In this document: positions 1 to 64,000 of the stretch, in pieces | Layout: each line of letters starts with the position of its first letter | Position numbering within the stretch: the first letter of the stretch is position 1 | Source: Geoalkalibacter halelectricus | GTDB taxonomy: Bacteria; Desulfobacterota; Desulfuromonadia; Desulfuromonadales; Geoalkalibacteraceae | Direction of reading: 5' to 3' | NCBI RefSeq assembly: GCF_025263685.1 | Contig: NZ_CP092109.1 | Coordinates: 3,845,001 to 3,909,000, forward strand | Length of the DNA stretch: 64,000 nucleotides | The notes under the pieces: generated by a model | The model's input: only the letters and a program-made list of their open reading frames with translations | What the model was told of the DNA's origin: nothing | Database searches by the model: none | Made by a program: the position numbers and the translations under genes

Positions 1-438
1 CGCGGACAAGCGTCCCTGGAAAACATTCAGCGTTTTGTCCCCATCCCCTTGCAGGTTGCCGACCTGGTGCATATCGTGCTGTACGATCCGCCGGTCATCC
101 CTTACGTCGACACGCACCTGCGTGTCGATCCGCAACGCGGATATGTTCTGACTTTGCGGGGCGACGGCGGGGTGCGCCAGGAAGTGGTTTTCGATGGGCG
201 ATTGCGTGTGCGCGCGGCGAATTATTATCTGGATGAAACCCTGCACATGGCCATAGGCTATGACCAATTCGACGAGAATCTCATCCCGGCATTTCCCCTG
301 ACCATCGAGGTGCGCATGCCGCAGCTCGATACGCGGGCCACCATCGATTTGCGCGACATCGAACTCAATCCCGCAATCCCCGCCACCCGCTTTTCCCTCA
401 CGCCTCCCGAGGGGGTCCCGATTTTGCCCATCCCCTGA
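1..438 (+). CDS. C-terminal part of a putative lipoprotein (DUF4292/LolA-LolB-like fold)
   Basis: The frame is open from the first base of the window, so the gene begins upstream and only the last 145 or so residues are present. The protein is rich in beta-strand-like alternating patterns with an amphipathic strand and turn layout (for example DLVHIVLYDPPVIP and LTIEVRMPQLDTRATIDLRDIELN), as seen in the periplasmic lipoprotein-sorting fold (LolA/LolB, DUF4292). It ends 24 bases before the peptide-binding lipoprotein gene and is probably co-transcribed with it. The family assignment rests on pattern and context only; the signal peptide and lipobox are outside the window. Confidence 0.5.
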   Translation, partial: RGQASLENIQRFVPIPLQVADLVHIVLYDPPVIPYVDTHLRVDPQRGYVLTLRGDGGVRQEVVFDGRLRVRAANYYLDETLHMAIGYDQFDENLIPAFPLTIEVRMPQLDTRATIDLRDIELNPAIPATRFSLTPPEGVPILPIP

Positions 439-462
439 GGGCGGTTTTCCGGAGAGACGTGA

Positions 463-2076
463 ATGCATCTGGTTTTTATCGCTTTGTTTCTGGCCTTGCT
501 GATCGGCTGCCAGCGGGACGACGGCTTGCCCATCGATGCCGATGAGGTGACCGAGCCGGCTTACGGCGACACCATCATTCAGGGCAGCATCGGCGAGCCC
601 AGTACTCTGATTCCCGCCCTGGCCAGCGACAGTGCTTCATCGGACATCAACGGCCTGGTCTACAGCGGGCTGGTGCGCTATGACAAAAACCTTGAAATCG
701 AGGGGGAGTTGGCCGAATCTTGGGAAATCTCCGACGATGGCCTGACCCTGACCTTTCATCTGCGCCGCGGGGTGACCTGGCATGACGGCGCCCCCTTCAC
801 TTCGGCGGACGTGATGTTCACCTATGAACTCATGGTCGACCCGAACACGCCGACCGCCTATGCCGACCGCTATTTGCAGGTGGTGGCCGCCGAAGCCCCT
901 GATCCCTACACCTTTCGCGTCCATTACGCGGAGCCCCTGGCCTCGGCGCTCATCAGTTGGGGCTTGGCCATTCATCCCCGGCATCTTCTCGAAGGCCAGG
1001 ACGTCACCCGCAGCCCCCTGGCGCGTGCCCCCATCGGCACCGGGCCCTTTCGCTTCGTCCAGTGGGTGAGCGGGCAACGTTTGATTCTGGAAGCCAACCC
1101 CGATTACTTCGAGGGCCGTCCCTATGTCAACCGGGTGATCTATCGCATCATTCCCGATTCCGCCACCATGTTTCTGGAATTGCAGGCGGGCAACCTCGAT
1201 CAGATGGGTCTGACGCCCATTCAGTATGCCCGCCAGACCGAAACGGCGACGTTCCAACGGCGCTTCAATAAGTTTCGTTATCCAGCCTCAAGTTATGTAT
1301 ATCTCGGCTACAATCTGCGTCGTCCGTTGTTTGAAGACCGGCGTGTGCGTCAGGCCCTGACCTACGCCATCAATCGCCAGGAAATCGTCGATGGGGTGCT
1401 GCTGGGTCTCGGCCAGGTCGCGCACGGCCCCTACAAGCCCGGCACCTGGCCGTACAATGCCAATGTACGCCAATATCCCTACGATCCCCAACGCGCCCTT
1501 GAACTGCTGGCCGAGGCCGGCTGGCGCGACACCACCGGCGACGGGCTGCTCGACAAGGACGGCCGGACCCTGAGCTTCACCATTTTGACCAACCAAGGCA
1601 ATGACCAGCGCATCAAGGCGGGCGAGATCATCCAGCGGCGCTTGAGTGAAATCGGCATCGACGTGCGCCTGCGGGTCATCGAATGGGCGTCGTTTCTCAA
1701 GGAATTCGTCACCCCCGGCAACTTCGACGCTATCATCATGGGCTGGACCATTCCCCCCGATCCCGATGCCTTCGCCGTGTGGCACTCAAGCCGCACCCGC
1801 CCGGGCGAACTCAATTTCATCGGTTTTGAAAACGCCGAAGTCGACGGACTGCTGGAACGGGGGCGCCATACCCTCGACCAGGACGAGCGCAAGCGATACT
1901 ACCATCGCTTTCAGGAAATCCTCGCCGAGGAGCAGCCCTATACCTTTCTCTTCGTGCCCGATGCCCTGCCCGTGGTTGCTCGGCGTTTCCGCGGCATCGA
2001 GCCGGCGCCGGCGGGCATCGGCCACAATTTCATCCGCTGGTACGTGCCGGAGGGTGAGCAGAGGCATCAATGGTAG
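463..2076 (+). CDS. Peptide/oligopeptide ABC transporter substrate-binding lipoprotein (SBP family 5)
   Basis: The 537-residue product is an extracytoplasmic solute-binding protein of the DppA/OppA family. It opens with a short hydrophobic signal and a lipobox ending in Cys16 (LALLIGC), so it should be a membrane-anchored lipoprotein. Family-typical segments include GEPSTLIPALASDSAS near residue 45, the LAESWEISDDGLTLTFHLR segment with WHDGAPFTSADVMFTYE near 105-120, and RQALTYAINRQEIV near 295-305. The ATG at 463 is preceded by GGAGAG at 451-456. It heads a run with two permease genes. The ATPase subunits are not in the window and must be encoded elsewhere. Confidence 0.93.
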   Translation: MHLVFIALFLALLIGCQRDDGLPIDADEVTEPAYGDTIIQGSIGEPSTLIPALASDSASSDINGLVYSGLVRYDKNLEIEGELAESWEISDDGLTLTFHLRRGVTWHDGAPFTSADVMFTYELMVDPNTPTAYADRYLQVVAAEAPDPYTFRVHYAEPLASALISWGLAIHPRHLLEGQDVTRSPLARAPIGTGPFRFVQWVSGQRLILEANPDYFEGRPYVNRVIYRIIPDSATMFLELQAGNLDQMGLTPIQYARQTETATFQRRFNKFRYPASSYVYLGYNLRRPLFEDRRVRQALTYAINRQEIVDGVLLGLGQVAHGPYKPGTWPYNANVRQYPYDPQRALELLAEAGWRDTTGDGLLDKDGRTLSFTILTNQGNDQRIKAGEIIQRRLSEIGIDVRLRVIEWASFLKEFVTPGNFDAIIMGWTIPPDPDAFAVWHSSRTRPGELNFIGFENAEVDGLLERGRHTLDQDERKRYYHRFQEILAEEQPYTFLFVPDALPVVARRFRGIEPAPAGIGHNFIRWYVPEGEQRHQW

Positions 2077-2098
2077 GGACGCGGGGGAGCCTCGCCCT

Positions 2099-2118
2099 GG
2101 GCGACGCATGCGTCGCCC
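2099..2118. repeat. Perfect 20-bp palindrome (REP-like hairpin)
   Basis: GGGCGACGCATGCGTCGCCC is self-complementary and lies in the 75-base gap between the binding-protein and first permease genes. A related hairpin (GTAGGGGCGACCC with GGGTCGCCC) occurs near 63711-63735, suggesting a dispersed palindromic family. It lacks a following T-run, so it is not a clear terminator. It could attenuate or stabilise the mRNA between the binding protein and the permeases. Confidence 0.6.
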
Positions 2119-2151
2119 CTACGCAATCCCATTAACTGTTTTGAGATTTGA

Positions 2152-3126
2152 ATGCTGCGTTATCTTGCCAAACGCCTGTTGATGATGATCCCCTTGCTGC
2201 TGGGGATTACCCTGATTTCTTTCGTGGTGATCCACCTGGCGCCGGGCGAGCCCACCGACCTGCAGGTCGAACTCAACCCGGAGGCCAGCGTCGAACTCAA
2301 GGAGCGCCTGCGGGCTCAATATGACCTCGACAAGCCGCTGCTGGTGCAGTACGGTCTGTGGCTCAAACGCCTGGCGGTGCTCGATTTCGGCGACTCCTTC
2401 AGCCAGGATCGCCGCCCGGTGCTGGAAAAGATCGCCGAGCGGCTTCCCATCACCATCCTCATCAATGTCCTCTCCATCGGGCTGATCCTGCTGGTGGCGA
2501 CACCCATCGGCATACTCTCGGCGGTGCGTCAGAATTCGCTCTTCGATCGCATCACCACGGTGTTCGTCTTCATCGGCTTCGCCACGCCCTCTTTCTGGCT
2601 GGCGCTGCTGCTGATGGATTACCTGGGGGTGCGCTTGGGCCTGTTCCCCATCTCCGGCATCCAATCCCTGTGGCATGAATATTATGGTTGGGGCGGGCAG
2701 CTTTGGGATCGTCTGCACCATCTGATGCTGCCGGTCTTCGTATCGGCCTTCGGCGGGCTGGCTGGTTTCTCCCGCTACATGCGCTCCAACATGCTTGAGG
2801 TGGTGCGCCAGGATTACATTCTCACCGCCCGCGCCAAGGGACTCTCCGAGCGCGTGGTGATCTACAAACATGCCCTGCGCAACGCCCTGCTGCCGGTGAT
2901 CACGATCCTGGGTCTCTCGGTGCCGAGTCTGATCGGCGGCAGTGTCATTTTCGAGACGATCTTCGCCATACCCGGCATGGGCAAGTTGTTCTTCGACAGC
3001 GTCATGATGCGTGACTATCCAGTAATCATGGGCGTGTTGGTCATGGGGGCCGTGCTGACCCTGGTCGGCAATCTGATCGCGGATATCAGTTACGCCCTCG
3101 CCGATCCACGTATTCGCAACACCTGA
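2152..3126 (+). CDS. Peptide ABC transporter permease, DppB/OppB type
   Basis: The 324-residue integral membrane protein begins [24 protein letters not shown], the classic amino-terminal helix of DppB. It carries the binding-protein-dependent transport domain with its EAA loop ([23 protein letters not shown] split over residues about 222-245), followed by [32 protein letters not shown] and [10 protein letters not shown], both hallmark DppB segments. About six membrane spans are predicted. It lies 75 bases after the binding-protein gene with a palindrome in between. Confidence 0.93.
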
Positions 3127-3142
3127 ATCCGAGGAGAAAAAC

Positions 3143-3784
3143 GTGCTGCGCGAAAAGACCATGAAACTCGGTGATATGCTCAAGGCAGCCGGCCTCATTG
3201 ACGACTCTCAGCTCAAATCGGCTCTTTCCTATCAGCGCAATTGTGGTGTTCGGCTGGGAGCGGCGCTGGTTTCGCTCAACTACATCTCCGAAACCCAGTT
3301 GCTGGACTTTTTGGCTGAGCAACTCAAGTACACGCGCGTCGATCTGGGGCGCCGGCGGCTTTCGGAGGACGTCGTCAAGATTCTGCCCGAGAGCCAGGCG
3401 CGACGCCACAACGTCATCGCCGTGGCACGCAAGGAACACGCCGGCGTGGTTTATCTGCTGGTGGCCATGAGCGATCCGACCAATCGGGAGCTGCTCAAGG
3501 AACTCGAATCGCTCTCGGGGTGTCGCGTCCGGCCGGCCCTGGATACAGAGGACTCTATTCGCAAGGCCATCGACATCTATTACAGCGCCCTTTCCAGCGA
3601 GGACGAAAGCTCCTTGGCCGAGGCCCTGGATCAGATCCTGCTGGCGGGCGAGGGCGCGGGCGCGCTGGAAGAAAATTCACCAGCTTCGCGGCAGAGTGCC
3701 GAGAACGACCGCTTGCGGCGCTTGATTGAGTTGCTGGTGAAAAAAAAGGTGCTCAGCACCGAGGAGGGACGGCGCCTGCTATGA
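3143..3784 (+). CDS. MshEN/GspE N-terminal domain protein (possible c-di-GMP-binding)
   Basis: The 213-residue soluble protein starts at a GTG with GAGGAG at 3131-3136. Residues about 8-70 hold two tandem MshEN-like motifs, KLGDMLKAAGLIDDSQL followed by RLGAALVSLNYISETQL, ending in the GspE/PilB N-terminal fold (YTRVDLGRRRLSEDVVKILPESQARRHNVIAV). No ATPase core follows, so this is a free-standing MshEN protein. MshEN domains of PilB/MshE ATPases bind cyclic di-GMP; binding here is inferred, not shown. Its stop overlaps the start of the second permease (ATGA at 3781-3784), so it is co-translated inside a transporter operon, an odd location. Confidence 0.75.
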   Translation: MLREKTMKLGDMLKAAGLIDDSQLKSALSYQRNCGVRLGAALVSLNYISETQLLDFLAEQLKYTRVDLGRRRLSEDVVKILPESQARRHNVIAVARKEHAGVVYLLVAMSDPTNRELLKELESLSGCRVRPALDTEDSIRKAIDIYYSALSSEDESSLAEALDQILLAGEGAGALEENSPASRQSAENDRLRRLIELLVKKKVLSTEEGRRLL

Positions 3785-4635
3785 GCATTGCGAACCGCTC
3801 CTCATTTTTGCGCGATGTCTTCTGGCAGCGGCTGCGCCGCAATCGCATGGCCATGGCCGGGGCGGCCATCGTCGCCTTCATGTTCGTTCTGGCGGCGGTG
3901 GCACCGCTATGGAAGGACCCCGCCCAAATCGACATCACCCTGGCGCTTTTGCCCCCGAGTTGGGCCCACCCCCTGGGCACCGACGATCTCGGGCGCGATG
4001 TGCTGGCGCGCATTCTCTACGGTGCGCGCATCTCCCTGCTGGTCGGGTTCGTCGCCGTGGGCATCGCCACCTTCATCGGCATCGTTCTGGGGGCCATCGC
4101 CGGGTATTATGGACGCTGGACCGACAGCCTGATTATGCGCTTCGTGGATATCATGCTGTGTTTTCCGACTTTTTTCCTGATCCTGGCGGTCATCGCCTTT
4201 CTCGAACCCTCCATCTGGAACATCATGATCATCATCGGCTTGACCGGCTGGATGGGGGTGGCGCGTCTGGTGCGCGCCGAATTCCTGTCCCTGCGCGAAC
4301 GCGATTTCGTCCAGGCCGCGCGGGCGCTGGGGGCCTCCGACGGGCGCCTTATTTTCCGGCATCTGCTGCCCAATGCCCTCTCTCCAGTCCTGGTTTCCGC
4401 AACCCTGGGCGTGGCTGGGGCGATCCTGACCGAAAGCGCCCTGTCGTTCCTGGGCATCGGCGTCCAACCGCCGACGCCCTCCTGGGGCAATATGCTGATC
4501 GCGGGCAAGCAGACCCTGGGCACCGCCTGGTGGCTTTCGGTGTTTCCCGGCGTGGCCATTTTGCTTACGGTGCTGGGCTACAACCTTCTCGGCGAAGGTA
4601 TTCGAGATGCCCTGGACCCGCGCCTCAAGGAATAG
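3781..4635 (+). CDS. Peptide ABC transporter permease, DppC/OppC type
   Basis: The 284-residue membrane protein has the OppC N-terminal helix (NRMAMAGAAIVAFMFVLAAVAPLW), the HPLGTDDLGRDVLARILYGARISLLVG signature in the 65-95 region, and an EAA loop (DFVQAARALGASDGRLIFRHLLPN). LSFLGIGVQPPTPSWGNML near residues 220-238 is diagnostic of DppC. The start overlaps the upstream stop by four bases (ATGA). With the DppB-type permease it would form the membrane channel for the binding protein at 463-2076. Confidence 0.93.
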   Translation: MSIANRSSFLRDVFWQRLRRNRMAMAGAAIVAFMFVLAAVAPLWKDPAQIDITLALLPPSWAHPLGTDDLGRDVLARILYGARISLLVGFVAVGIATFIGIVLGAIAGYYGRWTDSLIMRFVDIMLCFPTFFLILAVIAFLEPSIWNIMIIIGLTGWMGVARLVRAEFLSLRERDFVQAARALGASDGRLIFRHLLPNALSPVLVSATLGVAGAILTESALSFLGIGVQPPTPSWGNMLIAGKQTLGTAWWLSVFPGVAILLTVLGYNLLGEGIRDALDPRLKE

Positions 4636-4646
4636 GTAAGAACTTG

Positions 4647-5099
4647 ATGAGCAAAGAGAGTATGGAGCAGCTGGAGTTGCGGCCCGATCTGGACCCGGTG
4701 GAAATTCTCGCTCTGCGGGTGCGCGCCTTTCGGCTGGGCGAGTTTGGCCTGATTTATGACAGCTACCACGCCGACTCCTTTTTCCGCGCCCAATTTCCCG
4801 ATCGCGAGGAATATATCCGCTACGCCTGGGCTCACCTGCGCCGCGATTTTCGCATCCTCAGTTGTCGCGTGCTGGCCTCTCGCACGGTCGAGGCCGAGGA
4901 GTTCCATCTGATTTTCCATCAGGTGGTCGAGGTGGCCGAGGGGCAGATCGAGACCTTGGAACTGGCGCGCTTTTTCGCCACCGAGGAGGGTTGGCGCTAC
5001 CACTCGAGTCAGAAAATGGACCGCGGTGAGTTCGCCGGCGCGGTTGAGAAGATTCGTTTCCGCGATTTTGACCAGCGGCTCCCCAAAGTATTTTTCTAA
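4647..5099 (+). CDS. YchJ-like (NTF2-fold) protein
   Basis: The 150-residue protein contains segments typical of the middle domain of the YchJ/UPF0225 family, such as EILALRVRAFRLGEFGLIYDS and DREEYIRYAWAHL, with an NTF2-like alpha-beta pattern. It lacks the SEC-C zinc motifs that flank this domain in full-length YchJ. The function is unknown. The ATG at 4647 lies 12 bases after the permease stop. Its TAA shares one base with the mutM start codon, so the two are tightly coupled. Confidence 0.65.
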   Translation: MSKESMEQLELRPDLDPVEILALRVRAFRLGEFGLIYDSYHADSFFRAQFPDREEYIRYAWAHLRRDFRILSCRVLASRTVEAEEFHLIFHQVVEVAEGQIETLELARFFATEEGWRYHSSQKMDRGEFAGAVEKIRFRDFDQRLPKVFF

Positions 5100-5914
5100 T
5101 GCCTGAACTGCCTGAAGTCGAAACCGTGCGCCGCGGCATTGCGCCGCACCTGCGCGGGCGGCATATTACGCGTATCCTGGTGCGCGAGCCGCGCTTGCGC
5201 CGGTTGGTTCCAGCCGATCTGGCGCCGCGCTTTGCCGGTGCGCGGGTCGAGGAAATTCAGCGGCGCGGCAAGTACCTGTTGTTTGAAACCGCGGTCGGCT
5301 GGCTGATTCTGCACCTGGGCATGTCGGGCAGTCTGCGGCTCGTCGCGGCTGCGCAAGCGCCGCAAAAGCACGACCACCTGGATATGGTGCTCGATGACGG
5401 GCAGGCCTTGCGCTTCACCGACCCGCGGCGCTTCGGACTGCTATTGTGGACGCAGGAAAACCCCCTTGGCCACCCACTACTGGCCGGATTGGGTCCCGAA
5501 CCCCTGGACGCGAGCTTCGACGGCGCCTACCTGTGGAACCACGCGCGCGGCCGCCGCCTGGCTGTCAAATCCTATATCATGGACAGTCGTGTCGTCGTCG
5601 GAGTCGGCAACATCTACGCCAGCGAAGCCCTGTTTCGCGCGCGCATCCGGCCGGATCGCGCCGCCGGAACCATCGGCCCAGAGCGCTATGCGCGCCTGGC
5701 CCAGGCCATCAAGGAAGTTTTGGCCGAGGCCATTGAGGCCGGGGGCACCACCCTGCGCGATTTCGTCGACGGCAGCGGGCGGCCTGGGTATTTTCGCATG
5801 CAACTGCAGGTTTATGGGCGCGGCGGCGAACCCTGCCCCGCGTGCGGGCGGGCCCTGAGCGTGGCGCGAATCGGCCAGCGTTCGAGTTTTTTCTGTCGCT
5901 CGTGCCAGAAGTAG
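5099..5914 (+). CDS. mutM: Formamidopyrimidine-DNA glycosylase (MutM/Fpg)
   Basis: The 271-residue base-excision repair enzyme removes 8-oxoguanine and formamidopyrimidines by glycosylase/AP-lyase action. The initiator is followed by the catalytic PELPEVETVRRGI signature; Pro2 would be the nucleophile after Met removal. The conserved lysine is in RRGKYLLF near residue 58. The C-terminal zinc finger is intact (CPACGRAL ... FCRSCQK, residues about 245-270). The length matches the family (E. coli 269). It overlaps the upstream stop by one base. Confidence 0.97.
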   Translation: MPELPEVETVRRGIAPHLRGRHITRILVREPRLRRLVPADLAPRFAGARVEEIQRRGKYLLFETAVGWLILHLGMSGSLRLVAAAQAPQKHDHLDMVLDDGQALRFTDPRRFGLLLWTQENPLGHPLLAGLGPEPLDASFDGAYLWNHARGRRLAVKSYIMDSRVVVGVGNIYASEALFRARIRPDRAAGTIGPERYARLAQAIKEVLAEAIEAGGTTLRDFVDGSGRPGYFRMQLQVYGRGGEPCPACGRALSVARIGQRSSFFCRSCQK

Positions 5915-5938
5915 GAAAGGTCGCGTAGAGGAGCGAAT

Positions 5939-6340
5939 ATGAAGGAATTTGGCTTCGTCCTGCCCTATGTGGTGCGGGTCGCCGACATCAATTATGGCGG
6001 CCATGTGTCCAACGCCGCGGTGCTCAACTATTTTCAGGATGCCCGCATCGCCTTCCTGGCCGCCCTCGGCCCTTACTCCGAACTCGACATCGGCGCCGGT
6101 TGCGGTTTGATCATGCCCGAATCCCATGTGCGCTACCATGCCGAGATGTTTCTCGGCGATGTCCTGCAGATCGGCGTGCGTACCGATAAGATCGGCCGCT
6201 CATCCTTTGACCTCGCCTATCGCATTGAGCGCCAGGGTGAACTGACCGCCGAAGGGACCACTCCCCTGGTGGCTTTCGACTACACGGCCCGCAAGCCCCG
6301 CCGCCTGCCACCAACCTTTCGCCAGGCGCTGGAAGATTAG
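5939..6340 (+). CDS. Acyl-CoA thioesterase, 4HBT hotdog family
   Basis: The 133-residue protein is a single hotdog domain. The N-terminal segment VVRVADINYGGHVSNAAVLNYFQDARIAFL matches the 4-hydroxybenzoyl-CoA thioesterase/YbgC/FadM pattern, with the catalytic-loop Asp in RVADIN and the helix after GGHVSNAAVLNYF. A ribosome-binding GAGGAG at about 5930-5935 precedes the ATG. The substrate is unknown; a housekeeping long-chain acyl-CoA thioesterase role is likely. Confidence 0.85.
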   Translation: MKEFGFVLPYVVRVADINYGGHVSNAAVLNYFQDARIAFLAALGPYSELDIGAGCGLIMPESHVRYHAEMFLGDVLQIGVRTDKIGRSSFDLAYRIERQGELTAEGTTPLVAFDYTARKPRRLPPTFRQALED

Positions 6341-6425
6341 TGCCCCGTGCGGCTAATCGTGTCTTCTAATTCTGGCTCTTTTCGGCGCTGCCTGCGTTGC
6401 GCCAACTTGACTTAGCGCATGGCTA

Positions 6426-6588
6426 GAAGGCTGTCGGACTATCCATAAGCCGGCTGCAAATCCGGCTGTTTGGCCCGGATTCCGGCTCCTTTTCAGCACG
6501 TAGCTACGGCTATGCACTCTCAAAGGAGCCAAAATCCGGACTCAAACATTCAAATTTTCGCTTCGGCCCGGATAGTCCGACAGCCTCC
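6426..6588. repeat. 163-bp MITE-like repeat, copy 1
   Basis: This non-coding element has near-perfect 19-bp terminal inverted repeats (GGAGGCTGTCGGACTATCC type; here the left end begins GAAGG) and an inner hairpin in which GGCTCCTTT pairs with AAAGGAGCC. It is flanked on both sides by TA (6424-6425 and 6589-6590), as expected of IS630/Tc1-mariner style insertion. Further 163-bp copies occur at 14925-15087 and 57842-58004. No transposase for it is visible in the window, so it is probably a non-autonomous element. It occupies most of the gap between the thioesterase and rhodanese genes. Confidence 0.85.
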
Positions 6589-6769
6589 TAGGCCTGCGTT
6601 GGCGAAGCCTTGACAGCACCAAAAATACCTCAGAATTATTTGACACGACTAACCACACGGGACACCAGGGCGGCGCAACAGGGTGCGCTTTGGAACCGGA
6701 ATGTTAAAATAGCATGTAGGTAGCAGGATAGAATAGGACGAATCGGCAAGAATTCCACGGGAGGTCGCC

Positions 6770-7084
6770 ATGCCTGTTCCTCGAATTGGTCCCGAAGAAG
6801 CACGCGCCAAGGTCAAGGCCGGCTCGGCCCTGCTGGTGTGCGCCTATGGCGAGGCGGAGAAATTCGCCCAGAATCATTTGGAAGACGCCCTGTCGCGGCA
6901 GGATTTCGAGGCGCGCCTGCCGCAAATCGCCAAGGACACCGAAATCATCTTTTACTGCGCCTGAACCGCCGAGCACAGCGCCGCCGGTCTGGCGGCCGAA
7001 TACCGCAAGCAGGGCTACCTCAACGCCAAGGCATTGCTGGGTGGCGTCAAGGGGTGGCAGGAAGCGGGTTTTGCCTTGGTTTAG
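6770..7084 (+). CDS. Rhodanese-domain selenoprotein (TGA at 6962-6964 read as selenocysteine)
   Basis: Reading through one in-frame TGA gives a 104-residue rhodanese-like protein. Before the TGA it reads MPVPRIGPEEARAKVKAG...DTEIIFYCA; after it, TAEHSAAGLAAEYRKQGY...LLGGVKGWQEAGFALV followed by TAG. The YC(A)U...S(A) segment is the rhodanese active-site loop and GGVKGWQEAGF is the family's C-terminal motif, so the frame is clearly coding on both sides. The codon is residue 65, two after the catalytic-position Cys63. A hairpin with a GGTCT loop follows (see SECIS). GGGAGG upstream of the ATG is a strong ribosome site. The likely role is sulfur or selenium transfer or redox chemistry. A plain nonsense mutation is the alternative. 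Confidence 0.85.
6980..6996 (+). promoter_or_regulatory. Bacterial SECIS apical stem-loop
   Basis: GCCGCC (6980-6985), loop GGTCT (6986-6990) and GGCGGC (6991-6996) form a perfect 6-bp stem. The loop starts with GG and reads GGTCT, the same apical loop as the E. coli fdhF SECIS bound by SelB. The first loop base lies 21 bases after the TGA, inside the accepted 16-37 base range for bacterial SECIS elements. The element lies within the downstream coding sequence, as in known bacterial selenoprotein mRNAs. Confidence 0.82.
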
Positions 7085-7258
7085 TCGAAACTTGGCGGGG
7101 CTTAAGGCCCGGGGATGCGTTTGAGGGATCGCCTCAGAAAACGGAAAATAAAGCACGTGAAGCCGGTGGCCACGGCCAGCGGCAATTCGCTGGCGGTCTT
7201 GTAAGGACTTTAATGGGTGACACCCTAGAACACCCTTTGTCTTCTTGACCCAAAAGAC

Positions 7259-7717
7259 CTACTTTTTTCCGGCTATGGAGGCGAACTCAGTTGCAGAGGG
7301 AAGCACGGTAAAACCTTCAGCATCCGCTGCATCGCGCAGCCGCTGATCGAGGCAGACAAAAACCGCCCCCTGTGGTTTATTCTCGCACCAAACCAGACCA
7401 GCGGCCAACTGCAGAGAATCTGCAGCAGATAGGGGGTGTCTCCGGAGTAGGAGTCGCGCCGTATCGCGAACCTCATTAGATGGCTCCATTTCGTTCCAGT
7501 TCTCTGCTGCCACATCTAGCTGGTTGCGGACTTTTCTCTCTTCGTCGTGACTGATTTTCCCAGTACGACGCGCTTTTGCTGCAGCCGATGTGCACTCAAC
7601 CGCTGTGCCCCACCAAACTATCATTCCCCTGTCTTCTGCGAATATCCGGCGTGCTGTGGTCGAAAATTCCTCCTCCACCAACAACGGGATGATCGCACAA
7701 CTATCCCAAAACCTCAC
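7259..7717 (-). CDS. vapC: PIN-domain ribonuclease toxin (VapC family)
   Basis: The 152-residue protein has the PIN acidic residues in order: Asp5 (MRFWDSCAIIPLL), Glu41 (WGTAVECTSA), Asp99 (LSAADSLQLAAGL) and Asp123 (VFVCLDQRLRDAA). It begins four bases inside the end of the antitoxin gene (ATGA, 7714-7717), the usual antitoxin-toxin coupling. VapC toxins cleave tRNA or rRNA; the target here is unknown. All metal-binding residues are present, so it appears functional. Confidence 0.9.
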   Translation of the reverse strand: MRFWDSCAIIPLLVEEEFSTTARRIFAEDRGMIVWWGTAVECTSAAAKARRTGKISHDEERKVRNQLDVAAENWNEMEPSNEVRDTARLLLRRHPLSAADSLQLAAGLVWCENKPQGAVFVCLDQRLRDAADAEGFTVLPSATEFASIAGKK

Positions 7718-8010
7718 CTCTGCTCCCTCTCTTCAATCAGCGCTGTACGTACAGCCCCTTCCGGGTCGGCAGGCCCCTTTGGTGCCCAAAAGTCAGCTTT
7801 GAAGCCTTTGCCCACCCGTGCCAAGCCAGCGGCTTCCAGCTTCGCCATATTCGTCCCTTCGCCAGCCTCGTCTCGTCGCAACGGGACGATCTTTGCGAAG
7901 GGATGACCACGATCCGTCAACAGGATTTCCTCGCCCGCTTTGACCTTTCTGAAATATCCACTCGGAGACTTTTTCAGTTCGCTCACCGATGCTTTTTCCA
8001 TTATGTTCAC
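7714..8010 (-). CDS. Phd/YefM-family antitoxin
   Basis: The 98-residue protein has the Phd/YefM DNA-binding fold at its N-terminus (SVSELKKSPSGYFRKVKAGEEILLTDRGHPFAKIVPL), followed by an acidic, mobile C-terminal tail that would wrap the PIN toxin. It is the first gene of a two-gene operon with vapC. Translation may start at 8010 or three codons later at 8001 (MEKAS). Phd proteins usually bind a palindrome over their own promoter; none was resolved with confidence here. Confidence 0.88.
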   Translation of the reverse strand: MNIMEKASVSELKKSPSGYFRKVKAGEEILLTDRGHPFAKIVPLRRDEAGEGTNMAKLEAAGLARVGKGFKADFWAPKGPADPEGAVRTALIEEREQR

Positions 8011-8054
8011 CTCCCTCTATTGTGACTATTATGGTCTTATCGAAAAGACCCGTC

Positions 8055-8226
8055 AATGGCTCTTTTTGAGAGGATATTGGCCTTGCTTCCGGCGCCGCGG
8101 CCGCGCTTGCCCGGCTTCGGTCTGCCCAGGCTTGTCTCGTCGACTTCGACGAGACCGCCGAACTGCTCGCGTCCCGGGGAAAACATGGCCAGACGCAGCT
8201 TGTGGAACCACTCCCGGTCTCAGTTT
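8055..8226 (-). pseudogene. Remnant of an IS1595-type transposase
   Basis: On the minus strand one frame reads EWFHKLRLAMFSPGREQFG, then GLVEVDETSLGRPKPGKRG, then RGAGSKANILSKRAIDG. This is the region around the first catalytic Asp (VEVDET) of ISXO2-like/IS1595 transposases. A stop lies immediately upstream in the same frame and the rest of the protein is missing on both sides. It is a relic about 57 codons long, lying between the phd gene and the broken resolvase, and marks earlier transposition into this island. Confidence 0.75.
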
Positions 8227-8307
8227 CCGTTGGAGCCCCCGGGCGTTGTCGCCGTGTTGTGGAAGGTTGGTACCAGATGTCCCTGAACTCACTCTTTCTG
8301 GGACACA

Positions 8308-8339
8308 AAACGCCCGCGATGACCATGTCGTGGGCGTTT
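8308..8339 (-). terminator. Terminator-like hairpin after the resolvase pseudogene
   Basis: AAACGCCC (8308-8315) pairs with GGGCGTTT (8332-8339). On the minus strand the hairpin sits 18 bases past the resolvase stop and is followed by a short T-run. A near-identical hairpin with the same flanks occurs at 18352-18383, so it travels as part of a repeated segment. Confidence 0.65.
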
Positions 8340-8357
8340 CTGATGATGCGCTATTTA

Positions 8358-8916
8358 TCAGACAGCTTGCGAACGGTACTCTGAATATAGTCGATAGACC
8401 GATGGCCGGCTGATGCCATAATGCTCGGCAATTTCCGTTTTGCTACATCCCGGCGCTTCAAAGTCCCTGATCAGGTCGGCAATTTCCTGCTTGGTCAGTT
8501 TCAAATTTTACACCGCGAGCGATGGCCTTGATGCGGCCTTCCATTGACCGTTCCTTGATCAGTTCCCGCTCGAATTCACCGATCGCGGCAAGAATGTTGA
8601 ATTGAAGCCGGCCATACATGGTTGTGGTGTCGATGCCTTGGTCCAGAACCACCAGGTCGACATTCTTTGCTTCGAGCTTCTGGACAATCCCTGCCAAATC
8701 GACCACCGACCTGGCCAAGCGGTCAAGCTTGGTTACCACGAAGACATCTTCGTCCCGGACAAAATCGAGCGCCTTTTGCAGTTCTGGTCGGCCCTTCGCT
8801 GAAGCGGCCGATGCCTTCTCGTGGTAGATGCGGTCGCAGTCGGCCAAACGGTCCAGTTGAAGATCCAGTTTTTGCCCTGATGAACTCACCCGTGCGTACC
8901 CGACTCTCATACCCAT
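8358..8916 (-). pseudogene. Frameshifted serine resolvase/invertase (second copy of 13877-14446)
   Basis: The first about 140 residues (MGMRVGYARVSSSGQ...SMEGRIKAIARGVKF) are almost identical to the intact resolvase at 13877-14446 and include the catalytic Ser of ARVSSSGQ and the KLDRLARS motif. After GVKF about 11 bases are missing, which shifts the frame and gives an early stop at 8458. In the alternate frame the helix-turn-helix tail continues (KLTKQEIADLIRDFEAPG, CSKTEIAEHYGISRPSVYRLY) to a stop at 8358-8360. The start at 8916 follows a strong AAGGAGGA site. The catalytic domain could still be made without its DNA-binding domain. Confidence 0.85.
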
Positions 8917-9067
8917 GACATCCTCCTTTTTCGCTTCGGGTTTAAACTCCGCGGCGGTGGCGGTGATCATGAAAATGAATTTTGGATGATAGCCTTTCCT
9001 GGGGGCCTAGAAAAATACCAATAAATATTATACACTGGTGTTGAGTTCGGAAAGGAAGGAGGCCAGT

Positions 9068-9307
9068 ATGGGCAAAAACACCAGTGTTACCTTGGGCGAG
9101 CACTACGAGAAATTCATTTCCCAGGCGGTCGAGAATGGGCGTTATGGCTCGACGAGTGAAGCGATTCGCGCTGGATTACGTCTGCTTGAAGAGCGTGATA
9201 CCAAGCTGGAGATTTTACGGAGGGCCTTAATTCAGGGCGAACAGAGTGGGTCAGCGGCCTATTCCCTGGATGCTTTAAACCGTGAACTAGATGAAGAAAT
9301 CGGTTGA
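9068..9307 (+). CDS. parD: ParD-type ribbon-helix-helix antitoxin
   Basis: The 79-residue protein starts [21 protein letters not shown], the ParD/CopG ribbon-helix-helix pattern. [28 protein letters not shown] follows, then a charged tail that would bind ParE. GGAAGGAGG immediately upstream supports the ATG at 9068 over an upstream in-frame start. Its stop and the toxin start overlap (TGATG). It should repress its own promoter; an AT-rich segment with a TATTATACACT-like -10 lies at about 9025-9035. Confidence 0.92.
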
Positions 9308-9600
9308 TGCCGATGTTCTCGCTCACCAAGCAGGCGCTCGACGATCTTCGCGACATCGGTCGTTATACTCAGGCTCGCTGGGGGCGAGAGCAGCGACGAG
9401 CTTACCTTTCTCTGCTTGATGGTTACTTTCGCGCTTTGGCTGAAAACCCGAGCCAAGGCCAAAGATGTGACGAGATTCGGCCTGGCTATCGTAAGTTTCT
9501 CGCCGGCCGGCATGTCATTTATTATCTCGTGCTGACTTCCGACGCCATCGAGATTGTTCGCGTCCTGCACGAAAGAATGGATGTGGAAACCCATCTTTAA
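9307..9600 (+). CDS. parE: ParE-type toxin (RelE/ParE superfamily)
   Basis: The 97-residue product ([21 protein letters not shown]...) has the ParE order: two N-terminal helices with WGREQRRAYLSLLDGYFRALAENP, then strands RCDEIRPGYRKFLAGRHVIYYLV, then IVRVLHERMD. ParE toxins poison DNA gyrase. The ATG used overlaps the parD stop. The ORF is complete and the typical length suggests a functional pair. Confidence 0.92.
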   Translation: MPMFSLTKQALDDLRDIGRYTQARWGREQRRAYLSLLDGYFRALAENPSQGQRCDEIRPGYRKFLAGRHVIYYLVLTSDAIEIVRVLHERMDVETHL

Positions 9601-9981
9601 CCTTCCACCGCATGGCCTCCCGCCCGATCTCTCCCCTGAAATTTCAAATTTTCCCTTCGACCTGGACTTATGAGAATAGAAAAAGGCTCTTCTCTCAGGG
9701 CTGACTCAGCAAAGCCGGCCCGAGAATGACCGTCAGTGGCGTCCGCAGGTAGGAGATCTGCCTTTCCGTGCGCCTTTTCAACCTTCATACCAGCATACCA
9801 AGTCTCTACCAGAGGACTCGACTGCAGGCGTTGTTTGTGCCCCGGGCGACAATGCAAAATAAGAATTCTCCCTGGAAGTTGCTTCCGGAGAGTCGGTTTT
9901 ATATACTATTCATACTTCCGGGCAACGTACTGCGCGTACGCTGCCCTTTGTTGTGCGGACCTCCTGAGAATACGAGGAAGA
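9601..9981. other. Intergenic region upstream of the first hybrid kinase
   Basis: An open frame runs through this stretch into the kinase, but its Cys/Arg-rich translation looks non-coding. It presumably holds the kinase promoter. AT-rich patches occur near 9660-9680 and 9898-9915 (TTTTATATACTATTCAT); no promoter can be assigned with confidence. Confidence 0.5.
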
Positions 9982-12900
9982 ATGGAGAACAACTCACCAA
10001 TTCCGGCGGCAGATCCGACTTTCCTCCGTCGCTATGGGATCGCCCTTCTTGCGGCAGCCGGTGTTATTGCCGTGCGCTTGGCGCTCATGCCGCTGCTGGG
10101 GACGAGGCCACCGTACATCACCTTCTACCTCGGGATCGTGATTGCCGCCGCCTACGGCGGAATAGGTCCAGGCATGCTGGTCACCTTCATCGGGGTGGCG
10201 TTCGGTTTTGTCGTCCTTCCTGCGGGGCCGGTGGTGATTGCTCAGGAGGCCACCCGGCTCGGGCTTTTCGTACTGAGCGGGGTCGGCATCTGCCTGGTCG
10301 CCGAGGGGATGCACCGGCAGCGCCGCAGAGTGCAGGAGCAGGCCCAAGAGCTCGTGCGGGTAGCTGAAAAACTGGCCGAGCTCGACCGCGCCAAGACCGC
10401 CTTCTTCGCCAATGTCAGCCATGAGTTTCGCACCCCGCTGACGCTCATGATCGGTCCGACCGAGGAGGCGCTCAACTCGCCGCAGCGGACGCTTGCCGGC
10501 GAGGACCTGGCCACCGTCCACCGCAACGCCCTGCGCCTGCTTAAATTGGTCAATACACTGCTCGACTTCGCGCGTATCGAGGCCGGACGCATCGATGCCA
10601 ACTACCAGCCGACCGATCTTTCCCGCCTGACCGCCGATCTCGCCAGCGTCTTCCGCTCCGCCGTGGAGAAAGCAGGGCTGTCGCTGGTCGTGGACTGTGC
10701 GCCCCTGTCCGAAAAGGTCTACGTCGACCGGGGCATGTGGGAGAAGATCGTCCTCAACCTCCTCTCCAACGCCTTCAAGTTTACCTTCGAGGGGGAGATT
10801 GCCATATCCGTTCGGCAACTCGGCAACGAGGTCGAGCTTGCCGTGCGGGACACCGGAACCGGCATTCCGGACTCCGAGCTGCCGCAGATCTTCGAGCGTT
10901 TTCATTACGTCAAGAATCCCCGCGCCCGCACCCACGAGGGGACCGGCATCGGCCTTGCCCTGGTAAAGGAGTTGGTGAAGCTGCACGCGGGGAGAATCGA
11001 GGTCGAAAGCCGTCTCGGCGAGGGGACGACCTTCCGCGTGCGCCTCCCCCTCGGCACGAGCCATCTTCCCGCCGACCGCATCGAGGCCCAGCCGACCCAG
11101 GCAGCGACTTCGGTCGGTGCGGCGCCCTTCGTCGAGGAGGCGCTGCGCTGGATTCCCGATCAGGCCTGCGGGGATGCCGCGACCGACCCGCAGGCCATCC
11201 CCGCGGGCGATTTCCCCTTCGCCCGGAAGGAGGAAAGGGCGCCGGCGCGGGTGCTGGTAGCGGAGGACAATGCCGACATGCGCCAGTATCTCCGGCAGCT
11301 TCTGGAGCGCCACTGGACGGTGGAGGCGGCGCCCGACGGCGCCACGGCCTTGGCCGCCGCCGTCCGCAACCCGCCCGACCTGGTCCTCGCCGATGTCATG
11401 ATGCCGGGCCTCGACGGCTTCGAGCTGCTGCAGCGCCTGCGCGCCGAATCCTCCACCCGGGAGATCCCGATCATTCTGCTGTCCGCCCGCGCCGGCGAGG
11501 AAGCCCGCGTCGAGGGACTGGCCGCCGGCGCCGACGACTACCTGGTCAAGCCCTTCTCCGCCCGTGAGCTGGTGACACGGATCGGCGCCCATCTGGAGCT
11601 GAACCGGGTGCGGCGGGAGGCGTCCCGGAAAGTGCGTCAGAGCGAGGAACGCCTCTCGGCCATCCTGGAGCAATTGCCGGTCGGGGTCGGGGTCATCGAT
11701 ACCGAGGGGCGCTATATCCTGGCAAACAACGACATGCGTGGTTACGTGGGCAGCAGCATGCCGTCTCGCGACCCTGTGCGCAGGGAGCGATGGCGCGCGT
11801 TCGACGCCGAGGGCCGCCCGGTTCCGCCGGAACAGTGGCCAGACGCCCGGGCTCTGAAGGGCGAGGTGGTCAGCTCTGGGATGGAGTTTGTCTTCACCGA
11901 TGACCAAGGGCGCGAGCACTGGACTCTCGTGTCGTCGGTGCCCTTCCGGGCCGAGGAAGGGGCGATTGCCGGGGCGATTACGGTCGTGCAGGATATCAAT
12001 GAGCGCAGGCGGGCCGAGGAGGCGCTGAAGGAGGCGAAGGAAGCGGCCGAAATCGCCAACCGTGCAAAGAGCGAGTTTCTGGCCAACATGAGTCACGAAA
12101 TCCGCACCCCGATGACCGTTTTCATGGCCACTCTGGAGTACCTGCTGCAGATCGATCGAGACCCTGAACGCCGCCCTCTGCTGGAAATGGCCGACCAATC
12201 GGCCAACCGCCTGCGCGCTCTTATCGAGGACGTGCTCGACTTCTCCCGCATCGAGGCGCGGCGGGTCGATCTGGAAGAAGAGCCGTTCGAGCTGCGCACC
12301 TGCGTTCGCGAGGCAGTGGATATGTTCACCCTGCCGTCCCGGGAGAAAAGCCTCCGGCTCGAAACGGAGGTAGCCCCGGACGCCCCCCGCCTGATCGTCG
12401 GCGACCAGAACCGGCTGGGGCAAATCCTGGTCAATCTGATCGGCAACGCCGTCAAGTTCACCCACGAGGGGGAGATCAGGGTCTGCGTACAGCCGCGCGG
12501 CGACTTCCTGGAGTTTGCTGTCGCCGACACCGGCATCGGCATCCCGGAGGAGAAGCGCGACCGGCTCTTCGAGAGCTTCACTCAGGCGGACAGCTCCCTC
12601 ACCCGCAAGTATGGGGGCACCGGACTCGGACTGGCCATCTCCCAAGGGCTGGTCGAGCTGATGGGGGGAGAGATCTCCGCCCGCGGCCGGGAAGGGCGGG
12701 GAAGCGTCTTCACCTTCACCATCCCGCTGAAAACCGCGGACAAACAGATCCCCGCGGCGGCCGCAACTCCGAAGGTCACCGCAGAGCACAGCGTCGGCGC
12801 CCGCATTCTCCTGGCCGAGGACGAGCCGCTGGTCCGGGAGATGATCACCATGATGCTGAACCAGAAAGGGTGGCGCCCGGAGATCGCTGAAACAGGTCAG

Positions 12901-13170
12901 GAGGCGGTGGAAAAATGGGAGGGGGGGAGTTTCGATCTCATCCTCATGGACCTGCAGATGCCGGAGACGAGCGGACTGGAAGCAACCCGGACGATTCGCG
13001 AAAAGGAGGCAGGGGGAGGTCGTCGCACCTGCATTATCGGTCTGACCGCCCATGCCCGGCGCGAGATCCGCGAGGAATGCCTGGAGGCCGGAATGGACCA
13101 GGTACTGAACAAACCGGTCAAAATGGATGATCTGTATGCGGCGATCGGCAATTGTTTGATGAATCGATAG
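9982..13170 (+). CDS. Tandem hybrid sensor histidine kinase (DUF4118-like TM, HK, REC, PAS, HK, REC)
   Basis: The 1062-residue protein starts at 9982 after GAGGAAG. The order is membrane spans of the KdpD/DUF4118 type (residues about 18-110), HisKA with phospho-His at about 147 (FANVSHEFRTP), HATPase (LGEGTTFRVRLPLG end), receiver 1 (about 424-540, Asp near 470 in LADVMMPG), PAS (about 555-670), second HisKA with His near 702 (MSHEIRTPM), second HATPase, and receiver 2 (about 938-1055, Asp near 988 in LMDLQMP). Two complete kinase cores plus two receivers in one chain are rare. The second half is closely similar to the C-terminal half of the kinase at 19270-21933. No output domain is present, so signal must pass to a partner. 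It ends just before a terminator. Confidence 0.9.
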   Translation: MENNSPIPAADPTFLRRYGIALLAAAGVIAVRLALMPLLGTRPPYITFYLGIVIAAAYGGIGPGMLVTFIGVAFGFVVLPAGPVVIAQEATRLGLFVLSGVGICLVAEGMHRQRRRVQEQAQELVRVAEKLAELDRAKTAFFANVSHEFRTPLTLMIGPTEEALNSPQRTLAGEDLATVHRNALRLLKLVNTLLDFARIEAGRIDANYQPTDLSRLTADLASVFRSAVEKAGLSLVVDCAPLSEKVYVDRGMWEKIVLNLLSNAFKFTFEGEIAISVRQLGNEVELAVRDTGTGIPDSELPQIFERFHYVKNPRARTHEGTGIGLALVKELVKLHAGRIEVESRLGEGTTFRVRLPLGTSHLPADRIEAQPTQAATSVGAAPFVEEALRWIPDQACGDAATDPQAIPAGDFPFARKEERAPARVLVAEDNADMRQYLRQLLERHWTVEAAPDGATALAAAVRNPPDLVLADVMMPGLDGFELLQRLRAESSTREIPIILLSARAGEEARVEGLAAGADDYLVKPFSARELVTRIGAHLELNRVRREASRKVRQSEERLSAILEQLPVGVGVIDTEGRYILANNDMRGYVGSSMPSRDPVRRERWRAFDAEGRPVPPEQWPDARALKGEVVSSGMEFVFTDDQGREHWTLVSSVPFRAEEGAIAGAITVVQDINERRRAEEALKEAKEAAEIANRAKSEFLANMSHEIRTPMTVFMATLEYLLQIDRDPERRPLLEMADQSANRLRALIEDVLDFSRIEARRVDLEEEPFELRTCVREAVDMFTLPSREKSLRLETEVAPDAPRLIVGDQNRLGQILVNLIGNAVKFTHEGEIRVCVQPRGDFLEFAVADTGIGIPEEKRDRLFESFTQADSSLTRKYGGTGLGLAISQGLVELMGGEISARGREGRGSVFTFTIPLKTADKQIPAAAATPKVTAEHSVGARILLAEDEPLVREMITMMLNQKGWRPEIAETGQEAVEKWEGGSFDLILMDLQMPETSGLEATRTIREKEAGGGRRTCIIGLTAHARREIREECLEAGMDQVLNKPVKMDDLYAAIGNCLMNR

Positions 13171-13210
13171 GCACGCCCCAGAATCCCAGAAGTCACCACC
13201 TTGCAGACTT

Positions 13211-13246
13211 GAAAAGCCCCCGAATTGTCGTTCGGGGGCTTTTCCA
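13211..13246 (+). terminator. Rho-independent terminator after the hybrid kinase
   Basis: GAAAAGCCCCCGAA pairs with TTCGGGGGCTTTTC, with a six-base loop and a U-rich side, 40 bases past the kinase stop. It forms one edge of a 157-bp segment repeated in inverted orientation at 22068-22224, where the same hairpin lies downstream of the paralogous kinase. Confidence 0.85.
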
Positions 13247-13291
13247 AAAATGCGGAAATTTTCACTCATCCCCAAAAGTGCTATTTGAACC

Positions 13292-13330
13292 TTGACGCCA
13301 CTTAGTCCTGTTGTTTAAAATGTTAAACAA
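13292..13330 (+). promoter_or_regulatory. Promoter and autoregulatory operator of the relBE-like locus
   Basis: TTGACG (13292-13297) is separated by 17-18 bases from TTAAAA/TAAAAT (13315-13321). Overlapping the -10 is TTGTTTAAAATGTTAAACAA (13311-13330), an 8-bp inverted repeat with a 4-base spacer, the expected layout of an antitoxin operator. GGAGGAAAGGG then precedes the ATG. Antitoxin-toxin complexes of this type repress through such palindromes (family knowledge); binding here is inferred. Confidence 0.75.
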
Positions 13331-13367
13331 GTTAGCACTCAAGGAAAACCTATCCTGGAGGAAAGGG

Positions 13368-13580
13368 ATGATTGGACTAAGAGATAAAGAGATTGAGGCT
13401 AGATTGGAAAATCTGGCTCAGAAGACGGGCAGAAGCAAGTCGTTTTACGTGCGACAAGCCCTCCAAGAATTTTTAGAAGACCGGGAAGACTACCTGCTCG
13501 GCCTCGCGCGGTTGGAAGCCGGCGGCCGCCGCGTTAGCCTTGAAGAGGCGGAGAAAGAACTAAATGGTCTGGAGAGTTGA
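13368..13580 (+). CDS. RelB/DinJ-like ribbon-helix-helix antitoxin
   Basis: The 70-residue protein (MIGLRDKEIEARLENLAQK..., then GRSKSFYVRQALQEFLEDRED) is a ribbon-helix-helix antitoxin of the RelB/TraY type with a charged C-terminal toxin-binding tail. The ATG at 13368 is preferred over an upstream in-frame start because GGAGGAAAGGG lies right before it. It overlaps the toxin gene by 17 bases. Confidence 0.88.
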   Translation: MIGLRDKEIEARLENLAQKTGRSKSFYVRQALQEFLEDREDYLLGLARLEAGGRRVSLEEAEKELNGLES

Positions 13581-13830
13581 AATCCAGGAACAGGCCCTAG
13601 ATGATTTGCGTCGGTTGGATCATGAGCCGCGCCGGCGTATTCTGAAATACTTTCGGGAGAGACTTGAGGGGGCCAATAACCCCAGGCAATTTGGTAAACC
13701 TCTGGTTGGTGACAAGGCTGGTTTTTGGCGGTACCGTATCGGGGATTACAGGGCCATTTGTCACTTGGAGGATCATGTTCTTACGATCTTGGTGGTCGAG
13801 GTAGGACACAGGAAAAACATCTACGACTGA
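13564..13830 (+). CDS. RelE-type mRNA interferase toxin
   Basis: The 88-residue product (MVWRVEIQEQALDDLRRLDHEPRRRILKYF...) has the RelE fold signatures GKPLVGDKAGFWRYRIGDYRAICHLEDH and VVEVGHRKNIYD, the latter containing the terminal His-Arg-Lys-x-x-Tyr used in ribosome-dependent mRNA cleavage. Complete and of typical length. It overlaps the antitoxin gene and is followed by a hairpin. Confidence 0.92.
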   Translation: MVWRVEIQEQALDDLRRLDHEPRRRILKYFRERLEGANNPRQFGKPLVGDKAGFWRYRIGDYRAICHLEDHVLTILVVEVGHRKNIYD

Positions 13831-13838
13831 AAATGCAT

Positions 13839-13869
13839 ATGGCCACCTCGGGCATCCCGGGGTGGCCAT
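13839..13869. terminator. Hairpin between converging relE and resolvase genes
   Basis: ATGGCCACC (13839-13847) pairs with GGTGGCCAT (13861-13869). It lies between two convergent genes, 9 bases after the toxin stop and 8 bases before the resolvase stop, so it probably serves both. The T-runs are poor. Confidence 0.55.
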
Positions 13870-13876
13870 TGAATTC

Positions 13877-14446
13877 CTACGCGTCTTTTTGACCATTTTC
13901 CGCATAAAGCCTATAAACGGATGACCGACTGATGCCATAGTGCTCCGCAATTTCCGTTTTGCTGCACCCGGGAGCCTCGAAGTCCCTGATCAGGGCACGG
14001 ATTTTCTCTTTCGTCAATTTCGGCTTCGCGCCAAATTTCACACCACGAGCGATAACCTTGATTCGTCCCTCCATGGATCGTTCTTTGATCAGCTCCCTCT
14101 CGAATTCACCGATCGCAGCAAGAATATTGAATTGAAGTCTGCCATACATGGTTGTCGGATCAATACCCTGATCCAGAACCACCAAGTCGACATTCTTGCC
14201 TTCGAGTTTCTGAACGATTCCTGCCAAATCGACAACAGACCTCGCTAGGCGGTCGAGCTTGGTTACAACGAAAACGTCCTCATCTCGAACAAAGTCCAAT
14301 GCTTTCTGCAGTTCCGGTCGCCCCTTGGCCGACGCTGCAGATGCCTTTTCATGGTAAATGCGATCACAGTCCGCCAGTCGATCCAGTTGAATATCGAGTT
14401 TTTGTCCGGAAGAACTGACCCGCGCATAACCGATCCTCATTCCCAT
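13877..14446 (-). CDS. Serine recombinase, resolvase/invertase (Hin/Tn3 resolvase type)
   Basis: The 189-residue protein has the catalytic N-terminal domain (MGMRIGYARVSSSGQKLDIQ, Ser in VSSSGQ; VFVVTKLDRLARS) and a C-terminal helix-turn-helix (KTEIAEHYGISRSSVYRLY). An AGAGGAGGAC ribosome site precedes the ATG. It is the intact counterpart of the frameshifted copy at 8358-8916 in the same orientation. The pair forms direct repeats that could delete or amplify the 5-kb segment between them. It is probably the resolvase of a lost or decayed transposon. Confidence 0.93.
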   Translation of the reverse strand: MGMRIGYARVSSSGQKLDIQLDRLADCDRIYHEKASAASAKGRPELQKALDFVRDEDVFVVTKLDRLARSVVDLAGIVQKLEGKNVDLVVLDQGIDPTTMYGRLQFNILAAIGEFERELIKERSMEGRIKVIARGVKFGAKPKLTKEKIRALIRDFEAPGCSKTEIAEHYGISRSSVYRLYAENGQKDA

Positions 14447-14511
14447 GGCGTCCTCCTCTGTTGTGCATTCTGATGAATTTGCTTGCCACTGGTTTTTGTT
14501 CCCTTTAAAAT

Positions 14512-14523
14512 CTTACCAGTAAG
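14512..14523 (+). promoter_or_regulatory. Short palindrome upstream of abrB-like antitoxin
   Basis: CTTACCAGTAAG (two 5-bp arms around CA) lies 19 bases before the antitoxin ATG, next to a CTTTAAAAT segment that can serve as -10. The position suits self-repression by the AbrB-type antitoxin. Confidence 0.4.
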
Positions 14524-14541
14524 AATAGGAAGGGGGATGTC

Positions 14542-14805
14542 ATGGGAACGCTGGCAACAACCAAAATGTCGTCCAAGGGGCAGGTCGTTATCCCTGAAGA
14601 GGTACGCAAACGGCTCAATCTTAAAGCGGGAGTCCAGTTCGTGGTCGTGGGCGAGAACGACGTCGTCATCTTAAAGGCCATCTCCCCGCCTTCCTTGGAC
14701 GAATTTGACGAGCTTATTTCCAAGGCCCGAAGGGGTGCCAAGTTGGCCGGCCTCAAACAGGCGGATATCCAGGACGCAATTGCCCAGGCGCGGGGACGCA
14801 AGTGA
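14542..14805 (+). CDS. AbrB/MazE-type swapped-hairpin antitoxin
   Basis: The 87-residue protein has the SpoVT/AbrB domain (TTKMSSKGQVVIPEEVRKRL, then LKAGVQFVVVGENDVVILKAI) and a basic C-terminal tail (RRGAKLAGLKQADIQDAIAQ). The usual ribosome site (GGAAGGGGG) is upstream. Its last four bases overlap the PIN toxin start (ATGA-like coupling at 14802-14805, toxin start GTG). The partner toxin is broken, so this may be an orphan antitoxin. Confidence 0.9.
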   Translation: MGTLATTKMSSKGQVVIPEEVRKRLNLKAGVQFVVVGENDVVILKAISPPSLDEFDELISKARRGAKLAGLKQADIQDAIAQARGRK

Positions 14806-15372
14806 GAATCGTTCTGGATACCAACGTATTCATTTCCGGAATTTTCTTTTCCGGGCCACCGCACCGTATCTTTCAAAGTTGGAGAGACGGCCGGATTCAG
14901 TTGGTGCTGACCCCTGAGATCCTAGGAGGCTGTCGGATTATCCATGAGCCGGCTGCAAATCCGGCTGTTTGGCCCGGATTCCGGCTCCTTTTCGGCACGT
15001 AGCTACGGCTATGCACTCTCAAAGGAGCCAAAATCCGGACTGAAACATCCAAATTTTCGCTTCGGCCCGGATAGTCCGACAGCCTCCTGAAAGAATACCG
15101 GCGGGTCGCTGAGGTCTTGCATGAGAAGTACCATGGGGTAGACATCACAAGGCTGCTGGAACTGGTGGTCGTCGAGGCCGAGATGTGCCAGGCGGAGCCA
15201 CTTGTTGAGGCCGTCAGTGCGGGCCCGGACGATGACAAGTTTATCGCCTGCGCCCTGTCCAGTGGCAGTAAGCTGATTCTCAGTGGGGACAAACATCTTC
15301 TCGATGTCAATGGCTACCGTGGGCTTGAAATACTCAAGCCGAGGCCATTTGTTGAAAAGTATTTGATCGACT
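14802..15372 (+). pseudogene. PIN-domain toxin (VapC) gene split by a 163-bp MITE-like insertion
   Basis: The first part (MRIVLDTNVFISGIFFSGPP...IQLVLTPEIL) contains the first PIN Asp. It is interrupted at codon 42 by the repeat at 14925-15087. After the repeat the gene resumes as KEYRRVAEVLHEKYHG..., with DDDKFIACALSSGSKLILSGD and NGYRGLEILKPRPFVEKYL, which holds the remaining PIN acidic residues. Removing the repeat joins ...LTPEIL to KEYRRV in frame. Read through the repeat, the frame ends at 15000, giving a 66-residue chimera. The end near 15372 is inferred from the usual VapC end (FVEKYL); no stop is there now and the frame runs to 15614. Confidence 0.88.
14925..15087. repeat. 163-bp MITE-like repeat, copy 2, inside a toxin gene
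   Basis: The length and layout match copies 1 and 3. The left terminal repeat has one change (GGATTATCC). TA lies on the left flank and TG on the right. Since the target is a recognisable coding sequence, this copy shows both element boundaries directly and proves mobility. Confidence 0.9.
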
Positions 15373-15811
15373 GTCCCAGAGGGCGTTGTAGGGTCAGCGA
15401 CGCTGAGTTCTTGTTCGCCAGGGGTTGTGGGAACCGAGGCGCCATACCCCCTGCTTTCTCCATTGGAGATCGGGGAAGATTTATCGGACATCCGAAAAAG
15501 TTGACCGCTTGTCCCTACTGGGCTAAGTTGATGCAGTCATATTTTTATCGGCATCCTGGAGGCGAAGGATGGCCGCGAGGCCCAGCCCCCATCCGCATCG
15601 AGTACTTGGGCTGAAAAAGGCCCAGGATGTGTTCTCGTTGGAGAAAAGCCTCCAGCGACTCATGACCCCCTCCTTCTCGGGCTTGAGAAACTGCCGGGGG
15701 ACGAACTTTTCAAAGACCTCGCCGGTCTGCTTGAACGACTTCTGCTCAAGAAGAGCCCACTTTCCGATTGAAGACCAAAAAGACCTTCCGAACAAAAAAC
15801 AGGAATTTCAA
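15373..15811. other. Stretch without a recognisable gene
   Basis: Open frames exist on both strands but none has family features or a convincing start. The stretch lies between the broken toxin gene and the GGDEF-EAL gene. A weak GGA-rich site (AGGAATTT) precedes the latter's ATG. Confidence 0.5.
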
Positions 15812-18246
15812 ATGCAAAGCTATGAATCCCGGTTTCGGGACTTGGTCCTCTGCATGGGGGGCTGGTTCTGGGAAATCGATGCGGATGGGGCTCTGGTCTA
15901 TTCCTGCTCCGAGGTGCAGAGCCTGCTCGGCTACTCGCCGGAGGAACTGATCGGCACCTCCATTTTCGATCTCGTAAAATCCGAGGATGTGGAAGGTGTC
16001 CGGGAATTTCATACTCTATTGGCGGCCACCGCAGCACCAATCCGGAACCGGCAGATTTCTTTCCGCCATCGCGATGGGCATACGGTAGTTCTCCTTGTCA
16101 ACGGCATTCCGGTTGTCGATCCGGACCGAGTGCTGCGGGGGTACCGGGGAGTGTCCCAGGATATCTCTGAATTTCTCAAATCGCACGAGGAGATCGGGCA
16201 CCAGAAGGAGGTTTTGCAGGGGCTTCTGGATTGCATTCCCGTCATGGTCAATCATCTTGGTCCGGACGGGCAACCGCTCTACGTGAACCGGGCTTGGGCA
16301 AAGACCCTGGGGATGAGCCTGGAGGAAGCCAGAAGCAGAAACTTCCTGGACGAATTCATCCCTGACCCGGAGGCCTGCCGTCGGGCGCAAGAGTTCATCG
16401 TGGCATCGGAAGAGCGCTGGCAGGATTTCAGGATTCACCTGCGCGACGGCCGTGTTCTGGATACGGCCTGGGCCAACATCCGTCTGTCGGATGGGAGTAT
16501 CATCGGCATCGGCCAGGACATCACCGAGCGCAAGCAGGTGGAGGAGGCTCTGCGCGAGAGTGAGGAGCGGCTCAACCTCGCCCTGAAGGCCGCGGGGCTC
16601 GGCACTTGGTACTGGGATGTGGTCGAAGACCGCTTGGTCTGGGACGACCAAACGTGCCTTCTTTTCGGGCTGGAGCCCGGGATGTTTCCTCCGGGCTATC
16701 CGGGGTTCTCGCCCTGCTCCACGAGGAGGACCGGTCGCGCGTCGAGCAGGACGTGGCCCAGACCTTCACCATGGAAGCTCCCTACGAGACCCGCTTCCGG
16801 GTGCGATGGCCGGACGGGAGCCTGCACTATCTGCATACCCGGGGGAAGCTCTACCGGGACCATGCGGGCAATCCCCAGCGCCTCACCGGGGTCTCCTGGG
16901 ACGTGACCGAGAAAGAACTCGCCGAGAGTCGCCTGCGGGAAAAGGAGGAGCACCTTTACTTTCTGGCCCATCACGACGTTCTCACCAACCTTCCCAACCG
17001 CCGCCTCCTCCAGGACCGGATGCAGCATGCTCTGGCGAAGGCGCGGCGCAGCGGTGGCCTGGCGGCGCTGATCTATTTCGACCTCGACCGTTTCAAGACC
17101 ATCAACGACTCCCTCGGGCATGCGATCGGGGACCGGGTTCTGAAGGAGATCGCTTCCCGGCTGGCCCGGCAGGTGAGGGAGACCGATACCGTGGCGCGGC
17201 TCGGGGGAGACGAATTCGTCGTTATCCTCGAGCAGGTTGAGGAAGCGGAGAAGGTGGCGGGGGTGGCGCAGAAGCTCCTTCTTGAACTCACCCGGGAGGT
17301 CCTGGTGGAGGGGCACCGCCTCTACGTCACCGCCTCGGCCGGCATCAGCCTCTTCCCCACGGATAGCGTCGATTCCGAAAGCTTGATGAAAAACGCCGAA
17401 ACCGCCATGTATCGGGCCAAGGAGCGGGGCAAGAACACCTGCCAGTACTTTACCCCGGACATGAACGCCCGGGCCCGGGAGCTGTTGCAGTTCGAGAGCG
17501 GCCTGCGCCAAGCCTTGGAGCAGCAGCAGCTAGTGTTGCATTATCAGCCACAGGTCGATCTGATGACCGGAGACCTGATCGGGGTGGAGGCCCTGGTGAG
17601 ATGGGAGCATCCCGAACGCGGGATGGTGCCGCCTGGGGATTTCATTCCTCTGGCGGAGGAGACGGGGCTCATCGTCCCCATCGGCGAATGGGTCCTGCGC
17701 ACCGCCTGCGCCCAAAGCCGGGCATGGCGGCAAGCGGGATTTTCTCCAGTGCGGATGGCGGTGAACATCTCGCCGCGCCAGTTCCGTCAGTCCGACCTGA
17801 CCGCCCGGGTCGACGAAATTTTGCGGGAGACGGGCCTGGAGCCGGGCGCTCTGGAACTGGAGGTCACCGAGGGAATGATCATGAATGACGTGGAGGCCGC
17901 GATCGCCACCATGGAGGAGCTCGGAAAAATGGGAGTGCTCCTCGCCATCGACGACTTCGGCACGGGGTATTCCTCCCTCGGTTACCTCAAGCGCTTCCCC
18001 ATCGCGGGTCTGAAAATCGACCGCTCCTTCGTTCGCGATATCCCCGGCGATACCAACGATGCCCAGATCGCCGCCTCGGTCATCGCCCTGGCCCACAACA
18101 TGAATCTGCGGGTGGTGGCCGAGGGGATCGAAACCGCCGATCAGCTCTCCTTTCTGAGGGACAAAGGGTGTGAACACGGACAGGGATATTTTTTCAGCCC
18201 CCCCTGCACCGCTGAGGAGCTCGCTGCCCGCTTTCTGGCGGCGTAA
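15812..18246 (+). pseudogene. PAS-GGDEF-EAL cyclic-di-GMP protein with a frameshift near 16690
   Basis: The first frame gives two PAS domains (residues about 10-125 and 135-250) and the start of a third, ending in LFGLEPGMF. The coding signal then jumps to another frame (SGLSGVLALLHEEDRSRVEQ...) and continues through the rest of the third PAS, a GGDEF domain (LGGDEFVVI, with an RETD inhibitory-site motif five residues before) and an EAL domain (IGVEALVRW, DDFGTGYSSL). Both catalytic motifs are intact. One base appears to be missing between about 16680 and 16700. Either this is a pseudogene or a sequencing error; an internal start could still yield GGDEF-EAL alone. It would otherwise make and/or degrade c-di-GMP. 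Confidence 0.88.
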
Positions 18247-18319
18247 GTTCTTTTGTCCCCAGGGCAGCTCTGCTCGAATTCCGAATTCGGAATTCGGAAT
18301 TCCGGAGGCACCATAAGAG

Positions 18320-18415
18320 CCTGTCCCATAACTCACTCTCTGTAAAACACGAAACGCCCGCGATGACCATCTCGTGGGCGTTTCTGATTTTGCGCTATTT
18401 TTCAGACAGTTCAGA
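18320..18415. repeat. Repeat fragment of the resolvase 3' end and its hairpin
   Basis: This segment matches 8275-8370 (CCCATAACTCACTCT..., hairpin AAACGCCC/GGGCGTTT at 18352-18383, then GCGCTATTTTTCAGACAGT). In the first copy the same bases are the end of the resolvase gene and its terminator. Only the tail survives here, so it is a footprint of a lost third resolvase-bearing element. Confidence 0.7.
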
Positions 18416-18456
18416 TGGTGCTGGAAAATGCTATTTAAGCGGCAGCAAAAATGGAG

Positions 18457-18684
18457 CTAACGGGATGTTTTTTCTAGTTTTTCTGCTATCCATAGTTTGA
18501 TGATTGATTGCCTGGGAACACCAAGCCGTTGAGCTTCTTTATCAAGGGAGTGGATCATCCAGACGGGAAAATCAACATTGACCCGCCTCTGCTCATGCTT
18601 TGGGCGACGAGCCTTGGAGAGATCGAGGTCATCAATAATGGATTGGCCGTCATCAAACTTTTTGTCAAAATCTTTAGCTTTCAT
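18457..18684 (-). CDS. brnA: BrnA-type antitoxin
   Basis: The 75-residue protein (MKAKDFDKKFDDGQSIIDDL..., then RRVNVDFPVWMIHSLDKEAQRLGVPRQSIIKLWIAEKLE) matches the BrnA pattern: an acidic N-terminal toxin-binding part and a ribbon-helix-helix C-terminus. The start lies 11 bases inside brnT, so it is translated from the same mRNA. In BrnTA the toxin gene comes first, as here. Confidence 0.9.
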   Translation of the reverse strand: MKAKDFDKKFDDGQSIIDDLDLSKARRPKHEQRRVNVDFPVWMIHSLDKEAQRLGVPRQSIIKLWIAEKLEKTSR

Positions 18685-18934
18685 AACGTCCGATCTCCTC
18701 TGGCCGGGAACGCCTGACTGAAATGAGGCGAATGGTGTTGTCTCGATAGGTGATGACTGCTGACCAGTGTTTACCGTCGATTTTACCGACAACAAGATAC
18801 CTCGGCTTATCGGTGGTTTTTGCTGGTATTTCCAGCAGGTCTGGATCGTTCCACAAGCTTTGAGCGACGTCGAAATCAATGCCATGTTTCGAGAAATTCG
18901 AGAGACTTTTATTGGGGTCGAATTCGAATCGCAT
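18674..18934 (-). CDS. brnT: BrnT-type ribonuclease toxin
   Basis: The 86-residue protein begins MRFEFDPNKSLSNFSKHGIDF and continues FDVAQSLWNDP, then RYLVVGKIDGKHWSAVITYRDNTIRLISVRRSRPEE, all BrnT hallmarks of a RelE-like RNase. It appears complete. The ATG lies only about 9 bases from the predicted -10, so its mRNA may be almost leaderless. Confidence 0.93.
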   Translation of the reverse strand: MRFEFDPNKSLSNFSKHGIDFDVAQSLWNDPDLLEIPAKTTDKPRYLVVGKIDGKHWSAVITYRDNTIRLISVRRSRPEEIGRYES

Positions 18935-18971
18935 GTATAAAAATTATACCTTTGTTGTATCATTGTCAAGA
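18935..18971 (-). promoter_or_regulatory. brnTA promoter with palindromic operator
   Basis: On the minus strand TTGACA is followed after 15 bases by TATAAT. GTATAA-AAA-TTATAC (18935-18949) overlaps the -10 as a perfect inverted repeat, the expected BrnA operator. Transcription would begin within a few bases of the brnT ATG at 18934. The 15-base spacer is shorter than the usual 16-18. Confidence 0.7.
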
Positions 18972-19269
18972 TTGAGGCTTGTTGCCGTCGGGGAAAGCAG
19001 GCATTGTAAGACTATGGAGCAGGGCAGCAATAAGGGGCTTCGAGAAAAAATCAGACGGGAAACAAGACGAAAGACGTGTCACAGCCAATCCGGTCGCAAG
19101 AGACGTATTTTCGATGACCAACGGGACTTCAGCGCTACGCATGCGCCAAATTCGCAGTAGTCCCATCTGCGATACATTTTTCTTGACTAAAAAGATGTAT
19201 TACAATCCCCTCCAGACTCAGCCCTCATGTTTTTTCCCGTCTCTGCCCCTCCTGTTGAAGGGAAAGTAA

Positions 19270-21933
<2,664 letters not shown>

Positions 21934-22067
21934 AACGCGCATTCGCATAACTCACGTGATCAACGTCAACTATTTTTCCCGGCCAGCGACAATTAAAATT
22001 CCCGTTGTGTGTTTGTTCCAGAGGCAAGCGGCCCGAGCCTTCTTGCCGCCGCCTCCCTCAGGCTTCC

Positions 22068-22224
22068 CCCTTTCCTCCAGGATAGGTTTTCCTTGAGTGC
22101 TAACTTGTTTAACATTTTAAACAACAGGACTAAGTGGCGTCAAGGTTCAAATAGCACTTTTGGGGATGAGTGAAAATTGTCGCATTTTTGGAAAAGCCCC
22201 CGAACGGCAAATCGGGGGCTTTTC
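22068..22224 (-). repeat. 157-bp inverted repeat, copy B (orphan TA promoter/operator plus terminator)
   Basis: This is the reverse complement of 13211-13367. It carries a complete leftward copy of the promoter (TTGACG...TAAAAT) and the 20-bp operator, but no antitoxin gene follows on the minus strand. Its hairpin (22190-22224) can terminate transcription from the kinase at 19270-21933. The orphan promoter would read antisense towards that kinase, and the orphan operator could bind the RelB-like antitoxin made at 13368-13580. Confidence 0.88.
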
Positions 22225-22383
22225 GCGTCTTCCAGGTAGTGAGTTGTGGAACACTAACGACCGCAGCTTTGCCCATACTATCGTTTAGTATCTACGAGGT
22301 AGTATGGGCACCCGTGCCACTCACTAGACCTTCACCCAGGCGGTTCGTTGAGGGGTACCAGAATTGCTTGACTCCTGCTCTCG

Positions 22384-22809
22384 TTGCTGGATAGAGTGTG
22401 CGAACTTTACCGGGAGCCCAGCCAGTTGTTCAGAATCTCCGTCCATGGATCGATCATCTCCAGCATTGTCCTGCTGATCTTCCTTTTTTCAGCCAACGGC
22501 CTTCTGTTTGGCAGCCATGCGGCGAAAGAGATATTTTCGGGGGCTGCCGGCATTGCCTGCGAGGACCACGATTTTGCCTCGGGATGTGAACTTCACTCTT
22601 CATCCCACCATCATGGTCACGACCATCACTCTCACAACGGCACCGAATGCTGCGGCACCCACGGAAACCATAGTCACGATTTCAGAAGCGTCCAGCCGTT
22701 GATCGTTTCTCCCTCTTTATCCTCTTCCCAGCACCGTTTTTTCGACATTGCCGTTTTTCTTCCCGAAGTTTATCTTGAACGCTTCATCCCCCCGCAAAAT
22801 CGCGCCTGA
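22384..22809 (+). CDS. Secreted/membrane His-rich putative metal-binding protein
   Basis: The 141-residue ORF has one strong hydrophobic segment (IISSIVLLIFLFSANGLLFG, about residues 25-44). It then has a His/Cys-rich stretch (SSSHHHGHDHHSH and ECCGTHGNHSHDF, about 72-100) suited to binding Cu, Zn or Ni. The start is uncertain: TTG at 22384 or GTG at 22396, neither with a strong ribosome site. It precedes a HupE/UreJ-like gene, a membrane anchor protein and a ChrA transporter, which supports a metal-related role. No named family was recognised. Confidence 0.6.
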   Translation: MLDRVCELYREPSQLFRISVHGSIISSIVLLIFLFSANGLLFGSHAAKEIFSGAAGIACEDHDFASGCELHSSSHHHGHDHHSHNGTECCGTHGNHSHDFRSVQPLIVSPSLSSSQHRFFDIAVFLPEVYLERFIPPQNRA

Positions 22810-23036
22810 CCATCATTTTTTCACATTGTCTCCACCGACCGCTCTTGGTTGTAAGCCTGTGTCCTTTCGCGCCTGATCGCCGAGAGACCATCTCCAATGC
22901 TCGATCAGGAGCTTTGAAATGGCGCAGGTCCCAGATTTTCCGTAACCAGGGCGTACAGTGATGATTTTGAACTGAACACGTGCGGTTCGCATTGTGCTCA
23001 GCGCAACGACCGAATCCACATTGAAACGGGGTCACC

Positions 23037-23774
23037 ATGATTTTATCGACCACTGCCCAAGCGCAGTCCGGACAACCATCATTTCACCGCAGAGCAGCTC
23101 TGGGCGCCTTTCTTTGCGCCCTTCTCTCGCTGATCATAAGCACCGTCGCTCACGCCCATGGCGTGGCGGACGGCGACAAGGGCTATATCCAGGAGATTTC
23201 CGGCACGCACCTGCTGCCCTTTGTTTATCTCGGTGCCAAGCACATGGTCACCGGCTATGACCACCTGCTTTTTCTGGCGGGGGTGATCTTTTTCCTTTAT
23301 CGGCTGAAAGACATCGCCATCTACGTCAGTCTCTTTGCCATCGGCCACTCCCTCACCATGCTGTATGGAGTCTATGCCGGGGTGAACGTCAACGCCTACC
23401 TGATTGACGCCATTATCGGCCTGTCGGTGGTCTACAAGGCCCTTGACAATCTCGGCGCCTACCAGCGCTGGTTCGGCATCCAGCCCAACACTAAGATTGC
23501 CACCGTCGTCTTCGGACTTTTTCATGGTTTCGGCCTGGCGGCGAAGATTCAGGAATATGAGATCGCCCCTGAGGGTCTTTTGCCGAATCTGGTGGCCTTC
23601 AACATCGGTGTCGAAATCGGGCAACTGCTGGCTCTTGGCGCCATTCTCATCGCCATGGGCTTCTGGCGGCGAACCCCGGCTTTTCTCAAATACGCATACA
23701 CCGCCAATGTGGGCCTGATGTGCGCGGGCTTTGTCCTGGTCGGTTATCAGCTTACCGGCTTTTTCGTATCCTAA
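23037..23774 (+). CDS. HupE/UreJ-family membrane protein
   Basis: The 245-residue protein has an N-terminal signal/anchor ending in VAHAHG, then six or so membrane helices. The family motif HMVTGYDHLLFLAGVIFFLY (about residues 69-88) and the later FGLFHGFGLA and NIGVEIGQLLALG place it in the HupE/UreJ_2 group, whose members are associated with nickel or other metal uptake. His residues line the conserved motifs. It is followed 19 bases later by the anchor protein gene. Confidence 0.85.
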   Translation: MILSTTAQAQSGQPSFHRRAALGAFLCALLSLIISTVAHAHGVADGDKGYIQEISGTHLLPFVYLGAKHMVTGYDHLLFLAGVIFFLYRLKDIAIYVSLFAIGHSLTMLYGVYAGVNVNAYLIDAIIGLSVVYKALDNLGAYQRWFGIQPNTKIATVVFGLFHGFGLAAKIQEYEIAPEGLLPNLVAFNIGVEIGQLLALGAILIAMGFWRRTPAFLKYAYTANVGLMCAGFVLVGYQLTGFFVS

Positions 23775-23793
23775 AAGAGAGGAGAGTCAACTC

Positions 23794-24417
23794 ATGTACA
23801 ATACCGATCTTCCCACCCGAGCCGAACTGCCCACGACGGGCAGATTGCTGCGTTCCACGGTTGTTGCCGCCCTCATTGCCGCGGTTCTGCTTGTTACCAC
23901 CATCCTGCCGGCTGAGTACGGCATCGATCCGACCGGGGTCGGCCGCGCTCTCGGCCTGACTCATATGGGCGAAATCAAAGTCTCGCTTGCTGCCGAGGCG
24001 GTGGCTTCAGCAAGCGAGCCGGCTCCCGCAATCCAAACGCCGCCAGTGACGGTCGAGCAAACGACAGAACCCGCCGCGAGCGTGCCATCTGGACAGGAGC
24101 ACACCATGACCGTCACGCTCAAACCCGGGCAGGCAGCAGAGATCAAGCTGGCCATGCGCAAAGACGCCAGGGTTCTTTTTGAATGGATATCCGCAGGAGG
24201 ACCGGTCAACTTTGATACCCACGGCGACCCGGTGGGCGCTCCGAAGGACTTTTACCATGGCTACGATAAGGGTAAAAATCAGAGGGGCCAGTCCGGCGAG
24301 TTGCAGGCCGCCTTCGACGGCACTCATGGATGGTTCTGGCGCAATCGCTCGAATGCCGAGGTGACGATCACCCTAAAGACCAGCGGCGAATATGAAGACA
24401 TCAAACGTGTACTCTGA
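23794..24417 (+). CDS. Transmembrane anchor protein of the HupE/UreJ neighbourhood
   Basis: The 207-residue protein has one N-terminal membrane helix (STVVAALIAAVLLVTTILPA, about 22-41), the motif EYGIDPTGVGRALGLTHMGEIK right after it, a Pro/Ala/Glu-rich linker, and a C-terminal beta domain (MTVTLKPGQAAEIKLAMRK, FEWISAGGPVNFDTHGD, HGWFWRNRS) that would be periplasmic. The IDPTGIGxALGLT motif recurs in small anchor proteins next to HupE/UreJ-like genes. AGAGAGGAGAG precedes the ATG. The biochemical function is unknown. Confidence 0.7.
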   Translation: MYNTDLPTRAELPTTGRLLRSTVVAALIAAVLLVTTILPAEYGIDPTGVGRALGLTHMGEIKVSLAAEAVASASEPAPAIQTPPVTVEQTTEPAASVPSGQEHTMTVTLKPGQAAEIKLAMRKDARVLFEWISAGGPVNFDTHGDPVGAPKDFYHGYDKGKNQRGQSGELQAAFDGTHGWFWRNRSNAEVTITLKTSGEYEDIKRVL

Positions 24418-24448
24418 AGATGAATAGCGCTAATCTGAGATAATCAAG

Positions 24449-24480
24449 ATGGCCCCCGTAGCTGCGGTGACGGGGGCCAT
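24449..24480 (+). terminator. Hairpin after the anchor protein gene
   Basis: ATGGCCCCCGT pairs with ACGGGGGCCAT around a 10-base loop, 31 bases past the stop. The stem is strong but there is no T-run, so it is probably a terminator or mRNA-stabilising end. Confidence 0.6.
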
Positions 24481-24604
24481 GCTAATGCGTATCGATGACC
24501 CAGATGGCCGATAAGGGGCTGGCGGTCCTTGACCACGCCGGGCGGCAGGTCGAAGAACTGTATCGGGAGTTGACTGGGAGTCCTGTTTCAAGTCCGGAGA
24601 AAGC

Positions 24605-25801
24605 ATGACCAATAAAGAGCAGTTCAGCATCGGCCTGATTTTTCTTGTTTTTCTCAAGCTCGGCTTGACGTCCTTCGGCGGACCGGTGGCGCACCTTGGG
24701 TTCTTTCGGGAAGAGTTCGTGCAGCGGCGACGCTGGTTGAGCGAGGAAAGTTATGCCGATCTGGTCGCCCTTTGCCAGTTTCTCCCCGGACCGGCGAGCA
24801 GTCAGGTCGGCTACGCCATTGGCCTGAGACAGGGTGGCACCTTGGGGGGACTGGCCGCCTGGCTCGGCTTCACCATGCCGTCCGCAGCGGCCTTGATTGC
24901 GTTTGCCTACGGGGTTGCCTCTATGGGGGATGTACAGAACGCGGGATGGCTGCAGGGGCTGAAAGTCGCGGCGGTGGCGGTCGTGGCCAAGGCGGTCTGG
25001 GGGATGGCGGTTCAGCTTTGCCCCGATCGTCCGCGAGCTACCGTCGCACTGCTGGCGGCGATCGTCGCCCTTGCCTGGCCGACCTCGATCACCCAGGTTT
25101 TGATTATCCTTGCCGGAGGCGCGCTGGGTTGGGTTCTCTACCGTGAGGCCGCCGGCCCCGTGGCGGTCGATTTGGGGGCACCATCCTTCTCTCGGCGCAA
25201 GGGGGCGATTTTTCTGAGCGCTTTTTTCCTCCTGCTTTTTGGTCTGCCGGTCCTGGTGGCTTGGGCGCCGGTGATCCCGCTGCAGGTATTCGAGAGTTTT
25301 TACCGCTCCGGCTCCCTTGTCTTCGGCGGCGGTCATGTGGTTCTCCCCCTGCTGCAAGCCGAAGTCGTTCCCCCCGGCTGGGTCGGTGGTGACAGCTTTC
25401 TGGCCGGCTATGGGGCGGCGCAGGCGGTTCCGGGACCTCTTTTCACTTTCGCTGCCTACCTCGGAGCCGCCATGGCCTTCGGTCCTGGCGGATGGATTGG
25501 TGGCCTCTGGGCGCTGGTGGCTATTTTCCTTCCGTCTGTCCTCCTCGTGCAGGGGGCGCTTCCCTTCTGGGAGACTTTGCGGCGGATTCCGACGGCGCAA
25601 GCGGCGTTGCGTGGAACCAATGCCGCCGTGGTCGGGATACTCCTAGCGGCCATGTACGATCCAGTCTGGACCAAGGGAATCCACGGCCCCGCGGATGTGA
25701 TCGTCGGCCTCGCTGCTTTCGGTTTGCTGCACTTCTGGAAGACGCCCCCATGGTTGGTGGTTATTCTGGCCAGCTTGGTGGGACTGGTCTATTTGGGTTA
25801 G
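24605..25801 (+). CDS. chrA: Chromate efflux transporter (ChrA/CHR family)
   Basis: The 398-residue protein has the two-domain long-chain CHR layout. The first half shows FLKLGLTSFGGPVAHLGFFREEFV, RRRWLSEESYADLVALCQFLPGPASSQVGYAIG and GGLAAWLGFTMPSA. The second half repeats this as FYRSGSLVFGGGHVVLPLLQ and FLAGYGAAQAVPGPLFTFAAYLGA. About 10-12 membrane spans are predicted. CHR proteins expel chromate with proton coupling (family knowledge). It lies downstream of the HupE/anchor genes, after a hairpin. Confidence 0.93.
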   Translation: MTNKEQFSIGLIFLVFLKLGLTSFGGPVAHLGFFREEFVQRRRWLSEESYADLVALCQFLPGPASSQVGYAIGLRQGGTLGGLAAWLGFTMPSAAALIAFAYGVASMGDVQNAGWLQGLKVAAVAVVAKAVWGMAVQLCPDRPRATVALLAAIVALAWPTSITQVLIILAGGALGWVLYREAAGPVAVDLGAPSFSRRKGAIFLSAFFLLLFGLPVLVAWAPVIPLQVFESFYRSGSLVFGGGHVVLPLLQAEVVPPGWVGGDSFLAGYGAAQAVPGPLFTFAAYLGAAMAFGPGGWIGGLWALVAIFLPSVLLVQGALPFWETLRRIPTAQAALRGTNAAVVGILLAAMYDPVWTKGIHGPADVIVGLAAFGLLHFWKTPPWLVVILASLVGLVYLG

Positions 25802-26184
25802 CTGGGCTGGCAATGAAGATGGATTTCGGCTAGGGCATGTCCTGTTGCGATATCAATCAGCCTAGCTTTTCAATGAATCTCCCCATATCATCTTACTCTA
25901 CTTCGCAAAAGAAGGCGTTCGGTAGGCAAGAGAGCCTCTTTGTCCCATTTCTTGTCTCGCAACTTCTCCATTCAACACCGTCGCTGACCCGAGTCGAAAT
26001 CCGACAATCCCTCCCATGTCGGGCATCTGAAGGTACCCCCCCAAAGGCTTTTTAATAAACTGAGAAAAACCAGACCTTTTTGCGCCAAATTGGCAGTGAG
26101 ACAAAACAACGAGTTTCAAGAATGTTGGAAAAGTTGGAGGCAATATAGTAGGATTAAATCCTACCCTGCAAATTGGAGGTGAGC
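25802..26184. other. Intergenic region with an antitoxin operator at its end
   Basis: No supported gene is seen. The last 40 bases hold the palindrome GTAGGATTAAATCCTAC (26148-26164) overlapping a TATAGT-like -10 (26144-26149), placed to control the downstream parD-type gene. The rest is AT-richer than the neighbourhood. Confidence 0.6.
26148..26164 (+). promoter_or_regulatory. 17-bp perfect palindrome, probable ParD operator
   Basis: GTAGGATT-A-AATCCTAC is a perfect 8+1+8 inverted repeat adjoining the putative -10 and 20 bases before the antitoxin ATG. The position fits autoregulation by the ribbon-helix-helix antitoxin. Confidence 0.65.
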
Positions 26185-26454
26185 ATGCGAACCACCCAAA
26201 AAATGAGCATCACACTGCCCAACGATATGGCGGACATGGTAAAGGACAAGGTACGGGCTGGCGAGTACGCCAGCGATAGCGAGGTCATTCGGGAAGGTCT
26301 ACGGGCTCTCATGGCGCGTGATCGCGCCGTCGAAAACTGGTTGAAAAACCAAGTCGGGCCAGCCTACGATGCACTGAAGGCCGATCCATCCCGCGCCGTC
26401 ACTGCTGACCAAGTACGAGCAAGCCTCGCCGCTGAACACGCCAAAACGCGATGA
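26185..26454 (+). CDS. ParD-type ribbon-helix-helix antitoxin (partner toxin broken)
   Basis: The 89-residue protein (MRTTQKMSITLPNDMADMVKDKV, EYASDSEVIREGLRALMARD) is a CopG/ParD antitoxin with a toxin-binding tail. TTGGAGGTGAGC gives a good ribosome site for the ATG at 26185. Its stop overlaps the start of the ParE gene (ATGA at 26451-26454). As that toxin is disrupted, this is an orphan antitoxin. Confidence 0.9.
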   Translation: MRTTQKMSITLPNDMADMVKDKVRAGEYASDSEVIREGLRALMARDRAVENWLKNQVGPAYDALKADPSRAVTADQVRASLAAEHAKTR

Positions 26455-26559
26455 GCTTTCGCGTCATCTTCACTCCCGAGGCAGAGGAACACTTATCAGG
26501 CCCCCGGCTGTCAAGGGGTAGAGTCCACCGCGCACGAAAAAGATTGATCCCTTTCGTTC

Positions 26560-27016
26560 TTTGACAAGCGACTGATCAACCCAGGGGCCATCCGGTTTCT
26601 GGCTTGGGATTTTCTTCTGGCTGCAGACGAATTCTGCTCCAAACACTTATCGAGGCTCTGTGCGCAGGGGCTCTTGTCGAGTTCTTCCTGCCGCCTGGAA
26701 TCACGCCCGTGCCCTCATGCCGTCCCAGTCAAAATGTCGAGGTCCATCTGTTTTTACCGATGGCCGCAGTTAGGTGCGGGATCGGGGAAGAGGCAGAATC
26801 CGGCGCGGGCCCTTTTGGACCATCGCGCAAGCTTTATTGTGGGAGCGAGGCGAATCTCCAATCAAAACCAATGGCTAGCGGTGGTGGCAGATGATACGGC
26901 CTGGTTCGGAGTAGTCTTTTCTCTCCAGAAGTCTTCGCTTTCTTTGGGCCGCGCAACACATCTTGCCTGGGTGTTTGCCGCCAGTTAGACGGTCTGGCTG
27001 ATCCGCCCCCTCCCGA
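26560..27016 (-). ncRNA. Candidate bridge/seek RNA region of the IS110/IS1111 element
   Basis: No supported coding frame lies between the transposase stop and the left end of the element. In IS110-family elements the non-coding flank encodes a structured guide RNA that pairs with target and donor DNA (recent family knowledge). The exact RNA limits and loops cannot be assigned by eye; this entry marks where it would be. Confidence 0.35.
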
Positions 27017-28066
27017 TCAGGTGCTCAGACGCAAGAACCGCTTCTGGTCGAAAGGCACCTGATTTTTGAGCATGTAGTACACCGCGCGCCCCAGCCGATG
27101 CGCCAAAATCGCCAGGGCCTTGCCCTTGCCGTGCTTGCTGGCCAGGCGCTGCAAGGTGGCCTGCGCCGGCGGGTTGCCCTTGAGCATGAGCACCACCGCC
27201 TCGCCAAAAGCCCAGCGCAGATGGGCGTTGCCGATTTTCTTGCCGCTGTGGCCGTAGGATTTGCCGTTCGATTGTTTTTCCGGTCTGACCAGGCGGCAAT
27301 AGGAGGAAAAATCCTGCTCGCGAGCAAAGCGTGCGATGTCCTCGATTTCATAGAGCATGACCATGCCCAGAATGCGCCCCACGCCGGGAATGGATTTGAG
27401 CAGCGCTAGGTTGACCGGGTTGTGGCCAGTGGCGACTTTTTCCAGATCGCGCTCCAGAATGCCGAGCAAATCGTCGTAATGCTCGATGGTGGCCAGATCC
27501 AACTCCACCATGGCGCGCACCAGCGGATTGCGGAATTTGGCCGGCAACTCAGCGCGCGCATTAGGCTTAGCAATGCAGCCGAGCGGCTCGGGCAGGTTGT
27601 ATTGGGTGGCCGTGTTTTGGATATGGGAGAACAGCTCCGCTCTTTTTCTGGCCAGATGGTTGCGGCGGCGCAACAGATCGCGCGCGGCGCGCATCTTGCG
27701 CGGATAGGCGTAGGCCAGCGGAAAGGAGCCGCCGCGCAGCAGCACGGCGATCTTGTGGGAATCGATTTTGTCGTTCTTGGCCTTGCCGCTATGGATGGCG
27801 CGCATGTAGAGCGCATGCCCCAGGACGAAATCGATGCCCTCGTCGGCACACAGATCAGCCAGCCAGTACCAGGTGAACATACACTCGCAGCCGACCACGA
27901 GACCGGCGCGATAAGGTTTGATCAGGCGCAGAAACGCTTTGGGGCGGGTGGGGATGTTCTGATGGACCACCACCTCGCCGGTGGCATCGAGGATGCAGAC
28001 GTACATGGCGTCGGCATGCAGATCGACGCCGCAATAATACGGGTGCTGCTTGGTGTAGAATTTCAT
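27017..28066 (-). CDS. IS110-family transposase (DEDD recombinase)
   Basis: The 349-residue protein has the N-terminal RuvC-like DEDD domain (YYCGVDLHADAMYVCILD with the first Asp; GCECMFTWYWL with Glu; KAKNDKIDSHKIA with the DxxD pair) and the C-terminal Transposase_20 domain (LLKSIPGVGRILGMVMLYEI, FSSYCRLVRPEKQSNGK, NAHLRWAFGEAV). The reading frame is intact, so the element may still be mobile. It starts at an ATG near the right end of the IS. Confidence 0.95.
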   Translation of the reverse strand: MKFYTKQHPYYCGVDLHADAMYVCILDATGEVVVHQNIPTRPKAFLRLIKPYRAGLVVGCECMFTWYWLADLCADEGIDFVLGHALYMRAIHSGKAKNDKIDSHKIAVLLRGGSFPLAYAYPRKMRAARDLLRRRNHLARKRAELFSHIQNTATQYNLPEPLGCIAKPNARAELPAKFRNPLVRAMVELDLATIEHYDDLLGILERDLEKVATGHNPVNLALLKSIPGVGRILGMVMLYEIEDIARFAREQDFSSYCRLVRPEKQSNGKSYGHSGKKIGNAHLRWAFGEAVVLMLKGNPPAQATLQRLASKHGKGKALAILAHRLGRAVYYMLKNQVPFDQKRFLRLST

Positions 28067-28468
28067 GGTGCAGGCTCCTTTCTTTGAGGTTTTGGGTTTC
28101 TCAAAGGATACCGGATGGTCCGGTATCTAGGAGGGGGCCTGCACTAGTATCAAATTATTGCCCTGTACCACTACATCGCAGAAGCGGCTTCGCCCGAAAT
28201 TGCTACCCAGTACACCGAGGCAATCGTAAACTATTGCGAAAACCTGCACACGTTTCCACATCGTGGCACATTGCGCGATGACTTGCGCCCAGGCTTACGC
28301 ATAACCAACTACAAAAAACGTGCAATGATCGCTTTCCATGTTGAAGCCGATCTGGTTTCAATCATCGGCGTGTTTTACGGCGGCCAGAATTACGAAACAA
28401 TACTGCCAGAAAACAACCCCGCCGACGGCAACATAGAGCACTGACACAATGCGAAAAATCATACCTCC

Positions 28469-28990
28469 CTAATACCCAGGATATCGGGTCCACCAATCCC
28501 TCCCCTTTCGGTAACCGATAATCAGATCTGTCGCGACCTGCTCGATGATGTCGCGAAGTTCGAGAGGCATCAGCCATTGTTCCCCAATCCCCTTCCTCCC
28601 CAACATGGCCCCTAGGATTTTTCCGGCGATGGCTCCCGTGCTGTCGCTGTCACCGCCGTGGTTGACGGCCAGTCGCACCCCAAAATCGAAATTTCCCTTC
28701 GCGACCAAAGAGCAATAAACCGCGATCGCCAGAGCCTCTTCCCCCGTCCAACCTTCACCGAGACCTTCGATGGTTTCCTGGCAGGGCGAAGCGTTCAGGT
28801 CCGCAGCTAGTTGCCTGGCTTTGTCGATGGCGGCCATGGTCTCATCGGCATAGTGATACTGCTCCAGAACCTCGTAAGTTTTGTCCAGGGCCGGCTCCAA
28901 ATCATCCCCTTCGACCAGGCGGCCGATCAGCATGCCTAGAAAGCCGGCCGATAAATATCCGCTTGGATGACCATGGGTGAGGTACCCCAA
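28469..28990 (-). pseudogene. ADP-ribosylglycohydrolase (DraG-like), N-terminally truncated
   Basis: The 173-residue fragment holds the C-terminal half of the family: THGHPSGYLSAGFLGMLIGRL, then VKGNFDFGVRLAVNHGGDSDSTGAIAG with the metal-binding DSDSTG motif and GKILGAMLGRKGI. The N-terminal half with the first metal-binding acids is missing. The break lies at the end of an IS66-type remnant (about 28999), which suggests insertion followed by deletion. It is unlikely to be active. Confidence 0.85.
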
Positions 28991-28998
28991 GTCGCGAG

Positions 28999-29312
28999 GT
29001 AACCGTCAACTGAGCCCCATCTGGAATGACTTGTGACTATTGAGCATTCTGCCTGGCGGCAAGCCAGTTGTCGGGAAGGAGTCGGTCGATCTGCTTGGCG
29101 GGGTGCTGCATGATGCGCCGCAGCACGCCTTCGAGATACTGCTGAGGATTGATGCCCAAGTTGCGGCAGGTCTGGACCAGGGAGAGGATGGTGGCGCTGG
29201 CCTTGCCGCCGTCCTCGCTCCCGACGAAGAGCCAGTTCTTGCGACCGATGGTGAGTGGACGGATGCCGCGCTCCCCCTTCATTCCGTGGACCGGAAAGAC
29301 CGGCGCTATAGC
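28999..29312 (-). mobile_element. Remnant of an IS66-type element (TnpC C-terminus and one end)
   Basis: Minus-strand translation gives GMKGERGIRPLTIGRKNWLF, VGSEDGGKASATILSLVQTC, RNLGINPQQYLEGVLRRI and LLPDNWLAA, the C-terminal part of IS66 transposases. The bases GTAACCGTCAACTGAGCCC at 28999 resemble an IS66 terminal inverted repeat starting GTAA. The 5' part of the gene is lost at about 29312, right at the end of the methyltransferase gene. Confidence 0.8.
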
Positions 29313-29314
29313 CG

Positions 29315-30121
29315 CTAAACAGCCTTACGCGCCAGGATACTGGCGAAGGCGATGTGCCCGAACCATTCATTCCCTGCACTTCGGCGGCGCGCTTCCGCCT
29401 TGAGCGCCTCGGCCATGTCGCCGCCGATCCGTCCGTTTTGAACGAGAACGTCCGCGCCGCGATCGATCCAGGTGAGGAGATACCCGGCCTGGGGTTCTTC
29501 GACGTAGCCGTGACTCCTCGCCGGCTGAACGCTGAAGCCGGCCGCGGCCATCAAGGCCGGTAGGCGACGGATGAGCCATGGGTCGTGGACAAAACCGCTT
29601 CGGAAGGCGTCGATGCACGCATTCAGCGGATCCGCATCGCCGGTGGAAACGGTTGCCGTCGCGTAATCGCCGTCGAAGACGGCCAGCCATCCGCCCGACC
29701 TGAGGAGCCGATAGGCCTGATCGAGCAGTTCTTTCGGTTCGGGGACATGGCTCAGCGTCGTATGCACGACCACGACGTCGAAGGAGGCGTCGGCGAGAGA
29801 GACGCTGCGGCCGTCGGCAATCTCGAAGGAAATATTGCGCACCCCCTTGGACAACTCTCTGGCCTTTGCGATGAAGATGGCGGAAAGATCGATGCCGACC
29901 GCCTCCGACACGCCAGGCCATCCGGCCAGGGTGCGGGTCACCGCGCCGGTGCCGCAGCCGATCTCCAGGACGCGCGCACCCATCGGGAACGCGATCTCCG
30001 AGAGGTAGACATTGAGCATCTCCTTCTGGCGGGCGTCCGCCGCCCTCGCCTCAAGAACGCCGGCCAGGCGTTCCTGGATCTCCGGGGGGACGTTGCTGAT
30101 GTCGGCATACAGATCGGGCAT
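29315..30121 (-). CDS. Class I SAM-dependent methyltransferase
   Basis: The 268-residue protein has the SAM-binding motif I (ARVLEIGCGTGAVTRTLAG, residues about 50-68), motif II acid (AVGIDLS), and ADGRSVSLADASFDVVVVHTTLSHVPEP for motifs III-IV, followed by LRSGGWLAVFDGDY. The start at 30121 is supported by GGAGAAGGA just upstream. The substrate is unknown. It is the second gene of a pair with the flavoprotein 20 bases upstream. Its 3' end abuts the IS66 remnant. Confidence 0.88.
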   Translation of the reverse strand: MPDLYADISNVPPEIQERLAGVLEARAADARQKEMLNVYLSEIAFPMGARVLEIGCGTGAVTRTLAGWPGVSEAVGIDLSAIFIAKARELSKGVRNISFEIADGRSVSLADASFDVVVVHTTLSHVPEPKELLDQAYRLLRSGGWLAVFDGDYATATVSTGDADPLNACIDAFRSGFVHDPWLIRRLPALMAAAGFSVQPARSHGYVEEPQAGYLLTWIDRGADVLVQNGRIGGDMAEALKAEARRRSAGNEWFGHIAFASILARKAV

Positions 30122-30141
30122 GAGATCCTTCTCCAGATGAT

Positions 30142-30996
30142 TTACACGGGGCGCCGGGGTTCGGGCATGATCCATTCCCCGTCGTCTTCATAGCCAGCCG
30201 TGACTTGCCTCAGCTCTTTGGCCTTTTGCCTGAAGAGCTTCTTCATCCCTTCGAGCCAGTCACGGTGATCGAGGGCGTTCTGTTTTCCGAAAAGGATCGG
30301 ATGGGCGATCGGCTCGGGAGAGAAAGTGAAGCGGCCGTTTTTCAAAGAGACTTCCCCCGCGTGGCTGCACAGCATACAGCGGGCCTTGCTCCCTTCCAGG
30401 AAGCGGAACGTCTCGCCCGCGCAGATCGGGCAGCATCCCTCGCGTTTCTTCGAGGGGTCTCCGGAGATGGCGGCCGCCATCTCCGCGACGGCGTTCCGGT
30501 TCTCCTCCTTCAGCAGGACCTCTCCCGGAAGAGCGCCATAGAGGATGCGGGTCTGAAGGTTCTCGGCCAGGATGACGGCCAGGAACCGCTCGATGTCGAG
30601 ATGGGTGCTCCCCTCCTTCCCCTCCATGCCGGCCACCCCTACGCCCACGGCGGGCTTTCCCCAGAGCCGATCCCCCATGCAGTAGAAGGAAATCGCCCGG
30701 TCGAGGAAGATCTTGAGAGAGGAGTGGGCGCCGAGAAAGTAGGTCGGCGCGGCCAGAATCAAGGCATCGGCTCCGACGACGGCCTCCAGGACCTGGGCCA
30801 GATCATCGTCGAGGATGCAGCCGCTCCCGCTCGAAAGACAGCGATAGCACCCGGTGCAATATCGAAGGTCGAAGTCTGGAAGGCGAAGGAGGCGCAGTTC
30901 GTGGGGAATGGAGACCCTTCGGGCGATCTCCTTCACGAGGATTTCGCAGTTTCCGAGCCTTCGATTCGAGGCGACGATTCCCAGGATTTTTTTCAT
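30142..30996 (-). CDS. NADPH-dependent FMN reductase-like flavoprotein with C-terminal zinc-ribbon-like part
   Basis: The 284-residue protein starts MKKILGIVASNRRLGNCEIL, the flavodoxin-like FMN-binding loop. It has CTGCYRCLSSGSGCILDDDL, common in the NADPH-dependent FMN reductase/multimeric flavodoxin group, then LILAAPTYFLGAHSSLKIFLDRA. Residues about 190-220 carry two CxxC pairs (CCPICAGETFRF, ARCMLCSHAG), a likely zinc ribbon. It is transcribed with the methyltransferase. The physiological partner is unknown. Confidence 0.82.
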   Translation of the reverse strand: MKKILGIVASNRRLGNCEILVKEIARRVSIPHELRLLRLPDFDLRYCTGCYRCLSSGSGCILDDDLAQVLEAVVGADALILAAPTYFLGAHSSLKIFLDRAISFYCMGDRLWGKPAVGVGVAGMEGKEGSTHLDIERFLAVILAENLQTRILYGALPGEVLLKEENRNAVAEMAAAISGDPSKKREGCCPICAGETFRFLEGSKARCMLCSHAGEVSLKNGRFTFSPEPIAHPILFGKQNALDHRDWLEGMKKLFRQKAKELRQVTAGYEDDGEWIMPEPRRPV

Positions 30997-31126
30997 CGGA
31001 TTTCCTTTCGCTCCGGATCAGCAGAGATCTTCCGCTATTCCCCTTCGCTTTCAAGGGAATGGTCATGAAGGAGATCGGGTGCTTACAAGCCGTCGAATCT
31101 CTTCTGTGCCTCGTATCCCTAATGCA

Positions 31127-32452
31127 TCAGTCTCCGGTGGTAACGTTTCGGCAGAAGGTCTCGCGCATCCTGGAGGCGCCCGCCACGGCGAGGAGGGAGA
31201 AACCGAAGACCAGGAGGATTCCGAGGCGGTAATCGCCAGCGCCGTAGATGCGTACGCCGTCGGCCATGGTTCCGTCCCAGGTGAGGTCCATCACCCACCC
31301 GAAGAGGGGCTGCAGGCAGGCCGCCCCCAGAAAAAGCCCGGTATTCACCAGGCCGATGGCCATGCCGGAGAAGGCCGGGGAGACGACTTCCTTGGCGTTG
31401 GCGAAGGTCACGATGAAGCCGCCCGAACTGAGGCCGATGAGGAAAAAGAGGATCACTCCGACCAGGGACGATTGCCAGGGAAAAACCGCCATGACCAGAC
31501 AGGTGAGAGCGTAACCGATGGTGCCGGCCAATACCAGCGGTTTGCGCCGTCCGATGCGGTCCGAGAATCCGCCGACCAGAAGAGAACCGACGGCAAAACC
31601 GGCCAAGGTCAGGGAGGTGTAAGTCGCCGCGGCGGTGCGGTCCAGGCCGTGGACATCGCGCAAATAAGGAATCGCCCACAGGCCGATAAAGGCCAGCATA
31701 CCCCCGACCATACCCATGCCCACCCAGAAAACCGGCCAGATAGCACGCGTCGCAAACACCACCCGCAGATCCTTGAGCCAGTGACTGCGGCGGGGCGGAT
31801 GGCTCTGACGGCCTTCCATCTGGCGCACCGAGGGAAAACCCAGATCCTCGGGACGGTTGCGCACCAGCAGCAGGGTCAGAGCCGCCAGAACGAGCGTCAC
31901 TGCGCCCAGGGCGATAAACACCAAACGCCAGGAATAGACCTCAAGCACCAGGGCCAAGGGCCCGGCCGAGGCGATGGCGCCCAGATTGCCGAACAACAGG
32001 GCCAGGCCGCTGACCATGCCGTAGCGGCGCTCGCTGAACCAGACGCTGTTGCTCTTGAACAGGGCGACGAATACCACGGAGACGCCCAACCCCACCAGGG
32101 CGCGGCCGACGGAAGCTTCCCAAAAGGTATCGGCCATGCCGAACAGGATGGAGCCCGAACCGGCGACCAGGTTGCCCATGGCCACCGAAGCACGCGCGCC
32201 CAAGGTGTCGGCCAGCACCCCGGCGGGAATCTGCATGAGGGTGTAGATGTAAAAATACATGGCGGCCAGAGACCCCAGGGCCGCGCCGCTGGTGCCGAAG
32301 CTGCGCATCAGGTCGCCGGCGACCACGGCGGGCGCCATGCGGTGGAAAAAGACCAGCATGTAGGCGAGAATCAGGATGGCAAAAATTCCCCAGCGAGCCA
32401 CCAGAAAGCGCGTCGGAGAAAAGGCGGGCAGAGCTTGGGTCTGAATGTGCAT
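31127..32452 (-). CDS. Major facilitator superfamily transporter
   Basis: The 441-residue protein has 12 predicted helices and MFS loops (IPAGVLADTLGARASVAMGN between helices 2 and 3; GGFSDRIGRRKPLVLAG between 8 and 9). GYALTCLVMAVFPW and TFANAKEVVSPAFSGMAIGL are typical of the nitrate/sialate-type ACS-like MFS branch. The start at 32452 follows GGAGG; the longer frame upstream is Pro/Gly-rich and unlikely. The substrate is unknown. Confidence 0.9.
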   Translation of the reverse strand: MHIQTQALPAFSPTRFLVARWGIFAILILAYMLVFFHRMAPAVVAGDLMRSFGTSGAALGSLAAMYFYIYTLMQIPAGVLADTLGARASVAMGNLVAGSGSILFGMADTFWEASVGRALVGLGVSVVFVALFKSNSVWFSERRYGMVSGLALLFGNLGAIASAGPLALVLEVYSWRLVFIALGAVTLVLAALTLLLVRNRPEDLGFPSVRQMEGRQSHPPRRSHWLKDLRVVFATRAIWPVFWVGMGMVGGMLAFIGLWAIPYLRDVHGLDRTAAATYTSLTLAGFAVGSLLVGGFSDRIGRRKPLVLAGTIGYALTCLVMAVFPWQSSLVGVILFFLIGLSSGGFIVTFANAKEVVSPAFSGMAIGLVNTGLFLGAACLQPLFGWVMDLTWDGTMADGVRIYGAGDYRLGILLVFGFSLLAVAGASRMRETFCRNVTTGD

Positions 32453-32551
32453 GGCCGGCCTCCGAATATCCGATCGAATTAGCATCGGCAGGCCCGGGGG
32501 GGGAAAGCCCCCCGCCAGGCCGGCGTGGGGCAAAGGCGCCGCCGGGTGCGA

Positions 32552-33124
32552 TCAGCTCAGAGTGAACTCCCAGGCGCACCAATAATTGTCCGGATGCTCA
32601 TCGGGCGGACAGGCGATGCAGCGGGTGCTGATGCGCGGATCGACCATGCGGGCGAACTCGGAATATTCGACGATGCCGATGGACTTGCAGGGGAAATCCG
32701 GCAGGTTCTTGCGCTTGCGCGCCGACTGCACGCGGCAATCCACCATGCGGAACACCGCGCGTTTCTCCGACACCTCGACGGTTTCCTGGAGATTCAATCG
32801 CGCGTAGAGCCGATGCTTGAGGCATTCGACCAGCGCCGGGATGCCGCCGCCCTGGGCGATGCCGAGCCGCGCCATGATGCGCTGCGCCTCGATGACCGTG
32901 AAGCGCCGCCAGGCCTCGCGGTCGGCATCCATGGCGGCTTCCATGCCGTGGGTCGCCTCGATGGCCTGAAACCAGAGACCGTCGTGGGCCAGCCAGTTCT
33001 TGGCATCATCGACGATGATCTTGATCAACTCCTCCTTATCCAGATTGTAGAGCAGCTTGATGCCCTCATCGAGGGCGACTTCCTTGTTCTCGACTGCCTG
33101 ACACGCACTTGAAATCCCAGTCAC
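32552..33124 (-). CDS. DUF6125-like conserved cytosolic protein
   Basis: The 190-residue protein begins with a helical part (LLYNLDKEELIKIIVDDAKNWLAHDGLWFQAIEATHGMEAAM) and ends with a Cys-rich domain (VFRMVDCRVQSARKRKNL, FPCKSIGIVEYSEFARMV, STRCIACPPDEHPDNYWCAWEF), a pattern of anaerobe-restricted DUF6125 proteins. Conserved Cys residues suggest metal or Fe-S binding. It lies downstream of the terminator of the leucine catabolic operon and has its own ribosome site (AAGGAGGAT). Confidence 0.7.
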   Translation of the reverse strand: MTGISSACQAVENKEVALDEGIKLLYNLDKEELIKIIVDDAKNWLAHDGLWFQAIEATHGMEAAMDADREAWRRFTVIEAQRIMARLGIAQGGGIPALVECLKHRLYARLNLQETVEVSEKRAVFRMVDCRVQSARKRKNLPDFPCKSIGIVEYSEFARMVDPRISTRCIACPPDEHPDNYWCAWEFTLS

Positions 33125-33143
33125 GGCATCCTCCTTGAGTAAG

Positions 33144-33183
33144 AAAAAAGCCCCGGGCAGGAACCTAGCGCCCCTGCCCGGGC
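33144..33183 (-). terminator. Terminator of the leucine catabolic operon
   Basis: On the minus strand a stem of CCCGGGCAGG with CCTGCCCGGG is followed by a run of six T residues (AAAAAA at 33144-33149 on the plus strand). It sits about 45 bases past the CoA-transferase stop. Confidence 0.85.
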
Positions 33184-33226
33184 GGGTCTCAGGCCCCGCC
33201 TGTTCCGGGGTCCCAAGCCATCAGGT

Positions 33227-34552
33227 CTAGATGCGATTCATCTTGCGCGCCTCCGCCCGCAGTTGCTCGCGGAAATCGGGATGGGCGATCTCGATCAGCG
33301 CCAGCGCTCGGTCACGGGCGGTCTTGCCACGCAGCTTGGCCACGCCGAATTCGGTGACGACGTGATCCACGTCGTTCTTGTTGGTGGTCACCGCAGCACC
33401 GGCCTGCAGGGTCGGCACGATTTTCGAGATCGTCCCGCCCTTGGCCGTGGAGGCCAGGGTGATGAAACTCTTGCCGCCCTTGGAAATATTGGCGCCGCGC
33501 ACGAAATCGGCCTGGCCGCCGGTACCGCTCCAAGGCGTGGTGCCGATGCTTTCCGAGGCACACTGACCGAGCAGGTCGACCTCGATGGTGGCATTGATGG
33601 ACACCAGCTTGTCGTTCTGACCGATGACGTAGGGATCATTGGTGTAATCCACCGGGTGCATCTCGATCATGGGGTTTTCGTTCATGAACTCGTAAAGGCG
33701 CCGTGTACCCAAGGCAAAGGTGCCGACGGTCTTGCCGCGGTGGATGGTCTTTCGCGAATTGTTCACCGCGCCGCTCGCCATGAGATCGACCATGCCGTCG
33801 GTAATCATTTCCGTGTGGATGCCCAGATCCTTCTTGCGCAGCAGCGCCTTGCACACCGCGTTGGGAATGCCGCCGATGCCCAGTTGCAGGGTCGAGCCGT
33901 CCTCGATCAGCTCGGCGATGTAGCCGCCGATGGCCTCCTCGATCGCGGAGATGGGTGGAATCGCCAACTCCACCAAAGGCTCCGCGCACTCGATGACGTG
34001 ATCCACCTGGGAGATGTGGATGTGGCAGTTGCCGTGAGTGCGCGGCGCATTGGGGTTGACCTGCACGATGACCTTTTTTGCCTTCTTGATCGCTTCCATG
34101 GTGTAGGCAACGGACAGGGAGCAGGTGAAATAGCCGTGCTCATCCATGGGGGAGACGACGGTCCCCGCCACGTCGACGGGCCAGTACTCGCGCAGCAGCT
34201 TGGGTACCTCGTGGAAATAGTTGGGTACGAAATCGGCCCATCCCTCCTGCACCGCCTTGCGCGACACACCGCTGGTAAACCAGGAATTGACGCGGATGTG
34301 GGGACGCGCCTCGGGCTTGAAATAGGCGGGATTGAGGTGATGCTGCTGATTGACCACCACGCCCTCGAGTTGGTGCATGCGCTCGGCCAGGGCCTGCACC
34401 AGCAGGGTCGGCTCGCCGGCGCAGATGGGAAAGCACAGATGGTCGCCTGATTTGACGGCGGCCGCCGCCACTGCGGGAGAACAGAGTTTCTGCTGATAGA
34501 GGTTGCTGTAATCGGGGGTCAGGCGCTCAAGATTGACGGCGATATTCTGCAT
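33227..34552 (-). CDS. Acetyl-CoA hydrolase/CoA-transferase family protein
   Basis: The 441-residue protein belongs to the acetyl-CoA hydrolase/4-hydroxybutyrate CoA-transferase family: VKSGDHLCFPICAGEPTLLVQALAER near residue 35, LQLGIGGIPNAVCKALL near 215, and the catalytic-Glu-bearing region around LGIHTEMITDGMVDLM near 240-255. GTGGQADFVRGANISKGGKSFI near 340-360 is typical. As last gene of the leucine operon it probably recycles CoA from acetoacetate or acetyl-CoA products by transfer. It lies 28 bases after the HMG-CoA lyase gene. Confidence 0.9.
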   Translation of the reverse strand: MQNIAVNLERLTPDYSNLYQQKLCSPAVAAAAVKSGDHLCFPICAGEPTLLVQALAERMHQLEGVVVNQQHHLNPAYFKPEARPHIRVNSWFTSGVSRKAVQEGWADFVPNYFHEVPKLLREYWPVDVAGTVVSPMDEHGYFTCSLSVAYTMEAIKKAKKVIVQVNPNAPRTHGNCHIHISQVDHVIECAEPLVELAIPPISAIEEAIGGYIAELIEDGSTLQLGIGGIPNAVCKALLRKKDLGIHTEMITDGMVDLMASGAVNNSRKTIHRGKTVGTFALGTRRLYEFMNENPMIEMHPVDYTNDPYVIGQNDKLVSINATIEVDLLGQCASESIGTTPWSGTGGQADFVRGANISKGGKSFITLASTAKGGTISKIVPTLQAGAAVTTNKNDVDHVVTEFGVAKLRGKTARDRALALIEIAHPDFREQLRAEARKMNRI

Positions 34553-34580
34553 GACTGGACCTCTCTTTCCGGCTGGATGG

Positions 34581-35495
34581 TTAACAATTCGTTTTGGGCA
34601 AGTCGCCCAGGGCGCGCGTGACTTTCGACCCCGAGGGACGTCCCAGGTACTCGCAGATGTAGCGACCGGCCTCGATCAGGGCCGATAGGTCGACCCCGGT
34701 TTCGATACCCAGCCCTTGAAGCATGTAGAGCAGATCTTCACTGGCGACGTTGCCCGAGGCGCCTTGTGCGTAGGGGCAGCCGCCTAATCCACTGACCGCG
34801 CTGTCCACCACGCCGATGCCCCGCTCCAGGACGGCGAGGATGTTGGCCAGGGCCTGACCGTAGGTGTCGTGAAAATGTACGGCCAGTTGAGTGATGGGCA
34901 CCTGCGCGGCCACGGCGTCCACCATGCGCTGGGCCTTGGCCGGGGTACCGATGCCGATGGTGTCGCCCAGGGAGATTTCGTAACAGCCCAAATCAAGAAG
35001 CTGCCGCGCCACGGCCGCGACCTGCCGGGGAGCGATTTCGCCCTCGTAGGGACAGCCCAGCACGCAGGACACATAGCCGCGCACGTTCAACCCGCGGCGC
35101 TTGCCCTTGGCGATGACCTCGGCAAAGCGCGCGAGGCTCTCGGCGATGGAGCAGTTGATGTTTTTTTGCGAAAAGGTCTCCGAGGCCGCGCCGAACACGG
35201 CGATCTCTTCGGCGCCCGCCGCCAGGGCCGCCTCCAATCCCTTGAGGTTGGGCACCAGCACCGGATAGGACACCCCCGCCCTGCGCGTGATCATCGCCAT
35301 CACGTCCGCCTGGTCGGCCATCTGCGGTACCCAGCGCGGCGAAACGAAGCTGGTCGCTTCCACGACCGACAGGCCAGCCTCGGCCAGGCGTTCGATCAAC
35401 GCGACCTTGACCGGCGTGGGCACGGTTTGCGGCTCGTTCTGCAAACCGTCGCGCGGCCCGACCTCGACCATCCTGACCCGTTTCGGCAAGCGCAT
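34581..35495 (-). CDS. Hydroxymethylglutaryl-CoA lyase
   Basis: The 304-residue enzyme cleaves HMG-CoA to acetyl-CoA and acetoacetate, the last step of leucine breakdown. [15 protein letters not shown] near residue 8-22 carries the catalytic Arg-Asp. [26 protein letters not shown] (metal-binding HxH region) and [22 protein letters not shown] with the catalytic Cys of GLGGCPYA are all present. The start at 35495 lies just past the carboxylase stop; a longer frame upstream overlaps the carboxylase and is unlikely. Confidence 0.95.
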
Positions 35496-35496
35496 C

Positions 35497-37500
35497 TCAG
35501 GCCTCCTCGGTCTCGAAGGCCAGCAGCTGGGCGCCCTCGGAAACCAGGGCACCGACGGAGAAGAGCAGATCGGTGATGCGACCGTCGGCGGGGGCGCTGA
35601 TGGTGTGCTCCATCTTCATAGCTTCGAGAATCATCAGCGGCGCGCCCTTTTTCACCTGCGCGCCCGATTCGACCATCACCGCGATCACCTTGCCCGGCAT
35701 GGGCGCGGTCAGGGTGCCGCCCTGCTCTTCCTGCTCTCCGGCATGGGCATAGGGATCGACCAACACCAGGCGGTGCGCGGCGCCCTGCTCGAGGATGGTC
35801 AACTCCTGGCCGTGGCGCACCACGGTGGCGCGCACCCGCTTGCCGTCCAGATCGGCCAACAGATCGCCCGCGGCGGTGATCTCGCCGCGCACCGGCAGGG
35901 TTCCACCTGGCAGGTCAAGCAGATAGCCATGCGGGCGATAATGGGCGATGACGCTGACCGACGCCTCGCCGTCGACAAAGGTCAGATCATGATGGTTGTC
36001 GCCGTTGAGGCGCCAGCCGTTGGCGCTGTGCCAGGGGGAATAGGGATCGGCGGAAGCGCGCGCCGCGGCCCGGGCTTCGCCGGCACGCCGCAACAGCACA
36101 TCGAGACAGCCCAGGGCCAGCACCTGATCGACGGCCGGACGGGATTCGGGAAACAGCGCGGCGCGATGGCGCTCGATGAATCCCGTGTCCAGATCCCCCG
36201 CGATAAAGGCCGGATGGGCGGCCACCGCGCCGAGAAAGGCGAGATTGGTCGTCACCCCGACTACCTGATACTCGGCAAGGGCCTGGCGCAGGCGGCGCAG
36301 GGCGCCGGCGCGATCCGTATCCCAGACGATCAGCTTGGCGATCATCGGGTCATAGTGCATGGACACTTCATCGCCCCGACGCACGCCGGTATCGATGCGC
36401 ACATGGACGCTATCCTCGGGGCTGCGCAAATGACGCAGCAAACCGATGGAGGGCAAAAATTCCTTGGCCGGATCCTCGGCATAGAGCCGCGCCTCGATGG
36501 CGTGCCCGCTGATCTCCAGATCCTGTTGACGACAGGGCAGAGCCTGGCCCGCTGCGACGCGCAGCTGCCACTCGACGAGATCCACGCCGGTGATCATCTC
36601 CGTTACCGGATGCTCGACCTGCAGGCGGGTGTTCATTTCCATGAAATAGAAGGAGCCGTCCTCATCGAGGAGAAACTCGACCGTGCCGGCCCCCGTGTAG
36701 CCGATGGCGCGGGCGGCGGCGACGGCAGCCTGTCCCATTTTTTCCCGCAGGCCCGGGTTCATGCCTGGCGCCGGCGCCTCCTCGAGAACTTTCTGATGGC
36801 GACGCTGAATGGAACAATCACGTTCGAAGAGGTGCACCAGATTGCCCTGGGTGTCGCCGAACACCTGGATCTCCACATGGCGCGGCTTGGTCAAGTAGCG
36901 TTCCAGCAGCACCCGCTCGTCGCCGAAAGCATTGGCCGCTTCGCGCTTGGCCCCTGCCAGAGCGGCGGGAAACTCTTCAAGACTCCGCACCACGCGCATG
37001 CCCTTGCCGCCGCCCCCGGCGCTGGCCTTGATGAGCAGGGGAAAACCGATCTTCTCGGCCTGCCTCGACAAAAAAGCGGGATCCTGGTCATCACCGTGAT
37101 AACCGGGGACCAGGGGTACTCCGGCCTGCTCCATGATCTTCTTCGCCGCGCTTTTGGAGCCCATGGCGGCAATCGCCGCCACCGGCGGGCCGATGAAGGT
37201 GATGCCCGCCTGGGCGCAGGCTTCGGCGAAGTCGGCGTTCTCCGAGAGAAATCCGTAGCCCGGATGCACCGCCTGGGCACCGCTGCGCCGCGCGACCTCA
37301 AGAACCAGTTCGGCACGCAAATAACTTTCGCGCGCCGGTGCCGGACCAATACGATAGGCCTCGTCGGCCAGGGCCACATGGCGAGCAGTGGCGTCGGCGT
37401 CCGAATAAACCGCCACCGTGGCGATGCCCAGGCGCTTGGCGGTGCGGATGACGCGGCAGGCGATCTCGCCGCGGTTGGCAATCAGTATCTTTTCGAACAT
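35497..37500 (-). CDS. Methylcrotonyl-CoA carboxylase alpha subunit (biotin carboxylase + BCCP)
   Basis: The 667-residue subunit starts [20 protein letters not shown]. It has the biotin carboxylase ATP-grasp ([20 protein letters not shown] near 155-175), [14 protein letters not shown] near 290, and a C-terminal biotinyl domain with the biotin-acceptor lysine in LEAMKMEHT near residue 630. The domain order BC-linker-BCCP fits acyl-CoA carboxylases; its place between HMG-CoA lyase and hydratase genes points to the methylcrotonyl-CoA enzyme. Confidence 0.93.
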
Positions 37501-37502
37501 GA

Positions 37503-38297
37503 CTAGGATCCTTTCGCCCATTGGGGCTGACGTTTTTCGAGAAAGGCGCCAAGACCCTCCTTGCCCTCGGCCGAGGCCCGCGCGGCGCAGATCCGCTCGG
37601 CCGTCTCGGCGATCAGCTCGGCGTCCAGGGGACGCCCCGCCACCAGCGCCACCAGATCCTTGGCGGCGACCATTGCCTGAGGTCCGTTGAGCAGCAACTG
37701 CTCGGCCAGGGCCGCGCCGCGTGCGGCCAGCTCGCCCTCCGCCACCAGCTCATGCACCAGACCGAGCCGCAGGGCTTCTTCCGCCGAAAAGCGCTCGGCG
37801 GTGAGGAAATAGCGCCGCGCCGCGCGCGCGCCCATGGCCGCCACCACATAGGGTGAAATCACCGCCGGAATCAGGCCCAGCTTCACTTCGGACAGGCAGA
37901 AGGCGGCACGCGGCGAGGCCAGGGCGATGTCGCAGCAGGCCACCAGGCCGACCCCGCCGCCGTAGACCGGCCCCTGCACCAGAGCGATGGTCGGCTTGGC
38001 GAGGCGGTCAAGGGTGCGCATGAGTTCGGCCAGGGCCTGGGCGTCGGCGAGGTTTTCGGCAGGGGAATAATCGGCCATGCGCCGCATCCAGCCGAGGTCG
38101 GCCCCGGCGGAGAAACTCTTGCCGGCACCGGTGAGGGTCAGAACCCGTACCGCGGGATCGGTCTCCAGGCGCCGCAGTTCGGCGGTCAGGGCGCTGATCA
38201 GGGTATCGTCAAAGGCGTTGTGCACCTCGGGACGGTTCATGGTCACCAGCGCCCGACCCCGGGCATCAACCTGGGTATGAATCAATGAAGGGTTCAT
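37503..38297 (-). CDS. Enoyl-CoA hydratase, probable methylglutaconyl-CoA hydratase
   Basis: The 264-residue crotonase has the oxyanion-hole segments FSAGADLGWMRRMADYS (residues about 63-80) and VQGPVYGGGVGLVACCDIALAS (about 103-125), including the expected acidic residue in CLSEVKLGLIPA. In this operon it would hydrate 3-methylglutaconyl-CoA to HMG-CoA. The start at 38297 is preferred (MNPSLIHTQVDARGRAL); an upstream extension overlaps the beta subunit gene. Confidence 0.92.
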   Translation of the reverse strand: MNPSLIHTQVDARGRALVTMNRPEVHNAFDDTLISALTAELRRLETDPAVRVLTLTGAGKSFSAGADLGWMRRMADYSPAENLADAQALAELMRTLDRLAKPTIALVQGPVYGGGVGLVACCDIALASPRAAFCLSEVKLGLIPAVISPYVVAAMGARAARRYFLTAERFSAEEALRLGLVHELVAEGELAARGAALAEQLLLNGPQAMVAAKDLVALVAGRPLDAELIAETAERICAARASAEGKEGLGAFLEKRQPQWAKGS

Positions 38298-38301
38298 GGC
38301 C

Positions 38302-39909
38302 TCACATCCTGAAAATGCCGAAGGTGGTCGCGCGCGGCGGGGCATTGAGGGCCGCCGACAGGCCCAAACCGAGCACCATGCGGGTGTCGGCGGGGGCGAT
38401 GATGCCGTCGTCCCACAACCGGGCGCTGGCGTAATAGGGATGGCCCTGGTGTTCGTACTGGTCGCGGATCGGCGCCTTGAAGGCCTCTTCGTCCTCGGCG
38501 CTCCAGGTGCCGCCCTTGGCTTCGATGCCGTCGCGGCGCACCTGAGCCAGCACGCTGGCCGCCTGCTCGCCGCCCATCACCGAGATGCGCGCGTTGGGCC
38601 ACATGAACAGCAGATCCGGGCTGTAGGCGCGCCCGCACATGCCGTAATTGCCCGCGCCGAAGCTGCCACCAATGAGTACGGTGAACTTGGGCACCTTGGC
38701 GCAGGCCACGGCGGTGACCATCTTCGCGCCGTCCTTGGCGATCCCCCCCTGCTCGTACTTGCTGCCAACCATGAAGCCGGTGATGTTCTGCAGAAACACC
38801 AGGGGGATGCCGCGCTGGCTGCACAACTCGATGAAATGCGCCCCCTTGAGGGCCGATTCGGAGAAGAGAATGCCGTTGTTGGCGACGATGCCCACCGGAT
38901 AGCCGAAGATGTGGGCGAAGCCGCACACCAGGGTCTCGCCGTAGAGCTTCTTGAATTCGTCGAACTCCGAGCCGTCGACCACGCGGGCGATGACCTCGCG
39001 CACGTCGAAGGGTTTGCGCGTATCGACGGGAATGATGCCGTTGAGTTCCTCGGAGTCATAGAGGGGCTCCTTGGATTCCCTGATGGCGAGCTCCGGATGC
39101 TTGTTGCGATTGAGCCCCGCCACGATCCGCCGCGCCAGCCCCAGGGCGTGAGCGTCATCGGTGGCGTAATGATCGGTGACGCCCGAGGTGCGGCAGTGAA
39201 CATCCGCCCCGCCCAGATCCTCGGCGCTCACCACCTCGCCGGTGGCGGCCTTGACCAGGGGCGGGCCGCCGAGAAAAATGGTGCCCTGATTGCGCACGAT
39301 GATGCTCTCGTCGGCCATGGCGGGAACGTAGGCGCCGCCCGCCGTGCACGAACCCATGACCACGGCGACCTGGGGAATGCCCTTGGCCGAGAGATTGGCC
39401 TGGTTGAAGAAGATGCGCCCGAAATGGTCGCGGTCCGGAAACACCTCGTCCTGCTTGGGCAGAAAGGCGCCACCCGAATCAACCAGATAAACGCAGGGCA
39501 GATGATGCTGCTCGGCGATTTCCTGGGCGCGCAGATGCTTCTTGACGGTGATGGGGTAATAGGTGCCGCCCTTGACCGTGGCGTCGTTGGCGACAATCAT
39601 GCACTCGCGCCCGCTGACCCGGCCGATGCCGGTGATGAGACCGGCGGCCGGCACCTCGTCGTCATACATGTCCCAGGCGGCGAACTGTGAGAACTCCAGA
39701 AAGGGCGAGCCCACGTCGAGGAGCCGCCGCACCCGCTCGCGCGGCAGCAACTTGCCGCGCGCCTCGTGCTTGGCGCGTGCCTGCTCGCCGCCGCCCAGCC
39801 GGATCCGCGCCGTCTTGACGCGTAGATCCTCGACCTGGGCGCGCATCACCTCGGCATTCTTGGAAAATTCCGGCGAGTCCGGATTGAGGTTGCTCTTAAG
39901 TATGGCCAT
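38302..39909 (-). CDS. Methylcrotonyl-CoA carboxylase beta subunit (carboxyltransferase)
   Basis: The 535-residue carboxyltransferase has both crotonase-like halves: [25 protein letters not shown] near 45-70, [20 protein letters not shown] near 185-205, then [26 protein letters not shown] and [21 protein letters not shown] near 425-450. The [11 protein letters not shown] motif is typical of the methylcrotonyl/geranyl-CoA branch. It pairs with the alpha subunit two genes downstream. Confidence 0.95.
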
Positions 39910-39976
39910 GGCTGTCCTAACCCTTTGTTCAGGAAAAATGTCTTGAGAGTCGGGAAATCACCGCACGTCACGCGAC

Positions 39977-41146
39977 TCAGGCGGCACTTTCGGTGAAAAG
40001 CTCGCGCCCGATGAGCATGCGGCGGATTTCGCTGGTGCCCGCGCCGATTTCGTAGAGCTTGGCGTCACGCAGGTAGCGGCCTGTAGGGTACTCGTTGATG
40101 TAGCCGTTGCCGCCCAGGGTCTGAATGGCTTCCAGGGCCATCCAGGTGGCCTTTTCCGCGGCATAGAGAATGGCGCCGGCGGCATCCTTGCGCGTCGTCT
40201 CGCCCCGGTCGCAGGACTGGGCAACGGCGTAGACGTAGGCGCGGCAGGCGTTCATGGTGGTGTACATGTCGGCGATCTTGCCCTGCATGAGCTGGAAGGT
40301 GCCGATGGGCTGGCCGAACTGCTTGCGCTCGTGGACATAGGGCACCACCACGTCCATGCACGCCTGCATGATCCCCAGGGGACCGCCGGCCAGCACCGCG
40401 CGCTCATAATCCAGGCCGCTCATGAGCACGTTGACACCCTTGCCCACCTGGCCAAGCACGTTTTCCTCCGGCACCTCGCAGTTCTCGAACACCAGCTCGC
40501 AGGTGTTCGAGCCGCGCATGCCCAGCTTGTCGAGCTTCTGCGCGGTGGAAAAACCCGTGAAGCCTTTCTCGATGAGAAACGCGGTGATGCCGCGCGGCCC
40601 GGCGTCCATGTCGGTCTTGGCGTAGACCACCAGCACGTCGGCTTCGGGGCCGTTGGTGATCCACATCTTGTTGCCGTTGAGGATGTAGCGATCGCCCTTC
40701 TTGTCGGCACGCAGCTTCATGCTCACCACGTCGGAACCCGCTCCCGGCTCGCTCATGGCCAGGGCACCGACAAAATCGCCACTGATAAGCTTGGGTAGAA
40801 ACTTGGCTTTCTGCTCGCTGTTGCCGTTGCGATAGATCTGATTCACGCAAAGGTTGGAATGGGCGCCGTAGCTCAGGGCGACGGAGGCCGAGGCGCGGCT
40901 GAGCTCCTCCATGGCGATGACGTGCTCCAGGTAACCCATGGCGGCGCCGCCGTATTCTTCGGAGATGGTGATGCCGAGCAGGCCCAGGTCACCCATCTTT
41001 TTCCACATGTCGGCGGGAAACAGGTTGTCACGATCGATATCGGCGGCACGCGGGGCCAGCTCGGCTTCGGCAAAGCTGCGAACCGTTTCGCGCAGCAGGT
41101 CGGCGGTTTCGCCAAGGTCGAAATTCAGACTCGGATAAGGACTCAT
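39977..41146 (-). CDS. Isovaleryl-CoA dehydrogenase (acyl-CoA dehydrogenase family)
   Basis: The 389-residue flavoprotein oxidises isovaleryl-CoA to 3-methylcrotonyl-CoA. Motifs include [20 protein letters not shown] (FAD loop), [39 protein letters not shown] with the catalytic Glu position seen in isovaleryl-CoA dehydrogenases, and [20 protein letters not shown]. The start at 41146 is supported by TAGGAGG 9 bases upstream; the longer frame would run through the sigma-54 promoter. First gene of the six-gene operon. Confidence 0.95.
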
Positions 41147-41188
41147 CGCGGTTCCTCCTAGAAAAAATGATTGGCTGCTCTTCTCTAT

Positions 41189-41204
41189 AGCAACGCAAGT
41201 GCCA
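41189..41204 (-). promoter_or_regulatory. Sigma-54 promoter of the leucine/isovalerate operon
   Basis: On the minus strand TGGCACTTGCGTTGCT matches the -24/-12 consensus (TGGCAC-N5-TTGCW) with GG and GC separated by exactly 10 bases. It lies 43 bases upstream of the isovaleryl-CoA dehydrogenase ATG, so transcription would start near 41177. An enhancer-binding protein is required for such promoters; none is encoded next to the operon in this window. Confidence 0.85.
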
Positions 41205-41408
41205 AACAGCGTTATAAATCCAAAAAAAACCACCAGGAAAGCTTTTAACCACTTGATTTTGCGTGTCTTTATTTGTTTCCCACGAAAGTCGCCATAAAAT
41301 TTCCGTCAAAGGCACTGTAAACGCGCAGAAACAGTCCCACAGAATGAAACTTCGAAAGAAAAGGCAAAAACAGTGCTACGGCTTGACATAAAACACGTTT
41401 CTATTTTG

Positions 41409-41431
41409 GTAGACAGTCTACGTTCGTAGAC
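41409..41431. promoter_or_regulatory. Palindromic GTAGAC array, candidate upstream activator site
   Basis: GTAGACAGTCTAC (41409-41421) is a perfect 6+1+6 palindrome. A third GTAGAC half-site follows four bases later (41426-41431). It lies about 235 bases upstream of the predicted sigma-54 start at 41177 and downstream of the porin terminator, so an enhancer site for the operon is the likeliest role. It could instead bind the IclR regulator. Confidence 0.5.
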
Positions 41432-41439
41432 AGAAGGCG

Positions 41440-41468
41440 AAAAAAAATGGCCGGGCATGTGCCCGGCC
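41440..41468 (-). terminator. Terminator of the porin gene
   Basis: GGCCGGGC (41449-41456) pairs with GCCCGGCC (41461-41468) around a 4-base loop. On the minus strand it is followed by a run of eight T residues, about 64 bases after the porin stop. Confidence 0.88.
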
Positions 41469-41531
41469 GATCAAGGTTCCAATTCAGGAGGCCATCGTTG
41501 GAAGGATTAAGAGCGCTGCGCGCTCTGCGTT

Positions 41532-42752
41532 TTAGAAGAAATAAATTGCCGAGAACTGGTAGCGGTTGGCGGTGCCGTCATTGGCCGAATCAAAGAACTT
41601 GCCCTCAAGGCGCATATACTCGGCCGCCAGGCGCACATTGCCCATGTCATGGGCGACATTGAAAAAGTAGCCTTCATTGTATCGCTGGCCCGTCGCGCCT
41701 TTGGCCCGATAATTGGACGCATCAAGGATGCCCCTGCGGCCATAGCCGGCAGTCAAGCCGGTCTGCTGCACCGGGTAGAAGATGATCTGGCCGATGGCGC
41801 CGTATCCTTCGGCGGCCTCCACCTCGGCGGCGGTGGTGCCGATGACGCGGCGCGCGGTACCGCCGTTCCAGTCGAGCCCCTCGGCAATGTAGGTCTGCCC
41901 CTCGAAGGTCAGGGTTCCGGCACGACTCTTGCCGTCGCTGGACCGCAAAATGGGTACATGGGCAAACAGACCGGCGCCCCAGGTGTCGACCTTCTTCTCG
42001 AACAGTAGATCGTCGTTATCGAACTGCTGGTGCTTGGCCTGGCCGTATTGACCGAACAGGGAGATGGTGAGAGGCTGCATCGGCAATCCCCAGTAGCCGG
42101 GAGAAGAACCGAGGATATTGCTGCTGAACACCACCTGGCCGGCGATGTTGCCCACGGTGTTTTCCTCAAAGTCCTGCACCGGGTCCTGAAGACCGATGAT
42201 AAACCTGAGGGAATTGCCCTCGGTCAAGGTGACGGTTTGCTGCAAGCGCACCTGGGCCACCCGGGGATTGTTGGGCGCGCCGATATTGTTGCCGGTACCG
42301 AAATCAAGCGTTGAGGGCGCCATGGGCCCAAAAATATCCCAGAACTGGCCGAAGGACAGTTCCGTGTTGTCCCAGGTCATCGCGAAGATGGCATGGCGCA
42401 TGCGCAGGTTCCCCGCCGAATTGGTTCCGCCCCCTCCATAGAAATCACCCTCGAGAAAGGCGCGCGTCTTGGCGCCCAGAGCCTCCGGACCGGTGACCGC
42501 AAAGTTGAGGCGTGACTGGCGGGCGGTATACACCGTCTGATCCGTATCCTCGGCCGCCTTGCTCGGCACCGCCCCCAAAGTACCCAAAGCACCTCCGGCC
42601 GCACCCACTGCGGCATCCTGGTGAATGGCGTCCAACTTGATGTAGCCGCCGATGGTCATTTTGAACTTGCTCTCCACGGCTTCGGCCCTCGCCTCACCTC
42701 CGGCAAAAGCAACCAACATGACTGCGACAATCAACCCTAATGACTTTCTCAT
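41532..42752 (-). CDS. DcaP-like outer-membrane porin
   Basis: The 406-residue protein has a signal peptide (MRKSLGLIVAVMLVAFAGGEARA) and then KFKMTIGGYIKLDAIH, the start seen in DcaP-type trimeric porins for organic acids. It shows alternating beta-strand patterns throughout and ends in a C-terminal Phe (FSAIYFF), the outer-membrane insertion signal. AGGAGGA precedes the ATG at 42752. Next to a leucine/isovalerate operon it may admit carboxylic acids; the substrate is inferred. Confidence 0.82.
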   Translation of the reverse strand: MRKSLGLIVAVMLVAFAGGEARAEAVESKFKMTIGGYIKLDAIHQDAAVGAAGGALGTLGAVPSKAAEDTDQTVYTARQSRLNFAVTGPEALGAKTRAFLEGDFYGGGGTNSAGNLRMRHAIFAMTWDNTELSFGQFWDIFGPMAPSTLDFGTGNNIGAPNNPRVAQVRLQQTVTLTEGNSLRFIIGLQDPVQDFEENTVGNIAGQVVFSSNILGSSPGYWGLPMQPLTISLFGQYGQAKHQQFDNDDLLFEKKVDTWGAGLFAHVPILRSSDGKSRAGTLTFEGQTYIAEGLDWNGGTARRVIGTTAAEVEAAEGYGAIGQIIFYPVQQTGLTAGYGRRGILDASNYRAKGATGQRYNEGYFFNVAHDMGNVRLAAEYMRLEGKFFDSANDGTANRYQFSAIYFF

Positions 42753-42914
42753 GTTCAACATCCTCCTACTCGCGATTAGATTTTTATTTGTTTTGCCACT
42801 CTGCCTGCTGCGTCGACTGTTTGGAATGCGCCACCTCCCGTCTTGAGAATTTCGCCGCAACGACCAACCCGGACTTCCTCTGTTCAAATTTTTCCCACCC
42901 GTGATGCTCCGCGC

Positions 42915-43625
42915 TCAATGATTGATGAAGCCCAGCCGCGAGGAGATAACGGCTGCCGCCTCGCGCAGCAAAGGCAACAGTTCCTCCCCAAGACGCGCTC
43001 CTTCAAACCGAAAATCCGGCCCTATCAGACACAGGCTCGCCTGAACCTCTCCCCGGGCATCCAGCACCGGCACGGCCAGAGAAGAGACCCCCTCGCCCAG
43101 GGCACCGCGGTCGCGAACTTCGCGCCAGGCGGCCAATTCCCCGTAACCGCCCCGGGCACAAACCCTTCGCCCTTCAATCACCACTCGACCCGCCGCCGTA
43201 TCGGCCAGGGGAAAACGCTGACCGACCAGCGACACGGTGCCGACCTTCTGGGTGGTATCGACCATGTCGAGCATGAGAATCTCCTCGCCATGGGGAATTG
43301 CCAGATAGACCGCCTCGTCGCACTGGCGCGCCAGACGCTCCATGACCGGCTTGGCCTTGCGCAGCAGACTCATGCGCTGCAAAATCTTCTGTCCCATCTC
43401 AAACACCGGCAACCCCAAGCGGTAGCGCCCCGAGGTACCGACCCGCTCGACATAGCCGCGCTGCTCAAAGGTCGCCAGCAGGCGAAACACCCGTGCCCGG
43501 TCCATATCCAGACGTTCGCTCAGGCGGACAATGCGCAACTCGTCTCCCTCTTCCCCCAGAATTTCCAAAAGACACAGGGCCCGCTCCACGGACTGTATGG
43601 AATAAGAAGCTTTCTCTCTGGCCAT
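42915..43625 (-). CDS. IclR-family transcriptional regulator
   Basis: The 236-residue protein has an N-terminal winged helix (YSIQSVERALCLLEILGEE, LRIVRLSERLDMDRARVFRLLATFEQRGYVER) and the IclR effector domain (LGLPVFEMGQKILQRMSLLRKAKPVMERLA, GRVVIEG, SSLAVPVLDARGEVQASLCLIG). The start at 43625 follows GGGAGGT. It is adjacent to, and in the same direction as, the porin, and probably regulates the porin and/or the acyl-CoA operon. Confidence 0.93.
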   Translation of the reverse strand: MAREKASYSIQSVERALCLLEILGEEGDELRIVRLSERLDMDRARVFRLLATFEQRGYVERVGTSGRYRLGLPVFEMGQKILQRMSLLRKAKPVMERLARQCDEAVYLAIPHGEEILMLDMVDTTQKVGTVSLVGQRFPLADTAAGRVVIEGRRVCARGGYGELAAWREVRDRGALGEGVSSLAVPVLDARGEVQASLCLIGPDFRFEGARLGEELLPLLREAAAVISSRLGFINH

Positions 43626-44100
43626 TCCCCACCTCCCTGGGCCCCTCAAACTATTCACGACGAGATCTCATTGGCGAAATCGAGAGCCCGGAAAAAACCT
43701 ATCCACAAACACTGTTTTAGCAATATCAGTTCCTTTTTTTGCCAAACCCTCCAAATTCATCAAAGCCAACCGTTAATTCCTTGTATTTTATAGATTTTTT
43801 AAATTTCCCATCTATTCTCCTTGCTGATGACAACCTCTTCGACCGTCTCGTTCGGTTTACAACCAAGAACACAAAAACATCAAATACCTATTTACTTCTA
43901 ACCACTTGAAGATATTTCAACGATTGTTTACAGTTTTAATCGCTGGTTTACACGCGAAGAGCGCAATCAGGGCGAACGAAAATACTGAAAAATAAATTCT
44001 TTCAATCATTTAAAAGGAAAGGCAAAGAAGATCCGGAGGTTCCGGGCGAAGGAAGAAAAGCGGGCAGGATAAACCTAAATAAAACAGAGCATTCAAATAC
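43626..44100. other. AT-rich intergenic region upstream of the IclR gene
   Basis: The base composition is clearly lower in GC than the surroundings (notably 43780-43990), with no supported coding frame. It may hold the IclR promoter and could mark an insertion junction. Confidence 0.5.
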
Positions 44101-44109
44101 TGAGCGCGT

Positions 44110-44183
44110 CGCGGGGGGGCGGCCCGGGGGGGGGGGGGGGGGGGGGGGGGGGAGGGCCGCAAAGACCAGCGGCCCGCCCCCCC
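44110..44183. repeat. Low-complexity G tract with 27 consecutive G residues
   Basis: The plus strand runs from GCGGGGGGGCGGCCC into 27 uninterrupted G (44126-44152), followed by AGGGCCGC and later a C-rich GCCCGCCCCCCCCCC. The flanks can pair (GGGGGGGCGG with CCGCCCCCCC type). Such a run can form G-quadruplexes, can vary by slippage, and is also a common place for sequencing error. No gene crosses it. Confidence 0.85.
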
Positions 44184-44242
44184 CCTCGGCATTAAAAACG
44201 GGGACCATGTATCTCATATTTTGCATGCTTCCTCCACGTCGG

Positions 44243-44293
44243 GAGGGGGTCAATTCCTGATGTCGCTAGGGGGTCAATTTATAGTGTCGCCTG
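44243..44293. repeat. Two 25-base direct repeats (GGGGGTCAATT unit)
   Basis: GGGGGTCAATTCCTGATGTCGCTA and GGGGGTCAATTTATAGTGTCGCCT lie in tandem. Arrays of this type resemble the multiple terminal repeats at ends of IS21-like elements, so this may be the relic of one end; no transposase is nearby. Confidence 0.45.
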
Positions 44294-44396
44294 ACAAGTC
44301 GTGAGAAGGGCGCAAACGGCATGAAGCCGAAACCTGAAAACGGGCATATCGCCTCCACTGAAGGGTTGGAATCCCGAAAAAGCGTAACTTTTCGGC

Positions 44397-44491
44397 GTGG
44401 GGTCGCAGCCCCCATGACAAGGGGCGCTTTTAGCCGTCCATGACCGCTTGACTGGCGCCAGACACCCTCACCATGGGGGCTGCGACCCCAC
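44397..44491. repeat. Perfect 20-bp inverted repeat with a 55-base loop
   Basis: GTGGGGTCGCAGCCCCCATG (44397-44416) is the exact reverse complement of 44472-44491. The right arm and its continuation (GCGACCCCACACCGGACGAGTAGATA) recur with a few changes at about 46788-46812 (GCGACCCCACAACGGGCGAATAGATA). It is probably a small non-coding mobile or REP-like unit. Confidence 0.75.
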
Positions 44492-44565
44492 ACCGGACGA
44501 GTAGATAAAAAACATACCCGAAGCAGGGCGAGCGTGCAGGAAAATAAAAAAATCCACAAGAACGC

Positions 44566-44593
44566 TTGACAGCCTGAAAATGGTTGGTATATT
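44566..44593 (+). promoter_or_regulatory. Near-consensus promoter with overlapping inverted repeat
   Basis: TTGACA (44566-44571), a 16-base spacer and TATATT (44588-44593). GGTATATTGAATACC (44586-44600) overlaps the -10 as an inverted repeat (GGTAT/ATACC), a possible operator. No coding frame follows. Confidence 0.7.
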
Positions 44594-44599
44594 GAATAC

Positions 44600-44714
44600 C
44601 AAGAAAGTAAGGAATTGAACAACCAGAAAGAAGCTCAATAAAGAGACCTAAGTAGTACCCCGAACCTCCCTCTCCTTTCTACGCCCGGTGCCCTCCTCAC
44701 CGGGCATTTTTTTG
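44600..44714 (+). ncRNA. Candidate small RNA (about 115 nt)
   Basis: A transcript from the promoter at 44566-44593 would end at the strong terminator GCCCGGTG-loop-CACCGGGC plus seven T residues (44683-44713). The enclosed sequence has no ATG with a ribosome site and no coding frame. The layout promoter, short non-coding stretch, intrinsic terminator is that of a small regulatory RNA. It is not a family I recognise. Confidence 0.5.
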
Positions 44715-44753
44715 TCCGCCGCAGGCATTTTCCCGCCTCGGTTGCGCGGACAC

Positions 44754-44782
44754 AAAAAAAGGACGGTCAACAGACCGTCCTT
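44754..44782 (-). terminator. Terminator after the small hypothetical gene
   Basis: AAGGACGGTC (44759-44768) pairs with GACCGTCCTT (44773-44782) around AACA. On the minus strand it is followed by seven T residues. Confidence 0.88.
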
Positions 44783-44805
44783 GCAATGAAACATTTTCCC
44801 CAATT

Positions 44806-45054
44806 TCAAAGGGTGATGCTGAACTGAGCCTTTCCTGAACTGCGGTAAATTTGGGTGATCTTTCCTTCGTGGGGGCGAAGCAGCTTGCCCCCTGGCCGGC
44901 TGATCATGAAGTCGAGCTTCTTGGCCCCGACCCTCATGGTCCTGACCTGCACCGCCTCTCTGCGTGGATCGCAGTACGCCTCGAAAATTTCCACCCAATT
45001 GCCGACCCGCAGCTCCTCCGCTCCTTCCTGTGGAACCTCATACGTTCTTTTCAT
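44806..45054 (-). CDS. Small hypothetical protein
   Basis: The 82-residue protein (MKRTYEVPQEGAEELRVGNW..., KLDFMISRPGGKLLRPHEGK) is rich in beta strands and charged residues and has no signal peptide or membrane span. GGGGAGG precedes the ATG at 45054 and a good terminator follows, so it is very likely a real monocistronic gene. No family was recognised. Confidence 0.7.
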   Translation of the reverse strand: MKRTYEVPQEGAEELRVGNWVEIFEAYCDPRREAVQVRTMRVGAKKLDFMISRPGGKLLRPHEGKITQIYRSSGKAQFSITL

Positions 45055-45153
45055 GACCTCCCCCCGGCCGACGGCAAAATGCCGTATACGCAATGGAACG
45101 ATTTTATACCATGGAGTAAAAAATGCAATAAATATGATGTGGGCCAGGTGGGA

Positions 45154-46335
45154 TTAATGGAAGGGTGGGTCGGAAAATTCAAACTTGCGCAAACACAGAA
45201 CGAGAAGTGCGCACAGGGCCAGGCCGAGAATCAAAAAGGCGGTGTCGAGGCCCCAGCGGTCGGCCACCACCCCGACGGCCGGCCCCGTGCAGATGAAACA
45301 GAAGCGAAAGGCAAAGGATTTCAACGACATGATGCTGGCGCGATTGGATGAGCGGCTTTGTCTTTGGATATGCCCCTTGAGCATGGGACCCTGGAGGCCG
45401 CGCATCATGGTGAGCAGGTAATAGAATAGAAAACTCCACAGGGCATGGGTGAACGCCAGCCCGAAATAGCCGCAGGCGACCAACCCGAACAGCAGCAGCG
45501 CCATCGCCCGGTTGCCGAGGCGCATAGAGAAGCGGTAGCTGAGCCAGGAGAACAGAGCTACCGTGGCGTTGGCACCGGCCCAGATGGGTCCGAACCAGGC
45601 CAGCGGCACGCCGGTTTCCTGCATGAACGGCTGAATCAGCCAGACCGGGTAATAGGAAGCCAGCCCCAGCACCGTCGCCAAGGTGACAACGGCTCGCAGG
45701 CGGCGGTTGTCGCGAAAGGTGTAGCGGACCGTGCCCCAAGCCTCGGCCAGGTGCGAGGTCGCCTCGGGTGCTCGCTCGCGTGGAGGTTCCTTGAGCGTCG
45801 TGGTCAGGCCAAGGGCCAGAATCCAGACCAGCACTTGGATGAGGAAGGGCAGCAGGGGGAAAAAAGCATAGAGAACCCCGGCGAATACGGCCCCCGCCGC
45901 TTCTCCGGCCTGTGCCAGGCCGATCAGGCGCCCTTCGTATTGGGCATAGCGGTGTTCGTTGCCGTCCTCGCGCAGGGTCTCATAAAGAAGAGCGCTGTCG
46001 GAGCCGCTGATAAAGGCATAGGAGGCTCCGAGCAGCAATTCGGCGATCAGCACCTCCCAGAACGAACCGGCGAACAGATACCAGCCCCAGCCGCAAATGC
46101 CGAGAAGCGACGCCAGGTTGAGACTGAAGCGGTACCCAAGCCGATCGCTAAGGTAGCCGGAGGGATATTCGAAGGCGAGGGTGGAGAGGGAGAAAAAGCC
46201 CTGGAGAACGAGGATCTCGGTGAGACTCAGGCCGATGTGGTCCTTCCAGAACAGGGTGATGATCGCCATGGGAAACAGCGTCATCTTGAGGAAGGAGAAC
46301 GCGCCGAGCTTGGTGATGTTGGCGGAGAGGGACAA
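45154..46335 (-). CDS. Major facilitator superfamily transporter
   Basis: The 393-residue protein has about 12 helices, with the MFS loop EYPSGYLSDRLGYRFSLNLAS between helices 2 and 3 and DRWGLDTAFLILGLALCALL at the end. The acidic YETLREDGNEHRYAQYEGRLIGLAQAGEA segment is typical of the drug/unknown-substrate MFS_1 branch. The substrate is unknown. It lies downstream of the ferredoxin gene on the same strand with a 43-base gap. Confidence 0.9.
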   Translation of the reverse strand: MSLSANITKLGAFSFLKMTLFPMAIITLFWKDHIGLSLTEILVLQGFFSLSTLAFEYPSGYLSDRLGYRFSLNLASLLGICGWGWYLFAGSFWEVLIAELLLGASYAFISGSDSALLYETLREDGNEHRYAQYEGRLIGLAQAGEAAGAVFAGVLYAFFPLLPFLIQVLVWILALGLTTTLKEPPRERAPEATSHLAEAWGTVRYTFRDNRRLRAVVTLATVLGLASYYPVWLIQPFMQETGVPLAWFGPIWAGANATVALFSWLSYRFSMRLGNRAMALLLFGLVACGYFGLAFTHALWSFLFYYLLTMMRGLQGPMLKGHIQRQSRSSNRASIMSLKSFAFRFCFICTGPAVGVVADRWGLDTAFLILGLALCALLVLCLRKFEFSDPPFH

Positions 46336-46378
46336 GGGCGGTCACCAGTCCGGTTGGTCAACGCTCAGGGAAGAGGCC

Positions 46379-46594
46379 TCACTCCGACCAGTAGATGCAG
46401 GCCACGGGACAATTGTCCATGGCTGCCTCGATTTTGTCCTCGGGCGCGCCGCTTGGATTGTAGACGGTGGATTTGTGCTCATGGCCATGACCGCCTTCGG
46501 GGCCTTCCTCCATGCGAAAAACTTCCGGGCAAATCTGGGTGCAGACTTCGCATCCGATGCAGGCCTCTTGATCGACGACGGGAACGCGGGGCAT
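46379..46594 (-). CDS. 4Fe-4S ferredoxin
   Basis: The 71-residue ferredoxin has VDQEACIGCEVCTQICPEVF, giving three cluster ligands plus CP, and NCPVACIYW, giving the last ligand: one 4Fe-4S cluster. Between them is an unusual His-rich loop (EGGHGHEHKST). It is a small electron carrier of the type found in anaerobes. The ribosome site AGGAGACAG precedes the ATG. Confidence 0.93.
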   Translation of the reverse strand: MPRVPVVDQEACIGCEVCTQICPEVFRMEEGPEGGHGHEHKSTVYNPSGAPEDKIEAAMDNCPVACIYWSE

Positions 46595-46843
46595 GGGCTG
46601 TCTCCTTGGGTGGATTCGGGCGTCACTCTAGCAGCAAACCAAACAAAATCCAACGGCAAATGCACCGGAACAAAAGTCCCCGCCGGTGCATGGGCCAACC
46701 CGCCTGCGCACGGAGATTGCATGAGAACTTGGCGTTGTGTTATGAATCAAAACTTATCATCTGGTTGCTGTTCAGCTTGGAGCCTGCGACCCCACAACGG
46801 GCGAATAGATACATCCTTGGCGGCACATCGCTTCGAGGTCGGC

Positions 46844-48349
46844 GTGAAGATTAATTTAGGTCTGCGAAGTGAAATCCTCATCAGCCTGACTCTTCTGGTG
46901 GTGTCCGGACTGCTGTTTTCCGCTTTGTTTCTGCTCAAGGTCGCGGAAAACGAGCTGGTGCAGGAACGCGTCCATATCACCTTCGACCTGTTGCAGAACC
47001 TGCCCCGGATCGCAACGGTCGACGACACGGGAACGCGATTTCTGAACGAGATCGACTGGCTGGTTCGCCAGTTGAACCTCCAGGCCGATCTGCAAACCTA
47101 CGCGATCTTTGATGCCGATCTCCAGTGGTTTTCCGGCTCGAATCAGGCGCCGGCCGGGTCCGAGCCTCTGGACAGGGCGGCCCGTTTCGGCACCCCCCGG
47201 GTGGTGCTGCATTCCGCGCCGGGTTGGCGCGCCCTGGTGCCTGGCAGCGGTGGTTCTTTCGAGTGCTATGTGCCGCTGATCGCCGAGGGCAGCATCGAAG
47301 GTGTCTTGCATGCCCGCTATGGCCTGGATGCCGTGGCACGGCGCATGGTTCTGGCGCAGCAGGCCGTTGGGGCTCTCATCCTTGGTTTCGGCGCGGTTTT
47401 GATCGCCTTCGGCACCTATCTGCTGGGGCGCACCCTGGTGTCTCCCGTGCGCCGCCTCATGCAGGCTACTACCAGCATCGCCGCCGGGGATCTGAGTGTC
47501 CAGGTGCCGGTGGATGGGCCGCGCGAGATTGCCCAGTTGGCGAAATCCTTCAATGTCATGACCCAGGCTTTGGAGCAGAGCCGCGGCGAAACCCAGGCCA
47601 CCATCGCGTCCCTGCACCGAACCAATTCCGAGTTGGCCCAAACCCGGGACAGCCTGGTGCGGAGCGAAAAAATGGCCGCCGTCGGAACCCTGGCCGCGGG
47701 TATGGCCCACGAAATCGGCAATCCGTTGAGCGCCTCCATGGGGTACCTGGAACTGTTGCAGGCCCAAGGGCGCGATCCCGACCAGGGTGATCTGTTGGCG
47801 CGTGCCGCTCGCGAGTTGGCGCGCATCGACCGGTTGGTGCGTGACCTGTTGGATTTTGCCGCGCCGCAAGCGGCTGCGAGTGAAATTTGCGACCCTGCCA
47901 CAGCGGTTGGTGAGGCCGTGGATCTGCTCAGGGCGCAAGGGGTGTTCGAGGGTCTGGAATTGCGGGTCGAGCTGCCGCGGGCGCTGCCCAGGGTGCGGGC
48001 CTGTCGGCATAAATTGGTGCAGGTACTCGTCAACCTGCTGGTCAATGCACGTGATGCCTGTGCGCCCGGCCAGGGTGTGGTGACCCTGGAGGGGCAGGCG
48101 CACGACGGTGAAATATGCCTGGTCGTGCGCGACAACGGGTGCGGATTGAGCGAGGAGCGGATGAAGCGCATTTTTGATCCCTTTTTCACCACCAAGGAAC
48201 CCGGTAAGGGCCGGGGGCTGGGGTTGTTTTTCTGCCACAAGGTGGTAGAGGACTGGCAGGGGCGGCTGGAGGTCGAAAGCCGCCCTGGGCAAGGATCGGC
48301 CTTTTTCCTTACCTTGCCCATTGCCGCGGCGGAGGGTGGCCGTGTCTGA
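46844..48349 (+). CDS. Membrane sensor histidine kinase (NtrB/PilS-like) paired with an NtrC-type regulator
   Basis: The 501-residue kinase starts at GTG 46844 with GAGGT upstream. It has a first membrane helix (ILISLTLLVVSGLLFSALFLL), a periplasmic sensor of about 145 residues, a second helix (AVGALILGFGAVLIAFGTYL), HAMP (GRTLVSPVRRLMQATTSIAAGDLSV), HisKA (GTLAAGMAHEIGNPLSASMGYL) and HATPase (VLVNLLVNARDAC, GKGRGLGLFFCHKVVEDWQG). The HEIGNP box is that of NtrB/PilS-like kinases. It overlaps the response regulator gene by 8 bases and precedes the pilin operon, so it likely controls pilus biogenesis. Confidence 0.93.
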   Translation: MKINLGLRSEILISLTLLVVSGLLFSALFLLKVAENELVQERVHITFDLLQNLPRIATVDDTGTRFLNEIDWLVRQLNLQADLQTYAIFDADLQWFSGSNQAPAGSEPLDRAARFGTPRVVLHSAPGWRALVPGSGGSFECYVPLIAEGSIEGVLHARYGLDAVARRMVLAQQAVGALILGFGAVLIAFGTYLLGRTLVSPVRRLMQATTSIAAGDLSVQVPVDGPREIAQLAKSFNVMTQALEQSRGETQATIASLHRTNSELAQTRDSLVRSEKMAAVGTLAAGMAHEIGNPLSASMGYLELLQAQGRDPDQGDLLARAARELARIDRLVRDLLDFAAPQAAASEICDPATAVGEAVDLLRAQGVFEGLELRVELPRALPRVRACRHKLVQVLVNLLVNARDACAPGQGVVTLEGQAHDGEICLVVRDNGCGLSEERMKRIFDPFFTTKEPGKGRGLGLFFCHKVVEDWQGRLEVESRPGQGSAFFLTLPIAAAEGGRV

Positions 48350-49691
48350 GCGCCCGCGGGTTCTTATCGTCGATGATGAAAGCGCCATGCGCCATATGCT
48401 GCGTCTGTTGCTTGAGCGCGCGGGCTATGTGGTGGGTGAGGCCGCCGACGGGCGGCAGGCGCTGGAGCGGCTCGACCAGGAGCCCTGCGACATCGTGCTC
48501 TGCGACCTGCGCATGCCCGAGTTGGGCGGGCTGGATCTGCTCGCGGAGGCGCGCCGCAGAAACCTGCCGCAAACTTTTATCATGATGACCGCTTACGGCA
48601 GTATCGAAACCGCCCTGGATTGCATGAAGCGTGGCGCCTACGATTACCTCTCCAAGCCCTTCAAGCCCGACGAGGTGGTTCTGACCCTGCGCAAGGCCGA
48701 GGAACGCCTGGGCTTGCAGCGCGAAAACCAGGAGCTGCGCCGCCAGATCGAGGGGAACAACCGGCACGACATGGTTTATCGCAGCGTCGCCATGGCCAAG
48801 GTGGTTGAGCTGGCCCGACGTGTCGCCCCGGCCGCCAGCGCGGTTTTGATTCGCGGCGAAACCGGCACCGGCAAGGAATTGGTGGCGCGCACCCTGCACG
48901 CACAAAGTGGGCGCCGCCCGGAGCGCTTCGTTGCGCTTAATTGCGGCGCCGTCCCGGTCGGGCTGCTGGAAAGCGAGTTGTTCGGGCATGCGCGCGGAGC
49001 TTTCACCGGTGCCGCGCAGGAGCGCGAGGGCCTGTTCGCGGCGGCGGATCAGGGCACCCTGTTCCTCGACGAAATCGCCGAATTGCCCCTGGAACTGCAG
49101 CCCAAGTTGCTGCGGGTACTGCAGGAAGGCGAGGTGCGCCGCATCGGTGAAACCCACAGCCGGCACGTCGATGTCCGCGTGGTCGCCGCCACCGCCGCGG
49201 ATCTCGGCGAGGCCGTGGCGCAAGGCCGGTTTCGCGAGGATCTCTACTATCGGCTCAACGTGGTGGAACTGCTGATCCCGCCCCTGCGCGAGCGCCCCGA
49301 GGATATTCGGCCCCTGGCTGAACACTTTTTGGAAAGGATTGCCCGGCGCGAGGGCCGTGCGGTGCCGCGCATCGTAGGCGAATGTCTGGAGTTGCTCGAG
49401 AGCTACGCCTGGCCGGGTAATGTGCGCGAACTCGCCAATTTCATCGAGCGTACCCTGATTTTCTGCCGCGCGCCGCTCATCGGCCGCGAGGATTTGCCCT
49501 GGGAAATCCGGCGCCGCAGCCGCCAGTCCGATGACGGCTATTCCCTCAAAGCCGCCACGGCCCGCATGGAGAAGGAATACATCCGCAAGGCCCTGGCGCG
49601 CACCGGCGGCAATCGCACCCATGCGGCGCGCCTGCTGGAAATCAGCTTGCGCGCCTTGCTCTACAAGCTCAAGGATTATGAAATCGAATGA
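48342..49691 (+). CDS. NtrC-family sigma-54-dependent response regulator
   Basis: The 449-residue regulator starts at GTG 48342 after GGAGGG. Receiver: [14 protein letters not shown], phospho-Asp in [12 protein letters not shown] near residue 52, Lys in YLSKPF near 104. AAA+ domain: Walker [13 protein letters not shown] near 171-182, the GAFTGA loop that contacts sigma-54 ([11 protein letters not shown]), Walker [15 protein letters not shown]. Fis-type helix-turn-helix at the C-terminus ([23 protein letters not shown]). It should activate the sigma-54 promoter found 94 bases downstream of its stop. Confidence 0.95.
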
Positions 49692-49784
49692 ATATCCGTT
49701 AAATGACGCAGCGTATGAAGCTTTTTGCATAGTCCGGCGGTGGGTATCTGGTATAGAATGCGGGTTTTGAACCATTCGGGCGAC

Positions 49785-49800
49785 TGGTGCGGGAATTGCA
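49785..49800 (+). promoter_or_regulatory. Sigma-54 promoter of the first pilin operon
   Basis: TGGTGCGGGAATTGCA matches TGG-N..-TTGCA with GG and GC 10 bases apart. It lies 42 bases before the pilV ATG and downstream of the NtrC-type regulator gene, giving a self-contained control unit. Transcription would start near 49812. Confidence 0.78.
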
Positions 49801-49842
49801 GCGGCTTGGAGTGGTAAACCCGTTTTTTTTCAGGGCTTGTCC

Positions 49843-50253
49843 ATGAAATTATCACGACAAAAAGGCTTTACCCTGCTCGAACTGCTCATCGCCATCACCA
49901 TCTTTGCCGTCGGCCTGCTGACCGTGGCCGGCATGCAGATGTCTGCCATGCGCGCCAATGTGGTGGCCGACAGCACCGCCGTCGCCACGGCCGTTGCCCA
50001 GGGGGTGCTCGAAGAGTTGCTGTCGCGCCCGCCGGGTGATGGGGTGTTCAACAACAACAATGTGCAGACCTATCCATTGGGCCAAATGATCGGGGAACAG
50101 GTTCCCGGGGGCTCAAGATATGCGGCAACTTTTCAGGTGTTTCCAGATAACCCCGGACCTGGGATGGTGCGGATTCGGGTAGAAGTCGTCGGAGGCAGCA
50201 CCATGACCGGTGGCTCGCGAGAAGTCGTGCTCAACGGGTTTAAGAGACTATGA
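49843..50253 (+). CDS. pilV: Type IV pilus minor pilin PilV (cluster 1)
   Basis: The 136-residue prepilin has the cleavage motif SRQKG/FTLLELLIAITIFAVGLLTVAGMQ, with Gly before and Glu5 after the site. The rest is a short pseudopilin head (VVADSTAVATAVAQGVLEEL). PilV, PilW, PilX and FimT form the minor pilin priming complex at the pilus tip together with PilY1. It overlaps pilW by four bases. Confidence 0.92.
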   Translation: MKLSRQKGFTLLELLIAITIFAVGLLTVAGMQMSAMRANVVADSTAVATAVAQGVLEELLSRPPGDGVFNNNNVQTYPLGQMIGEQVPGGSRYAATFQVFPDNPGPGMVRIRVEVVGGSTMTGGSREVVLNGFKRL

Positions 50254-51218
50254 CCAGAACGGCACCGCACCGCGACCAGGGCGGCTTTACCCTCATCGAA
50301 GTCCTCATCGTGACCGCCTTGCTCGGCGTGGTCATGGCCGCGGTCTTTGCCCTGGTGCAGACCTCGCAGCGCCATGCCCACACCTCCGAGGAGGTGGTCG
50401 AGGTGCAGCAGAACCTGCGGGTCGCCCTCGAGCGCATGAGCCGCGATCTGCGTCTGGCGGGGCTAGGCGTGGCAGATGAAGACATCTTCGTGGCCCGGCC
50501 CGATTTTCTGCGCTGTGAGGGCCTCGACGACGACGGCGACTGTCTCGATTCAAACGCGCTGATTTTTCGCACCCTCTCCGCGCCGGGCCAGATTGCGCGC
50601 ATCAACGACGAGTTGACCACCACCGCCGCCGAGCATGTCCTCAGGGTGGCCTCGGCGGACATGGCGCGTCTGTTCCATGAAGAAGACTATGTGGTAAATC
50701 CCGTATATGTGCGCATTTTTCGCCCGGCAACCCGTGTTCAGCCTCTGGACCGGGTTTTTCAGGTCATGGCGGCCAATCCCGATTCGGCCGATCCGACCCT
50801 GACACTGAACGGCTTCAATACATCCGTGTCCCTACGGCCGGGTGATCTGATCGCGCGGGTCGAAGTTCGCCCGGGTGTCGTTGACCCCAACAGCAACCCG
50901 CCCGAACATCCCAACCAGATCCGCTATCGCCTGGTCCGAGCCGAGAGTGCCGATGAAGATCAATTTCTGCTCGCCCGCATTCCGACCGGAGTTGATCCCG
51001 ACGACCGCGATGCCTTTGAAATTTTGGCCTCCAAGATCACCGGGGTGACTTTTGAGTATTTTCAGGACAATCAGGGTGATGTCCGTGCCGTGCGCATCAC
51101 CCTGACCGGCGCCACCGATGCGACCCGGACCGGCGTGGCCGGCTACCTGGCCCCGGGGCAGGATAATAACGTCAGGACGCGCAGCCTGACCACCGTGGTG
51201 CAACTGCGCAATCGATGA
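50250..51218 (+). CDS. pilW: Type IV pilus minor pilin PilW (cluster 1)
   Basis: The 322-residue protein has DQGG/FTLIEVLIVTALLGVVMAAVFALVQ at its N-terminus and then VEVQQNLRVALERMSRDLRLAGLG, the PilW signature, followed by a large beta-rich head with HQIRYRL-like strands. The Glu5 residue is present. The start overlaps pilV (ATGA). Confidence 0.92.
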   Translation: MTRTAPHRDQGGFTLIEVLIVTALLGVVMAAVFALVQTSQRHAHTSEEVVEVQQNLRVALERMSRDLRLAGLGVADEDIFVARPDFLRCEGLDDDGDCLDSNALIFRTLSAPGQIARINDELTTTAAEHVLRVASADMARLFHEEDYVVNPVYVRIFRPATRVQPLDRVFQVMAANPDSADPTLTLNGFNTSVSLRPGDLIARVEVRPGVVDPNSNPPEHPNQIRYRLVRAESADEDQFLLARIPTGVDPDDRDAFEILASKITGVTFEYFQDNQGDVRAVRITLTGATDATRTGVAGYLAPGQDNNVRTRSLTTVVQLRNR

Positions 51219-51290
51219 AAGCCAGGAAGCGCAGTTTTCGGATGTCATCCGCTTGCATCCCGCTTTTTCCGCGTTCATCTGCGTACCGAT

Positions 51291-51797
51291 ATGGGGTTTG
51301 ACATGCATATGAAAACGATCGCCTCTCCCGCAGCCATTCTCGCCGATCAACGCGGCACCGCCCTGGTGCTGGTGCTGGTCATGCTCGCCGTGCTGCTGAT
51401 TCTCGGCTCCTTTGCCCTGACCAATTCATCCGTCGACGTCAAGATTTCCGGCAACTACCGCGCATCGAACGAATCCCTGTTCGCCGCCGAGCGCGGCCTG
51501 CAGGTCGGCTTGGAAAATTTGCGCGATGATCTGGATCTCGAGGACCACGGCGATGTCATTCGAGTCGACCGCAGCGGCCTTTATGTGCCCGTGGGCAATG
51601 GGCCCAAACGCGACAGCGGTGCCAGCTTCATCACCAACGGCCCGCCGCCGGTGGGGTCGGGGATGGACGCCACCACCGCCAGCGGCTTTCAGGCGCGCTA
51701 TTATGCCATCGAAGTCCATGGGCAGTTTCCCCAGGGAGCGCCCAATGCCGCCCATAGTGAATTGGAAATGCAGGCTTCACGGATTGTGGCTCGTTAG
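51291..51797 (+). CDS. pilX: Type IV pilus minor pilin PilX (cluster 1)
   Basis: The 168-residue protein has DQRG/TALVLVLVMLAVLLILGSFAL, with the PilX feature of lacking Glu5, then SSVDVKISGNYRASNESLFAAERGLQVGLE, the PilX N-terminal domain. The start is uncertain among in-frame ATGs at 51291, 51303 and 51309; none has a strong ribosome site. It is separated from pilW by 72 bases. Confidence 0.88.
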   Translation: MGFDMHMKTIASPAAILADQRGTALVLVLVMLAVLLILGSFALTNSSVDVKISGNYRASNESLFAAERGLQVGLENLRDDLDLEDHGDVIRVDRSGLYVPVGNGPKRDSGASFITNGPPPVGSGMDATTASGFQARYYAIEVHGQFPQGAPNAAHSELEMQASRIVAR

Positions 51798-51809
51798 AGG
51801 GAGGAGAGA

Positions 51810-52190
51810 ATGGCACCTTTTCGCAATGCAGTCATCGCTGGGGTTTTTATTCTCTGCTGCGTCCTTGCCGGGTTTGTCGCGCCAGGCCATGCGGAGGATT
51901 TCGTTTGGCCCGAGGCAGCCGATTACCGCTCCGGCCAGACTTATGCCGGGCGCTATAATCCGCAGGATTTGTTCTGGAGCTATGCCCCGCAGGGACCCTA
52001 TAGATCTTCATTGGCCCCGGATCATCTCGCGGCGGTTCGCTGCGTCGCGGCGCGCGACTCCTTGCAGGCACGCGGCTATTGGGCGGGGCGGCTGCTGGAG
52101 GATGGCGGTTGTGGTCCCGCCGGCGATCCGCGGATTCTGGCTGTGGGAAATTTCCTGAACTATCTTGAAGGAGGCGAGGCCCATGAGTGA
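51810..52190 (+). CDS. Small secreted protein between pilX and pilY1
   Basis: The 126-residue protein has a clear signal peptide (NAVIAGVFILCCVLAGFVAPGHAED) and a mature part of about 95 residues with two Cys (VRCVAARD, DGGCGPAG) that may form a disulfide. No family was recognised. GGGAGGAGAG precedes the ATG and the stop overlaps pilY1 (ATGAGTGA), so it is co-translated with the tip adhesin and may be a tip-complex accessory. Confidence 0.7.
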   Translation: MAPFRNAVIAGVFILCCVLAGFVAPGHAEDFVWPEAADYRSGQTYAGRYNPQDLFWSYAPQGPYRSSLAPDHLAAVRCVAARDSLQARGYWAGRLLEDGGCGPAGDPRILAVGNFLNYLEGGEAHE

Positions 52191-55100
52191 ACAGGGTTCG
52201 GCGATTTTTCTCAGAGATAGCAAAGGGCTTAAGAGATTTTTCCGCCTAATCGGGTTGATGGTGACATTGCTCCTGCTTTTGACTTTTCAATCGGCCTGGG
52301 CGGGACCCGATGATTATCTGTGTGATACGGCCATTTTCGGAGCCGGAGGACAGGGTTTTGCTCCCAATGTGCTGATCATCGTCGATACCTCGGGCAGCAT
52401 GCGCGACAAGATGCCCGTCCAGCCCTACAACGCCAACATCACCTATCCTCAGTCCAATACTTGCGGGGCCAGCGGCAATCAGCCCTGCGTGCCCGATGAA
52501 ATCTACGAGTGCGACTCGCCGGATTTGAATTGCAAGCTGAAAAAGGCCCATGCAACCTATCCCCTGACCGATTCCTGCGGACCCGGCAATGATGAATTGT
52601 GGAATTTCGGCATATGGCCGACCAACGAATATGAAATCAATAACAACCGCAACGATTGCACCTTCACCGGCGGCGACGGCAGGCGGCGCAGAAGTGGGAG
52701 CTGGAATTACTACGTCACCGGCAACTGGGCCAATTACCGGGCACAGGTGGTGGACGAAACCAAAATTCAGATCGCCAAGCGGGTGGTCAAGGATGTGGTC
52801 GCGGCCAATCCTGGTGTGCGCTTCGGGCTGATGCGCTTTAACTTTGAAAACGGCGGTCGCTTCGCCACCAGCGGCACCTACACGGCCTATGTCGACGACC
52901 TCAACGAAATCTGGCAGGGCGGCACCACCAAGCGCACCAAATTTTATGAAGCCGTCGATAATCTCACCGCCGAAGGCTGGACACCCCTGGCCGAGACCCT
53001 GTTTGAGGCGCGCGCTTATTTTCGCGGTCTGCCCAGTGTCTTCAACAGCGGCACCTACACTTCGCCAATGCAGGCGCACTGCCAGAACAACTACATCATC
53101 CTGGTCTCCGACGGCATGTCGACGCGCGACGATGACCCGGTGCTGCGCACCATTTGCGACAACGGCGACTGCACCGGCAGCGGTCCGACCAAACAATACA
53201 ATTGGCGCGGCACCGATCATCTCATCGATGTTGCCTGGGAACTCTACAACACCGATATGTTCCCGCACTGGCCGGGCAAGCAGAACGTCACCACCTACAT
53301 GGTGGGCTTCGGCCTCGAAGGGGCGGTGGCCGAGGCCGTCGAACTGTTGGACGCGGCCATGCATGAAGGCACCGGCGGTCGCCACAGTCTGGCCTTTCTC
53401 GCCAACGATCCCGACGGCTTCAGCGCGGCGCTGACCGCCATCATCGATGAAATTCGCGAGGTGCATACCTCCTTTGCCACGCCCGTCGCACCGGCCAGCC
53501 CGCAAAACCGCTATGCCAGCGGCGAACATATCTACCTGAGCCTGTTTCAGCCCATCGGCAACGGGCGCTGGCGCGGCAACCTGAAAAAATTCGGCCTGGC
53601 CGCCGATGGCCGGATTCTCGACAGCCTCGGCCTGGAGGCGACGCGGCCCGACGGTCGCTTCAAGGACAGCGCGACCTCGTATTGGAGCGTTTTCTCCGAT
53701 GGCGCCGAGGTTGACAAGGGCGGCGCCGGGGCCCTGTTGGCAAACCGTAATCTCATCAATAATCCGCGCAACATCTACACCAACCTCGGTCCGGCGCAAC
53801 TTACACACGGCGATAACCGCTTCGCTCTTGGCAATGCGGCCTTGACGCGGCAGATGCTCGGCGTGGGCTCGGATAGCGAACGCGATCTCTTAATGCGCTT
53901 CGTTCAAGGCTTCGACGCCTACGATGACAACGCCAACGGCAATACCGGCGAAAACCGCGACTGGATCCTCGGCGACATTCTGCATTCAAGTCCCGCGGTG
54001 GTGCATTACTCGGCCAATCAGAGCGTTATTTTCGTCGGCGCCAACGACGGCCAACTGCGCGCCTTCAATGATGGCGACGGCCAGGAACTCTGGTCGTTCA
54101 TCCCCGATATTTTGTTGCCCGATTTAAAGTATTTGCGCGACGGACACCACACCTACTTCGTCGATATGACGCCGACGGTCTTTGTGCTGGACAAAAATCA
54201 GAACGGGGTCATTGAGGCGGATGCCGGGGATCGGGTCATTCTCCTTTTCGGCCTGCGACGTGGCGGCGGCAAGGATCGCCTGCTGAGCCCGCAGGTGCGC
54301 GGGGGGTATTACGCCCTGGATGTGAGCAATCCCGCCCAGCCTGAGTTCCTGTGGAAGATCACCAGCGCCACCCCGGGCTTTGACGAGTTGGGCGAAAGCT
54401 GGAGCAACCCGACCCTGGCGCGCATGCGGGTCGAAGTGGACGGCGTGGTGAAAGACATACTGGTGGCGGTTTTCGGCGCCGGGTATGACAACAACGAAGA
54501 CCGGCGCTTTGGCAATACCCAGAGTTTTCCACCTGCGAACGACGCCACCGATACCACCTTGCCCACCCTGGATGCCGGCCAGGTGACCAGTCCCGGCGGC
54601 GGGGCCCAGCACAATCCGCGCGGGCGCGGTATCTATGCGGTGAAGGTCGGTGAGTTCAGCGGTGCGACTTTTGAGCGGACCACCAGCCCCAGAAAAATTT
54701 GGGGGTATACCGTCGCCGACAACGCAGCGATGACTTTTTCCATTCCCTCCGAGGTCGCCGCCCTGGATCTGTCCCACAACGGTTATGTCGACCGCTTTTA
54801 CGTGGGGGATACCGGCGGTCGGGTGTGGCGTATCGACGCGCGCGCCGCCCTTCCCGCCGATTGGGGGGTGGAACTCATTTTCGATGCCAATGGCGGGCAG
54901 TTGGTGGAAAAAGGGCGCAAGTTCTTTCAGCGCCCCTCGGTGACCGTGGAGCGTAACCGTCAGCCCATGATTTTTATCGGCAGCGGCGACCGCTCTCATC
55001 CCCTCAATGAGGCCGTGGTCGATCGGCTTTACGCCATCAAGGACCCCCTCGACCGACCCGCGTCCAAACCGGCTTGGGATGCTACACCCTTGACCGAGGC

Positions 55101-55665
55101 GGCCCTGGTCGATGTCACCGACAACGTTCTTCAGGCCGACTCCCTGAGCGATGAAGCGCGCACTCGCCTCGGGGTCACGAGCCTGGAAGAAGCCATCGCG
55201 AAAACCCTCGAGCAGTTGCGCGAACAAGACGGCTGGTACATCCGCCTCGATCTGCGTGACGGTGAAAAGATTCTGGCCTCGCCCCTGGTGTTCAACAAGG
55301 TGGCCTACTTCACCACTTATACGCCGGGAATCCTGATCAGCGATGACCCCTGCCAGACCGGCAACCTCGGTGTCGCGCGCCTGTATGCCGTCGATTATCT
55401 CAGTGGCGAGGCAGTGCGCAATTACGACCTGACCAATGACGGTCAGGACACCGCCGAGAACCTGCGCGCCCAGACCCGCGACGGCAAGGTGTTACGCCGC
55501 TCCGACCGCGAGCGCACCCTTGGTTCCGGCATTCCCTCCGGAATCGTCGTCATGGTTCCCGAAGTGGGCGAACCGCGCCTTCTCATCGGCTGCGACGGAG
55601 GGATCTGCGTGGACGACGCCGGTGCCGGGGGCAGGGTGCAACCCCTTTATTGGTTGCAGAGGTAA
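52183..55665 (+). CDS. pilY1: PilY1-type pilus tip adhesin/assembly protein (cluster 1)
   Basis: The 1160-residue secreted protein has a signal region (LIGLMVTLLLLLTFQSAWA), a von Willebrand A-like domain with an intact MIDAS start (IIVDTSGSMRDK, residues about 64-72), many Cys in 100-160 (TCGASGNQPC, CDSPDLNC), and a C-terminal PilY1 beta-propeller (LGDILHSSPAVVHY near 600, FIPDILLPDLKYLR near 640). A calcium-binding loop DKNQNGVIEADAGD lies near 669-682 within the propeller. It caps and regulates the pilus with the minor pilins. Start at 52183, overlapping the upstream gene. Confidence 0.93.
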   Translation: MSEQGSAIFLRDSKGLKRFFRLIGLMVTLLLLLTFQSAWAGPDDYLCDTAIFGAGGQGFAPNVLIIVDTSGSMRDKMPVQPYNANITYPQSNTCGASGNQPCVPDEIYECDSPDLNCKLKKAHATYPLTDSCGPGNDELWNFGIWPTNEYEINNNRNDCTFTGGDGRRRRSGSWNYYVTGNWANYRAQVVDETKIQIAKRVVKDVVAANPGVRFGLMRFNFENGGRFATSGTYTAYVDDLNEIWQGGTTKRTKFYEAVDNLTAEGWTPLAETLFEARAYFRGLPSVFNSGTYTSPMQAHCQNNYIILVSDGMSTRDDDPVLRTICDNGDCTGSGPTKQYNWRGTDHLIDVAWELYNTDMFPHWPGKQNVTTYMVGFGLEGAVAEAVELLDAAMHEGTGGRHSLAFLANDPDGFSAALTAIIDEIREVHTSFATPVAPASPQNRYASGEHIYLSLFQPIGNGRWRGNLKKFGLAADGRILDSLGLEATRPDGRFKDSATSYWSVFSDGAEVDKGGAGALLANRNLINNPRNIYTNLGPAQLTHGDNRFALGNAALTRQMLGVGSDSERDLLMRFVQGFDAYDDNANGNTGENRDWILGDILHSSPAVVHYSANQSVIFVGANDGQLRAFNDGDGQELWSFIPDILLPDLKYLRDGHHTYFVDMTPTVFVLDKNQNGVIEADAGDRVILLFGLRRGGGKDRLLSPQVRGGYYALDVSNPAQPEFLWKITSATPGFDELGESWSNPTLARMRVEVDGVVKDILVAVFGAGYDNNEDRRFGNTQSFPPANDATDTTLPTLDAGQVTSPGGGAQHNPRGRGIYAVKVGEFSGATFERTTSPRKIWGYTVADNAAMTFSIPSEVAALDLSHNGYVDRFYVGDTGGRVWRIDARAALPADWGVELIFDANGGQLVEKGRKFFQRPSVTVERNRQPMIFIGSGDRSHPLNEAVVDRLYAIKDPLDRPASKPAWDATPLTEAALVDVTDNVLQADSLSDEARTRLGVTSLEEAIAKTLEQLREQDGWYIRLDLRDGEKILASPLVFNKVAYFTTYTPGILISDDPCQTGNLGVARLYAVDYLSGEAVRNYDLTNDGQDTAENLRAQTRDGKVLRRSDRERTLGSGIPSGIVVMVPEVGEPRLLIGCDGGICVDDAGAGGRVQPLYWLQR

Positions 55666-55668
55666 GCA

Positions 55669-56622
55669 ATGCGATATTTTTTTCATGGGATGTTATTGCT
55701 GATTTTCTCATTGGGCATGAGCGGCTGTCGCGGCAGCGAACCGCAGAGCGCCGCGCCGGGCGCCGCAGAGAGCGCGCGGACGGTTTCCGCATCCGCGGAG
55801 ACCGCGGCGGAGGATTCCTCCGCTGATACAACGCAGCCAAGCGTCAGTCTGCATCCGGATCCGCCCATTGGTGCGGCCGAGGTGCGGGCGCGGCTGCGCA
55901 ACCTGCCCGGTGAGTACGACCTGGTCTGGGAGCGCAATGGTCGGCTCATCGAGGGCGCTCAGGGAGAAGTGCTGCCCAAGGGGCAGGTGGCGCGGGGCGA
56001 TATGTTGACGGTTCGCGTCCGTTATGAAGGTGGAGAGGTCAGCGCCAGTGCGCGGGTGGGCAACAGCCCGCCGGAAATCTCCGTCATCAACTTCGCCGAG
56101 CCGCGTATCCATCGGGGCGTGGATATAATTCTGGAACCGGTTGCCCATGACGCCGACGGCGATCCCATCAGCTTTCGTTATCAATGGTGGATCAACGGCG
56201 AGGAGGTGCCGGGGCGTACCGATGCGCGTCTGCCGGGCGATCTTTTCCACAAGGGTGACCGCGTCGCGGTCAAGGTCATTCCCATGGACGCCCACGGCGA
56301 CGGCATTCCCGTCACCGGACGCGAGTTCACCATTCCCCCCGGCTCGCCCCAATTCGTTTCCCAGCCGCCGGCAAACTTTGAGGGCCGCGTTTATCGCTAT
56401 CAGGCACGCGCGCAAGACCCCGACGGCGAGCCGGTGCGCTATTCCCTGGCCGAGGCGCCCGAGGGCATGCGCATCGATGCCGACAGCGGCCAAATCACCT
56501 GGAACGTCGAAAATGCGCCCCCCGGTGAACACCGCATCCGCATTCGTGCCCTTGACAGCGAGGGTCTGGAGGCCTTTCAGGAATTCACCCTCAGCCTCGC
56601 ATCCCCGGAGCAAGAAGGTTGA
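55669..56622 (+). CDS. Lipoprotein with Ig/cadherin-like domains
   Basis: The 317-residue protein has a lipobox ending at Cys20 (LIFSLGMSGC) and a low-complexity Ala/Ser/Glu linker (about 21-60). Beta-sandwich repeats follow: EVRARLRNLPGEYDLVWERNG, HDADGDPISFRYQWWINGEE, then the cadherin-like/putative-Ig motif DPDGEPVRYSLAEAPEGMRI...SGQITWNV near the C-terminus. DADGDP and DPDGEP look like calcium-coordinating loops. It lies between pilY1 and fimT and is probably a membrane-anchored partner in pilus tip assembly or adhesion. Confidence 0.75.
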   Translation: MRYFFHGMLLLIFSLGMSGCRGSEPQSAAPGAAESARTVSASAETAAEDSSADTTQPSVSLHPDPPIGAAEVRARLRNLPGEYDLVWERNGRLIEGAQGEVLPKGQVARGDMLTVRVRYEGGEVSASARVGNSPPEISVINFAEPRIHRGVDIILEPVAHDADGDPISFRYQWWINGEEVPGRTDARLPGDLFHKGDRVAVKVIPMDAHGDGIPVTGREFTIPPGSPQFVSQPPANFEGRVYRYQARAQDPDGEPVRYSLAEAPEGMRIDADSGQITWNVENAPPGEHRIRIRALDSEGLEAFQEFTLSLASPEQEG

Positions 56623-57137
56623 TGCTTTCCTCGTCCCGTGGATTCGCCCTGATTGAAGCCCTGGTGGTGCTCGGCCTGATCGGCATTTTGCTCACCATCG
56701 GCTATCCCTATTATCAGGTTTTCATGCAGAATGCCTCCTATCGCTCCGCGGCGCGCGAAGTTGCTTCCGTCATGCGCCAGGCGCGCGCCGAGGCGGCTAC
56801 CAGAAATCGCGAGCATCGGGTGGAGATTGATCTGAAGGGCAGCGATCAACGCTATCGTTATCGGCTGAGTCGGGGCGATCGGTCACGCAACAGTTCTGCT
56901 TGGATGCCCTCTGAAGACGAGGCCAAGGGGTGGAACTTTCTTTCTCCGCTGATCGCGATTGATGTTGTTAACGCGGATCAGTGTAGGAAAGAAAATGGTA
57001 TTTTGTATTTGAATTTCTTCCCTGACGGCACAGCATCCTGCACGGCCGAGATTCATATTGAAAACCGCGCCGGCGAGCGCCGCTTTCTCGTGCAACTGAC
57101 CTCCCGCGCCACCGGACATGTGACGGTGGGTCGCTGA
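56622..57137 (+). CDS. fimT: FimT/GspH-type minor pilin
   Basis: The 171-residue prepilin has SSSRG/FALIEALVVLGLIGILLTIGYPYYQ and then RSAAREVASVMRQARAEAATRNREHRVEI, the GspH/FimT signature. Start at the ATG overlapping the lipoprotein stop (TGATG). In other bacteria FimT binds DNA during natural transformation or primes the pilus. Last gene of the first pilin operon. Confidence 0.92.
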   Translation: MLSSSRGFALIEALVVLGLIGILLTIGYPYYQVFMQNASYRSAAREVASVMRQARAEAATRNREHRVEIDLKGSDQRYRYRLSRGDRSRNSSAWMPSEDEAKGWNFLSPLIAIDVVNADQCRKENGILYLNFFPDGTASCTAEIHIENRAGERRFLVQLTSRATGHVTVGR

Positions 57138-57168
57138 AGTCGGATCTTACGGGGGGGGGAGAAAAGCG

Positions 57169-57519
57169 TTAGGGGTTCGATTGACCGGTGGAATCCAGGA
57201 TTTGTTCAATGGCGGATTTTAGTTCCGGAAGCCGGTGGTGGACTGTCTGCCAGACAAGGTGGGCGTTGACGCCGAAATAAAAATGGATGAGCCTGTCGTG
57301 CATCCCGGCGATTTGCTTCCACGGGATCTCGGGGTGTGTCTGCCGGACGTCTTCTCCAAGCTGCTTGACGGCCTCGCCGATGATTTCCAACTTGCGGATG
57401 ACGGCGCTCAGGGTTTTGTCATCCGCCTCGAAGGCATTGAAATCATAATCGGTGACGAAAGATTCGATGCTGACGATTGCCGCCAAAATATCCTTCAGGT
57501 ACAAAGACTGATCCCTCAT
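57169..57519 (-). CDS. hepT: HepT-type RNase toxin (DUF86)
   Basis: The 116-residue helical protein has RKLEIIGEAVKQLGEDVRQTHPEIPWKQIAGMHDRLIHFYFGV, with the HEPN RNase motif R-x(4)-H-x-Y read here as DRLIHFYF (slightly shortened spacing). It overlaps the antitoxin gene by four bases (57516-57519). HepT is neutralised by MntA through AMPylation of the Tyr in this motif (family knowledge). The pair sits between the two pilin operons. Confidence 0.85.
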   Translation of the reverse strand: MRDQSLYLKDILAAIVSIESFVTDYDFNAFEADDKTLSAVIRKLEIIGEAVKQLGEDVRQTHPEIPWKQIAGMHDRLIHFYFGVNAHLVWQTVHHRLPELKSAIEQILDSTGQSNP

Positions 57520-57809
57520 GGGTAAAGAACCTCCCGGAAAACCCTGTCTCGGATTTCCTTGCGCAAGGATGCCTTAGGCACCACATCGACCTTGCGGTGC
57601 AGCCTTTCCTCCAAATATTGACCGAGTCCGATCAGATCCAGCAAATCCGCCGATTCATCCAACTCAACAAGCAGGTCGATGTCGCTGGATGCTTTCTCCT
57701 CGCCTCGCGCCACCGAACCGAAAAGGCCGATTTGATTGACCTTGTAGTCGCGATGCAAAGTCGGTTTCAGGTCGCGAAGCTGACTGAGAATTTCCTGGGT
57801 GCCGGCCAT
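57516..57809 (-). CDS. mntA: MntA-type minimal nucleotidyltransferase antitoxin
   Basis: The 97-residue protein has QIGLFGSVARGEEKASSDIDLLVEL, the GSx10DxD active site of minimal nucleotidyltransferases, followed by LGQYLEERLHRKVDVVPK with the third acidic residue. It is first in the operon with hepT. A MITE-like repeat begins 32 bases upstream of its start, inside its promoter region. Confidence 0.9.
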   Translation of the reverse strand: MAGTQEILSQLRDLKPTLHRDYKVNQIGLFGSVARGEEKASSDIDLLVELDESADLLDLIGLGQYLEERLHRKVDVVPKASLRKEIRDRVFREVLYP

Positions 57810-57841
57810 GAGGAGTTCCTTGAATTCGAGGGTGTTAGCTA

Positions 57842-58004
57842 GGAGGCTGTCGGACTATCCATGAGCCGGCTGCAAATCCGGCTGTTTGGCTCGGATTCCG
57901 GCTCCTTTTCGGTACGTAGCTACGGCTATGCACTCTCAAAGGAGCCAAAATCCGGACTGAAACATCCAAATTTTCGCTTCGGCCCGGATAGTCCGACAGC
58001 CTCC
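57842..58004. repeat. 163-bp MITE-like repeat, copy 3
   Basis: Perfect 19-bp terminal inverted repeats (GGAGGCTGTCGGACTATCC and its complement), TA on both flanks (57840-57841 and 58005-58006), same inner hairpin as the other copies. It is closer to copy 2 than to copy 1 in the inner sequence (ATGAGCC, GGACTGAAACATCC). Confidence 0.92.
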
Positions 58005-58006
58005 TA

Positions 58007-58030
58007 GGAGGCTGTTGGACTATCCATGAT
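58007..58030. repeat. Truncated end of a fourth MITE-like copy
   Basis: Directly after the TA bordering copy 3, GGAGGCTGTTGGACTATCC repeats the left terminal sequence with one change, followed by ATGA and then unrelated sequence. It is a solo end left by a deletion or a nested insertion. Confidence 0.8.
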
Positions 58031-58107
58031 AGAAACATAGCCAATCCGGACCACCAAGGCAAGAAGCGGTTGGATAACCACTGACAATTCTTGCCCTTCC
58101 TGCGCCA

Positions 58108-58139
58108 AAGGCCATGCAAAGTTTGCATGGCCTTTTTTT
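58108..58139 (+). terminator. Strong rho-independent terminator
   Basis: AAGGCCATGCAAA pairs with TTTGCATGGCCTT, with almost no loop, followed by seven T. It now lies about 970 bases after fimT with the mntA-hepT pair and the MITE in between; it may be the original end of the first pilin operon. Confidence 0.88.
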
Positions 58140-58201
58140 CGTGCCGCGGGTCTTTTCAGAAAATCCATTGAAAATCAGTGGACTGGAAGCGTTGGCATTT
58201 G

Positions 58202-58217
58202 CGGTATCAGATTTGCA
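58202..58217 (+). promoter_or_regulatory. Possible sigma-54 promoter of the second pilin operon
   Basis: CGGTATCAGATTTGCA has GG (58203-58204) and GC (58215-58216) exactly 10 bases apart and a perfect TTGCA -12 box, but a weak -24 box (CGGTAT instead of TGGCAC). It lies 52 bases before the second pilV ATG. Weaker than the element at 49785-49800. Confidence 0.4.
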
Positions 58218-58268
58218 ACCGGAAATGAGGCAAGGCTAACTTCTTTAATGCTTCGAGGAGGTCACCTC

Positions 58269-58688
58269 ATGCTCCTGGCCAACCAAAAGGGGTTTTCCCT
58301 CATTGAAATGCTTGCCGCGGTCACGGTTCTGGCTGTCGGATTGTTGGCCCTGGCCGGCTTGCAGGTGACGGCCATGCGTACCAATACCCATGCCGCGGCC
58401 ATCACCGAGGCGACGGCCCTGGCGCAGGCGGCCGTCGAGCGGATCCAGGCCATGGATGGGGATCGGCCGTGGTTGCGGACCACCCAGGTGGACTCCACCC
58501 CTGCGGAACTGGCGGACATCGTGGCGGGCACCCCCTATGAACTGTTTCTAAATACGACCGTTGATTTTAATGGCGTGGACAACATCACCCGCATCGAACT
58601 GACGGTGGAATCGCTGGCCGCACTGCAAAAGGTCCACGGCGCGAGCAAGCAAACAGTCACCCTCACCCTGCTTAAACGATATTTCTAA
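58269..58688 (+). CDS. pilV: Type IV pilus minor pilin PilV (cluster 2)
   Basis: The 139-residue prepilin has NQKG/FSLIEMLAAVTVLAVGLLALAGLQ, with Glu5, then TEATALAQAAVERIQAMDGD. GAGGAGGT at 58255-58262 supports the ATG at 58269 over an upstream ATG at 58248. It is a paralogue of the gene at 49843-50253, in the same order relative to pilW, pilX and pilY1. Confidence 0.92.
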   Translation: MLLANQKGFSLIEMLAAVTVLAVGLLALAGLQVTAMRTNTHAAAITEATALAQAAVERIQAMDGDRPWLRTTQVDSTPAELADIVAGTPYELFLNTTVDFNGVDNITRIELTVESLAALQKVHGASKQTVTLTLLKRYF

Positions 58689-58699
58689 GGGTTTCAGTG

Positions 58700-59530
58700 A
58701 TGATTCCAAAATGCTTGCGGGACCAGCGCGGATTCGGTCTTCCCGAGGTTCTCATTGCATCGGCCCTGATGCTGGTGGTCATGGGGGCGGTCATGTCCCT
58801 CTATCTTGGCACTCAGCGCAGCGCGCGGGTCGAAACCGACTTTGCCGATGTGCAGGACAACCTGCGCCTGGCCTTCGATCAGTTGACCAAGGATGTGCGC
58901 ATGGCCGGGTTTCTGGTCATCGGCGCGCCCATCGTCGACCGGTCCGCGACCGCTTTTACCATCCGCACCACTTCGCCGGCGCGCCGTTATGCGCGCATCA
59001 CTGCGCCCGACATCGGCACCGGTTCCAACAAGACCTTCGAAGTGTATTCCTCGGCCATGGTCGAGCGATTCCGCGTGGGCGACCAGGTGCGCATCATCCG
59101 TCCGCCCAACCAGGAGCAGCCCGGTGCGGAAATATCCGGGTCATCCCTGATTTTTGAGGTCAGTGCGACCAATCCAGGCGCTCGTACTCTGTCCCTGTCA
59201 AATTTTTCCGACGGGGCCGACTACGCCTTTTCCCGCGGCGACATGATCGTGCGCGTCACCGCCGGCTCGCCTCTGGTCAGTGAAATACGCTACCAATTCC
59301 GACCCGCACCCCACAATACCCTTGAGCGCGTCGTCAACGGCGGCACGCCGCAGATTCTCGCGCGCAACCTGAGCAACCTTGAATTCGACTACGATTTCAA
59401 CGACGAGGATCTGGTCGAAGCAGTGCGCATCGCAATAACCGGCTCGGCCGGAGTGGAAAACGATCCGCAAAACAAGATCGCCCATCGCACACGCACCGTT
59501 CGCACCCACATCACGGTGCGCAACATTTAA
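58700..59530 (+). CDS. pilW: Type IV pilus minor pilin PilW (cluster 2)
   Basis: The 276-residue prepilin has DQRG/FGLPEVLIASALMLVVMGAVMSLYLG and then FADVQDNLRLAFDQLTKDVRMAGFL, the PilW signature. Glu5 is present; a Pro at position 4 of the mature helix is unusual. It is shorter than its cluster 1 paralogue, with a smaller head. Confidence 0.92.
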   Translation: MIPKCLRDQRGFGLPEVLIASALMLVVMGAVMSLYLGTQRSARVETDFADVQDNLRLAFDQLTKDVRMAGFLVIGAPIVDRSATAFTIRTTSPARRYARITAPDIGTGSNKTFEVYSSAMVERFRVGDQVRIIRPPNQEQPGAEISGSSLIFEVSATNPGARTLSLSNFSDGADYAFSRGDMIVRVTAGSPLVSEIRYQFRPAPHNTLERVVNGGTPQILARNLSNLEFDYDFNDEDLVEAVRIAITGSAGVENDPQNKIAHRTRTVRTHITVRNI

Positions 59531-59537
59531 CGACGGG

Positions 59538-60098
59538 ATGCCGAAGATGATGTTCATCCGCAAGGAAAAAAACCTTCACAGTCCTCCGCGTCTGGGCGAG
59601 AAGCTGACTGATCAGAGCGGCATGGCCCTGGTGTTGGCCGTCGGTATGCTCTTGATCCTCACGGTGCTGGGGGCGGTGGTGTGGACCGCCACCAACCGCC
59701 AGATTGATTCGGCGGGTTTCCAGCAGGCTAACCAGCAGGCCTTTTTCGCCACCCAGCGGGCCCTGGAATATGCCGTCACCCGCGACATTTTACTCAATCT
59801 GACCGCCGGCCAATCCGTGGATCTCACCAGCAGCGCCCATAAGGCTAATATCAATGCCGGCAACAGCAAAACCTCCGGCGGCGGGGAAATTCTGGCCGGT
59901 GAGATTTTCGACGACGGTCCCGGAGAAATGCCCCTGCGCCTGCGCGCCCGTTACGGGTCGGATTTTGGCGCCAACTATTACTTCATTTCCGTGTCCGCGG
60001 AAGGCCCGCGTGGCAGCCGCGAGGACGTGGAAACCCAGGTGGTGCGCCTGTTCAAGCACGATGACGATTCTCTGTTCATAACCACGGGAGGTGGGTGA
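59538..60098 (+). CDS. pilX: Type IV pilus minor pilin PilX (cluster 2)
   Basis: The 186-residue protein has a long N-terminal leader (about 28 residues) before DQSG/MALVLAVGMLLILTVLGAVVW, lacks Glu5 as usual for PilX, and continues TATNRQIDSAGFQQANQQAFFATQRALEYAV. Its stop overlaps the pilY1 start (TGATG). Confidence 0.88.
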   Translation: MPKMMFIRKEKNLHSPPRLGEKLTDQSGMALVLAVGMLLILTVLGAVVWTATNRQIDSAGFQQANQQAFFATQRALEYAVTRDILLNLTAGQSVDLTSSAHKANINAGNSKTSGGGEILAGEIFDDGPGEMPLRLRARYGSDFGANYYFISVSAEGPRGSREDVETQVVRLFKHDDDSLFITTGGG

Positions 60099-63000
60099 TG
60101 GCGGATAAAATCCTGAAGTTACATTTTCTTTTGGCGCTATTTCTCCTGCTGCCATTCGCGAGTTTCGGCGCGCCCGACGAATATCTTGGCGATTCGGCCA
60201 TTTACGTGCTCGATGGCGAAAGTTCGGGGGTGCGGCCCAATGTCATGTTTTTGATCAACAACAGCCGCAACATGGTCGACCAGAAGGCCGGCACCGATGC
60301 CTATGATCCGGAGGTGGATTATGCCGGACCATACCAACGCAACGGTGTGTATTTTCGCAACAACCCCAGTTCTCCCTGGCAGCTTCGCGTTGCGGCCAAT
60401 GCCGACGGCTCCCTCAAGGTGTCCTGCGGCGGAGAGGATCCCAATGGCGCCCGTCAACTTCTTCTGAACAACGGTTTTCTCAAGGGAGGTCTTGACAGTA
60501 ACGGCAACTGCAGCAACAAAAACAACGACCAGAAAGATTTCTATCTGGGCAATCTGGTCAACAAGCTTGAATCCGAACCGGTGATCAATCAATGGCAGGT
60601 CAGCACCAATTACGCGGCCGGGCAGATCATCCACCCGCCGGGCAATACGCAGTTGCTTTTCCGTAGCCTCAATGCCGGAACCTCCGGTGCCGCTTCACCC
60701 GAATGGCCGACCGAGCCAGCCGGAGCGACGGTGGAAGACGGCACGATTACCTGGGAAATGCTTTCGAGTATTTTTGACGTTACGCGCGAGGTCGTGCTGC
60801 AGGTGGTCGAGTCTCTGCGCAACCAGGTCAATGTCGGAGTCATGGTTTTTGGTAACAATAATGATGGGGGCTGGGTCAAGGCGCCGGTGGTGAATGTCGG
60901 CACGCTGGATGTCGACGGCAATGGAGGCGAAAATAACTATCAGAATTTTCGCCAAGTCGTTCAAACCTTGGCCCACGTTTCGAGCAACACCCATGAGCCC
61001 ATCGCCGGTGCTCTCTATGATGCCAGCCTCTATTTCCGGGGTGAGTATGACAGCAATAAACGTGTCGGCCAGCCGCGCAGCCCGGCTTATCCCTCGCCCA
61101 TCGAATATCATTGTGAGATTAGCCATATCGTGGTGCTGACCACGGGCGCAAGCGCCCCGACTTCACCCACGGCCAATGCCTTAGGGGATCTCAACGGCGA
61201 CGGTATCGTCGGACCCGAAGACGGTGCTTATTTGCTGTACAACACCGATCATCGCCCCAATATGGAAGGCACCCAGCGGGTTCATACCAACATCATTCAG
61301 TTTCTGACCAAATCCGTCGATCTGGAAAGTGCCACCGACGAGGATCATGGCAACGGCACCTATGTGCTGGCCAGCTCCACCGAGGATCTGGAAGCGGCTC
61401 TGCGCGACATTCTCAGCGGTATCGTCGCCGAGGTCGACACCTCCTTTGTCGCCCCGGTGGTTCCCGCCAGCACCACCAACCGCACCATCAGCGGCAACCG
61501 CGTTTACCTTGGCCTATTCAAGCCGCGGAACCAGAATCATTGGCTGGGCAATCTGAAAAAATACCAGGTTGGTGCGGACAACCGCCTCAAGGACAAGGAC
61601 GGAAACGACGCCACCTATACCGCCGAGGAGGCACAAAGCGCCGGAAAAAGTGCCGGGGATTTCCTGCCGAGTTCCACTTCCTACTGGAGCAACGATGCTG
61701 ACGGCGGCGATGTCCTCAAGGGAGGCGCGGGCGCGCTTTTGGCGCAGAACAGCGCCCGCAACATTTATACCTATCTGCCCCAGGTCAACAATCAGCCCAA
61801 GGATTTGACCCATGCGGCCAATGCCTTTGCCGTCTCCAACAACCTCATCTCCACCGGACTGCTTGAACTGGTCGACGCCGACGAGCGCGACCTGCTGATC
61901 AATTACGTGCACGGCAGGGATGCCTATGAGGATGAGGGCGACGATCCCACGCAGCTGCGCGAGCACGTCATGGGCGACATCCTGCACTCCCGACCCCTGG
62001 TGTTCAGCTACGCGCCCTTTGAAATGAACGCGACCAACGAGGCGGACTGCGGTATCAACAAATCCTACATCTTCGTCGGCAGCAACAGCGGAGCCCTGCA
62101 CGCCTTTCGGGATTGCGACGGCAGCGAGGCCTGGGCTTTTATCCCCGACAACGTGCTGGGCCATTTGCAGTACCTGCGCAATAATCTGCACACGCCCTTT
62201 GTCGATGCGCCGATCTCCGCCTATGTGCATGATCGCAACAACGACGGGGTCATCGACCCTTATGACGGCGATCGCGTGCTGCTGGTTTTGGGCCAGCGAC
62301 GTGGTGGCGGCAGCAATACCCTGGGTGCCATGGACAAAGGGGCTTATTACATCCTCGACGTGACCGACCCCGAGACGCCGAAATTCGTCAGCAAATTCGA
62401 CCGCGACGATTACACCGAAATGGGACAGGCCTGGAGCCAGCCGCGCCTGGCCCGCATCAAGCACGGCAATGACATCAAAGTGGTGGCGTTTCTGGGCGGC
62501 GGCTACGATCAGAATGAGGATCTGCGCTACGGCAACACCCAGTACTTCCCCAAGGGCATCACCGGCACCACCGATCTGTCCCAGGCCGGCCTCGGCAGTG
62601 GGCTGACGACCAAACCGGCCACCTTTGAAGACTCCGGACCCCGGGTCAATCCCAGTGGCCGCGGTGTTTTCGCCATTGAAATCGCTCGCCTGGTCAAGGG
62701 CCAGGACGGCAGGTATGACGCCAACATCGACAACAGCGGTGATTTGCTCTGGCATTCTTCCTTCAATGCCACGACCAATCCCCATATGACCTACTCCTTT
62801 CCCTCGGATGTCGCCGTACTCGACGTCAACGGCAACGGCTTCGCCGATCGTCTCTACGTCGGCGACACGGGCGGACGCATGTGGCGCTTCGATGTCGGCA
62901 ACAGCAACCCCAGTCACTGGTCGGGACGCATCATCTTTCGCTCCAACGCCGGCGCCGACGGCAGCAACGGCCGAAAAATCTTCTATCGCCCCTCGGTGGT

Positions 63001-63658
63001 GTTCGACAAGGGAATGCCGATTCTGTACTTCGGTACCGGAGATCGCGAGCATCCCCTCAACCGCCACGTGGTGGATCGGCTCTATGCCCTTTATGATCGC
63101 GGGCAGACCTACGTCGACGATGTCAGTGAAAATAAACTGGTCGATGTCACCACCAACGTCTTGCAGGAAAGCAGCGACACCAGCCTGATCAACGCGACCC
63201 TCGATGCGTTGCAGGCCGGCACAAATTACGGCTGGTACATCAAACTCAACGAAAATTCCGGGGAAAAAGTGCTGGCAGCCTCCACGGTCTTCAACAATGT
63301 CGCCTATTTCAGCACCTATGCGCCCAATACCGATGTGGCGCCGGATCCCTGCAAACCAGGTAATCTCGGCACCTCCCGCGTCTACCAGGTCGATGCCCGT
63401 ACCGGCGAGGCGATCATCAACAACGATCCGAGCAACGACAACGACAGCGCCAACGAGCGCGCCGCTCATGAAGATGGTTATGTCCTCAAACGCTCCGATC
63501 GCGTGCAGATCATCGGCGAGGGTATTCCCTCGGGCATCGTCACCCTCATCGACGCCAGCGGCCGCGTGACCATGATGATCAGTTCGAGCAACCGCGTGAA
63601 TACCGTCGATGCCCTCGACGCGCGCATGATCAACCCGGTCTATTGGATGCAGTGGTAA
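60098..63658 (+). CDS. pilY1: PilY1-type protein with degenerate MIDAS (cluster 2)
   Basis: The 1186-residue secreted protein has a signal peptide (LHFLLALFLLLPFASFGAPD). The vWA-like N-terminus has the MIDAS line replaced by FLINNSRNMVDQ (about 48-59; the canonical DxSxS Asp is Asn and the second Ser is Asn). An inserted EF-hand-like loop DLNGDGIVGPEDG lies near 364-376. The C-terminal PilY1 propeller (HVMGDILHSRPLVFSY near 625, FIPDNVLGHLQYLR near 683) has the calcium loop DRNNDGVIDPYDGD near 712-725. GGGAGGTGGG precedes the ATG. It may have a structural or calcium-gated role without metal-dependent ligand binding. Confidence 0.93.
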   Translation: MADKILKLHFLLALFLLLPFASFGAPDEYLGDSAIYVLDGESSGVRPNVMFLINNSRNMVDQKAGTDAYDPEVDYAGPYQRNGVYFRNNPSSPWQLRVAANADGSLKVSCGGEDPNGARQLLLNNGFLKGGLDSNGNCSNKNNDQKDFYLGNLVNKLESEPVINQWQVSTNYAAGQIIHPPGNTQLLFRSLNAGTSGAASPEWPTEPAGATVEDGTITWEMLSSIFDVTREVVLQVVESLRNQVNVGVMVFGNNNDGGWVKAPVVNVGTLDVDGNGGENNYQNFRQVVQTLAHVSSNTHEPIAGALYDASLYFRGEYDSNKRVGQPRSPAYPSPIEYHCEISHIVVLTTGASAPTSPTANALGDLNGDGIVGPEDGAYLLYNTDHRPNMEGTQRVHTNIIQFLTKSVDLESATDEDHGNGTYVLASSTEDLEAALRDILSGIVAEVDTSFVAPVVPASTTNRTISGNRVYLGLFKPRNQNHWLGNLKKYQVGADNRLKDKDGNDATYTAEEAQSAGKSAGDFLPSSTSYWSNDADGGDVLKGGAGALLAQNSARNIYTYLPQVNNQPKDLTHAANAFAVSNNLISTGLLELVDADERDLLINYVHGRDAYEDEGDDPTQLREHVMGDILHSRPLVFSYAPFEMNATNEADCGINKSYIFVGSNSGALHAFRDCDGSEAWAFIPDNVLGHLQYLRNNLHTPFVDAPISAYVHDRNNDGVIDPYDGDRVLLVLGQRRGGGSNTLGAMDKGAYYILDVTDPETPKFVSKFDRDDYTEMGQAWSQPRLARIKHGNDIKVVAFLGGGYDQNEDLRYGNTQYFPKGITGTTDLSQAGLGSGLTTKPATFEDSGPRVNPSGRGVFAIEIARLVKGQDGRYDANIDNSGDLLWHSSFNATTNPHMTYSFPSDVAVLDVNGNGFADRLYVGDTGGRMWRFDVGNSNPSHWSGRIIFRSNAGADGSNGRKIFYRPSVVFDKGMPILYFGTGDREHPLNRHVVDRLYALYDRGQTYVDDVSENKLVDVTTNVLQESSDTSLINATLDALQAGTNYGWYIKLNENSGEKVLAASTVFNNVAYFSTYAPNTDVAPDPCKPGNLGTSRVYQVDARTGEAIINNDPSNDNDSANERAAHEDGYVLKRSDRVQIIGEGIPSGIVTLIDASGRVTMMISSSNRVNTVDALDARMINPVYWMQW

Positions 63659-63710
63659 GCCAGGGATTGCAGAAAAGAAACGGGAGGAAGGTAAATTCGT
63701 TGGTTTTTTC

Positions 63711-63850
63711 GTAGGGGCGACCCGGTGGGTCGCCCAGGGGGCGGGGGGCCCGCGCGCCCATTTTGCAAAATGGGGGCGGGGGGGCGCGCCGGTGTTGGGG
63801 TGGGCCCCCCGGGGGGGCCCCCCAGGGCGAGGCTCCGCCTCGCCCAAATT
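63711..63850. repeat. Cluster of nested palindromes, very GC-rich
   Basis: In 140 bases there are GTAGGGGCGACCC/GGGTCGCCC, CCCATTTTGCAAAATGGG (perfect), a GGGCCCCCC/GGGGGGCCC tract, and GGGCGAGGCTCC/GCCTCGCCC. There is no coding frame. The first unit is related to the palindrome at 2099-2118. It looks like stacked REP-type hairpins downstream of the second pilin operon. Confidence 0.75.
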
Positions 63851-63855
63851 CACTT

Positions 63856-63883
63856 AAGGGCGCGGCATGCCGCGCCCTTTTTT
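63856..63883 (+). terminator. Intrinsic terminator of the second pilin operon
   Basis: AAGGGCGCGGCATGCCGCGCCCTT is a near-perfect hairpin followed by TTTT. It lies about 200 bases after the pilY1 stop and immediately before a group II intron start. Confidence 0.88.
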
Positions 63884-63886
63884 CAT

Positions 63887-64000
63887 GTGCGCCCAGCATG
63901 GGCGCACTCTTGTGGGTGCAAGTCCCACCGTAAGTTGATCACGGCGAACGAAGTGAAGCGCAACTGCACGAGGGCGACCGAGTGTGGGGAGGAAGAAAAA
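63887..64000 (+). mobile_element. 5' end of a group II intron (cut by the window end)
   Basis: The sequence starts GTGCGCCCAGCATGGGCGCAC, with the GUGYG 5' splice motif and first hairpin. GTGGGTGCAAGTCCCACC, GTAAGTTGATCACGGCGAACG and GAGGGCGACCGAGTGTGGGG follow, the recognisable domain I of bacterial group II introns. The reverse transcriptase gene would lie past the window. Insertion four bases after the T-run of a terminator is the habit of class C introns (inference). Confidence 0.8.

Follow-up and report, generated by a model that had tools for sequence, protein, structure and literature searches.

The window, a 64,000-nucleotide stretch of the Geoalkalibacter halelectricus genome (contig NZ_CP092109.1, positions 3,845,001 to 3,909,000), contains a short plus-strand frame of 105 codons that ends in TAG at 7082-7084 and includes a single in-frame TGA, at codon 65 (Table 1). 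The product obtained by reading through this TGA matches the Pfam Rhodanese model PF00581 at 30.5 bits (cut-off 22.2) over residues 28-99, and the match therefore crosses the TGA. The sequence is conserved on both sides of it as well, which bears out the original prediction that an in-frame TGA divides a rhodanese. Several other features were noted in the surroundings of this gene. An imperfect palindromic element of ~170 bp with the end motif GGCTGTCGGACTATCC occurs at no fewer than 40 sites in the genome, three of them within the window, and looks like a non-coding mobile element of the MITE type. Near the gene on its downstream side are two adjoining minus-strand genes encoding a PIN-domain protein (7259-7717) and a Phd/YefM antitoxin (7714-8010), which probably constitute a type II toxin-antitoxin pair. 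Two serine resolvase genes, also on the minus strand (8458-8970 and 13877-14446), are nearly identical, except that the C-terminus of the first differs. Short flanks inspected by eye showed no neighbouring gene in common between members of different genera, and none that points to a functional partner.

Table 1. Features of the predicted selenoprotein gene and its surroundings (positions are those of the window).
Feature	Position	Strand	Remark
Predicted rhodanese-like selenoprotein gene, 104 residues, Sec as residue 65, TGA read through to TAG	6770-7084	+	
In-frame TGA, predicted selenocysteine codon, Cys63-Ala64-Sec65	6962-6964	+	Same codon is TGA in relatives
Shine-Dalgarno-like GGAGG closely 5' of the ATG at 6770	6760-6764	+	From sequence
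Sigma-70-like promoter candidate (TTGACA, 18 nt, AATTAT), unproven	6610-6639	+	
Cys24 codon (LVCAY), where the usual rhodanese DVR motif has Asp	6839-6841	+	
Cys63 codon, first residue of CxU	6956-6958	+	TGA instead in two relatives
Predicted bSECIS hairpin with a 6-bp stem and a GGUCU loop starting 21 nt past UGA	6980-6996	+	Conforms to published bSECIS rules
Palindromic repeat of ~170 bp, copies in the window	6416-6598; about 14928-15084; 57845-58001		

Of 136 genomes of the order that were surveyed, 16 contain a sequence matching the window protein. In 15 of these the sequence belongs to the same clade and in the 16th it is a more distant relative, and TGA occupies the same codon. A family model applied to 395 genomes of the phylum gave further matches above 110 bits, all with an in-frame TGA. 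On the resulting tree, each of the 37 clade members has TGA at the codon matching residue 65. The members share a signature consisting of LVCAY, which replaces the canonical rhodanese DVR motif, together with FYCAU. Homologues had been expected to carry either Cys or U at position 65, and this is what we observed: clade members have TGA, and more distant relatives have either TGA or Cys, with L105 as an example of the latter. Our searches within the phylum found no plain-Cys member of the LVCAY clade. A search of genome contigs recovered one relative from the genus and one ordinary rhodanese, and no related loci were found on the viral contigs searched. The duplicate copy L065 (G035:C57) has TAA at the Sec codon, a change of GGV to DGV and an intact hairpin, and its sister copy L075 has TGA; L065 looks like a redundant copy in the process of losing Sec. 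Two further loci, L095 (G364) and L098 (G517), have TGA at both the Cys63 and Sec65 codons with one SECIS downstream, which would yield a UxU loop, and thus positions 63 and 65 both seem to tolerate Sec. We also compared the two halves of the gene in six genus pairs. The dN/dS ratios were 0.04-0.19 downstream of the TGA versus 0.11-0.38 upstream, with the downstream value being the lower in five of the six pairs and equal in the sixth. Furthermore, 98 of the 136 differences downstream of the TGA fall at third codon positions. Low dN/dS ratios and changes concentrated at third positions both argue that the downstream half is translated in frame.

The hairpin that follows the TGA consists of GCCGCC (6980-6985), the loop GGTCT (6986-6990), and GGCGGC (6991-6996). 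It had originally been placed 21 bases after the TGA, which is accurate for the start of the loop, but the stem already begins after 15 nt. The SECIS of E. coli fdhF has a loop with these same letters. Published limits for a bSECIS are a stem of 4-16 bp, a loop of 3-9 nt with a G within its first two positions, a distance of 16-37 nt from the UGA, and an energy of no more than -7.5 (PMC13188914). The window hairpin falls within all of these limits, having 6 bp, 5 nt, GG, 21 nt, and -11.6 kcal/mol, respectively. Even so, 85 of the 1,829 TGA trinucleotides on both strands of the window precede a hairpin that obeys the same rules with at least 6 Watson-Crick pairs. Since generic hairpins thus follow ~5% of the TGAs in the window, we rejected the hairpin by itself as proof of Sec. 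A GGTCT loop closed by at least 5 Watson-Crick pairs is found after only one of the 1,829 TGAs, namely that of codon 65. When a 49-mer was folded from the UGA onward, the minimum-energy structure differed from the SECIS hairpin. When the first bases, assumed to be covered by the ribosome, were omitted and 6971-7005 was folded, the SECIS hairpin was the minimum, at -12.7 kcal/mol, and in a fold of 6976-7002 the one SECIS-hairpin pair checked had a probability of 0.93. An Rfam search of the window gave no match, although a missing SECIS match there carries little weight.

Among relatives, the hairpin is conserved with compensatory changes. RNAalifold, supplied with 15 orthologues and no structure, returned exactly the SECIS hairpin and no other structure. 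In this alignment 97.8% of the cells are paired and 10 cells are changed on both sides, and the covariation score exceeds those of all 500 shuffles as well as all of the slid controls. For instance, columns 27 and 39, which are third codon positions on both sides, pair as C-G in 10 sequences, U-A in 3, and U-G in 2, while the outermost pair is G-C in 6 sequences, U-A in 6, U-G in 1, and unpaired in 2. Despite their synonymous freedom, codons in the loop and the upper part of the stem do not vary (Ala72 is GCC in 15/15 and Gly73 is GGT in 12/12). By contrast, Gly82, Ala88, and Gly91, which lie outside the loop, are each variable with four codons in use.

The source genome, a single contig of 4.13 Mb, was searched for selA, selB, selC, and selD, and selA, selB, selD, and a tRNA-Sec were all found. 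The selB match scored 390.8 bits (cut-off 242.25), selA 609.5, and selD 370.1, all above curated cut-offs, while the tRNA-Sec scored 75.6 against a gathering threshold of 47. The selB, selA, and selD genes adjoin one another at 692-697 kb and the tRNA-Sec is located at 3820 kb; the selD frame itself contains one TGA. Among the carrier genomes searched, 34 of 36 have selB, including all 28 of those that are near-complete, and the two without a match are incomplete assemblies (81% and 78%). This co-occurrence adds little, however, because selB is common across the order (115/136 genomes).

Given the conserved TGA, the selection upon the protein downstream of it, the covarying hairpin, the fixed loop codons, and the complete set of sel genes, it is very probable from the sequence evidence that codon 65 is coded as selenocysteine, as had been proposed. 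A true stop would leave either a 64-residue product or a decayed pseudogene with a mere remnant as its 3' part. This we consider highly improbable, because the TGA and the downstream protein have been kept across many families of the phylum, the downstream dN/dS ratio never exceeds the upstream one among the genus pairs, the SECIS covaries in relatives, and the genome has a complete Sec system. The truncated product would also be without the part of the rhodanese domain beyond the active-site Cys. The observations that could be cited in its favor are the TAA and the DGV of the duplicate L065 and the abundance of generic hairpins after the TGAs of the window. It is equally hard to credit that the TGA is read as some amino acid other than Sec through near-cognate suppression or a local change of code; nothing specific speaks for this, and the hairpin is conserved at a fixed spacing with fixed loop codons, the distant relative L105 has Cys at this position, and the full Sec system is present. 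In the favored reading, SelB carrying Sec-tRNA would bind the GGUCU loop just past the UGA, and Sec would be inserted at residue 65 of a small, stand-alone protein of the rhodanese fold.

We examined the probable active site using a structure predicted from three sequences (the window protein and related loci) with residue 65 modelled as Cys. The model has a pLDDT of 88 and a rhodanese fold, with its best match being GlpE (Z 16.0, rmsd 2.0, 101 residues). The residue is predicted to be part of a Cys63-Ala64-Sec65 active-site loop, which would be accompanied by a third invariant thiol, as Cys24 is found in 15/15 sequences at the place of the Asp in the usual DVR motif; a GlpE-type DxR motif was not found. 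Which residue corresponds to the catalytic Cys of a classical rhodanese was judged from secondary structure, alignment lengths, and identity counts, and the answers diverge. The original prediction placed Sec two residues from a Cys at the catalytic position, and the predicted structure agrees, as the strand ends at residue 62 with Cys63 directly next, and the catalytic Cys of GlpE likewise directly follows a strand. The profile alignment to GlpE does not agree, as it pairs residue 65 with GlpE Cys65 and runs gap-free from there to Gly91-92. The latter result supports a reading in which the classical catalytic position is taken exactly by Sec65, and the protein would be an ordinary sulfurtransferase that uses selenium, with Cys63 in an accessory role only. 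The spacing from Sec65 to Gly82 and Gly91-92 is also the same as that from Cys65 of GlpE. In addition to the strand end, this reading is opposed by the loss of the usual DVR motif and by BH2092, whose loop aligns gap-free and places its Cys opposite Cys63. With 101 residues at 23% identity, the structure-based alignment with GlpE also fits Cys63 on Cys65 slightly better, with 23 identities versus 22 for Sec65 on Cys65, these counts being based upon reconstructed offsets. Overall, we view a Sec65 at the classical position as a substantial possibility, but not the probable one.

Cys63 and Sec65 should lie near enough to form a selenenyl-sulfide in either register. Sec65 would most likely serve as the reactive nucleophile, with Cys63 as the partner in the selenenyl-sulfide. 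Because the DVR motif is lost and three thiol/selenol residues are present, redox or persulfide chemistry seems likelier than plain sulfur transfer. Yet, the proposal that this Cys63-x-Sec65 enzyme has a thiol/persulfide redox role, and is not an ordinary thiosulfate sulfurtransferase, is one that we regard as evenly balanced. It is possible, but doubtful, that the whole clade with LVCAY and FYCAU represents a redox family not described before and found only with Sec, in which the usual catalytic apparatus of rhodaneses has been abandoned (DVR motif lost, Cys24 gained) in favor of a Cys/Cys/Sec triad. Its CxU loop, which is UxU in two lineages, might then act on persulfide or selenide, and the enzyme could, for instance, carry reduced selenium or reduce persulfides.

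The best NCBIfam match of the window protein is NF041203 (rhodanese_LYCAU), but its score of 50.9 bits is far below the cut-off of 115 and the protein is therefore not filed under this family. All 15 of the aligned clade members match the NF041203 model at E <= 0.001. On the tree, 37 LVCAY-type sequences form one group and 31 DxR-type CxU/CxC sequences form another, with weak node support for both the window's group (0.40) and the DxR-type group (0.67). Judged by these sequence comparisons, the clade is a sister of the catalogued CxU family rather than an isolated oddity. NF041203 is a curated (seleno)protein family, described in a 2026 review as 'rhodanese-like domain-containing protein form 3' with CxU (PMC13188914). 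According to reviews, CxU rhodanese selenoproteins have been known since 2005, with PMC13188914 citing Zhang and Gladyshev 2005. A true NF041203 member exists in the same genome (L046, C1:3054129-3054494), with CxU, a score above the cut-off, and the same SECIS placement. The genome also contains two other rhodanese-like frames with one in-frame TGA each, L054 (C1:3410003-3410350) and L056 (C1:305865-306215).

As far as we have seen, the LVCAY-signature clade with its UxU variants is new, as is the evidence for a SECIS in it. No description of the clade was found in the literature searched, which was mostly open-access. Gene finders that treat TGA as a stop would cut the protein to 64 residues. 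Because of this cut and the score far below the NF041203 cut-off, the clade is probably mis-annotated across the many genera of the phylum over which it is spread. The clade also offers a clean test case for measuring directly what selenium contributes at either site, since the fold occurs with CxC, CxU, and UxU, and both with and without the DVR motif.

Among known systems, NF041203 resembles the window clade in its rhodanese fold, its similarly placed CxU, and a SECIS at +21 or +22 in both groups. Its members differ in being longer and in having a DxR-type motif and LYCAU, whereas the window protein has FYCAU. GlpE, the E. coli thiosulfate sulfurtransferase (PDB 1gmx), is likewise a single rhodanese domain of nearly equal length, but it has one catalytic Cys and a DIR motif and is without both CxU and Cys24. 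L105, L106, and L108 share a rhodanese domain with YCxC or YCxU; in these, however, the domain is inside an open frame of ~320-330 residues, which may be a DedA-type fusion, and the DxR-type motif is kept. BH2092 of Bacillus halodurans (PDB 3o3w, 3nhv) has an active-site loop two residues longer than that of GlpE, and the window protein aligns with it gap-free through this loop, but BH2092 is without Sec and has its second Cys at +5 (YCWGPAC).
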